From the IMG/VR virus record IMGVR_UViG_3300042887_001618, positions 1-33,036 of that record: 33,036 nucleotides of DNA; one strand, 5' to 3'. The translations under genes and the position numbers were made by a program. Under the pieces are notes generated by a model. That model searched no databases, was not told where the DNA came from, and saw nothing but the letters and a program-made list of their open reading frames with translations. Position 1 is the stretch's first letter. Each line of letters opens with the position of its first letter. Positions 1-33,036 of the stretch are shown piece after piece. The DNA comes from a virus.

Positions 1-512
1 GCCTTGAGATACATTGACCAATCAAGTCCTGATGACAGCCTTGGATCAAATGGGCACCAGTTCATCTTGGTAAGGATATCAGATCTGAGCACTCTGCCAA
101 TGCCAATTGGCTCATATTGCCGTTGTCCTTTGAGATATCCTGGCCAATGGACCAGCCTCACCTCATCAGATACATCTGCAAAGTGACAGCCAAGCATTCC
201 AATGAATGGAAAGTCATTGAGAGCATCACTGACTGATTGAATGTAATCATCAGATGCCCAGTCAGAGGAGCCCATGAATATGACTCCATCAGGATTGTAA
301 CTCTTGCAAGCCATGAATCCAGCATTCCACTTGTTGCCAAGAGGATCATTGCTGATTGATATGAACTCAACATCCAATTCATTGGCAATGTCAAGAGCTT
401 CTCTCTCATGGCCCATAATTATCGGAATGACTCCTTGCCTTATCAATCTGGAGATAGTGAGTCTGACAAGAGGAAAACGGCCAAAAACAGGGATTGGAGC
501 ACAAAGTTTCAT
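1..512 (-). CDS. Glycosyltransferase family 2-like protein, partial (variant A of the gene at 32264-32962)
   Basis: The start codon is at 512, in an ATGA overlap with the stop of the upstream gene. The reading frame runs off the window start after 170 codons, so the C-terminal third is missing here. The 170 visible residues differ from the complete copy at about 19 positions between residues 31 and 126, mostly conservative, while the ends are identical. The segment NDPLGNKWNAGF and the motif MGSSDW, in the place where GT-A enzymes carry a nucleotide-sugar or metal-binding acidic motif, suggest a sugar transferase. Family assignment is by eye. On a circular map this is not a second gene but another allele of the same gene. 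Confidence 0.7.
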   Translation of the reverse strand, partial: MKLCAPIPVFGRFPLVRLTISRLIRQGVIPIIMGHEREALDIANELDVEFISISNDPLGNKWNAGFMACKSYNPDGVIFMGSSDWASDDYIQSVSDALNDFPFIGMLGCHFADVSDEVRLVHWPGYLKGQRQYEPIGIGRVLRSDILTKMNWCPFDPRLSSGLDWSMYLK

Positions 513-586
513 GAGAGGGCTTGTATTAAGTCTTGCTTGGTTGATGTGTTTGGCATGTTGATGCCTCTCCTCTTGGCCTCTGCCTT
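1..586. repeat. Left copy of the terminal repeat (variant A)
   Basis: These bases align without a gap to 32451-33036. I counted about 45 substitutions, all between 105 and 459; 1-104 and 460-586 are identical to the other copy. The repeat reaches exactly to both ends of the window and covers the first 170 codons of a glycosyltransferase gene plus the tail of the gene upstream of it. The simplest reading is the overlap of a circular or terminally redundant genome in which two strain variants were assembled at the two ends. Confidence 0.9.
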
Positions 587-856
587 GAGTTGATTGAAGG
601 TCATGGCTGTGATTGACTCTTGCTTGACTCCAATGAAATGAATCTTAGGGCTCTTTGGTGCCATCTCAGTCAGATAATAGTTGCTGAGTTTCTGCATAGC
701 ATTTCTGATGCAAGTACCACAACCAATGTTTAGTGTACCATATCCAGCATATTTATACCATTGTGCCAGCTCTCTCTTGAGAGGAGCATCAAGAGCAAAG
801 GATCTTGTCTTGACATATCTGTCCACTTGTGTCTGGAGCTCGTTACTTATTTTCAT
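509..856 (-). CDS. Small protein with conserved CGTC segment and C-terminal HeH/SAP-like domain
   Basis: A 115-residue protein. The N-terminal part (about 1-65) carries LNIGCGTCIRNAM around residues 42-54, a segment I associate with hypothetical proteins of Bacteroidota phages. The C-terminal part (about 85-115, with LKAEAKRRGI) has the helix-extended-loop-helix look of HeH/SAP/LEM nucleic-acid-binding domains. A role in DNA binding or packaging is plausible but inferred. It overlaps the membrane-protein gene upstream by 14 bases and the glycosyltransferase start downstream by four. Its last 25 codons reappear at the right end of the window. Confidence 0.75.
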   Translation of the reverse strand: MKISNELQTQVDRYVKTRSFALDAPLKRELAQWYKYAGYGTLNIGCGTCIRNAMQKLSNYYLTEMAPKSPKIHFIGVKQESITAMTFNQLKAEAKRRGINMPNTSTKQDLIQALS

Positions 857-1052
857 AGATCAAGATTAAGTCACTGATTAGATATGAGATGAAACCAAGG
901 GCACAGAGCCTCCATTCATACATGGAAAAGATTGCCACTGTTGTCCAAAATGACATGCAGCTCTGGCAATTAAATGGCTTGATGTCTGGCATCTGAAAAG
1001 TGAGGAGAGCTCTGGCAATCCCCACTGATAAAAGAGGAATGATGTATATCAT
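843..1052 (-). CDS. Small membrane protein with CxxC motif
   Basis: A 69-residue, mostly hydrophobic protein with likely membrane segments at about 2-20 and 45-65, and a conserved-looking NCQSCMSFW segment around residues 28-36. I recognise the general type from Bacteroidota phage genomes but know of no function. It starts inside the C-terminal coding end of the sigma-like gene (83-base overlap) and ends 14 bases inside the next gene, so it is probably translated by coupling. Membrane topology is inferred from composition only. Confidence 0.7.
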   Translation of the reverse strand: MIYIIPLLSVGIARALLTFQMPDIKPFNCQSCMSFWTTVAIFSMYEWRLCALGFISYLISDLILIYENK

Positions 1053-1488
1053 ATTTGAATTTATTAATTGCTTTGTTTATAGTATCCAGGTTGATTCCTG
1101 TGAGGCCTTTGATTTCTCTGTAAGTCATGCCCATGAGTCTCATCTTGGTGATCTCTTTGCAGAACAGCTCCTCATCATTGTCAGGAGATTGCTCAAGGTA
1201 AGCATCCAGGATCTGTTGGTATTGAGTCTCATTGTACACATCCTCCTCTGCTATTTTATCAAATCCTTCTGGTATGGGCACTGATCCTCTGTACAATTGG
1301 TTGAACTTTGATTCTTTCCAGTTGTATTGGTTGTATGCCCATCTGGCAAATACACGAGGGAGATCTTGCTCTTTGATGTTGAGCTTTGCCAATAGTAGAT
1401 AGACATGGGGCACAAGGTCATGGTGAAGGTGATTTCCTCCTGTGATCTTGTTTGCGATGATATAAGCCTCTTTTTTCCAGAATTCCAC
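970..1488 (-). CDS. Sigma-factor-like regulator with C-terminal helix-turn-helix
   Basis: A 172-residue protein starting with GTG; the same frame is closed by the stop of the preceding gene just upstream, so no earlier start is available. Residues 1-50 (AYIIANKI, HHDLVPHVYLLL) resemble region 2 of ECF-like sigma factors in Bacteroidota phages. Residues about 100-145 (MRLMGMTYREIKGLTGI followed by TINKAINKFK) look like a region 4 helix-turn-helix. It may direct host RNA polymerase to later phage promoters. The last about 25 residues overlap the next gene and look like low-constraint sequence. Function is by resemblance; an HTH regulator without sigma activity is the alternative. Confidence 0.65.
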   Translation of the reverse strand: MEFWKKEAYIIANKITGGNHLHHDLVPHVYLLLAKLNIKEQDLPRVFARWAYNQYNWKESKFNQLYRGSVPIPEGFDKIAEEDVYNETQYQQILDAYLEQSPDNDEELFCKEITKMRLMGMTYREIKGLTGINLDTINKAINKFKYDIHHSSFISGDCQSSPHFSDARHQAI

Positions 1489-1497
1489 ATCACTAAG

Positions 1498-1722
1498 TTA
1501 TTGCTTTTTAACATACCAAGAAAACCATCTCTGATAAAAGTCATCATTGACATTCTTGCCAGTGAGGAATCTGTGGATCTTGGATGGATTGACAGCAAGG
1601 TCCTCGGCCAAGTGAATGGCCTTGTATCTCCTGGAAAGCCTGGAGAGAGTTTCTCGAATCATCCAGTCCTTGATACTCTCTCCATCTTTTAGGGCAATTA
1701 AAAAATGCCTTGCACTTTCCAT
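1498..1722 (-). CDS. Small helix-turn-helix-like protein
   Basis: A 74-residue basic protein. The stretch IHLAEDLAVNPSKIHRFLTG at about 36-55 looks like a helix-turn-helix, with a helix, a sharp turn at VNPS and a putative recognition helix. It overlaps the DUF3127 gene upstream by 25 bases and is followed by the sigma-like gene, so these form a small regulatory pair inside the early operon. I cannot assign a target; DNA binding is an inference from the motif. Confidence 0.6.
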   Translation of the reverse strand: MESARHFLIALKDGESIKDWMIRETLSRLSRRYKAIHLAEDLAVNPSKIHRFLTGKNVNDDFYQRWFSWYVKKQ

Positions 1723-1982
1723 GCTTCCAATGTGTTAAAATATTTGACCTCTCCTTGTGGGCTTTTCCATTCTCTGCCTTTGAGATTGAATGACACTGTA
1801 ATCTCCTCACCAACTCCAAATGGATCAATTATATCTGTTCTGTCATTGAGTAGCTCAAATGTGATGAATTGCTCATATTTGTCATCCATCACTTTGATTG
1901 TGAATGGTCTTGTTGAGAACTTCTCAGATCTCTGTTGTGTTTCTCCTTTGACATGCAAGATGCCCTTTACTTCATAACTCAT
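1698..1982 (-). CDS. DUF3127-like OB-fold protein, candidate single-strand DNA-binding protein
   Basis: A 94-residue protein with the hallmarks of the DUF3127 family: an N-terminal GILHVKGETQQ strand, a central FITFELLNDRTDIIDPF segment, and the C-terminal VSFNLKGREW followed by KYFNTLEAWKV. Members are common in Bacteroidota and their phages and are thought to adopt an OB-fold like SSB. Its place next to the exonuclease and ERF genes fits a role in protecting or presenting single strands during recombination and replication. Binding itself is inferred. Confidence 0.8.
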   Translation of the reverse strand: MSYEVKGILHVKGETQQRSEKFSTRPFTIKVMDDKYEQFITFELLNDRTDIIDPFGVGEEITVSFNLKGREWKSPQGEVKYFNTLEAWKVQGIF

Positions 1983-1984
1983 AT

Positions 1985-2623
1985 TTACTTATTTATTAAT
2001 TGTTGCATATATTGTGAATAAAACTCTGATGCATCTCTCAATCTGGATAGCATCAACTCCTCCTTCATCTCATCTCTCTCATATTGTACCACAGTGATTC
2101 TCTTGGTTGGATCAATATGAGATACCTTGTGAATATCTCTATTGTCCCAGTCACTCAAGAGCTCATCATCTGTGTCAATCATGCAAAAGATCACAAATGC
2201 TCTTGGCTTGTTGAACAGGTGCATATATCCTCTCACTTGCCATTCATAGGAATCAGCATCCTCTGGCAAGGCTGGAAAGGTCTCAAGGCTCCAGGATGTT
2301 TTGATGTCAATGATGGAATCATCAGTGATGATATCTGGATGTCCTGAGAGATATCCTTGATTCTCTCTCAATTGATTCTTGACAAAGTTGCTACCAAACC
2401 AAACTGAATTGACCAGAGCAATGGATTCCATTTCATACTTTGTGCCCTTTCTCATTTGCTTGGTCTCAACCTTGCTGGTATATCCATAGAAATTCTCTTT
2501 TGCCAATTGCTTGATGTAGCTCTTGGCTGTATCTGATAAACTCTTGGCTGTCTCTGATAAACTCTCAGACTTTTTCCTTGGATTAGTCATGAGCTTTGGT
2601 AATGATGAACATCTAAATATCAT
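1985..2623 (-). CDS. YqaJ/lambda-type recombination exonuclease (PD-(D/E)XK nuclease)
   Basis: A 212-residue protein. The nuclease core is seen as a glutamate in KYEMESI (about residue 64-66), then GHPDII (94-99) and DIKTSW (106-111), the order expected for the Mg-dependent PD-(D/E)XK exonucleases paired with phage annealing proteins. A later basic-aromatic segment around EWQVRGYMHLF also fits the family. The start overlaps the ERF gene stop as ATGA, supporting translational coupling of exonuclease and annealase. The first about 35 residues are serine- and lysine-rich and may be a linker. Confidence 0.85.
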   Translation of the reverse strand: MIFRCSSLPKLMTNPRKKSESLSETAKSLSDTAKSYIKQLAKENFYGYTSKVETKQMRKGTKYEMESIALVNSVWFGSNFVKNQLRENQGYLSGHPDIITDDSIIDIKTSWSLETFPALPEDADSYEWQVRGYMHLFNKPRAFVIFCMIDTDDELLSDWDNRDIHKVSHIDPTKRITVVQYERDEMKEELMLSRLRDASEFYSQYMQQLINK

Positions 2624-3186
2624 AACTGTGCCTCCTGTTCTGGTGTTAGTTTGTACGTTTCTTTCAATGACTCAACAGTGTATGTGCCTTTTTTAATGGC
2701 AGCAAGAGCACTTGAGAATCTCTCATCAGTTATTGATGGCAGCTCTTTCTTGCTATTTGACACCTCTTTGCCATCATCATCCACAGCTTGCAATGCCAGG
2801 ATTGCCTGTAATGTTGCCCTCCGATAGTAAGTTGTTGCACTGATCATCTTTTGTGGATCTGTAATCAATGGCAATGACAACCATGATTCAATCATCTGAC
2901 CAGAATCAATGTCAATAATCTGAGTCACAAGCACTGTGTCATGGATTGGTTGCAATAACAACAGGCCATTCTCATGCAAGATTGGCTCAACAGTCTCCAG
3001 GAGAGCATTGATATCTGCATATGATTTCTTGAAATGTGGATTCGTTGCATTCTTAACAACCTTTCCAATGCTCAGCTTTGCTCTGTGGAGCTTGCTGTAC
3101 AAACTGATTCCAGTAACTGGATCAGCTTTCTTTGCCCTCAACTTCTCTGATGTTGATGGGATGTCAAAATTTAATTGATTTTCCAT
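2620..3186 (-). CDS. erf: ERF-family single-strand annealing protein
   Basis: A 188-residue protein recognisable as the ERF superfamily: NPHFKKSYADINALL (about 49-63) followed by VEPILHENGL, and the later KMISATTYYRRATLQAIL. ERF proteins anneal complementary strands in phage recombination and genome circularisation. The C-terminal third (about 145-188) is a helical tail ending TPEQEAQL. It lies directly before the exonuclease with an ATGA overlap. Recombination between terminal repeats during replication is the likely job. Confidence 0.88.
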   Translation of the reverse strand: MENQLNFDIPSTSEKLRAKKADPVTGISLYSKLHRAKLSIGKVVKNATNPHFKKSYADINALLETVEPILHENGLLLLQPIHDTVLVTQIIDIDSGQMIESWLSLPLITDPQKMISATTYYRRATLQAILALQAVDDDGKEVSNSKKELPSITDERFSSALAAIKKGTYTVESLKETYKLTPEQEAQL

Positions 3187-3204
3187 ATATGATGTTATTA
3201 ATTT

Positions 3205-3696
3205 TTACAAATGTAATGAAAAACTTTCATACCACAATACAAAGTCATCAAAATTTCTCGCAATGTAGTATGTGCCTCCAGCTCTCTCAACATCTTGTTG
3301 ATATGCTTTCTGAGCATCTGATTGCCTGTCTGAGCCATATTTCACCTCAATCTTAACTGATCGGCCTCTGATGGTTGCTGAGATATCAGCTGTGCCCTTG
3401 GTGCCTGTTCCTGGAGTCCACTTGCCAGGGAGTTGCTTGAATGTATCACCAACTTGTATCTTGTTGCCAGCTCTGTATTGCCCTTGATTGGAGATTCTTT
3501 CAGCTTGTCCTGACATTGCCTTGATCCAAAAGATAATGCACTTGGTCAGGTTGTTGGCTGAATTATCTTTCCAGTCAGTCAATGGAATCATCTCCTCTCT
3601 CATGGATGGATATCTCTCTTTCAGTTGCTCAAGCTCAAGGGCCTTGAGTTTATCTCTGTTGGCTTTGTTCATAATCAGTGAATTTATTGAATTCAT
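3205..3696 (-). CDS. VRR-NUC-like endonuclease
   Basis: A 163-residue protein. The C-terminal half has GTADI (101-105), a strand, then KIEVKYG (115-121) and a downstream SDAQKAYQQDVERAGG segment: the layout of VRR-NUC/Holliday-resolvase-like PD-(D/E)XK nucleases, with the aspartate of GTADI and the glutamate and lysine of EVK as probable catalytic residues. The N-terminal about 60 residues are helical and charged. It overlaps the upstream small gene by 47 bases; an in-frame ATG at 3672 (residue 9) would shorten the overlap to 23. It probably processes recombination or replication intermediates. Confidence 0.8.
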   Translation of the reverse strand: MNSINSLIMNKANRDKLKALELEQLKERYPSMREEMIPLTDWKDNSANNLTKCIIFWIKAMSGQAERISNQGQYRAGNKIQVGDTFKQLPGKWTPGTGTKGTADISATIRGRSVKIEVKYGSDRQSDAQKAYQQDVERAGGTYYIARNFDDFVLWYESFSLHL

Positions 3697-3850
3697 CCTC
3701 TGTCACTCTCTTGACATCAAATTGATTTGCATTTGTTGTGCAATTAGCTACAAAGTAGTGACCTTCCTCTTTTAGCTTATCCATAATATCAAAGAGAATT
3801 GTCTCATGCATATCCTCTCCGACCTCAATAATAAAGTATTTTTTTTCCAT
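3650..3850 (-). CDS. Hypothetical 66-residue protein
   Basis: A small acidic alpha/beta protein (KYFIIEVGEDMHETILFDI, then KLKEEGHYFVANC) that I do not recognise. Its ATG is preceded by the repeated leader with core ACCTTTAAATCAGA that also stands before the 39-residue gene and the tRNA-like gene. That leader suggests it belongs to the inserted cassette to its right, although it overlaps the nuclease gene on its left. Confidence 0.6.
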   Translation of the reverse strand: MEKKYFIIEVGEDMHETILFDIMDKLKEEGHYFVANCTTNANQFDVKRVTEDEFNKFTDYEQSQQR

Positions 3851-3881
3851 CTTATTCTGATTTAAAGGTTAATAAAAAAAA

Positions 3882-4026
3882 TAGTCAGGACAGGATTCGA
3901 ACCTGTATGCGCCCTCGTATCGGAACCTTTTAATTGTTTTTTGAGTGCGCTATCCGCAATCGAAATGTTTACGCCCTTACGGGTCTACTCATTCCTACTC
4001 AGCGTCTACCATTCCGCCACCTGACT
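3882..4026 (-). tRNA. Oversized tRNA-Leu-like gene, anticodon unresolved
   Basis: On the minus strand a perfect 7-bp acceptor stem (AGTCAGG with CCTGACT, discriminator A) encloses a D-arm typical of leucine tRNAs (GTGGCGGAATGGTAGACGC) and a perfect T-arm (ACAGG TTCGAAT CCTGT at 3890-3906). The middle is about 55-60 bases too long. It contains CCCGTAAGGG, like a leucine tRNA variable arm, and TGAGT/ACTCA that could pair, but I find no good 5-bp anticodon stem with U33. It may be a degenerate or rearranged tRNA, an interrupted tRNA, or a tRNA mimic. No CCA is encoded. It is more CpG-rich than the surrounding phage core. Confidence 0.55.
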
Positions 4027-4044
4027 ATTTCATCTTATTCTGAT

Positions 4045-4164
4045 TTAAAGGTTTTTATTTCTTTTTTTAAATAATTGGTAATACCAATAGTGAATTGCTA
4101 TACAAAATCCTGAAACACTAATTGCTCCATAAACAATACAAAATCCAATATCTTCACTGCTCAT
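4045..4164 (-). CDS. 39-residue single-pass membrane protein
   Basis: An open frame of 39 codons begins at an ATG just after the repeated leader and ends with TAA inside the next copy of that leader. The product begins MSSEDIGF, has one hydrophobic stretch (about residues 6-34, rich in I, V, F, A, Y, W) and ends in a basic KKRNKN tail, which suggests a small inner-membrane protein with cytoplasmic C-terminus. The leader in front, the coherent hydrophobic pattern and the lack of another gene here support it. Function unknown; toxin-like or superinfection-exclusion peptides can look like this. Confidence 0.55.
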   Translation of the reverse strand: MSSEDIGFCIVYGAISVSGFCIAIHYWYYQLFKKRNKNL

Positions 4165-4273
4165 TCTATTCTGATTTAAAGGTTAATAACTTCCGCAATT
4201 AAAACTGCGGATAACAGTCAGCAAGTGAAATTAAAACTTCACCTGCTTTGGTGTTATGCTCAAGTGCTTGGTT
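4165..4273 (-). other. Structured spacer with two inverted repeats
   Basis: Between two cassette genes this spacer holds CCGCA/TGCGG at 4193-4210 and an imperfect pair GCAAGTGAA/TTCACCTGC at about 4221-4246. I see no gene in it. Similar hairpin-bearing, CpG-containing spacers follow the next two genes (4505-4609, 5081-5149), so the segment resembles small gene cassettes separated by structured recombination spacers. Confidence 0.5.
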
Positions 4274-4504
4274 CTATTCAAACTCCCGATTCCGTTTCAA
4301 TCCTTGCATAATCTCATAGAAAGTCATTCCGCTTAGTGCTTCGTACAACTGTTCTTGTATTTCGTGGTCTGTTTCAAATTCGCCTTCTGTACACTTGCTT
4401 CCAAGTGATGTAGAAACATGAACCTCTTTGAAAGTTCTGGTTCCTAACTTCACCTCGCATTCCCATCCATCGGGAGTTATTTTGATATTTACTTCTTTTG
4501 ACAT
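4274..4504 (-). CDS. Hypothetical 76-residue protein
   Basis: A small protein whose first half is beta-rich (VNIKITPDGWECEVKLG) and whose second half is helical and acidic (HEIQEQLYEALSGMTFYEIM). I do not recognise it. It is preceded by an AT-rich leader (ACTTTAAAATTTAAAT before ATG) that resembles the leader of the P-loop gene upstream. Its CG and CGN-arginine content is higher than in the phage core, in line with recent transfer with the rest of the cassette. Confidence 0.6.
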   Translation of the reverse strand: MSKEVNIKITPDGWECEVKLGTRTFKEVHVSTSLGSKCTEGEFETDHEIQEQLYEALSGMTFYEIMQGLKRNREFE

Positions 4505-4609
4505 TTTATTTAAATTTTAAAGTTTTACATTCTATTTTCCGCACCTAAGCATAACCACACCTTAGCGCAACTGAAGTATGCGCCAAGCTGTCTACCGTTA
4601 GTGGCAACC
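4505..4609 (-). other. CpG-rich spacer with GCGCA/TGCGC hairpin
   Basis: No gene fits here. The minus strand contains a hairpin GCGCA-9 nt-TGCGC, the motif CACTAACGG next to the stop of the P-loop gene, and GGTTATGC. The shorter spacer at 5081-5149 similarly begins with TAACG and contains inverted pieces (GGTGGGGC, ACCAC). Such TAACG-flanked, foldable intergenic pieces recall host chromosomal repeats or integron-type attC sites of Bacteroidota; that identity is only a suggestion. Confidence 0.4.
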
Positions 4610-5080
4610 TTAGACGACATTACCCACAAATTGACCACTCTTTAATTCAATGTGAAAGCATCCAGTTTGAGCCTTGCAATCATCAATCCAATTTTCCCAA
4701 TTATCAGACACTAACTGTATAAACTTTTCATTATTACCACGTTGTTTGTAGCGTTCAATGTATTCTTGTTTCAAATCCTTTGCAGGGTATATCAAAACAA
4801 AAGGCAAATTGTTTAAAACAAGTGCATCTCTTACATCTTTATGACTGCTTATAAATACCCTTGCATATCCTTCTGTAATCTTTTGTTTGATATGCTTAAT
4901 GTAATTTTCAGGGAAATTGGCTTTATCAAACTTACTACTATCACTATCTGTTGCAAATCCTTGTGGCATATAGTCAACATCTACATTACAATAGTGTGAC
5001 TTTCCAGTACCGGGAAAGGCTGCCACTAACATAGTATTGCCAATAGTGGGGCGGACATCTAAACTTGAACTTGTGTGCAT
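4610..5080 (-). CDS. P-loop NTPase, nucleotide-kinase-like
   Basis: A 156-residue protein with a clear Walker A motif, AFPGTGKS, at residues 21-28, right after a hydrophobic strand (MLVAAFPG). A strand ending FISSHKDVRDAL follows near residue 98, then FVLIYPAKDLKQEYIERYKQ, as in small phage nucleotide kinases and related P-loop proteins, where a basic helix can act as a lid. No partner gene shows its substrate. Its base composition and CG content differ from the phage core, so it is probably acquired with the cassette. Confidence 0.7.
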   Translation of the reverse strand: MHTSSSLDVRPTIGNTMLVAAFPGTGKSHYCNVDVDYMPQGFATDSDSSKFDKANFPENYIKHIKQKITEGYARVFISSHKDVRDALVLNNLPFVLIYPAKDLKQEYIERYKQRGNNEKFIQLVSDNWENWIDDCKAQTGCFHIELKSGQFVGNVV

Positions 5081-5149
5081 ATTTTAAACTTTTGGTTATA
5101 AATTAAACTTTAGTGGTATAATGCCCCACCATCGGCAATACTCGGAACG

Positions 5150-5353
5150 TTACTCTGATTTAAAGGTTTCGTTGTAGTATGTGTTAGGAATTAAATTATT
5201 TGGCACATCAATTCCATAAGCAGCACCATATACATACGCATTTTCTATCTGCTCCTTTTCCATTACTTTGGCTTGTTCAATAATATTCATTTCTTGTTCA
5301 GTTGCAAATATTTCTAATTTATCAACCAACCACTCTACTGCTGTCTGTTTCAT
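5150..5353 (-). CDS. Conserved phage hypothetical protein, 67 residues
   Basis: A small acidic helical protein that begins MKQTAVEWLVDKLEIF. I associate this opening with short hypothetical proteins that are widespread in flavobacterial phages; no function is known to me. Its ATG overlaps the primase/helicase stop as ATGA, so it is translated with that gene. Its last codons contain the same 14-base core (ACCTTTAAATCAGA) found in the leaders of the cassette genes, marking this gene as the likely right edge of the inserted segment. Confidence 0.75.
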   Translation of the reverse strand: MKQTAVEWLVDKLEIFATEQEMNIIEQAKVMEKEQIENAYVYGAAYGIDVPNNLIPNTYYNETFKSE

Positions 5354-7578
5354 TTTTTCTCTATTTTAGTTATCCAATTTATCACTGTCCTTCTGCTCAC
5401 CTGGAGAATCTCTGATGCTGTTGTTCTGTTCAGTTCAGGATCTGATTGATACATTGCCAGGAATTGCTCATATTTATTTGTGCCATGACTTGCCAATTTC
5501 CTTAGATCTGCCTTCTCTTGAGCATCTTGCTTGACAAGTTTACTCATGTTGATAAAATAATCACTGAGTCTCTCAGCTCTCAACATTGCCTCCTCACAAA
5601 TTGACAAAGCATCTGATCCATCCTCTGAGCTTATTAAGATATTCAATATCATTGAGAATCTTGGAATGTAGCTTTTTTGTTTTGGCAACATTGATTTCAT
5701 GTACTCATTCTCATCATCTGAATTCTGCATCTCAGATATCTTGTCATGAATTCTGATCCATTGCTCATTGGCCTCTGGAGAGAATCTTGTCACATGTGGA
5801 ATGATCTCACCTTTCTCATCAGTTCTAAAAAAGTTCTTTGCAATTGATTCCTTGAGTCTGATCATAAAATTCTCATACCATGACATCAATTCATAATCAA
5901 GAACATTGGTGTTGTATTTCTCAACAGATAGCTCTGGATAGCTTATGAGCATTCTGTCAATGAATCCATTCTCTTTGTTTACTCCTGTTGCAAATTGCTC
6001 AAATATATCTGGTTGAATACCTCCAATCACAGGAATGAATGGCTTGTCAACAAATGCACTTTTGGATGTTTTTCTGTTCAGAGATATGCTCTGACCATTC
6101 CAGGATGACAGCCAGAATTCAAGATCTGATCCAGCCCTATATTTGTTCATATCCTTAAACCATCCAGCAAGCTCATCCTTGAAAACTCCAATACAATTTG
6201 GATTGGTTTCATGCAAGTCAATCAATGCCTCCAGAGTAATATCACCAACAATGAATTGCTCAGATCTTGGCTTTTTTATCTCCTCAACATATTTCTTTGC
6301 ATCCTTGTCAAGTCTCTCATATTCTACATATTTGGCATATTCTTTTTGGAATTCTTTTTGTTTTCTGATATTTAATTTTTGCAATGGAAAGATGATCTGA
6401 TTCAAGCTCGGTGTCTTTCCAATCCCTGGCTTACCAACAACAGCCAGCCACAATGTTGCTGTCTCTCTCCATCCTGGTTTGATTTCAACAATAAATGAGT
6501 TGCCAATACACACCGACATGGACCAAAGGAAAGCACAGCCCATGTAATCAATGGAGAGCCCTAATGTCTGAGCACTCTGGATGATGTATTGCTGTATGTC
6601 TTGGCTGAATATATCAATAGGAAATTGCACTCTTTGAACATTAGTCTTGAGCTCAATAGGTTGTATCTTAATTTTTTTCTCTTTCCTGGCTCCATATCCT
6701 TGAGCATATATCTCTCTTGCTGATGCTGTGAAATCACCGTTATGACATTTAAATGTGTATGCCTTGAATGGTGTGATCAACTGCTCATGAGGATATATTG
6801 TGCCTGTTGAGAATAGATACATGCATCCAGTGTTCCTGTAAATATATCCAGAATGAGGAGATGTTCCTCCATTTCTCTTGATGATATCTTTGTCATGAGT
6901 CTTTGAGACAATTGTGAAATCATCAGAGATGATATCCCATATTGACACCCTCTCATTGTAATCTTGCCAAGGTGTTAATGTGCTTTCATATTGCTCAGTT
7001 ACTTCCTCTTTCACCTCTTCATCACCAGTCCAGTTGTACATCTTGCAAATTGTCCAGAGTATTTCTCTGTCCTTGTCTGAGATATGCTTGACATCCAAGT
7101 ATGTGAGCTCTGTGATGTTGTTAGTGTACACAACACAATATCCTCCCTTTCCTCTTGATTCAATCACAGCCTCTGAATGGTCCTTGAGTCTTGCAATCTT
7201 GGTGTTGCCTTGCACATTCTTGGTCTTGTATAGGATATGATATCCCTGATTGATTGTCTTGTAAATTGTGAACTTGAGATCAAAGTCATCAATGTTGTCT
7301 TTGAGTAACTGGAGGAATTCATTCCAGAAATCATTCTGCTCTTTGAGAGTTGCGAATACTTTGAGATCCACATCAATGACCTCAATCTCATTGTATCCAG
7401 TCAGAAAGCCAACATAATTAGCCTTTTCAGAATAGTATTTCTGTTCAAATTGTTCCTTGGTGAATGCCTTTTCTTGACATTCTTTCCAGGATCCAATTGG
7501 TCTTTTTAGATCATCAGAGACAATGAGAGAATATCCAATGTCAATAAGTTTCTTGGCATGTGTTAATGGTATTAGCAT
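5350..7578 (-). CDS. Bifunctional primase-polymerase / DUF3987 helicase
   Basis: A 742-residue replication protein. Residues about 1-190 resemble a prim-pol domain, with the acidic motif VIDVDLK at 67-73 and a later GKGGYCVVY strand. A middle linker carries an IYRNTGCMYLF segment. Residues about 310-640 form a DUF3987-type helicase/ATPase: Walker A GKPGIGKT at 382-389, a Walker B-like VFKDEL at 465-470, and GGIQPDIFEQF after it. The C-terminus (about 715-738, TTASEILQVSRRTVINWI) is a helix-turn-helix that may bind the origin. It lies just downstream of the iterons and the DnaA-like gene; the phage has no DNA polymerase of its own here, so host polymerase is presumably recruited. There are only about four CG dinucleotides in the whole gene. 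Confidence 0.85.
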   Translation of the reverse strand: MLIPLTHAKKLIDIGYSLIVSDDLKRPIGSWKECQEKAFTKEQFEQKYYSEKANYVGFLTGYNEIEVIDVDLKVFATLKEQNDFWNEFLQLLKDNIDDFDLKFTIYKTINQGYHILYKTKNVQGNTKIARLKDHSEAVIESRGKGGYCVVYTNNITELTYLDVKHISDKDREILWTICKMYNWTGDEEVKEEVTEQYESTLTPWQDYNERVSIWDIISDDFTIVSKTHDKDIIKRNGGTSPHSGYIYRNTGCMYLFSTGTIYPHEQLITPFKAYTFKCHNGDFTASAREIYAQGYGARKEKKIKIQPIELKTNVQRVQFPIDIFSQDIQQYIIQSAQTLGLSIDYMGCAFLWSMSVCIGNSFIVEIKPGWRETATLWLAVVGKPGIGKTPSLNQIIFPLQKLNIRKQKEFQKEYAKYVEYERLDKDAKKYVEEIKKPRSEQFIVGDITLEALIDLHETNPNCIGVFKDELAGWFKDMNKYRAGSDLEFWLSSWNGQSISLNRKTSKSAFVDKPFIPVIGGIQPDIFEQFATGVNKENGFIDRMLISYPELSVEKYNTNVLDYELMSWYENFMIRLKESIAKNFFRTDEKGEIIPHVTRFSPEANEQWIRIHDKISEMQNSDDENEYMKSMLPKQKSYIPRFSMILNILISSEDGSDALSICEEAMLRAERLSDYFINMSKLVKQDAQEKADLRKLASHGTNKYEQFLAMYQSDPELNRTTASEILQVSRRTVINWITKIEKK

Positions 7579-7712
7579 GGTTTATCAAATAGGAATGCCC
7601 CACCATATCCAGGTGCCACCACAGCTGATCCTTCAATGACAGGGCAAAAAATATCTTGATTAATTTGTGGTGGCATGTTGCAAATATAACAATAATTTGA
7701 TTCTTGATTCAT
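7572..7712 (-). CDS. 46-residue CxxC micro-protein upstream of the primase/helicase
   Basis: A 46-codon frame, MNQESNYCYICNMPPQI at the start, with a YCYIC motif at 7-11 and a further cysteine at 23 and 46; a zinc-bound knuckle is possible. It ends with TAA seven bases inside the primase/helicase gene, an overlap typical of coupled phage genes. No other frame is open across this stretch, so it fills most of the apparent gap before the iterons. Function unknown. Confidence 0.6.
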   Translation of the reverse strand: MNQESNYCYICNMPPQINQDIFCPVIEGSAVVAPGYGGAFLFDKPC

Positions 7713-7734
7713 TTTTTTTATTTTTCTAGTTTAC

Positions 7735-7919
7735 TGTGAAATTCACACTAAATTTCACACCTAATTTCACACCTAATTTCACACCTATTTTCTAATGTTT
7801 ATAAGGCTTTCAGAGCCTTAGTGTGAAAATTTCACACCTGGAGAAAAAAATAGTTTTTTTATACTCTTTAAAATTTCTCTTTATTAGGTGTGAAATCCCT
7901 TTCACAGTTCACACCTTAC
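7735..7919. repeat. Iteron cluster (AATTTCACACCT), candidate replication origin or autoregulatory operator
   Basis: Three perfect tandem 12-bp units AATTTCACACCT lie at 7751-7762, 7763-7774 and 7775-7786, preceded in phase by a degenerate unit at 7739-7750. Another perfect unit is at 7828-7839 within the inverted repeat GTGTGAAAATTTCACAC (7821-7837). Inverted or partial units are at 7886-7897 and 7907-7916, and TGTGAAATTCACA is a palindrome at 7735-7747. More half sites lie in the neighbouring coding region near 8010 and 8031. The cluster sits between the DnaA-domain-IV-like gene and the primase/helicase, the classical place for an origin bound by its own initiator. AT-rich stretches (7841-7884) next to the units could be the unwinding element. 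Confidence 0.8.
7803..7819. other. Perfect hairpin inside the iteron region
   Basis: AAGGCT-TTCAG-AGCCTT forms a 6-bp perfect stem with a 5-base loop between the tandem iterons and the inverted pair. There is no adjacent U-run on either strand, so a terminator is less likely than a structural element of the origin, for example a primase or nicking signal. Confidence 0.6.
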
Positions 7920-8343
7920 TTAAAGTATTGATTTCAATAAACTTTGCAACTATCTCATTCAGAGTTGTTTGACCTTCAAATGATTGTGCCATATCCTTGT
8001 CAATCTCCAGTGTGAAAGTGATGTCGTAGTTCACACCCCTCTTTTTGATGGTCACTGGAATGTATTGCATTTCACATTCAAACATCAGGAGCTCATCCAT
8101 CAATTGCTTGATTGTGTCCATATATCTCTGATCCTTGAGCTTGTACCATTTCTTGTGTTGCTTGATGCCATACAATACTGTTGCATGGTCCTTTCCAAAT
8201 GCTCTGCCAATGGAACTGCACCCCATTCCTGTCCTGGATAGCAAGTAATAAAGATAGTATCTCTTGTAACATTCTGACTCTTGTCTATTGTTGTTGGCAA
8301 GATTGTACTTGTCAATCAAGTTGAGGAGGAATTCTCTTTTCAT
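7909..8343 (-). CDS. DnaA domain IV-like DNA-binding protein, candidate phage replication initiator
   Basis: A 144-residue protein. Residues about 28-75 match the DNA-binding domain IV of the bacterial initiator DnaA: a helix YLYYLLSRTG, then the signature IGRAFGKDHATV (45-56), where DnaA proteins have IGRAFGRDHTTV, and the following helix YGIKQHKKW. The AAA+ ATPase domain of DnaA is absent. The second half (about 85-144) is unrecognised and includes a beta segment (NYDITFTLEID). The stop codon lies inside an iteron half site, so the gene and the iteron field form one unit. I infer that it binds the TTTCACACC units to start replication, or regulates the operon. Host DnaA boxes were not seen here. 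Confidence 0.75.
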   Translation of the reverse strand: MKREFLLNLIDKYNLANNNRQESECYKRYYLYYLLSRTGMGCSSIGRAFGKDHATVLYGIKQHKKWYKLKDQRYMDTIKQLMDELLMFECEMQYIPVTIKKRGVNYDITFTLEIDKDMAQSFEGQTTLNEIVAKFIEINTLSKV

Positions 8344-8519
8344 AGCTCCTCCACTTTGTATCCATGATCAAGGTACCATTGCAATGTGTCTGGCTCATCA
8401 TCAGGATGATTGTAATCTTGCAAGCATCCATTATTGTCAAGGTAGCAATGCCACCAGAATCCACCTTCTGGCTCAACTGAATCCTCAAGCCATACTCTGT
8501 ATTGTTTAAATCTTTCCAT
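8340..8519 (-). CDS. Hypothetical 59-residue acidic, tryptophan-rich protein
   Basis: I place the start at the ATG at 8519 (MERFKQYRVW); the frame extends to a TTG at 8528, which is a weaker choice. The product is acidic with clustered tryptophans (GGFWWHCYL, DTLQWYLDHGY) and no recognised domain. It overlaps the stop of the 50-residue gene upstream by 14 bases and the DnaA-like start downstream as ATGA, so it is part of the coupled early series. Confidence 0.65.
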   Translation of the reverse strand: MERFKQYRVWLEDSVEPEGGFWWHCYLDNNGCLQDYNHPDDEPDTLQWYLDHGYKVEEL

Positions 8520-8658
8520 CTCTCTCAACTTTAATTATTAACGGAGGCCACATGTCCATGCGTTTGACAGCATCCTCTGGGCTGTTGGCTTGGATGATCC
8601 TGGTCAACTTGATCCATTTGCCATCCTTTACTTTGTATGTTACTTTGAAATTCTGCAT
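8506..8658 (-). CDS. 50-residue hypothetical protein
   Basis: The frame beginning with ATG at 8658 reads as a natural small alpha/beta protein: MQNFKVTYKVKDGKWIKL, then IQANSPEDAVKRM, then LIIKVERDGKI and TAA. Alternating hydrophobic strands around a SPEDAVKR helix strongly suggest a real beta-alpha-beta peptide. It overlaps the C-terminal half of a longer frame (8531-8746) whose sequence there looks random. The stop lies 14 bases inside the next gene. Function unknown. Confidence 0.7.
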   Translation of the reverse strand: MQNFKVTYKVKDGKWIKLTRIIQANSPEDAVKRMDMWPPLIIKVERDGKI

Positions 8659-8746
8659 TTCTCTTTGCTCTTAAATAGTTATTAAATAGTTCCATATTGA
8701 ATCTGCCTGACCTCTGCCACCAGTATTCATAATCAGCTGAGCTCAT
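8531..8746 (-). CDS. Small protein MSSADYEYWW..., up to 71 residues, C-terminal half overlapped
   Basis: The ATG at 8746 overlaps the stop of the 34-residue membrane protein as ATGA, and the first about 30 residues (YEYWWQRSGRFNMELFNNYL) look like a genuine protein. From about residue 35 on the frame overlaps the better-looking 50-residue gene at 8506-8658 and reads as a shadow (many Q, H, C, P). Either two genes overlap by about 128 bases or this frame is functional only in its N-terminal part. A longer version of this frame beginning at a TTG at 8854 is probably spurious. Confidence 0.4.
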   Translation of the reverse strand: MSSADYEYWWQRSGRFNMELFNNYLRAKRNAEFQSNIQSKGWQMDQVDQDHPSQQPRGCCQTHGHVASVNN

Positions 8747-8847
8747 AATGTTGCGGCTAAAATGGTGAGTAATATCATCACAGGGATGACAACAATACAA
8801 ATCACAAACTCCCTTTGATCTGCATCTCTTGGAATAAACTGTCTCAT
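8743..8847 (-). CDS. 34-residue single-pass membrane peptide
   Basis: Starting at the ATG at 8847, which overlaps the stop of the zinc-ribbon gene as ATGA, this frame encodes MRQFIPRDADQREF followed by a strongly hydrophobic segment (about residues 14-34: VICIVVIPVMILLTILAATL), and stops in another ATGA overlap. The chain of exact overlaps on both sides and the clean transmembrane pattern make it credible despite its size. It may be a small membrane effector; nothing in the sequence fixes its role. Confidence 0.6.
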   Translation of the reverse strand: MRQFIPRDADQREFVICIVVIPVMILLTILAATL

Positions 8848-9182
8848 AATGCAATCAATTTAGTTCTGTACGCCTTCAATCTTGCAAGGCCTCTTGCACA
8901 AGTATCCATTCTGTTGGTGTACTTGTTCACCAGGTTGTCAAGTCCTCCTCTCTTGCACTCCATTGCCATCTTGCTCATATAAGCAAGCCTGGTCATCATG
9001 CCCTCAATCAAGGAGTCAATGTCATCAATTCTCTGATTGACTTCATCATCATGATATTTGTAACCTTTGCCATCACAATCATAGCATGCACCATACTCAC
9101 CAACCCAAGGCTCTGGGCTGTTTGAATAGTCAAGAATCCTCCGACCATCACATGTTGAACATTGAAATAATAAATCTTCCAT
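8844..9182 (-). CDS. Zinc-ribbon protein with coiled-coil C-terminus (first gene of the early operon)
   Basis: A 112-residue protein with two CxxC pairs, CSTC at 8-11 and CYDC at 33-36, with GKGY after the second, as in DnaJ-type zinc knuckles. Residues about 48-112 form a long helix with heptad-like spacing (INDIDSLIEGMM-like pattern, LVNKYTNRMD). It is the first gene after the promoter at 9208-9215 and the terminator at 9290-9318, so it opens the early operon and may be an early regulator or host-takeover protein. Function unknown. Confidence 0.75.
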   Translation of the reverse strand: MEDLLFQCSTCDGRRILDYSNSPEPWVGEYGACYDCDGKGYKYHDDEVNQRIDDIDSLIEGMMTRLAYMSKMAMECKRGGLDNLVNKYTNRMDTCARGLARLKAYRTKLIAL

Positions 9183-9204
9183 ATCTGTTGTTTTTTAAAT
9201 TAAT

Positions 9205-9240
9205 ACTCAAAAGTATGTTTTTTGTTTCATATATGAAAAT
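9205..9240 (-). promoter_or_regulatory. Candidate early promoter (Bacteroidota type)
   Basis: On the minus strand TACTTTTG (9215-9208) matches the Bacteroidota -7 element TAnnTTTG exactly and lies about 26 bases before the ATG at 9182. An exact TTG -33 element is not at the ideal spacing; a T-rich stretch is there instead. The AT-rich leader and the terminator just upstream make this the most likely start of early transcription. Confidence 0.5.
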
Positions 9241-9257
9241 AATATTTAACAAATTGT

Positions 9258-9290
9258 TTAGAATTTATTGAAATTTAGAATCATTCTAAA
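9258..9290. promoter_or_regulatory. Palindromic operator candidate (TTTAGAAT-C-ATTCTAAA)
   Basis: A perfect 8-bp inverted repeat with a single central base lies at 9274-9290, and a further half site TTTAGAAT at 9258-9265, 16 bases (about 1.5 helix turns) away. It sits between the late terminator and the early promoter, a natural place for a repressor or activator site, possibly for one of the HTH proteins at 1498-1722 or 970-1488. Confidence 0.5.
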
Positions 9291-9318
9291 TAAAAAAGCC
9301 CCAGATTTCTCCAGGGCT
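9290..9318 (-). terminator. Rho-independent terminator at the end of the late operon
   Basis: On the minus strand AGCCCTGGA-GAAA-TCTGGGGCT forms a 9-bp stem (with two G-U pairs) closed by a GNRA tetraloop and is followed directly by TTTTTT. It lies after the last late gene (9347-9625) and before the early promoter, and so separates the end of the late transcript from the start of the early one. Confidence 0.85.
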
Positions 9319-9346
9319 CAAAACATATATGGAATAAACTGCTAAA

Positions 9347-9625
9347 TTATAGCCTCTTTCTAAATATCCACTTGACTATCTTGCCAAGTAGATTGCTCTG
9401 ATCATTGACATCAACCTTGACATCACCTTTTGTGACCTCAACATCAACCTTCTCAGAATCTATTTTAAGGCTGTTGTTGCCCTTTTCTCTGTGTATATCA
9501 ACATCAACCTTTGGTGTGTCAATTTTAATGTCTGTCTTGCCATCTTTTCGCGTCACTTTTACATCAACCTTCTTGGTGTCAATGTTGATGTTTAAGTTCT
9601 TTTTTGGCCTACCTGGTTTTTTCAT
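9347..9625 (-). CDS. Lysine-rich KVDV-repeat protein
   Basis: A 92-residue basic protein. It begins MKKPGRPKKN, with a GRPKK AT-hook-like segment, and then has about three repeats of roughly 18-20 residues built on I-D-x-x-K-V-D-V (IDTKKVDVKV, IDTPKVDVDI, IDSEKVDVEV, plus a partial GDVKVDV). It ends in an amphipathic LLGKIVKWIFRKRL tail that could insert in membranes. The regular strand repeats suggest a short beta-solenoid or filament. It follows the endolysin, so a lysis role is possible, but I do not recognise the family. Confidence 0.65.
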   Translation of the reverse strand: MKKPGRPKKNLNINIDTKKVDVKVTRKDGKTDIKIDTPKVDVDIHREKGNNSLKIDSEKVDVEVTKGDVKVDVNDQSNLLGKIVKWIFRKRL

Positions 9626-9628
9626 ATC

Positions 9629-10096
9629 TTATGCTTTAATTTCAAAATGCATCCAGTCGAAATTTCTCTCAACACCAAGGCTGATGAATCCATGCTTGTA
9701 AAAAATGTCAATCATTGGCTGATATTCTGCTCTTGCAAAGCGAGCTGTTGCCCTTGTTTCCTTCAATGTGTTGCGAGCTGGATCAAGGTCAATGGCAATT
9801 CCCCAGGAATGCTTGGACCATGCAGATCCTCCTCTCATCTTTCTGAAATTGAAACACCCACCAAACAAGTCAATCCCAAGCTCCTTGATGCGAGCCAAGC
9901 CGTATGTGTCAAGCAATTCCTTGAATACAGCTTCAAACTTGGAAGCAACCAGCTTGTGACATCTCATCCTGGTAACTGTCTCATCAGTATCCCATGCCAA
10001 TCTCATTGGATATGGCAATGTCAAGGTCACTAAATAACCAGCTCCAGTCTCATTTGGTGTGCCATACTTCTTGATGGCTTGTGCTGTTGTGAGCAT
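9629..10096 (-). CDS. M15-type peptidase endolysin (VanY/L-Ala-D-Glu peptidase-like)
   Basis: A 155-residue cell-wall peptidase. The zinc-binding motifs are SKHSWGIAIDLD (94-105), matching SxHxxGxAxD of the M15/VanY family, and DWMHFEI near the C-terminus, which supplies the last histidine. It should cleave peptide cross-links in peptidoglycan at lysis. No signal peptide is seen, so release depends on a holin, and two small membrane proteins lie directly upstream. Length agrees with minimal phage M15 enzymes without a wall-binding domain. Confidence 0.88.
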   Translation of the reverse strand: MLTTAQAIKKYGTPNETGAGYLVTLTLPYPMRLAWDTDETVTRMRCHKLVASKFEAVFKELLDTYGLARIKELGIDLFGGCFNFRKMRGGSAWSKHSWGIAIDLDPARNTLKETRATARFARAEYQPMIDIFYKHGFISLGVERNFDWMHFEIKA

Positions 10097-10302
10097 TATC
10101 TACGTTTTTTCTTTGCTAATTTACTCTTTTTTATTGAATCAACAAGGGCCTCATTCTGATGCTTGAGATCCTCAAGATACTTCTCTGATTCAATTGTGAT
10201 CTTGTCCTTTGCCTTCTTTTTGTATTTCTCCTCTGGGATCATGGTGAATATCAAGCCACCAGCTCCAAGTAATGTGGCGAAAATTAAAACTTTACTTTCC
10301 AT
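10096..10302 (-). CDS. Small membrane protein with coiled coil, lysis candidate (holin or spanin)
   Basis: A 68-residue protein with an N-terminal membrane segment (about 4-22: KVLIFATLLGAGGLIF), then a charged helix (about 25-68) ending in KKSKLAKKKRR. Its single membrane span and position immediately before the endolysin suggest a holin or inner-membrane spanin component. It ends in a one-base overlap with the endolysin start and overlaps the preceding membrane protein by 11 bases. Role is inferred from context. Confidence 0.65.
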   Translation of the reverse strand: MESKVLIFATLLGAGGLIFTMIPEEKYKKKAKDKITIESEKYLEDLKHQNEALVDSIKKSKLAKKKRR

Positions 10303-10549
10303 CTTTTTTGAGTTTGTCGTTTAGTTGTTGTTGAAAGAGTATCTCTTGCATCAATTTTTTATCTGCCTTCCTTTCATCATCACAATCTTGAATCCTCAAC
10401 TCTTGGTTGTGCAGCTCGTCATCCTTCGCCTTGAGCAACATTCTTGTGCTCCATCCAAGGGCCATCAATACCATCAGCATGATCACAGCCAATGGAGTCT
10501 TGATGAATTGCTTGGTGTCATTTGTTATCTTATCCCAATTGAATGCCAT
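10292..10549 (-). CDS. Small membrane protein with coiled coil, lysis candidate
   Basis: An 85-residue protein when started at the ATG at 10549, which overlaps the stop of the previous gene as TGATG; a TTG one codon upstream is less likely. A membrane segment at about 19-35 (PLAVIMLMVLMALGW) is followed by a long charged coiled coil (about 40-82). With the next gene it makes a pair of one-span proteins before the endolysin, an arrangement seen for holin/spanin pairs. No lipobox is visible. Confidence 0.65.
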   Translation of the reverse strand: MAFNWDKITNDTKQFIKTPLAVIMLMVLMALGWSTRMLLKAKDDELHNQELRIQDCDDERKADKKLMQEILFQQQLNDKLKKDGK

Positions 10550-11229
10550 CAATATGTTTTATTAAGCATGAATATATCAGAATATATGTTGTTGCCTGTG
10601 GAAGCAGATCCCCATTGAGCTGTGACATCAAGTGTATTGCTGATGGTTGTATCAAAAGTAGTGTTATTCACTACATTAAATCCAAAACCTTGAACAGAGG
10701 CATTGTTGGTCTTTGTGTAATGAAATGAACCTAATGATACAATTGATGCAACACCAGCCGCTCCAATTTGTCTAATTGTAAAATCAATATTTAAAGACCA
10801 AACATCATTTATAACACTACTTCCAAGATTCTGTATTCCACTATCCAAAAGAAGAATCCCTCCAGTCCTTACTCTAATTCTAATAGTTTGATTATTATTA
10901 GCGTTCATTACACCACCAAATACAGCTCGATAACTATAAGCCACAGAAAATCCATTAGCTGGTACAATTAATGATCCAACCCCTCCATTGATTAGTGATG
11001 TCTCAGTTGTTGTGTTGGTTATTATTGTACTATTAGCTGTCTGAGCAAAGAGTCCAATGTTTGTTGTTGCAACTGGACCAGGAATTGTGACAACAGTCTT
11101 GGTACCATTGTCTGATGCTGTGACTCCAGCTCCTTGAAAGTCAATAGTATCTCTCTGAGTCAAAGATGTTCCCTCATTTTGGACAGTATCATATGCCTGT
11201 GCTGTCACATTGATTGTTGTTGTTGCCAT
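10549..11229 (-). CDS. Putative virion-associated structural protein (Thr/Asn-rich, beta)
   Basis: A 226-residue protein rich in Thr, Asn, Val and Gly. It opens with a segment typical of phage fibre/tail decoration proteins, DFQGAGVTASDNGTKTVV (about 30-47), and then becomes a jelly-roll-like succession of strands (SVAYSYRAVFGG, QTIRIRVRTGG, SLNIDFTIRQIG). It may be a capsid fibre, baseplate accessory or receptor-contact protein. It follows the tail-completion gene and precedes the lysis genes. I assign only a structural role. Confidence 0.6.
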   Translation of the reverse strand: MATTTINVTAQAYDTVQNEGTSLTQRDTIDFQGAGVTASDNGTKTVVTIPGPVATTNIGLFAQTANSTIITNTTTETSLINGGVGSLIVPANGFSVAYSYRAVFGGVMNANNNQTIRIRVRTGGILLLDSGIQNLGSSVINDVWSLNIDFTIRQIGAAGVASIVSLGSFHYTKTNNASVQGFGFNVVNNTTFDTTISNTLDVTAQWGSASTGNNIYSDIFMLNKTY

Positions 11230-11816
11230 TATAAGTTGATATTAATTGTGTTATTGGTTGTTGTGTCCTGTGTGAATGTGTCCTCAAGAACACCATTCAC
11301 ATAAACCTGGTAGGTTGTTGTCAGATCTCCACAATCACCAGATGCTGGAGGATTGCCATTCTCAAAGTCATACTGATCATATGGTATTGCACACCAGTTG
11401 CCATCATCAAAGATACTTGCATTGACAACCATGGTCCATCCAGCTGTCACATCAGGGCCTCTGTTGATGAATGGTTGTGTCTGGATATCTCCATTGACAT
11501 CCATGAATTCAGTCCATCTGTCTTGCTGGAATGTGATCCTCATGTCATTGCATATGCTCAAGCAATCAGAATGTATCTCATTGATCTGCCTGTATTCCTG
11601 GAGATCATACTTGTCACAGATGGTGATAATCAAGCTCACATTGACTGATCTTGCTGACATGGAGCCAGGTTGCAAGGTCACAACCATCAATGGATATTGC
11701 ACAGCATCTCTGCTGACAGCATCAAGGAAATCTCCTTGAAAAAATTCATTTATTTGCCTGTGCTCTGTTGCTATTGTTTCCAGCTCTCTCATGAGCTGGT
11801 TTAATGTTTTTTCCAT
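11229..11816 (-). CDS. Putative tail terminator / neck protein
   Basis: A 195-residue protein. The N-terminal helix (ELETIATEHRQINEFFQGDF), a following YPLMVVTLQPG strand and the VNVSLIITICDKYDL strand resemble minor tail or tail-terminator proteins of Bacteroidota phages, which sit after the head-tail connector gene as here. The last about 40 residues (TTTYQVYVNGVLED onward) look like an added beta hairpin domain. An alternative is a head completion protein. The stop shares one base with the start of the next gene. Confidence 0.6.
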   Translation of the reverse strand: MEKTLNQLMRELETIATEHRQINEFFQGDFLDAVSRDAVQYPLMVVTLQPGSMSARSVNVSLIITICDKYDLQEYRQINEIHSDCLSICNDMRITFQQDRWTEFMDVNGDIQTQPFINRGPDVTAGWTMVVNASIFDDGNWCAIPYDQYDFENGNPPASGDCGDLTTTYQVYVNGVLEDTFTQDTTTNNTININL

Positions 11817-11874
11817 TCTCCAGGTATTTCTTTAATTTCTCAATGTTTTTCTTGCTGATTCTGATATCTTTCAT
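11746..11874 (-). CDS. Possible 42-residue basic peptide overlapping the neck gene start
   Basis: The ATG at 11874 overlaps the connector stop as ATGA, and the frame reads MKDIRISKKNIEKLKKYLEN, then a lower-quality tail. It overlaps the start of the next gene (11816) by 71 bases. The exact coupling start and the coherent helical first half support it; the overlap and simple composition speak against it. Confidence 0.35.
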   Translation of the reverse strand: MKDIRISKKNIEKLKKYLENGKNIKPAHERAGNNSNRAQANK

Positions 11875-12395
11875 ATCTGCCAATTGATTGGTTTGTATCC
11901 AGATCTGTCTTTCTTTACATTCTCATTGCAAGTAAGGTCCTCACATCCTTCAATATATTCAGGATATTTGACTCCCTGATCATCCATCAGATATCCAATC
12001 AATCTCTCTTTGTAGAAATATGCATCCTTTCTCAGCTGATCTCTGAATGCTGTTTGTTCACTGTCAGTATTTGGCTGGAGATTCTCATCTTGCACTCTGC
12101 CAACAGCCTTATTTGTCAACTTCTCATTGAGCAACAAGGCACATCTGTAATCAACAAAGGCCACAAGGCATGGCACAACATAGTCATTCATCAGATCCAA
12201 GTAATCTTGTGTCCAGGTTGATGTCTCAACTCTGTTCAACAGGGCCTTGTACAAAGGTGTTCCTAATGCTGGTTGCACATGCATGTCTTGGCTCCTCTTG
12301 ATGGCAACAGCCAGGAGCTTTGTATCTGTATTGTTGTGAATCAAGCCAAGTTTCTTGAGATTCTCAACTGATAATAAATAGTTCATTGTGCTCAT
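11871..12395 (-). CDS. Head-tail connector-like protein (DUF6712-type)
   Basis: I start it at the ATG at 12395, which overlaps the portal stop as ATGA and gives 174 residues; the frame extends to a GTG at 12425 but that would overlap the portal needlessly. Features are the conserved-looking IKRSQDMHVQPALGTPLYKAL (first about 60 residues, describing an IQPaLG.. pattern) and a central ALLLNEKLTNKAVG helix. It resembles the all-helical gp6-type connectors that ring the portal and stop DNA leakage. Position directly after the portal gene agrees. Confidence 0.75.
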   Translation of the reverse strand: MSTMNYLLSVENLKKLGLIHNNTDTKLLAVAIKRSQDMHVQPALGTPLYKALLNRVETSTWTQDYLDLMNDYVVPCLVAFVDYRCALLLNEKLTNKAVGRVQDENLQPNTDSEQTAFRDQLRKDAYFYKERLIGYLMDDQGVKYPEYIEGCEDLTCNENVKKDRSGYKPINWQI

Positions 12396-14374
12396 CTTTG
12401 TCTTATTACTAATTGTTGCACCCACTCATGACGACACCAAGGTGTATTGGCTCCAGTATCTGGATTGTGATACCATCCTCCTCTGTATCTCCAGACATCT
12501 CTGTCCACTCTCATTGAGATGGTGTTGATTTCCTCTCTTGTGTACTTTCTATTCAAGCCAATCAAACGTTGACAGAAAGCTCTTGATTGAGTCATCACTG
12601 GAGGAATGCCTGGAATCTCTCTATATGTATATACAACTTCAAATCTTTCAGCTGGCACCTCAATCTCTTCAATCAATGTATTGCCTGTTTCTGTGATCTC
12701 CATCTTGCTGATAAGCTCCCAATCAGTTAATCTCTTCATACTCTTTGCAACCTCCTCAATAGTTGTGTTCAATGCCTTTGATATTGCAACTCCATCCTCT
12801 CCATTCTTAATCAAGGAAAGTACATTCTTGTCAATATCTTTTAAGCCAACTTTTATCTCTCCAATGGTCGCAAAAATCTGCTCTTGCTTTGAGAATACCT
12901 CCTCCGATGGAGTATCCCAAGCAATTGGATATGATGCAAGCACTTTGAACTCATGGGATGGTGTACCATATTGAGCAAAGTATCCAATCTCATCATCTGA
13001 GAATGAATGTTGTTGGTTGCATGATGACATCTGTTGTGCTCCTGATGGTTGCAATCCCACAATTCTCCTGGCTTGTGCCTCATCAATTGTTGGGAATGAT
13101 GCAAGCACAATGCTCAATGCACTCTCTGATGTTAACAATCCTTCTTTTATCTTGGCAACTACATCAATCAATGATGCAATCTGTGCTCCATTCAGAGCTG
13201 ATTTAGCAACATCCACTTGTGTCTCATTTGATGGTATATCTCCAGCTGTTGATGGTGCCTCAACAACAGGTTGCTCTGCTCCAATTGGAGCCACATCCTT
13301 GAGCTTGACCTTACCAACAAAGCCAGAAAGCTCTGCCATGTAGTTGATCATCCACTCAAGTCTCTTTTGCCTTGACTCAACATAAGTCTTTTTAAATATC
13401 TCATAAAGATCTCCAGTCTCAGCTGCATTGAATGAGCCAGCTGGAGCAACACCAAACAATGATGGAGCAACAACTGAATGGGCAACCAAGATATTCTGTT
13501 GCACACTGTTCTCAGTTGTCTCATATCTCTTGTCAAGATCATTGCCATTCAAGCTCTGTACAATTGGAGCCTTGTCCTTGCTGTCACTGAATGTGATGAC
13601 AATCTCTCCAGCATCCTCAACAGATTGACTTCGGCCTTTCACTTGAGCCTTGATATTCTCAGCCTCCTCCTGTGTCTCTGGATAGCCATCAGTAAATGAG
13701 ATCATTGTGCCTCCTTTGAAGGAGTTTGCAATCTCATGCATGTGGAATCTTGAGATATCAACATCAGTTTGGATGGCTGTGATGCCACCATAATATGGAG
13801 GCTTGGGATAAACTCCCTTCTCTTTCTTTGTTTTCTTTACAGGATCTTTGTAGTATATTATGAACTTGCCATTCTTATTGGTCATATCAAGGGCTGGAAT
13901 GGCTCTCAGATTCGTTTTCTCAGCACTTTGTTGCATTGCTGTCCAATCATCACTGATATAGTACATTCTCTCACTCTCATCAACTCTGATTGAGTCCAGG
14001 TCCACATGTTCCCACACGGCCACTCTTGAGCCGTCTCTGTTCCAAGTACCTATTGCACAGAATCCTCCAAACATTTCATAATCATGAGCCAGCATCTCTG
14101 AAATCTCATTCATATCAAACTCTGCATACTTATTCTCAATGAATGGTTGCATATTACCAGAGACAACCTCAAGGCCTCCTCCAGCAATGTAGTATGTTTT
14201 GTTCTTGATAATACCTTGATGCCATGCAGATCCATTGTACAGGTCAATCAAAAAATAAGGATAGTCATTTTTTCTACCCCATTTTATGAATCCAAGCATC
14301 CTATCTTTCTCCTCATCAGGCTTGATATAGTCCTTTTTAAATGTGAGGCTTGTCATTTTAACTGAATCACTCAT
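12392..14374 (-). CDS. Portal protein with long C-terminal extension
   Basis: A 660-residue protein. Residues about 1-370 resemble phage portal proteins of the PBSX/Bacteroidota type: FIKWGRKNDYPYFLIDLYN near the start, the GGFCAIGTWNRDGS core, and NILVAHSVVAPSLFGV near residue 295, where portals carry the channel-side helix. The C-terminal about 290 residues include a hinge rich in E/V/A, helical segments (AISKALNTTIEEVAKSMKRL, winged-helix-like) and a final WRYRGGWYHNPDTG with HEW, a segment I associate with Bacteroidota phage head proteins. The fusion makes it longer than typical portals of about 450 residues. Its position after the tail-tube genes is unusual. Confidence 0.8.
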   Translation of the reverse strand: MSDSVKMTSLTFKKDYIKPDEEKDRMLGFIKWGRKNDYPYFLIDLYNGSAWHQGIIKNKTYYIAGGGLEVVSGNMQPFIENKYAEFDMNEISEMLAHDYEMFGGFCAIGTWNRDGSRVAVWEHVDLDSIRVDESERMYYISDDWTAMQQSAEKTNLRAIPALDMTNKNGKFIIYYKDPVKKTKKEKGVYPKPPYYGGITAIQTDVDISRFHMHEIANSFKGGTMISFTDGYPETQEEAENIKAQVKGRSQSVEDAGEIVITFSDSKDKAPIVQSLNGNDLDKRYETTENSVQQNILVAHSVVAPSLFGVAPAGSFNAAETGDLYEIFKKTYVESRQKRLEWMINYMAELSGFVGKVKLKDVAPIGAEQPVVEAPSTAGDIPSNETQVDVAKSALNGAQIASLIDVVAKIKEGLLTSESALSIVLASFPTIDEAQARRIVGLQPSGAQQMSSCNQQHSFSDDEIGYFAQYGTPSHEFKVLASYPIAWDTPSEEVFSKQEQIFATIGEIKVGLKDIDKNVLSLIKNGEDGVAISKALNTTIEEVAKSMKRLTDWELISKMEITETGNTLIEEIEVPAERFEVVYTYREIPGIPPVMTQSRAFCQRLIGLNRKYTREEINTISMRVDRDVWRYRGGWYHNPDTGANTPWCRHEWVQQLVIRQR

Positions 14375-14735
14375 ATATGTTGAATGTTATGTTTTCATTG
14401 TACTCATTTGATGGAGAGTCAATCTCATACACATGAGCTCGGCCCTCCTCAACAAGTCCATCAGACAAATCAGGATCCAGGTTGCTGGATGATGTTTGCT
14501 GATAAACTCTGTAAATATAGTATCCATCATAAGGAAAGGTCACATCCACACCATCCTCAATGGTGAATTCATCAAATCTCTCAATATTTGTTGAGATGTT
14601 TGGCAGAATGCAATATACTTTCTCAAATGACTGTTGATGTTCAAACTCAAACAGATAGTAAACTGGAGTCACTGTTGTCAACTCCGTTACTGTCACTATC
14701 ATTGTTGATGTTGAATTCCTTTGAATCCTTAGCAT
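14367..14735 (-). CDS. Putative head-tail or tail structural protein, 122 residues
   Basis: A beta-rich protein (VYYLFEFEHQQSFEKVYCIL, then VTFPYDGYYIYRVYQQ), reminiscent of small structural proteins near the tail tube in flavobacterial phages. It overlaps the gene upstream by 89 bases; an internal ATG at 14702 (residue 12) would lessen this, but the first residues also look protein-like. The stop lies eight bases inside the portal gene. Exact role unknown. Confidence 0.55.
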   Translation of the reverse strand: MLRIQRNSTSTMIVTVTELTTVTPVYYLFEFEHQQSFEKVYCILPNISTNIERFDEFTIEDGVDVTFPYDGYYIYRVYQQTSSSNLDPDLSDGLVEEGRAHVYEIDSPSNEYNENITFNIYE

Positions 14736-14883
14736 CTTTTATCAATTTAGGTTTTCTCTTTTCAAAGATATCAATAATTCCACAAGCAAGATACAAATCC
14801 TCCTTGCCTCTCTCAATGATCATCCATTTTTTGAACACTGGGCTCCATGCCTTTGTGCCAATTAAATTTGCTTTTATTTCCAT
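14647..14883 (-). CDS. Hypothetical 78-residue protein with Asn/Asp/Ser-rich tail
   Basis: The first about 50 residues (LIGTKAWSPVFKKWMIIERGKEDLYLACGIID) look like a small folded domain; the last about 25 are a low-complexity N/D/S tail that overlaps the next gene in another frame. It is the first gene after the terminator at 14897-14928, so it is translated from read-through or from an unseen promoter. I do not recognise it. Confidence 0.55.
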   Translation of the reverse strand: MEIKANLIGTKAWSPVFKKWMIIERGKEDLYLACGIIDIFEKRKPKLIKDAKDSKEFNINNDSDSNGVDNSDSSLLSV

Positions 14884-14896
14884 ATAACTAAGTTAT

Positions 14897-14928
14897 TAAA
14901 AAAAAGGGAGAGATTACTCCCTCCCTTT
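14897..14928 (-). terminator. Rho-independent terminator inside the structural operon
   Basis: On the minus strand AAAGGGAGGG-AGTAAT-CTCTCCCTTT makes a 10-bp stem (one G-U pair) followed by a run of T. It lies right after the tail-tube gene. Together with the hairpin at 15510-15531 it brackets the genes for the two most abundant virion proteins, and it should lower expression of portal and connector genes downstream. Confidence 0.8.
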
Positions 14929-14951
14929 CAACCTATTTATTAACTCACTTA

Positions 14952-15482
14952 CTAAATTGATGGTGATTGTTGTGTCAATAATGTTGCAACAACAGTTGCA
15001 TCAACATCTGGCACCTCATCATTTTCCATTCCTGTCAATACAAGGTCATGTCCATTGCGATCAGATTTAACTGTTCCTGATCCATATGCTGATCCATCAG
15101 CAATCTGCAATCCTTCTCCAAAGCCAAGAGCAACATATTCTCCTGATGCTTTCTCAACAATACAAACAACCTCATTTTGTGCCAACAAATGAATCTCTGA
15201 TCTCAATTCCTTGGTGTCTGATGCCAAGATCATTGTCAGAGTTTGTGTATACCACAATGTGCCGTTGTCTTTGTTTACTTGGATTGGTGCTGTGTAGCTT
15301 GACAAGTTGCTTTTTAGTTTGTATTGAAACACCTCACCAGTCACTGTCAATGATGTTACCTCATTGTTTGTGATGGTTGATGCACTTACATTGCCAAGAG
15401 GAAAGAGAATGACACTCTTGATTCCTCCTTTTCCATTGGTACATGTTCTGTCATTGTACCCTGTTGTCATATTACAGCTCAC
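14952..15482 (-). CDS. Putative major tail tube protein
   Basis: A 176-residue protein. I keep the GTG start because the opening MSCNMTTGYNDRTC followed by GGIKSVILFPLG matches how tail-tube-like proteins of Bacteroidota phages begin (a short C-x-x-T-x-G opening, then GGIK). The body is beta-rich (EVFQYKLKSN, GTLWYTQTLTMIL, NEVVCIVEKASGEY), as in tube monomers. It is bracketed by a hairpin after the capsid gene and a strong terminator, consistent with high expression. A head decoration protein is the alternative. Confidence 0.65.
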   Translation of the reverse strand: MSCNMTTGYNDRTCTNGKGGIKSVILFPLGNVSASTITNNEVTSLTVTGEVFQYKLKSNLSSYTAPIQVNKDNGTLWYTQTLTMILASDTKELRSEIHLLAQNEVVCIVEKASGEYVALGFGEGLQIADGSAYGSGTVKSDRNGHDLVLTGMENDEVPDVDATVVATLLTQQSPSI

Positions 15483-15509
15483 TGTTCTAAGTATTAAATG
15501 TTATACAAT

Positions 15510-15531
15510 AGGGAGGAGTTGCCCCCTCCCT
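15510..15531 (-). other. GNRA-capped hairpin between capsid and tail-tube genes
   Basis: GGGAGGGG-GCAA-CTCCTCCC forms an 8-bp stem (one G-U pair) with a GCAA tetraloop on the minus strand. No clear U-run follows in the direction of transcription, so it may act as an mRNA 3' stabiliser or weak attenuator after the capsid message rather than a full terminator. Confidence 0.6.
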
Positions 15532-15540
15532 TGTTTATTT

Positions 15541-16512
15541 TTAGTTAGGTGATCCTGTTCCGTTCCAAACTCCGATTTGATTCAAGAATGGTACTTGAAC
15601 ACCAGCTCTGAATTTAGATCGTAAATAAAGAACATCATCATCTTGAGAATACCACAACTCAAAGTTGTCAAAGTCAGATCTCAAGTCAGTACCGAATACA
15701 AACTCAGATGCACGACCTGTGTAAATATTATCAAGACCATTCAATCCGTTAACTTTTACAACTCTCATGTTTGTTCCTGGTACAATTACCTCATCCATAG
15801 TTGCAATTGCAGCTGGAGAGTAATGGAAGAAATTCTGATCAACTAAATCTTTGATCAAGAAATTGAAATTCTCACGACCTGTGAAACATACGAAATCAGC
15901 TGATTCAGCAATGTTTGCTGGTGTGTTCTCAAAAGACTCATAAAAAACATCATAAGCATTTGATGCTGAGATTGATGCTGTTGATGATGAATTCAAGTTA
16001 ACACAACCATTTCCAGTTGTTAAGAATTGACGGTATCCATTCATCCATTGTAGGTTGCCAGTTCCTGTTGCTTTGTTACCTTTCCAGATTAATGAATCCA
16101 ATTCTCTTGAATGTAACTTCAAAAGATAGTCAATAATTTGTTGCTCAAATGGCAAGTTTTTGTCCTCTGCCATTGCACCTGGACGAAGACCTAACTGTGT
16201 CCAGAATCCAGCAAGATCCTTGTTGCAGAAAGATTTCATGAATCCAAGAGTCTCAACAGCAATTGCACGATCAGTGAATACTGTATCTCCAGATGGAGTC
16301 ATTGAACAATCACCAGCTTGATAAACAATTGAGTCATCAAGTAACTTGATTTCCTCTGATCCTTTGATACCTTCTTGGATTGTGATGTATTGTAATGTTT
16401 TTGCCTCTGTTACGGCACGAACAGTTAACTGCTCTCTTTGCTCATCTACATAAGCCGCTAAGCCTGACACATCATAGTCAAACTTGTCTTTAATCATTTT
16501 TTTTAGTGACAT
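15541..16512 (-). CDS. Major capsid protein (HK97-fold candidate)
   Basis: A 323-residue protein following scaffold and protease genes, the standard place for a major capsid protein. It opens with helical MSLKKMIKDKFDYDVSGLAA, has a long central helix (FEQQIIDYLLKLHSRELDSL, about 122-141) typical of the HK97 spine helix, and ends in a beta domain (RSDFDNFELWYSQDDDVLYL, KFRAGVQVPFLNQ). It contains more CG dinucleotides than its neighbours, suggesting a different recent origin or expression-driven codon choice. Fold assignment is inferred from layout and context. Confidence 0.8.
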   Translation of the reverse strand: MSLKKMIKDKFDYDVSGLAAYVDEQREQLTVRAVTEAKTLQYITIQEGIKGSEEIKLLDDSIVYQAGDCSMTPSGDTVFTDRAIAVETLGFMKSFCNKDLAGFWTQLGLRPGAMAEDKNLPFEQQIIDYLLKLHSRELDSLIWKGNKATGTGNLQWMNGYRQFLTTGNGCVNLNSSSTASISASNAYDVFYESFENTPANIAESADFVCFTGRENFNFLIKDLVDQNFFHYSPAAIATMDEVIVPGTNMRVVKVNGLNGLDNIYTGRASEFVFGTDLRSDFDNFELWYSQDDDVLYLRSKFRAGVQVPFLNQIGVWNGTGSPN

Positions 16513-16520
16513 TGTTTTAC

Positions 16521-17255
16521 TTATTTATTTTTTAATAGAAATGCTTGTCTGGTTGTCAAGTTACCAACTTTGGAGAATTTCTCATTCTCTCTTGTTTCAA
16601 CTGATGGTTGTGCTTTGAAAGTCTCGAATTCACTTTTCAAAGAGCTCAACTCATTCACAAGTTGTGTATTGCTTTCAGCAATGGCCTTTGTCATTTCCGC
16701 TAAGCCTTCGACAGCTTGAGAGAATGATTCAAGTCTTGCATTGATTATGTTCTCAACATCTGTTGCTGAGAATTCAGATGATGCATCCATCTCTGTTGCT
16801 TCATTAATTTTGTTTACAACAGCACTGGCCACATCATAAGCTCTGTCCATCTCAAGACCTAATTGTTCAGCAATCACCTCTGTGACTTGTTCCAATACGG
16901 CTGGCAATTGCTCAGCTGATATTGCCTCAAAGTCCTCTGGTTGCTCATCACCTTGATCAGCTGCGGATTGGACCTCTTCTCTTGTGTCAATGATCTCTGT
17001 GATAATGCCCTCTGCATCAACCACAATTGAGACTCCCTCCATCTCACCAGACAAGGCATGTGTACCCTCTGGAGCTGGAATCATCTCACTATCAGCAACA
17101 ACAAAAACAGGCATCCCAACCTCAAGAGCTTCATACTCAATGACAGTCACACCATCAACCAAAGTTGCTTGCTCAAAATTTGAGGCCTCTTTTTTGTGGA
17201 ATGCTCCCTTAATTTCGGATAGCAAATCCATTACCTTCTTGAAATTTTGATTCAT
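16521..17255 (-). CDS. Putative capsid scaffolding / head assembly protein
   Basis: A 244-residue acidic protein between protease and capsid genes. Residues about 28-90 form a beta domain (TLVDGVTVIEYEALEVGMPVF, EGTHALSGEMEGVSIVV), similar to Bacteroidota head-assembly proteins; residues about 95-215 are strongly helical and acidic with coiled-coil heptads (LVNELSSLKSEFETF near 200-214), as in scaffolds. The C-terminal NLTTRQAFLLKNK may contact the capsid. Removal by the upstream protease is expected. Confidence 0.72.
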   Translation of the reverse strand: MNQNFKKVMDLLSEIKGAFHKKEASNFEQATLVDGVTVIEYEALEVGMPVFVVADSEMIPAPEGTHALSGEMEGVSIVVDAEGIITEIIDTREEVQSAADQGDEQPEDFEAISAEQLPAVLEQVTEVIAEQLGLEMDRAYDVASAVVNKINEATEMDASSEFSATDVENIINARLESFSQAVEGLAEMTKAIAESNTQLVNELSSLKSEFETFKAQPSVETRENEKFSKVGNLTTRQAFLLKNK

Positions 17256-17277
17256 TTTATTGTTTATTTATTATGTG

Positions 17278-18183
17278 TTATTGTTCTAAAATGCCAGCTT
17301 GTTTCAATTTTGATGCGGCCCATCTCTTGCCAGCAAGCCCTCCCCATAATAGATAGGAGATGGTGCCACAAGCATTTGAATCCTCTGGATCATAGTATTC
17401 CTCTGCTCTTGACAGATATGAATACATGCGTCTAATTGTTGACAGGCTGAGATTCTTTCTCTGTGACAACTGGCGTGCTCTGATCTTGCCGGTCTGAGTT
17501 GCACACTTGTTGCCATTCTTTTCATTTAGCTCAATCCCTCTCCTTGCATTGTTCACAACAGCATCTGGATAGTCATTGAAAAAAATGATATATTCACTCA
17601 CCTTCTTGAGCTCTGTGTACAATTGGCCCATGAACTCCTCCTCCATGGTTGTGCCTGTCTCAATCAAGTTGAATACACCCTCAATGGAGAATCCTTTGAA
17701 CACTCCATTCTTGGCAGCTTCATAAACTTCCTTGTCAGTGACTTTGTAGCTCACAAGCCATGAGCCATTGGTTGCATCCTTGAATCTCTCTGGAGCTGTG
17801 AATCCTTTCTCATTGTCAATCACATAACTCATGACCATATAGATGCCCTCAACAACTCTTGTCTCATCATGCTCAAGATTCACATTGTTGAAATTGTTCC
17901 TCCTGGCATAATCAAAAACAATGTCTTTGATGGCCTTTGGTGTGAACACAACATAATACTCCTCATTGGTATCATCCTCTCTCCGATATATTGGAGTATC
18001 AGCTGAGATGGCAATCCCTGTGATGATCTGTTCATCATCATTGAATTGATATTTCTTTTGCTTTGAGAAGGTGTCAAAAAGTTTCTCATGTGCTGGATGC
18101 ACAACCAATGAATTGAATGACACTGTTGTATCTGTATCCTGGAGATCAATCATGATCTCATAAACTGGCAATTCTCTCATCAT
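17278..18183 (-). CDS. Prohead protease (XkdF-like) with C-terminal extension
   Basis: A 301-residue protein. The N-terminal about 210 residues resemble the XkdF/phage serine protease type: NLEHDE at 102-107 gives a catalytic histidine and KGFSIEG at 163-169 the serine. After a linker, residues about 208-300 form a separate domain with RRGIELNEKNGNKCATQ, RQLSQRKNLSLSTIRRMYSY and WGGLAGKRWA, a module seen beside or fused to phage head proteins. It is the first gene after the strand switch; its ATG is only eight bases from the start of the plus-strand gene, so both promoters must lie within coding sequence or further away. Confidence 0.78.
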   Translation of the reverse strand: MMRELPVYEIMIDLQDTDTTVSFNSLVVHPAHEKLFDTFSKQKKYQFNDDEQIITGIAISADTPIYRREDDTNEEYYVVFTPKAIKDIVFDYARRNNFNNVNLEHDETRVVEGIYMVMSYVIDNEKGFTAPERFKDATNGSWLVSYKVTDKEVYEAAKNGVFKGFSIEGVFNLIETGTTMEEEFMGQLYTELKKVSEYIIFFNDYPDAVVNNARRGIELNEKNGNKCATQTGKIRARQLSQRKNLSLSTIRRMYSYLSRAEEYYDPEDSNACGTISYLLWGGLAGKRWAASKLKQAGILEQ

Positions 18184-18191
18184 ATTATATT

Positions 18192-18860
18192 ATGTATCTT
18201 TGTTCAATGGTATTTGTGTATCCATATAAGAGGAGCCCTGATCACTTTGACATCATGCAATCAATTGCCTGGATCAAGAGAGTATATCCAGAGGCAACCA
18301 TTTACACCATTGGAGATGCTGTGCCTGGAGCTCTCAATATACCATGCACTCAATACAACAACATCAGAGGGATTGATGTGACCAACAGGATCTTGACTTT
18401 TGCCAGGACCATTGGAGGGGATTTCATTTATATGAATGATGATTTTTATATCTCAGAGAAATGGAGTCCTGATGTGGTATATTTCAAAGGAATCCTGGAG
18501 ATCAATCCTAATCATCCAGCACATTATCAAGAGGCCGCAAGAAACACAGCTGAATTTCTCATGCACAACAAGTTCCCTATCAACAATTATGAATGCCATC
18601 AACCTGTCAAGATGAACTCTGCCAAGTTGATCAAGCTCTTTGATCAGATCAACTGGCAAGATGGCAACCATTTTATCAAGAGCATATATCTCAATGTGTA
18701 CAAATGTAATGCTCAGCCAGGTGAGAATGTAAAGTTGCACAGGCCAGATGTGACAAAAGCATCCGAATTCCTGAGAATATATGGATGCTTCAGCACTGGA
18801 GAGGCCTTTCTTTCAAAGGCTGGAGTTGATTTCTTAAAAAGAGGTCTTAGCCTCTTGTAA
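18192..18860 (+). CDS. Plus-strand glycosyltransferase-like protein (Stealth-like YMNDDFYI)
   Basis: The only plus-strand gene. The 222-residue product (start at 18192, or at ATG 18207, which gives MVFVYPYKRS) has a Rossmann-like opening (WIKRVYPEATIYTIGD) and the motif YMNDDFYI at 80-87, which resembles the NDD motif of Stealth-type sugar-phosphate transferases and of related phage proteins; a histidine-bearing segment NNYECHQPVKMN follows. It sits inverted between tape measure and protease genes, and its last 27 bases overlap the tape measure gene tail-to-tail. This looks like an independently expressed accessory gene that alters virion or host sugars. Its low CG content matches the phage core, so insertion is not very recent. 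Confidence 0.65.
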   Translation: MYLCSMVFVYPYKRSPDHFDIMQSIAWIKRVYPEATIYTIGDAVPGALNIPCTQYNNIRGIDVTNRILTFARTIGGDFIYMNDDFYISEKWSPDVVYFKGILEINPNHPAHYQEAARNTAEFLMHNKFPINNYECHQPVKMNSAKLIKLFDQINWQDGNHFIKSIYLNVYKCNAQPGENVKLHRPDVTKASEFLRIYGCFSTGEAFLSKAGVDFLKRGLSLL

Positions 18861-21221
18861 TTTTACTTTATTCTGTGTTCCTGTGATATCTGATTCAAGC
18901 ACAACAACCTGAGAAAGATTCACACCAGGCTGAGCTCCTTGTCCTAATGTTGACAAGTTTGTTGTCTGAGCATTGGTGTTGGCTGTGAATGATGATGCAC
19001 TGGCTCCTGTTAAATTAGGAACTGATCCTGTATCACCAGATGCTGATGGTGTGCCTCCTCCTTCAAATTTCTGAGATGCTATTTTAGCCACATTTACAAT
19101 TCCAGATGATATTGCCAAGCCAGCTGCAATGAATGGTTGTGCTGGAAAGAGTATGCTTGATGGATTGGCAGCAGCACTGGCAAAGATGGCATTGGCACCC
19201 TTGTATGTTTCAATGGTTGCCTGTGCAATGGAGGATGCTTTCTGAATCATGAATGCTCTCTTTGCTGCCTTCTCATTCTTTTTGCCAAATAGATCAGCAA
19301 CATCAGAGATTAGCTTGAATGTTTCTGTTGCTGCAAAGAGTTTAAATTCCAGGATGTCCTGTTCTCTCTTGAGATCTTTCTGCCTTTGTTCCTCATTCTG
19401 TTTATCTCTCTGCTCTTGATATTTTAAATTGATGTTGTTTAATTCATTGGCCTTTGCAATCTCAATCTCCTGGAGAGCAACTGCATTGCCTTGAGCCAAT
19501 GTCTCAAGCTCGAAATACTTATCTTGAATAGCCAATACTTCTCTCTCCTGATCAGACAATGTTGCCAGATAGTTCTGTTCAGAAAGATCCTCAATCATTT
19601 TTAGGAGCTCTCTCTCTTGCTTAATCTTGAAATCAAGAGCTGTTTTCTCAGCCTCTTGTTGTTTTTTTAATGCAGCATTATCAAGAGCCTGGAGATCTCT
19701 TTGCAACTTCTCATCAATTAGTTTTTTCAATGTTGCTTTTTTCTCCTCATCAGCTTTGAGCTTATTAATTTCTTTTGTGCTTCTCTCAGCATCTTTCAAC
19801 AATTTTGCTCTTGCTCTGATATCCTCATTCTGAATTGCTTCAATCTGAGCATCCTCAATTTGTTTTATTAAATTTTTGTTATTATCAGCTCTTTCTTTTG
19901 CTCTTGCCTTTGCATCATCCGCGGCTTTCTTATTTCTTTCTTTTTGAGCATCCTCGGATTCTTTATTGTTTTTTGCTTCATTTACAGCAAGAGAATTTTC
20001 TGCATCCTTGATTGATTCTATTAATTCAACCCTTTGTTTTGTAATTTCTTGAAATCTTATAACTCTCTGATCTTGTGCCGCGCTTAGTCTCTTGAGCCGT
20101 TCAGCCGTTTCTCTTGAGGAATTTATTTCAATTTCAAGCTCTTTGAGTTTCTCTTTTTGATATTTGATTGATTCCTCAATCTTTAACTTGGTTAATTTTT
20201 TAGTATCTTTTCCTTGAGCATCTAGCAATTCAAGCTCTCTATCATATTGTTTTTGACTTGAATTAAATTGATCCTCTCTGACCTTTGCAAGATCCTCTCT
20301 GGCTTTTATTTCTGATTGTATTCTTGATACTGTTTTATTATGAGCCTCCTCCTCTGCAAAGTTTGTCAAGCCGATTGCATCTCCAATTGCTTTAAATCCA
20401 TCAATGACAGGCTTCATGAACTTGACAACCTTGTCAAAATTAGCAACCAATAAACCAAGGCCCACAATCAAGGCACCAATACCAGTTGCAAGCAAGGCTC
20501 CTCTGAATAATTTGAGAGCAATATTTGTTGCTGTTGTGGCTCCAGTCATTGCAACCTTTGCTCCAGTTGCTGCCTTGGTTGCTGTTGACTCAGCTGTCAC
20601 AGCCGCAGCTGATCCATAGATAATAAAGTTTTGAGCTTTCTGGAGGGCTGATCTCAACTGAATTCCAAGTATGGCATCCTTGTTAAGATTGTTGGCAACA
20701 GTCTGAACAGCATTAACCAATCCCTGTGCTGCCTGGAGCTTGACCATTGTCTGGACCAAAGCCTCTGATTCCACACCTGTCAAGGCAATGGCTGATTGCA
20801 CTCCCTGGAATGCAGCTGCTCCTGTCTCAACTCCAGCAAGAGCTGTGTCCAGCTTTACTGTGTCTGATGCAAGGGCCGTTGTTGCTGCTCTCAGATCTCC
20901 AATCTCATCTTTTAATTGTGCCGCATTCTGAATGGCTTGTTGACCTATTGGTGATTGTGATCCTGATTGTGCTGCCAAGGTCTGATATTCCTTCATGAGC
21001 TTGGTCATGTCACGCATGCTCAAGCCACCAGCCTCAAGTCTCTCATTGAGCTCCTGGAGCTTGGCCTCGAATTGGTCCATGCCAGTTTGTTGAGAGGCCG
21101 TTGTCTGAGTCTCTTTGAGATCTTTGTTCAAAGACTGAACAGCCTGGTCAAAGTTCTGAACATCCTGTACCGAGTTGCCTGTGTCAACTCTCAGTGTGAA
21201 TACCGCTTGCTTATCTGCCAT
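18834..21221 (-). CDS. Tail tape measure protein
   Basis: A 795-residue protein. Residues 1-230 are helical with Q/A/T-rich repeats (FDQAVQSLNKDLKET), a membrane-like segment lies at about 240-262 (GALLATGIGALIVGLGLLVA), a very long charged coiled coil spans about 290-640, and a Gly/Ala/Ser-rich region with a second hydrophobic stretch (about 660-720) closes it. This is the standard layout of tape measure proteins, which set tail length and are ejected at infection. It is short, predicting a tail on the order of 100 nm by the usual 1.5 Angstrom per residue rule. It lies after the fibre genes, about 6.7 kb from the chaperone genes that normally precede it. Confidence 0.88.
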   Translation of the reverse strand: MADKQAVFTLRVDTGNSVQDVQNFDQAVQSLNKDLKETQTTASQQTGMDQFEAKLQELNERLEAGGLSMRDMTKLMKEYQTLAAQSGSQSPIGQQAIQNAAQLKDEIGDLRAATTALASDTVKLDTALAGVETGAAAFQGVQSAIALTGVESEALVQTMVKLQAAQGLVNAVQTVANNLNKDAILGIQLRSALQKAQNFIIYGSAAAVTAESTATKAATGAKVAMTGATTATNIALKLFRGALLATGIGALIVGLGLLVANFDKVVKFMKPVIDGFKAIGDAIGLTNFAEEEAHNKTVSRIQSEIKAREDLAKVREDQFNSSQKQYDRELELLDAQGKDTKKLTKLKIEESIKYQKEKLKELEIEINSSRETAERLKRLSAAQDQRVIRFQEITKQRVELIESIKDAENSLAVNEAKNNKESEDAQKERNKKAADDAKARAKERADNNKNLIKQIEDAQIEAIQNEDIRARAKLLKDAERSTKEINKLKADEEKKATLKKLIDEKLQRDLQALDNAALKKQQEAEKTALDFKIKQERELLKMIEDLSEQNYLATLSDQEREVLAIQDKYFELETLAQGNAVALQEIEIAKANELNNINLKYQEQRDKQNEEQRQKDLKREQDILEFKLFAATETFKLISDVADLFGKKNEKAAKRAFMIQKASSIAQATIETYKGANAIFASAAANPSSILFPAQPFIAAGLAISSGIVNVAKIASQKFEGGGTPSASGDTGSVPNLTGASASSFTANTNAQTTNLSTLGQGAQPGVNLSQVVVLESDITGTQNKVKLQEAKTSF

Positions 21222-21223
21222 AT

Positions 21224-21475
21224 TTATTCAAATGGAGGGGGTGTTGGTTTCGGTTCGTAAGGAATCAAGTCAAGGTCTTTAACCCATAAAAAGTCAGGGT
21301 TTACACACTGCTCCATTTCTTCAATTGATATTACCCAGTTGTCGTTAAGGTCTTGGATAGGATTAAAGTAGCTGTCAGGTGCATACCATTGACCGATTAA
21401 TTCGTCTTTTTGTACCTCTGTCAATAGTCCGACATAGGTAGCTTTTTGTTCTGTTGTTAAATCTGTTAGTTTCAT
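21224..21475 (-). CDS. Small protein linked to the tail fibre (fibre accessory candidate)
   Basis: An 83-residue acidic protein (MKLTDLTTEQKATYVGLL; a central WYAPDSYFNPIQD; a proline-rich PKPTPPPFE end). Its ATG shares one base with the fibre stop (TAATG), and its CG-rich, less biased base use matches the fibre gene, so the two travel together. It may be a fibre chaperone or a small tail-tip component. Family not recognised with certainty. Confidence 0.6.
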   Translation of the reverse strand: MKLTDLTTEQKATYVGLLTEVQKDELIGQWYAPDSYFNPIQDLNDNWVISIEEMEQCVNPDFLWVKDLDLIPYEPKPTPPPFE

Positions 21476-23070
21476 TATACGTTTCTATTTAATGCTGTTT
21501 GGAATGTGGTTACGCGAGAATTTAGGTTGGTTGCTTCGGTATCTGTTAAGCCGTCACCTATTGAGGCAAAGGCATATTGTCTATTAGACCAGTTTTGCAT
21601 TGTGCCATCATTATTTAACGCACCTATTGGCATTATCTTTAATGATAATCTTGAACTTGTTTGAGCTGTATCAATTACTTTACTTCCGTTTTTATAACCT
21701 GTTGTATTTGTAGCAGAATTTCTATTGGCTATAAATAAACCCCTTGAATCTGTATTTGCTACATTTGGATATGTCTGTAATCCGTAATTAGCATAGAATT
21801 TATTATCAGTCCATCTTGAAATCAATGTGTTTTCAGCAACACCAACAAATGCTGTAAAACACCCCATGTCATAACCACCATTTAAATTACTTCTTGAATA
21901 TATTGATAAATGACCGCTTGAAATATTTAATGTATTATCTGCAATTAAATAAGTATTTGCCCATCCGTTAGTTCCATTAGGTAAAGCTCCCGTACTTGAA
22001 TGAGTCCATCCACCATTAAAAACCAATCTAAATGCTGCATCTGTATCTAATGGATTAACAAGATTATATTTATGCGTTGTACTTGTTCCACCAACAAAAG
22101 GATAGATTGCTTTCATCTTAGTCCACAAGCTATCAGCTTTTAATCCTATTACTAAATTGTTTATTGCGTTAGCTTCTACTTGGTCAACTATACCTGCGTT
22201 AGTAACAAATGCTTGTGCATCAGCATCACTTACTGTTTGAGTGCCTATGCTACGTCCTAAAGTAGTTTGAAATGCTTGTACAGCTGTGTAAAAGTTAGCT
22301 GCTTCGGTTGAATCTAATGTATCTCCTAAAAATGCAAAAGCTAATGTTCCGTTGAAATAAAGGTCTGCTGTTCCATTGTAATTTCTTGCACCTAAAAAAA
22401 CTGCAAAAGCTGGTGCAACTTGATTTCCACCTGTGAATGAATTGATAGATGACCCGTTTCTGTACAATCTTGAAACTGTTAAACTATCTTTGTTTATATG
22501 CCAAAAACCAGTTGTATTTGCAACAAGATTAGTGCCTCCATTTATTAGGTCATTATTAACCCAATAATAAGTAATATTATTTGAAAATTTTGGAATCAAA
22601 CCAAAACCTTGAAATGCAGCATTCAAAGAACCAAATGTAGCAGAATCAGCTGTTAAATTAGTCCTTGAATAAACACCACCGCTAACATTGCTTGTTGTGC
22701 TATTTACACTTGGCAACCATTTAGTGTTTGCATATCCATTTGTAGCAAATGTAATTCCATTGCTTGAATGAGTAACACCACCATGAAATGTCATTCTAAA
22801 GGCAGCGTCCGTATCTAAAGGATTCTTAAGGTTAAACTTATGAGCTGTACTTGTTCCACCTACCATTGGATATAAGGCTTCCATTTTACTCCAAATAGAA
22901 TATCCTTTTAAGTCAGTTACCAAAGTATTTATTGCACTTTGTTGAGTAGGGTCTGTTATTGAAGCTGCTGTTATGAATGCTTGTGCATCGGGGTCCACTC
23001 CTCCTCCTGATGCAGTCCTCGCTAATATTCCGTGTGTTGCTAAGAACATACTATTTCCGTAACCTATCAT
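21475..23070 (-). CDS. Tail fibre / receptor-binding protein with two tandem domains
   Basis: The real start is probably the ATG at 23070 (ATGA overlap with the gene upstream), giving 531 residues; a TTG at 23082 is less likely. After about 25 residues the protein consists of two homologous halves, about 26-277 and 282-531. Each begins DADAQAF-like, contains YPMVGGTST or YPFVGGTST followed by NPLDTDAAFR and W/VTHSS, and ends with D-S/T-EA-x-N-F-like helix and FQTTLGRSI or FQTALNRNV. Beta-rich sequence between suggests lectin-like folds. The gene has many CG dinucleotides, unlike the phage core, indicating a recently exchanged host-range module. Confidence 0.78.
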   Translation of the reverse strand: MIGYGNSMFLATHGILARTASGGGVDPDAQAFITAASITDPTQQSAINTLVTDLKGYSIWSKMEALYPMVGGTSTAHKFNLKNPLDTDAAFRMTFHGGVTHSSNGITFATNGYANTKWLPSVNSTTSNVSGGVYSRTNLTADSATFGSLNAAFQGFGLIPKFSNNITYYWVNNDLINGGTNLVANTTGFWHINKDSLTVSRLYRNGSSINSFTGGNQVAPAFAVFLGARNYNGTADLYFNGTLAFAFLGDTLDSTEAANFYTAVQAFQTTLGRSIGTQTVSDADAQAFVTNAGIVDQVEANAINNLVIGLKADSLWTKMKAIYPFVGGTSTTHKYNLVNPLDTDAAFRLVFNGGWTHSSTGALPNGTNGWANTYLIADNTLNISSGHLSIYSRSNLNGGYDMGCFTAFVGVAENTLISRWTDNKFYANYGLQTYPNVANTDSRGLFIANRNSATNTTGYKNGSKVIDTAQTSSRLSLKIMPIGALNNDGTMQNWSNRQYAFASIGDGLTDTEATNLNSRVTTFQTALNRNV

Positions 23071-23333
23071 AATACTAAACAAACTGATCCTGATACTAAA
23101 TCAACTGCACTGAATTTCTGTGCCTCTGTTGGCCTGATGATTGCTCCAGCTTTCACAGCTGTTCCTGTGGCTGCAATGTAACTTGATTTCACATCAACTC
23201 CTCCAATCTTGATGGAGTTGAATACTGTGTCCTCAAGCACAACAATGGCATCATGGAGAATTGTTTTCTCTGTTGTATCATTCACAATGAATGTTCCTTG
23301 ACTTGCTGAAATTACACTTAAATCTGTACTCAT
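23067..23333 (-). CDS. Small tail protein, fibre-associated, 88 residues
   Basis: A small beta-rich protein (TDLSVISASQGTFIVNDT, VVLEDTVFNSIKIGGVDV, then AVKAGAIIRPTEAQKF) with the look of a compact trimeric tail-tip or fibre-base domain. It precedes the fibre gene with an ATGA overlap and has the CG-poor composition of the phage core, so the composition boundary lies at about 23070. Specific role unknown. Confidence 0.6.
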   Translation of the reverse strand: MSTDLSVISASQGTFIVNDTTEKTILHDAIVVLEDTVFNSIKIGGVDVKSSYIAATGTAVKAGAIIRPTEAQKFSAVDLVSGSVCLVL

Positions 23334-23345
23334 TTTATTTTTATT

Positions 23346-23807
23346 TTACGTTGTTATATCACCAGCAAGAGCCCACTCATTTGATCCAATCTTGATCAAT
23401 GAGGCCTCTGCATATTGTGCTGAAAGTTTTGTCTTGCCACCAGAGGATCTCAATGTCACTCCTCCTGATGTTGTCACTGTTGTCTGACCAGCTCCATATT
23501 GAATCAACAATATCTGTGTTCCTATTGGAAAGTTCACAGATGATTCAGCTGGCACTCTCAAGTCATTGGCTCCAGCATTTGTCAACTTGAGCAACTTGCC
23601 AGCATCACTGAGTTGCAATGTTGTCAAGGCTGCTGTGTACTCAACAATGTTCAGAGCATAGGTTTTGATGGCCTCTCTGATCTGAGCTCCTGTCATCTTT
23701 CTTGAAACATACACCCCAGCTGAGACATATTGCTCAATCTCAATGATGTCATTGTCAGCAAAGGTGCTGGTTGCTAAGGATGTTAAATCTTGAATCTTTA
23801 CTCCCAT
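23346..23807 (-). CDS. Baseplate/fibre-type tail protein, 153 residues
   Basis: Opens with MGVKIQDLTSL and FADNDIIEIEQY, a beginning typical of short phage fibre or baseplate-attached proteins, has a KMTGAQIREAIKTYA helix, and ends with a beta domain (GVTLRSSGGKTKLSAQ, GSNEWALAGDI) like the tip domains of many phage tail fibres. It shares one base (TAATG) with the large baseplate gene upstream. Probably binds the baseplate and carries or replaces a receptor tip. Confidence 0.68.
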   Translation of the reverse strand: MGVKIQDLTSLATSTFADNDIIEIEQYVSAGVYVSRKMTGAQIREAIKTYALNIVEYTAALTTLQLSDAGKLLKLTNAGANDLRVPAESSVNFPIGTQILLIQYGAGQTTVTTSGGVTLRSSGGKTKLSAQYAEASLIKIGSNEWALAGDITT

Positions 23808-26164
23808 TACGCTTGAATTTCTCTGATGGTGCCATCCTGTGTGATCCTTATCTCATCATCCTGTGTGAATCTTGCCTCAGGATCAGTGAATGGATCATAA
23901 GGAGGCACAACCGTTGTTGTTTGTATTCCCTCTCCTTGTATTATGCGAATCAGTTCTATTTGTGTACTTGTATTTTTTCCGCTGTCATAATCACTAACTT
24001 TCTGCAATCTGTACACAACTCCATCAATGTTGATTAAGTTTCTGAAATCAAGAGAATTGATGTGCTCTGGTGCAAGCATTGCTGAGCAAGTCAGTTGCTT
24101 TCCAAATCTGCTCACCAGCTCCTTGATGAATCTCTCATGATACAAATACAAGTTGTTGGTTGTATATGTTGATGTGGACCAGAATACATAGTCAGGCACC
24201 CCAAAATTGAAATCAAATGAAGGTGAATCAAGAGAGTCAAGATGGCCCACATATGGATAGGATGTCTCATTGCTGTCAACACCACTCTCATCCCTGTGTT
24301 CCCACTCTCCAGATTTCAAGCCACCAAGTTGCACAATGAAGGGCTTACCTTTTTTCTTTTCAATTAGACTGGTGCCATCCTCATTGAATTTCACCTGGAA
24401 TGTTCTCGGCACAATCAGATCTGTGAATGATGATGGAGAATCCTCTGGTATCCTTGCCAATAGTTTTTGGCTGAATGGCAACTTGAATTCTGTATCATCC
24501 ACAGCAAATTGGCTCTGAGATTGGACCAAGAATTGACCATATTGTTTCTGAACATCATCAGTGTATCTTGTGTTCCAATAGTCATCATCCTCCTCAAAAT
24601 TGAACTTGTAATTCTTAGCACTAAAATTGATTGTCGGAGTCACTGTGATATCCTTGCTCCTGTCAATCAGATGGCTCCAATCAAGAGCATCTCCAGATGC
24701 ATTGTAGAAATCAGCCAAGGGCTCAATCTCCAGATATGATGGTGAGGATGTTGCTGGCTTGACATACAGATTGAATGCCGTAATCAAACCCTTGAAAAAC
24801 ACATCACAAGTCATATCAGGCAAGAATGCACTCAGCTCAACTGTACCTCCAGGAGCCAAGACTTGAGTATTCCTTGTGATATTCAGATCAGCTGTGTTGC
24901 TCACAATCTGTGTTGTGATGCCTTGCAAGCCTGGTGTTCCTCCAATTATTTGTGGCTCAATCAACTGATATCCTAATCTGAAAGTCAAGACATCATTGAT
25001 CAGCATGTTTATTTCCCTGGTGTAATCAAAGGAATATGTCAAAGAGTAACCTGTTGAGGCACCCTCAAGAAGGCCCTCATAAATTACATCACCAGATACA
25101 GCATTGCCATTCTTGAATATCAACAACTGCAATCTGTAATTGCCATACATCAATGAGCCTCCTGTTGACCAGGTGATGTCATGATCACCAAGATAGTTAA
25201 TGGTGAATAAGCCCTCTGTTGCGGCAACAAACTGCAAAGGAGCTGTTGTCTGAATCTGACCAAGATTGTCCTGATTGACAGATCCATCATAATCATCAAG
25301 CAAAGCAAGATCATTAAGAAACCAAACTCCATTGCCATATCCCTGTGTTGTGCCGTTGATGATGAATCCTCCAGTGTTGTTCTGCTCTGTTGTGAATGCT
25401 GAGTCATTATCACTCTGTGTTGCATCAATGGTTGGCAGATCTCCTCCAGGATAGGCCATCAACAGCCTCTTGAATAATTGGCTCTCAAGGAATGTGCTGG
25501 ACCATTTAATGCCAGCATATGTGAATGCCTTCTCAAGGATCTCATAAACGAAAACTTGAGGAGGGATGTGCTCAACACCAAACGTGGATGGCGTTGGTCT
25601 TGTGTACCCGTAATCAATCAAGCCGTAGTAATAACCTCGGCCATCCCAGTCTGGTGAGTTGTACACATATGCTGGTGAGCCATTCAGCTCAATCAATCCA
25701 CTCCATGAATTCTGTTGGTTGCTCAATGTCATGGCATGGTTGTATTCTGACCATCCAAGTTCATTGATCTTAATTTTGGCAAGCCTGGAGATATAGTCAA
25801 TTGTGTCACTCACAAGAGTCACATCAAAGGACCAAACTCCTCCAGAGAGCTTGCACTCCATGAGCTGTGCCACTCCATTAAACTCAAGCAAGCCATTCTG
25901 ATAATACCTTGCACTTGCCTTGATGCTTGGATCAAAGTCAATGAAATCACTCTCAACATCTGAGATCTTGTCAATGGATGACAAGGTGAATACTGAGAGC
26001 ATAAGCTCATAATTTCTCCTGGTCCCTGGCAAGGTGATTGTCTTTGATTTGTTGCCTTTCCTTGCTGTCAGATCCTTGATGTCACTGATGTTGAATGTCA
26101 ATGGAAATGGGATGCTCTGATCCAGGTCAACAAGCCTGTCATTTATGTAAAGTTCTCCAGCCAT
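23807..26164 (-). CDS. Large baseplate / tail-tip hub protein
   Basis: A 785-residue protein. It starts MAGELYINDRLVDLDQSIPF, followed by LTARKGNKSKTITLPGT, an opening I associate with baseplate proteins of Bacteroidota phages. The central part is a long beta-rich region with many Y/W/G, and the part from about 600 on (FGVPDYVFWSTSTYTTN, HERFIKELVSRFGKQL) resembles tail-hub proteins. The end has a short strand repeat: ARFTQDDEIRITQDGTIREI. It should form the tail tip between distal tail protein and fibres. Confidence 0.72.
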   Translation of the reverse strand: MAGELYINDRLVDLDQSIPFPLTFNISDIKDLTARKGNKSKTITLPGTRRNYELMLSVFTLSSIDKISDVESDFIDFDPSIKASARYYQNGLLEFNGVAQLMECKLSGGVWSFDVTLVSDTIDYISRLAKIKINELGWSEYNHAMTLSNQQNSWSGLIELNGSPAYVYNSPDWDGRGYYYGLIDYGYTRPTPSTFGVEHIPPQVFVYEILEKAFTYAGIKWSSTFLESQLFKRLLMAYPGGDLPTIDATQSDNDSAFTTEQNNTGGFIINGTTQGYGNGVWFLNDLALLDDYDGSVNQDNLGQIQTTAPLQFVAATEGLFTINYLGDHDITWSTGGSLMYGNYRLQLLIFKNGNAVSGDVIYEGLLEGASTGYSLTYSFDYTREINMLINDVLTFRLGYQLIEPQIIGGTPGLQGITTQIVSNTADLNITRNTQVLAPGGTVELSAFLPDMTCDVFFKGLITAFNLYVKPATSSPSYLEIEPLADFYNASGDALDWSHLIDRSKDITVTPTINFSAKNYKFNFEEDDDYWNTRYTDDVQKQYGQFLVQSQSQFAVDDTEFKLPFSQKLLARIPEDSPSSFTDLIVPRTFQVKFNEDGTSLIEKKKGKPFIVQLGGLKSGEWEHRDESGVDSNETSYPYVGHLDSLDSPSFDFNFGVPDYVFWSTSTYTTNNLYLYHERFIKELVSRFGKQLTCSAMLAPEHINSLDFRNLINIDGVVYRLQKVSDYDSGKNTSTQIELIRIIQGEGIQTTTVVPPYDPFTDPEARFTQDDEIRITQDGTIREIQA

Positions 26165-27363
26165 CAGTTAAGTTGTGATGTGTATGAATATGTTCTCTCA
26201 ATGGTGATCTGCTCTTGTATCAAGCCATCTCTCCTCCTTGTCTTGAATTGATATGAGCTGTTGGTGATATTCACTGGCTCGAACTCTGTGCCATTCTCTT
26301 GCTCAAGATATACAACAGGTGATTCATACAAGCTCCTCACAAGCCATTGCTGGACCTCTTGACTGATCCAGTCACTGTTCAGAATCAGCTGATCTGTGGC
26401 CCTCTTTGCAAAGGTAACTCTCTCACCTTGATACAATGGATAAGTATATGATGTATTATCCCAGACTCCCTTCTCTCTCTGATATCCATAACTCTCAACA
26501 TTGGTTGAATCAACAGATACCAAGGTGAAGGTGAATGAATCCCACACACCAAACTTGTTGAGCCAGTGTAATCTCTTGGTGTCATATCTGTGGCACTCAA
26601 GATCAATGTCAATTCTGAAAGCCTCTGATGCTCCAGAATAAGCCCCTCCTCCTGTTGGCCTTGCCTCAATGGTGTAATATGCAGCCGCATCAAAGTTGCC
26701 TTGTGTGATGCTGGTATTTGCAATGATGGTTGATGGTGATGCATCAAACACAATAAAGTTGCTCAAGGTCACAGCCACAAGATCTGTTGCAATCTGTGTG
26801 TTTGAACTGTTATATATTCTGACTCTGAGATTCATCCCTGTGTCATCACAGATGATGCCCAGGAATACCCTCTCATCCAAGCCACAATAATATCTCTTGG
26901 CTCTTGGCCATGATGTCAAGAACAATCTTGGTGATGTGCTGTTGTTGGTATCTGCATTATAATTCTGATAATCAAAGTCAATCCAATCAGGATGCCTCAA
27001 TGAGCCATTGAATGCATACAATGTTGAGCTGGTTTCATCATCTTGAGTTGTTGGTGTTGTTCCATATTTCTCATAAACAATGATGTAATATTCATTGATT
27101 GCTGAATCATAGAATGTTGTCAATGTGCCATCCACAATCAAAGGGCTTGACAGCGTTGATGCCAAGATACCAGAACAATCAAACTTGCTCAAGGTGTTGA
27201 ATTGTCTGAACACCTGATGTGTTGAATGCAATGATCCATTCACATACACCTCAACAATGAATGAGAAATTAGGTTGTGCTGTCTCATCTGATGAGAATGT
27301 GAACATCAAAGGATTCCCAGCTGTGCTGTATTTTTGTGGCTCATCATATATTGTTACTGCCAT
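26164..27363 (-). CDS. Distal tail / baseplate protein
   Basis: A 399-residue beta-rich protein. Its opening (MAVTIYDEPQKYSTAGNPLM, then FIVEVYVNGSLHSTH) and the later RLHWLNKFGVWDSFTF (about 262-277) are features I associate with baseplate proteins of flavobacterial phages. The C-terminal half has a long strand-rich domain (EVQQWLVRSLYESPVVYL). It lies between the gp10-like and hub genes and shares one base with the hub start. It likely joins tail tube and hub. Confidence 0.7.
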   Translation of the reverse strand: MAVTIYDEPQKYSTAGNPLMFTFSSDETAQPNFSFIVEVYVNGSLHSTHQVFRQFNTLSKFDCSGILASTLSSPLIVDGTLTTFYDSAINEYYIIVYEKYGTTPTTQDDETSSTLYAFNGSLRHPDWIDFDYQNYNADTNNSTSPRLFLTSWPRAKRYYCGLDERVFLGIICDDTGMNLRVRIYNSSNTQIATDLVAVTLSNFIVFDASPSTIIANTSITQGNFDAAAYYTIEARPTGGGAYSGASEAFRIDIDLECHRYDTKRLHWLNKFGVWDSFTFTLVSVDSTNVESYGYQREKGVWDNTSYTYPLYQGERVTFAKRATDQLILNSDWISQEVQQWLVRSLYESPVVYLEQENGTEFEPVNITNSSYQFKTRRRDGLIQEQITIERTYSYTSQLN

Positions 27364-27884
27364 GTTTTTGTGTTTTTAGTGAATGTGATATCAAAGAGCA
27401 ATCCTGTCACTGTTGCCAGGTCAGAGGCAATCCTCTCAAGATAATCATCAGTGATTGTGCTTGTTGTTATGTTCCTTGGCTTGAGTCCTGATGTTGTCTT
27501 CATATGGCTTGCTATTGCATAGGCCTGTGACATGTCCATGCCTTTCCATTGCTGGATGGCCTTGGCATGATTGGAGCTCACTCCAGGATATTGGAATGAA
27601 TAAGGTGTATCATACAAACTCTTGCCAACTGGATTGACACCCTCATCAATGAACTTGTAATAATCATCAGCCTGGATCTCAAAACTCAACTGTCCTGTTG
27701 GAAAGTAAACAACTGACTGAGCCAAGGCCCCTGTGTTCCTTGCCTTGCTGGAGATTGACTCTCTCAGATCCTCTGTGACCTTGTTGGCAAGATCAAGAAT
27801 GAATCTCTCATATGCATTGGTTGGCTGAGATGCATCACTCTCAGAGACACCAAACTGGTCAAGAAAGTCAAATTCATCAGCCAT
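27354..27884 (-). CDS. HK97 gp10-like tail completion/minor tail protein
   Basis: A 176-residue protein. The segment TGALAQSVVYFPTG and YYKFIDEGVNPVGKSL (about 55-95) follows the HK97 gp10-like family pattern, with the acidic FIDEGV core. Later NHAKAIQQWKGMDMSQAYAIA is a helical addition common in Bacteroidota phages. It starts eight bases before the end of the frameshift frame of the chaperone gene. It is expected at the head-tail joint or tail end. Confidence 0.68.
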   Translation of the reverse strand: MADEFDFLDQFGVSESDASQPTNAYERFILDLANKVTEDLRESISSKARNTGALAQSVVYFPTGQLSFEIQADDYYKFIDEGVNPVGKSLYDTPYSFQYPGVSSNHAKAIQQWKGMDMSQAYAIASHMKTTSGLKPRNITTSTITDDYLERIASDLATVTGLLFDITFTKNTKTWQ

Positions 27885-28664
27885 GCTCTTTGTTTATTAT
27901 GCGTTTTTGTTCATCAGCAATCTTGAAATAATTCATCCAGAACAATGTTTTCACATATGGCTGTTTTGTAATTCCTTCCACACTGCATCCCATCTCTCTT
28001 GATAATCTATGGATGATTCCTGTCCAGAGGAACCATTCTGAATCTTTAACTCTTGCTCCAGTATCATCCTCTCCATCATCATCCTCGCTGTCTGTATCCC
28101 CAAAATAGCGAGCCTCCGCTTGTCTAAGCTGTCCAAAAAAAAAGCGTAAAAATTCAAGAACTCATCACCAGGAAAATGCTCTCTGAATGTGAGATATCTT
28201 TTTTCATTAGGATTGAGCACTCGGCCTCTCTCATCCTCTTGGCAATATTCCATCCCATCCTCAACATACATGATTGACAATGGAGCCCAAGGATCAGCAC
28301 TGATGTCCTCAATCAATTTCAAGTCAATGATCTGACCTGTTGTGACATGGGCAAAGTTTTTCTCAAGCCTGTACTTTTGGCCCTTGATCTCAATGACCTC
28401 CTCTGGCTCTTTCTGTTGGTATTGGCTGATGATTGTAAAGATATGCTTGCTTGCCTCCATGATGGAATCAGGCACAGCCTTCTTGACTTTGTTCACTGGC
28501 AACCTGGAGAATATGCTCACAACTTGACAATGAAATTCAAGTATCTCTGTCAATGACCTCTCATTAATGGTTGATAATGTGTCACTTACCATCAACCACT
28601 TGTACATCATATCAGCTCCGCATTCCTTGATGCTTGCTGGCAATTTTATGTTGATATCTTTCAT
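27877..28664 (-). CDS. Tail assembly chaperone GT fusion made by -1 frameshift (about 262 residues)
   Basis: After a -1 slip on the run of nine T at 28135-28143, the second frame stays open for 85 codons and ends at 27877. The extension reads as a real protein: FGQLRQAEARYFG, then an acidic linker (SEDDDGEDDTGA), then EWFLWTGIIHRLSREMGC, then PYVKTLFWMNYFKIADEQ. No good start lies near the slip, and the frame's quality exceeds that of the zero-frame end. This is the classical gpG/gpGT layout of long-tailed phages, where the longer product recruits the tape measure. Frameshifting efficiency cannot be seen from sequence. Confidence 0.82.
27951..28664 (-). CDS. Tail assembly chaperone G (zero-frame product, 237 residues)
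   Basis: The start is the ATG at 28664, in an ATGA overlap with the large terminase stop; a TTG at 28718 would overlap the terminase by 58 bases. The protein opens MKDINIKLPASIKECGADMM, is helical in its first half, and carries IEIKGQKYRLEKNF and ITVQ-like strands in the middle (VTTGQIIDLKLIEDI, LSIMYVEDG). After the slippery run at residues 175-177 the zero frame continues for about 60 residues rich in M, R, Q and E. It is the abundant short partner of the frameshift product. Confidence 0.75.
   Translation of the reverse strand: MKDINIKLPASIKECGADMMYKWLMVSDTLSTINERSLTEILEFHCQVVSIFSRLPVNKVKKAVPDSIMEASKHIFTIISQYQQKEPEEVIEIKGQKYRLEKNFAHVTTGQIIDLKLIEDISADPWAPLSIMYVEDGMEYCQEDERGRVLNPNEKRYLTFREHFPGDEFLNFYAFFLDSLDKRRLAILGIQTARMMMERMILEQELKIQNGSSGQESSIDYQERWDAVWKELQNSHM
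28135..28143 (-). promoter_or_regulatory. Slippery sequence for -1 programmed frameshift (run of nine T)
   Basis: On the minus strand the gene reads GC followed by nine T and GG, so two Phe codons can slip back by one base (T TTT TTT). The following 85-codon open frame, conserved-looking protein in both frames and the position in a tail chaperone gene point to programmed frameshifting. I did not find an obvious strong pseudoknot by eye. Confidence 0.75.
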
Positions 28665-29863
28665 GCTCTGATCACTTGGTATCTGCCTTTGTTCTGTTGT
28701 GTCTTGCGACAATGCCAAGCAAGAGCCAAGCTCATCACACCATCATCATGCATCCCTATTGGAGCACTGTACTGAACAGCTCTTGTGTTGACGTTGTAAA
28801 TATAGGTAAAATTCTCGAGTTCATCCACAAGCCAGCTTTCATCCTGGAGAGATATCTCCATCTGCTCAAAGGCAATGGCAAGATCCTCAATGATGACTTG
28901 CTTGCTCTTGGATGTTGTTGTGAATGGCACAATCAAATTGCGGCACTTGTCTCTGAGCATCTCATGGAATATATCCCCTTGATTATTAACCTCAATCAAT
29001 GTTGTGGCCCTGTGCTTGTTGATGACATCAGCAACCTTGTCAATGATCTTGTTCCATTCATCATGCCTCCATCTGTTGACGTACACCTGTTGACCATCCT
29101 CATCCAATATGTTGAGCACAGTGTAGTCATCAGCTCGGCCAATGTCAAGGCCAGCATATCTCTTGGAACCTGGAGAGATTGGCTTGACACATTGAGCCAC
29201 ATTCTTGAATAAGCCAGATGCATTGTCAATGAACTCGGCAAGGTACTCTTGTTTGAATACATGATCAGGCAAGGACCTCCTCCTCTCATCAAGCTCCCTT
29301 GGATCAATCATCGGATTGTCATAACTTGAATAATGATGGTATGCATACCTCTCATCATAGTTGTGTTGCATACAGATCCTGTGGAAATGATTCTTGCCTT
29401 TTGGTGTTGAGATGAATATCACCTTCTTGCCCTTGACCATCACTGTTGCACTCAGGACCTCATCCCACAACTCTGGCCTGGTGAATGCCATCTCATCCAC
29501 AACCATGTAGTCAAAGGTGTTCCCTCTGATGTTGTCTGGTCTCTCACCAGAAAAGAACTCAATGGTTGATCCAAAACCACTGACCATCAGATCAGATCTG
29601 TTGAATGTGAACAGGTTGCTCTTGACAACAGCTCTCTCAAGATCTGCAAAAACTTTCTTTCCTTGTTTATATACTGGAGTTACCCAAGCAATGCGGCACC
29701 CTCTGTCATTGATGGCCCACCAAAGGAGCTGGTTGATTCCAAGCAAGGTCTTGCCAAACTGACGGCCAATGTTGAGAGCATAGTATTTCTCATGACCATA
29801 GTTGATGGCATCATGTATCTCTCTCTGTTTGTCATGTGGCTTGTACCCTTTGACTGTACTCAT
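28661..29863 (-). CDS. terL: Terminase large subunit
   Basis: A 400-residue packaging motor. ATPase: Walker A-like GRQFGKT (33-39), VTPVYKQGKK as the motif next to it (61-70), Walker B MVVDEMA (120-126) and coupling motif FISTPKG (150-156). Nuclease: GLDIGRADDY (238-247), IEVNNQGD (290-297) and HDDGVMSLAL near the end give three acidic positions of the RNase H-like fold. Length is normal for a minimal TerL. It overlaps the small subunit upstream and the chaperone gene downstream as ATGA. Packaging type (cos or headful) cannot be told from this alone; the circular permutation hint favours headful. Confidence 0.93.
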   Translation of the reverse strand: MSTVKGYKPHDKQREIHDAINYGHEKYYALNIGRQFGKTLLGINQLLWWAINDRGCRIAWVTPVYKQGKKVFADLERAVVKSNLFTFNRSDLMVSGFGSTIEFFSGERPDNIRGNTFDYMVVDEMAFTRPELWDEVLSATVMVKGKKVIFISTPKGKNHFHRICMQHNYDERYAYHHYSSYDNPMIDPRELDERRRSLPDHVFKQEYLAEFIDNASGLFKNVAQCVKPISPGSKRYAGLDIGRADDYTVLNILDEDGQQVYVNRWRHDEWNKIIDKVADVINKHRATTLIEVNNQGDIFHEMLRDKCRNLIVPFTTTSKSKQVIIEDLAIAFEQMEISLQDESWLVDELENFTYIYNVNTRAVQYSAPIGMHDDGVMSLALAWHCRKTQQNKGRYQVIRA

Positions 29864-30258
29864 TCAAAATCAAACTTGTCAACATCTCTTGTCTCAATCT
29901 GTTGACGGTCATGCATGCCAAGAAAATTCTTTCCGTAGAATATTCCCTTGCCTTCATTGGCAACAATGTGAATGCCAAGAGATTTAAAGTCCTCTTGTAT
30001 ATTTTTTATTGTGTCCCATAATGGATGTGTTTCATCATTTAGGGCTCTGTAATATTGACTCTTTTGATAAAATTCAAAGTCTTGCTTTCTCATCCATATC
30101 CTCAAGAAATGTCTGACATCTGGAATGACTCTGTCTTTGACTTCATGCACTCCAGAATTAACAACAACCTGTTTAGTTGCTGATTCACATTCATCAATAT
30201 ATTTCCAGGCTAATTCTCTGAGTTTCTCAATGTCAATATCTCTGTGTGTGTTTGACAT
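29860..30258 (-). CDS. terS: Terminase small subunit candidate
   Basis: A 132-residue, charged, helical protein directly before TerL with an ATGA overlap. The N-terminal helix (IEKLRELAWKYIDECE) and central basic-aromatic segment (VRHFLRIWMRKQDFEFYQ) fit DNA-recognition and oligomerisation parts of small terminases, and the C-terminal GKNFLGMHDRQQIETRDV may contact TerL. I recognise it mostly from position and style, as TerS sequences diverge quickly. A palindrome lies just upstream of its start. Confidence 0.7.
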   Translation of the reverse strand: MSNTHRDIDIEKLRELAWKYIDECESATKQVVVNSGVHEVKDRVIPDVRHFLRIWMRKQDFEFYQKSQYYRALNDETHPLWDTIKNIQEDFKSLGIHIVANEGKGIFYGKNFLGMHDRQQIETRDVDKFDFE

Positions 30259-30280
30259 AATTAGGCATGATTATATCTCT

Positions 30281-30300
30281 CTATTATGTAAATATAATAG
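30281..30300. promoter_or_regulatory. Palindrome CTATTAT-N6-ATAATAG upstream of the terminase genes
   Basis: A perfect 7-bp inverted repeat with a six-base spacer lies in the 47-base AT-rich gap before the terminase genes, the longest gap in this part of the genome. It could be an operator at a late promoter (TATAAT-like and AT-rich sequence surround it) or part of the packaging recognition region. Nothing further supports either. Confidence 0.4.
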
Positions 30301-30305
30301 ACAGA

Positions 30306-30485
30306 TTATTTATTATTATATAAGTTTGTTCTAATCTCTTGGAATTTGTTCTCCATCCATTGAGTATTGCACACTGCAAATCTCTGAGAGTTGTCAGGAA
30401 ATTCCTCAACGGCTTTATCATCTGACATGCATCTCTGGATAAACTCATCCTTTGTCTCTTGTGGTGTTGGTTGTGGTATTGGCAT
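30306..30485 (-). CDS. Small conserved phage protein (ETKDEFIQRCM type), 59 residues
   Basis: The proper start is the ATG at 30485, which shares one base with the amidotransferase stop (TAATG); the frame's TTG at 30494 is not needed. The product MPIPQPTPQETKDEFIQRCM, with a following VEEFPDNSQRFAVCNTQW, matches a short motif repeatedly found in Caudovirales as a small protein or at the end of head proteins (pattern DEFI-RCM...EF-D--QR-AVC---W). The two cysteines may bind zinc. Function unknown; its place before the terminase suits a head or packaging role. Confidence 0.7.
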   Translation of the reverse strand: MPIPQPTPQETKDEFIQRCMSDDKAVEEFPDNSQRFAVCNTQWMENKFQEIRTNLYNNK

Positions 30486-31555
30486 TATTTGCAATATTTG
30501 ATGTAAAACGTATATGGCACAACTTTGAGCTTTGCAAGTATCCAGATCAGTGATCTGTACTTTTTGAAATCATACTTGTCAAAGTTCTTTCTGTCCATCT
30601 TTCTGATTGATATCAGCTTCATGATTCTCTGCTCAACAGCTCCGAGCTTGGTTGTGTCGAATGTTGATGGCTTGTTGAATATAGCCATTGCCTCCTCTTT
30701 CTTGAGCTTGCCACTTCTCACTTGTGCTGAGAGATACACAATCCTCTTATCAATGCCGAACTTTACAGGCAAGAGATATGATCCGACAAACTCAGTATAA
30801 ACATTCTCACAATGCTTGCCTCCATAATCTTGCCAGTTGATGAATCTTTTCATCTCAGCCTCCATTGACTCACGGTCCCACTTGTAATGGAATGGCCTCA
30901 CATTCTTGATACCCACAAGAGCATAGAATAATTGGTCCTTGAATGTGAACAAAGGATAGTTGTTGAGCTCCAGTCCTGTGAATCTTGTATATACTGATCT
31001 GATGTACTTGGCATCCATATATGTCCATCCCTTTGGTGTTGATCCCTCTGTTCTGAAATCATGGCCATTGAGAATGTACTTGATGCCATACTTGTGAGCT
31101 GTGTCATACATCAGTTTGGTCATTGCAATGTCGTTTGGTATATCTGCATCAGGGAGTCCAGCCCAAAGGAATGCATCATTGAGCCTGTCGTATTCTGCCT
31201 TGTTGACTTGATATGTGATGCAATCAACTCCGAGCTTTTGGACCAGCTGAGTCATGTTGTGTGTTGCCTCTGGAGCATTCCAGTTGTTGTCAAAGTGAAT
31301 GACCAAGGGCTTGAGCCTCCAATGTCTGACCGCTGCATACAGCAATGTTGAGGAGTCCACACCTCCAGAGATTCCCATGATACAGTCATATTTCTTTTTT
31401 CTGCCATACCATCTGATGGATTCCAGGAGATTCTCCAGGGCTCCCGGTCCTGATGCTTGTCTCTCCAGCTCATCATGGAGATCACAATATTCACATTGAT
31501 GCTCTCCTATCTCTGCAAAGGAGTCATTAAATAAACAGCGTTGACATTCTTTCAT
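30485..31555 (-). CDS. N-acetyl sugar amidotransferase-like PP-loop ATPase (WbpG/PseA family)
   Basis: A 356-residue protein. Two CxxC pairs (C4/C7 and C21/C24) form an N-terminal zinc knuckle; SGGVDSS at 63-69 is the ATP pyrophosphatase PP-loop; VIHFDNNWN (about 84-92) and ILNGHDFRTEG follow as in the WbpG/PseA-type enzymes that amidate N-acetyl sugars of O-antigen or flagellin glycans. The ammonia-supplying partner (WbpH/HisH-like glutaminase) is not in the window, so it would use free ammonia or a host partner. Alternatives are tRNA or DNA modification by a related PP-loop enzyme. It follows two transferase genes in one coupled run (29-base overlap), which favours a sugar substrate. Confidence 0.78.
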   Translation of the reverse strand: MKECQRCLFNDSFAEIGEHQCEYCDLHDELERQASGPGALENLLESIRWYGRKKKYDCIMGISGGVDSSTLLYAAVRHWRLKPLVIHFDNNWNAPEATHNMTQLVQKLGVDCITYQVNKAEYDRLNDAFLWAGLPDADIPNDIAMTKLMYDTAHKYGIKYILNGHDFRTEGSTPKGWTYMDAKYIRSVYTRFTGLELNNYPLFTFKDQLFYALVGIKNVRPFHYKWDRESMEAEMKRFINWQDYGGKHCENVYTEFVGSYLLPVKFGIDKRIVYLSAQVRSGKLKKEEAMAIFNKPSTFDTTKLGAVEQRIMKLISIRKMDRKNFDKYDFKKYRSLIWILAKLKVVPYTFYIKYCK

Positions 31556-32267
31556 AATTCACAAATGTATGATAAATTTTTGATACTTCTTTATTACTAA
31601 ATTCTCTCAGAGAATACTCAAGCAAGATATTCTCACATATGTCATCCACTGAATGCCAGGAGATTGATGCTGGCAGATCACCATTGTATATTGACCTACG
31701 GCCCATGAGGCCCATCTCAATGTTGGTATTTGGGCAACCATCATGCGGAGTCAGTCTCAGATTAATGAAGCATTGAGAGTATACACTGACAAGCTCCTCT
31801 CTTGTGAACGTGTCATATCCAGCTCTGATGATTGGAATGTCAATCCTTTCCTTGATCTCATTGATCAGTTGTTGACCATAGAATTCTGGGCTGTTGCCAG
31901 AATACCAGAATATCTTGTCACCATTAGGCAGACATGGCCACATCTCTGGCTGAACAGCATTGAATGGATAAACAATGGCATCCACTCCCTTGCTCTCCAG
32001 TGTATCAGCCACTCTCTGAGATACAGCAATGTTCACAGCTGAATTGACTGTATCAACCCAGTCCTCTCTGAGATCCATGGCATCTGATCCAAACCAAATG
32101 ATTGTGGCTCCTCCAATGTGCTTTGAGAATAGGTTGAAATCCTCATCTCTGTACATACCCATAAATATTGCTGGAAAGAGAAAGTTGCTGTACGGCACCA
32201 GGTTGTATTTCTTAATCAGTCCTTGATCAAGTCCAGCAAGAGACTCTGAGATGTGTGCCTGATTCAT
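31527..32267 (-). CDS. Glycosyltransferase family 4-like protein
   Basis: A 246-residue protein that lacks a long N-terminal domain. The C-terminal segment LTPHDGCPNTNIEMGLMG (172-189) matches the donor-binding end of GT-B enzymes, where E-x-x-x-x-G (here NIEMGLMG) contacts the nucleotide-sugar. Earlier parts read as alternating strands and helices (GATIIWFGSDAMDL, GVDAIVYPFNAV, KIFWYSGNSPEFYG), as in GT4 proteins. At 246 residues it is shorter than most GT4 enzymes, so it may act with the neighbouring GT2-like protein. The start overlaps that gene as ATGA. Confidence 0.75.
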   Translation of the reverse strand: MNQAHISESLAGLDQGLIKKYNLVPYSNFLFPAIFMGMYRDEDFNLFSKHIGGATIIWFGSDAMDLREDWVDTVNSAVNIAVSQRVADTLESKGVDAIVYPFNAVQPEMWPCLPNGDKIFWYSGNSPEFYGQQLINEIKERIDIPIIRAGYDTFTREELVSVYSQCFINLRLTPHDGCPNTNIEMGLMGRRSIYNGDLPASISWHSVDDICENILLEYSLREFSNKEVSKIYHTFVNYERMSTLFI

Positions 32268-32962
32268 AGTGTGAATATTTCCTCAAAATTATTTTTTAAC
32301 AGCTCATTGTTCATATGTGTTGACTTGAGAGATCCTGACCAGTGATCAGAGAATTTATGCTTGTTGATCCACTTATCTGTGCTGATTGACAAGAGCCTGA
32401 TATCTTTCTCCTCATCCTTGATCACAGCCAGCTCCTCAATGAGTCTGATGGCCTTGAGATACATTGACCAATCAAGTCCTGATGACAGCCTTGGATCAAA
32501 TGGGCACCAGTTCATCTTGGTAAGGATATCAGATCTGAGCACTCTGCCAATGCCGATTGGCTCATATTGCCGTTGTCCTTTGGCATATCCTGGCCAATGG
32601 ACCAGCCTCACCTCATCAGATACATCTGCAAAGTGACAGCCAAGCATTCCAATGAATGGAAAGTCATTGATGGCATCAGACACAAGCTCAAGGTAATTAT
32701 CAGAGCACCAGTCAGAGGAGCCCATGAATATCACACCATCAGGAGAATAATTCTGGCAAGCCATGAATCCAGCATTCCACTTGTTGCCAAGAGGATCATT
32801 GCTGATTGGTATAAACTCAATGTTGAATTCCTCTGCTATCTGCATAGCTTCTTTCTCATGGCCGATAATTATCGGAATAACACCTTGCCTTATCAATCTG
32901 GAGATTGTTAGTCTGACAAGAGGAAAACGGCCAAAAACAGGGATTGGAGCACAAAGTTTCAT
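32264..32962 (-). CDS. Glycosyltransferase family 2-like protein (variant B, complete)
   Basis: A 232-residue protein with a Rossmann-like opening (MKLCAPIPVFGRFPLVRLTI, then GVIPIIIGHE), NDPLGNKWNAGF at 55-66 and MGSSDW at 80-85, the likely nucleotide-sugar/metal motif of a GT-A fold. RLSSGLDWSMYLKA near 160-172 lies where the GT2 acceptor base (often ED or xED) would be, so the catalytic residue is uncertain. It starts in an ATGA overlap with the HeH-protein gene and passes to the GT4-like gene in another. Residues between 31 and 126 differ from variant A at the left window end at about 19 positions. Confidence 0.78.
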   Translation of the reverse strand: MKLCAPIPVFGRFPLVRLTISRLIRQGVIPIIIGHEKEAMQIAEEFNIEFIPISNDPLGNKWNAGFMACQNYSPDGVIFMGSSDWCSDNYLELVSDAINDFPFIGMLGCHFADVSDEVRLVHWPGYAKGQRQYEPIGIGRVLRSDILTKMNWCPFDPRLSSGLDWSMYLKAIRLIEELAVIKDEEKDIRLLSISTDKWINKHKFSDHWSGSLKSTHMNNELLKNNFEEIFTL

Positions 32963-33036
32963 GAGAGGGCTTGTATTAAGTCTTGCTTGGTTGATGTGTT
33001 TGGCATGTTGATGCCTCTCCTCTTGGCCTCTGCCTT
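32451..33036. repeat. Right copy of the terminal repeat (variant B)
   Basis: Gapless partner of 1-586. The identity run that abuts the right window end is exactly 127 bases (32910-33036 against 460-586). 127 is the largest k-mer in common use in short-read assembly, which argues that the window end is an assembly-graph overlap rather than a biological terminus. Confidence 0.9.
32959..33036 (-). CDS. C-terminal end of the HeH/SAP-like protein gene, partial (second copy)
   Basis: The last 25 codons and stop of the 115-residue HeH protein (KAEAKRRGINM onward) are repeated here without change from 509-586. The gene is cut by the window end. On the circular map this is the same gene, not a duplicate. 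Confidence 0.85.
   Translation of the reverse strand, partial: KAEAKRRGINMPNTSTKQDLIQALS

Follow-up and report, generated by a model that had tools for sequence, protein, structure and literature searches.

Why should a tailed phage encode enzymes for sugar transfer and sugar amidation immediately ahead of its DNA-packaging genes? The question is raised by IMG/VR record IMGVR_UViG_3300042887_001618, of which positions 1 to 33,036 (33,036 nucleotides) are hereafter called the window. The cassette comprises three ORFs, all on the minus strand and 5' of the terminase genes: a GT2-like glycosyltransferase of 232 aa (32264-32962), a GT4-like glycosyltransferase of 246 aa (31527-32267) and a PP-loop protein of 356 aa, a predicted N-acetyl-sugar amidotransferase (NASAT) of the WbuX/WbpG/PseA type (30485-31555). 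The first two genes overlap by 4 bp and the latter two by 29 bp. A 62-aa ORF with a TTG start (30306-30494, minus strand), which only part of the relatives possess, and a further 47 bp separate the cassette from a putative terminase small subunit gene, TerS (29860-30258, minus strand; weak PHROG terminase small subunit match, E 0.02, plus position). This gene in turn overlaps that of the large subunit, TerL (28661-29863, minus strand; Terminase_6N, E 4.1e-16; phrog_2, E 1.2e-48). The original prediction of three coupled sugar genes upstream of terminase is accordingly reproduced by the ORF calls in coordinates, strand and overlaps.

Judged by its sequence, the PP-loop protein is a member of the WbuX/WbpG NASAT family, as originally predicted, and not of a tRNA-modifying family. 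The NCBIfam WbuX model (TIGR03573) aligns to its residues 1-319 at 185.8 bits (E 1.5e-54), below the curated cut-off of 203.2 bits, and the same model scores 162-188 bits in 12 of 12 records of the window's phage group. The PP-loop signature SGGxDS (SGGVDS at residues 63-68; 31352-31369, minus strand) and the four cysteines of the tetracysteine (zinc) motif (Cys4, Cys7, Cys21 and Cys24; 31484-31546, minus strand) are invariant across 19 phage homologs. The published NASAT signature is CXXCXn[GN]XCXXC, with a glycine or asparagine two residues before the third cysteine (PMC10607449). At the equivalent residue 19 the window protein has a histidine and the phage proteins vary, while 21 of 21 bacterial homologs have a glycine; the phage form thus departs from the motif at a single non-cysteine position with all four cysteines kept. 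It further retains 53 of the 73 columns with at least 90% conservation among the 21 bacterial homologs, and shares with WbpG the C-terminal block YGGKHxExxYTxF. The phage proteins group in trees as a single clade (100/100) within a branch of bacterial members that score above the cut-off, near a long-branched Bacteroidia protein (L207) to which a sister relationship is unsure. Hence, the phage NASAT is best seen as a diverged relative that, by the formal cut-off, lies outside the curated subfamily. The window protein is about 38% identical to the nearest bacterial form found, and a scan of bacterial genomes with the phage alignment recovered one relative only.

The GT2-like and GT4-like classes originally predicted for the other two products are borne out by AlphaFold models, which support a GT-A fold for the former (pLDDT 93.8) and a compact GT-B fold with two Rossmann-like domains for the latter (pLDDT 86.3). 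Foldseek retrieves the GT2 enzymes 6p61 (E 1e-9) and SpsA (1h7l, E 4e-9) as top matches of the predicted GT-A structure, along with the GT-A enzymes TarS/TarP and WrtF, and the aspartate (Asp84) of its GSSDW motif is invariant in an alignment of homologs. As the match of this protein to Pfam GT2 (E 0.062) falls below threshold, its function rests on the predicted fold. The predicted GT-B structure matches TarM, SdgB, SenB and BshA (E about 3e-5 to 1e-3; for the first three about 3e-5 to 1e-4), with no Pfam match for the protein. None of the three cassette enzymes has a transmembrane segment. A weak match of the GT4 profile to AcrIF14 (E 0.045) was dismissed as chance, and an interpretation as a defence system was rejected, since four window proteins gave no PADLOC match.

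A scan of IMG/VR yielded 134 confirmed amidotransferase loci (80 kept) and 264 TerL loci. In the loci read, the order g172-g69-ORF115-GT2-slot-WbpG-TerS-TerL recurs; homologs in conserved order are present in about 100 IMG/VR loci, some of these being the same contig fetched twice. Pairwise dN/dS is about 0.07-0.16 for WbpG, 0.07-0.17 for GT4 and 0.20-0.36 for GT2, next to 0.07-0.13 for TerL. With order-conserved homologs and such low ratios, which speak for strong purifying selection, comparative sequence evidence identifies the three ORFs as real genes. The slot between GT2 and WbpG is the variable element: it holds GT4 in about two thirds of the loci, a 26-28% identical version in some, and elsewhere a SAM methyltransferase of 179-180 aa, a glycosyltransferase of 303-315 aa (two loci) or nothing. 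Next to WbpG, only glycan-type genes (GT4, another glycosyltransferase or a SAM methyltransferase) are swapped in. Relatives with TerL 84-85% identical to that of the window (L093-L097) are devoid of WbpG. The slot was read in three of them: in L093 and L095 it holds a hexapeptide acetyltransferase and a GT2-like gene of another type, in L097 an unrelated GT2. The low dN/dS, the recurring order and the slot swaps together indicate a locus that is under selection, fixed in place and variable in content. Far from being a one-off, the cassette is common and conserved across a large group of uncultivated phages.

Searching IMG/VR with bacterial WbpG sequences uncovered five contigs of other phages (G162-G166) with richer versions of the cassette. 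Each has a WbuX gene followed by a class I glutaminase of the CTP-synthase type with conserved Cys/His and by a GT4 homologous to that of the window (hhalign profile comparison 98.3%, E 1.8e-14), and their complement extends to a 4,6-dehydratase, a DegT aminotransferase, a methyltransferase and a further glycosyltransferase. One locus (L213) adds a WbpB-like dehydrogenase and another (L212) an acetyltransferase. A relationship of the window GT2 to the approximately 305-aa transferase of these phages was rejected (hhalign 1.3%). Three of the contigs were read through (L352, L353 and L356), and there a small TerS-like gene, TerL and portal-like genes follow immediately on the cassette; phrog_2 gives a weak TerL match downstream in G162 and none in G164. 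The window TerL has no BLAST match in the G162-G166 loci, which implies that the two phage lineages are distant. The best tree separates the amidotransferases of the two groups, with a single origin not rejected (p-AU 0.229). Two further loci with WbuX among polysaccharide genes (L209/L210) were set aside as possibly cellular, there being no phrog_2 terminase in G161. Taken together, more than 100 related fragments with genes in the same slot and a near-whole pathway in unrelated phages suggest that phages seem to build and attach acetamidino-type sugars themselves. A broader proposal, tentative and judged less likely than not, is that two or more unrelated lineages of tailed phages carry a module for acetamidino-sugar synthesis and transfer ahead of terminase, with which they would cover their virions in charged sugars; in the richer version the module supplies the glutaminase and nucleotide-sugar enzymes itself.

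The endolysin of the window phage shares 74% identity with the endolysin of Flavobacterium columnare phages, and its portal resembles the one in Nonlabens phage P12024S, so that a Bacteroidota host is likely; from the habitats of matching records and hosts, we read it as a freshwater phage. The WbuX family occurs above the cut-off in 53 of 149 Bacteroidia genomes. HisH and HisF are encoded within about 1.5 kb of the bacterial homologs in 20 of 29 loci, and the homolog L153, from a Bacteroidia MAG, lies in a HisH-HisF surface polysaccharide locus. Another bacterial sub-branch (600-690 aa) has an N-terminal extension starting with MCGI, apparently a fused class II glutaminase domain, as assigned by eye. 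Neither HisH nor HisF was found in the window or in 152 viral loci, nor a PF00117 glutaminase in the window or five complete-length relatives, nor a sugar dehydratase or aminotransferase in the window phage. Lacking these, it would depend on its host for function, with its NASAT probably borrowing the host glutaminase or using free ammonia.

That the cassette serves glycan tailoring and includes an enzyme forming amidino groups we regard as quite likely. What follows goes beyond this and is inferred as to the reaction, its ammonia supply, the cooperation of the three enzymes, the acceptor and the advantage gained. With its PP-loop, the WbpG-type enzyme would use ATP to activate a host nucleotide sugar at its N-acetyl group, and ammonia, most likely from a host HisH/HisF-type glutaminase or else free, would replace the carbonyl oxygen to give a positively charged acetamidino sugar. 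The cytoplasmic GT2-like and GT4-like transferases might then place this sugar and another one on an acceptor, with the sugar precursors, and probably also the ammonia supply, being borrowed from the host. The virion could thereby be shielded or its binding changed. A virion protein is slightly favoured over the host surface as the acceptor, with modest confidence, because the enzymes are soluble, the cassette sits within the late-gene run on the same strand as the late genes, and no flippase, polymerase or GtrA-type gene was recognised in the window phage. Phage-encoded virion glycosylation has a precedent in mycobacteriophages (PMC12363180, citing Freeman et al. 2023). The full statement, of a phage glycan-tailoring locus expressed with the packaging genes whose amidino sugar is attached to a virion protein, falls somewhat short of an even chance.

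The acceptor could instead belong to the surface of the host, as lipid-linked O-antigen, capsule or another glycan, with the amidinated and accompanying sugars blocking adsorption of competitors or binding of progeny to debris, i.e. superinfection exclusion. Soluble glycosyltransferases are also able to act on lipid-linked glycans at the inner face of the membrane. The known NASATs WbpG and WbuX act in O-antigen synthesis (PMC10607449), which in itself favours a surface target, and the HisH-HisF surroundings of L153 and other bacterial homologs, together with the frequency of the family in Bacteroidia, point in the same direction. The swapping of glycosyltransferase, acetyltransferase and methyltransferase genes, moreover, resembles that of serotype-converting cassettes, and phages are in the habit of altering host surfaces, as the O-chain genes of pelagimyophages have been read to do (PMC7029224). 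Yet no membrane component (GtrA/flippase, polymerase or O-acyltransferase) was recognised, and no integrase among the ORFs of at least 200 aa, so that there is no sign of lysogenic conversion; the late-gene position would also leave little time to remodel the envelope. We treat modification of the host surface as an alternative only slightly less likely than decoration of the virion.

Two other readings shift the target away from surface glycans altogether. One would have the PP-loop protein modify tRNA or another small molecule, with the glycosyltransferases as unrelated neighbours, and draws on the PP-loop family being common to TilS, MnmA and LarE. The scores for LarE (26.7 bits) and TilS (24.9 bits), within the 17-27 bits spanned by LarE, TilS and NAD synthase, are dwarfed by the 319-residue WbuX match; the similarity to TilS and to MnmA is confined to the PP-loop, and the TilS score falls below that model's cut-off of 93.6 bits. 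A TilS/MnmA identity was therefore rejected, and with it fails the placement in a tRNA-modification family that had been named as grounds for refutation. The tetracysteine motif, the C-terminal block in common with WbpG and co-conservation with glycosyltransferase genes in two phage groups likewise make this reading very improbable. The original prediction had also entertained modification of phage DNA, in which the transferases would add sugar to a modified base that the PP-loop enzyme would amidate. Phage DNA glycosylation and QueC-like PP-loop enzymes of base modification do exist, and residues 56-111 have a weak QueC-like PHROG match (E 4e-4). This match, however, covers only the PP-loop and is far weaker than that to WbuX; the scan of the larger window proteins recognised no gene for a nucleotide hydroxymethylase, for hydroxymethyl-pyrimidine or deazaguanine, or for any further kind of base modification; and the other NASAT phages pair the enzyme with nucleotide-sugar rather than base-modification genes. 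DNA as the target is unsupported and highly unlikely, and decoration of the virion remains the slightly favoured reading.

Phage glycosyltransferases and phage glycan-tailoring genes are already known, but the predicted sugar-amidinating enzyme was missing from the deposited phage records searched. No tblastn match was obtained among 50,697 such records with the three cassette proteins or with two other WbuX queries, making three different NASAT queries in all, and no phage NASAT was found in the open-access literature. The prediction that no described system has this exact set consequently stands for deposited phages, but the 134 confirmed IMG/VR loci contradict it if it is taken to mean a one-off. 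The window NASAT resembles WbpG of Pseudomonas aeruginosa O5, WbuX of E. coli O145 and LpNASAT (8WEX) in the SGGxDS motif, the four cysteines, the YGGKHxE block and a length of about 350 aa; it differs from them in being phage-borne, in scoring below the curated cut-off, in the loss of [GN] before the third cysteine and in having phage glycosyltransferase genes as partners in place of adjoining HisH/HisF. Against the P. aeruginosa Wbp pathway (WbpB, WbpE, WbpD, WbpG), the window phage has just the last step, whereas L212 and L213 combine the NASAT with WbpB-like, WbpE-like or acetyltransferase homologs, albeit with a glutaminase of the CTP-synthase type rather than HisH/HisF.

Among phage systems, mycobacteriophage virion glycosylation (Che8 gp110, Corndog gp38) is alike in its phage-encoded glycosyltransferases, but involves other phages and hosts and, in the part of the account available, has no reported amidotransferase or exchangeable slot; in the window locus the virion is a putative target. 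Serotype-converting phages (the Shigella Sf phages, and P22 with its gtr and oac genes) similarly have glycan-tailoring genes interchangeable between phages. They are temperate and use membrane GtrA/GtrB or O-acyltransferases, none of which was recognised in the window phage; its three enzymes without transmembrane segments and the lack of a recognised integrase set its cassette apart from the gtr/oac type. Pelagimyophages also are uncultured aquatic phages with glycosyltransferase clusters in variable regions, but, unlike the window phage, they are large myophages whose O-chain clusters are dominated by GT8, with no NASAT mentioned in the accessible part of that study (PMC7029224). The dN/dS close to that of terminase, the fixed place before the packaging genes and the recurrence with a glutaminase suggest that a charged amidine glycan matters to these freshwater phages, which are widespread. 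Located on the virion, such a glycan would amount to novel virion chemistry; located on the host, it would be a novel means of shutting out competitors. In the other phages, the richer cassettes would represent an almost self-sufficient pathway, open to in vitro testing.

There remains the fourth transferase-like gene predicted to lie elsewhere, for which two candidates were weighed. Positions 1-586 of the window align to 32451-33036 with 541 of 586 bases identical and 45 mismatches. The record is therefore a genome of about 32.45 kb that maps as a circle. Its contig ends overlap, carry strain differences and appear to derive from two strain variants; the ends of complete-length relatives (31.7-33.3 kb) overlap too. 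Owing to this repeat, the ORF at 3-512 (minus strand), truncated where the window begins, is a repeat reading of the GT2 gene, and two GT2 paralogs were rejected, as complete-length relatives have a single copy. The second candidate (18192-18860, plus strand), with a YMNDDF motif and located between the head protease and tail genes, is separate from the cassette and was the sole further transferase-like gene to be found. Its product is, on sequence, weakly Stealth-like, with Stealth_CR2 detected in four of nine homologs (best E 0.0019), making it a possible sugar-transferase-like protein, and the gene is kept in all eight of the eight complete-length relatives.

Near-complete amidino-sugar cassettes are found on contigs of other, unrelated phages (loci L211, L212, L213, L214 and L218, along with L352, L353 and L356), with genes for a dehydratase, an aminotransferase, a WbuX-family protein, a CTP-synthase-type glutaminase, a GT4, a methyltransferase and an acetyltransferase, and in L212/L213 also a WbpB-like gene. 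A terminase lies downstream of the cassette in the contigs where that stretch was read. On two such contigs, G165 and G166, split transketolase-like ORFs occur on its upstream side. A set of WbuX-family proteins from Bacteroidia (L202-L208) are 600-690 aa long with an N-terminal MCGI, and look like fusions with a class II glutaminase domain at the N-terminus; the L207 gene adjoins a nitrilase-type amidohydrolase instead.

WbpG is absent from L093-L097, which are close relatives by TerL. Where WbpG would lie, L093 and L095 have an acetyltransferase gene together with a GT2 of another type, and L097 has an unrelated GT2.

Immediately upstream of the window cassette is a conserved minus-strand gene (970-1488), whose 172-aa product shows weak sigma-70 similarity (E 0.013) and is possibly a late-gene sigma factor of the phage. 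A 62-aa minus-strand ORF (30306-30494), containing ETKDEFIQRCMSDDKAVEEFPDNSQRFAVC, is present in some relatives only. The lone plus-strand gene amid the structural genes (18192-18860), a Stealth_CR2-like candidate with a YMNDDF motif and weak similarity to that domain, is retained in 8/8 complete-length relatives.

Positions 1-586 repeat 32451-33036 with 45 mismatches between the contig ends; the window represents a circular genome, apparently with at least two strain variants joined in assembly. The GT2 variants at the two ends differ with dN 0.07 and dS 0.18.
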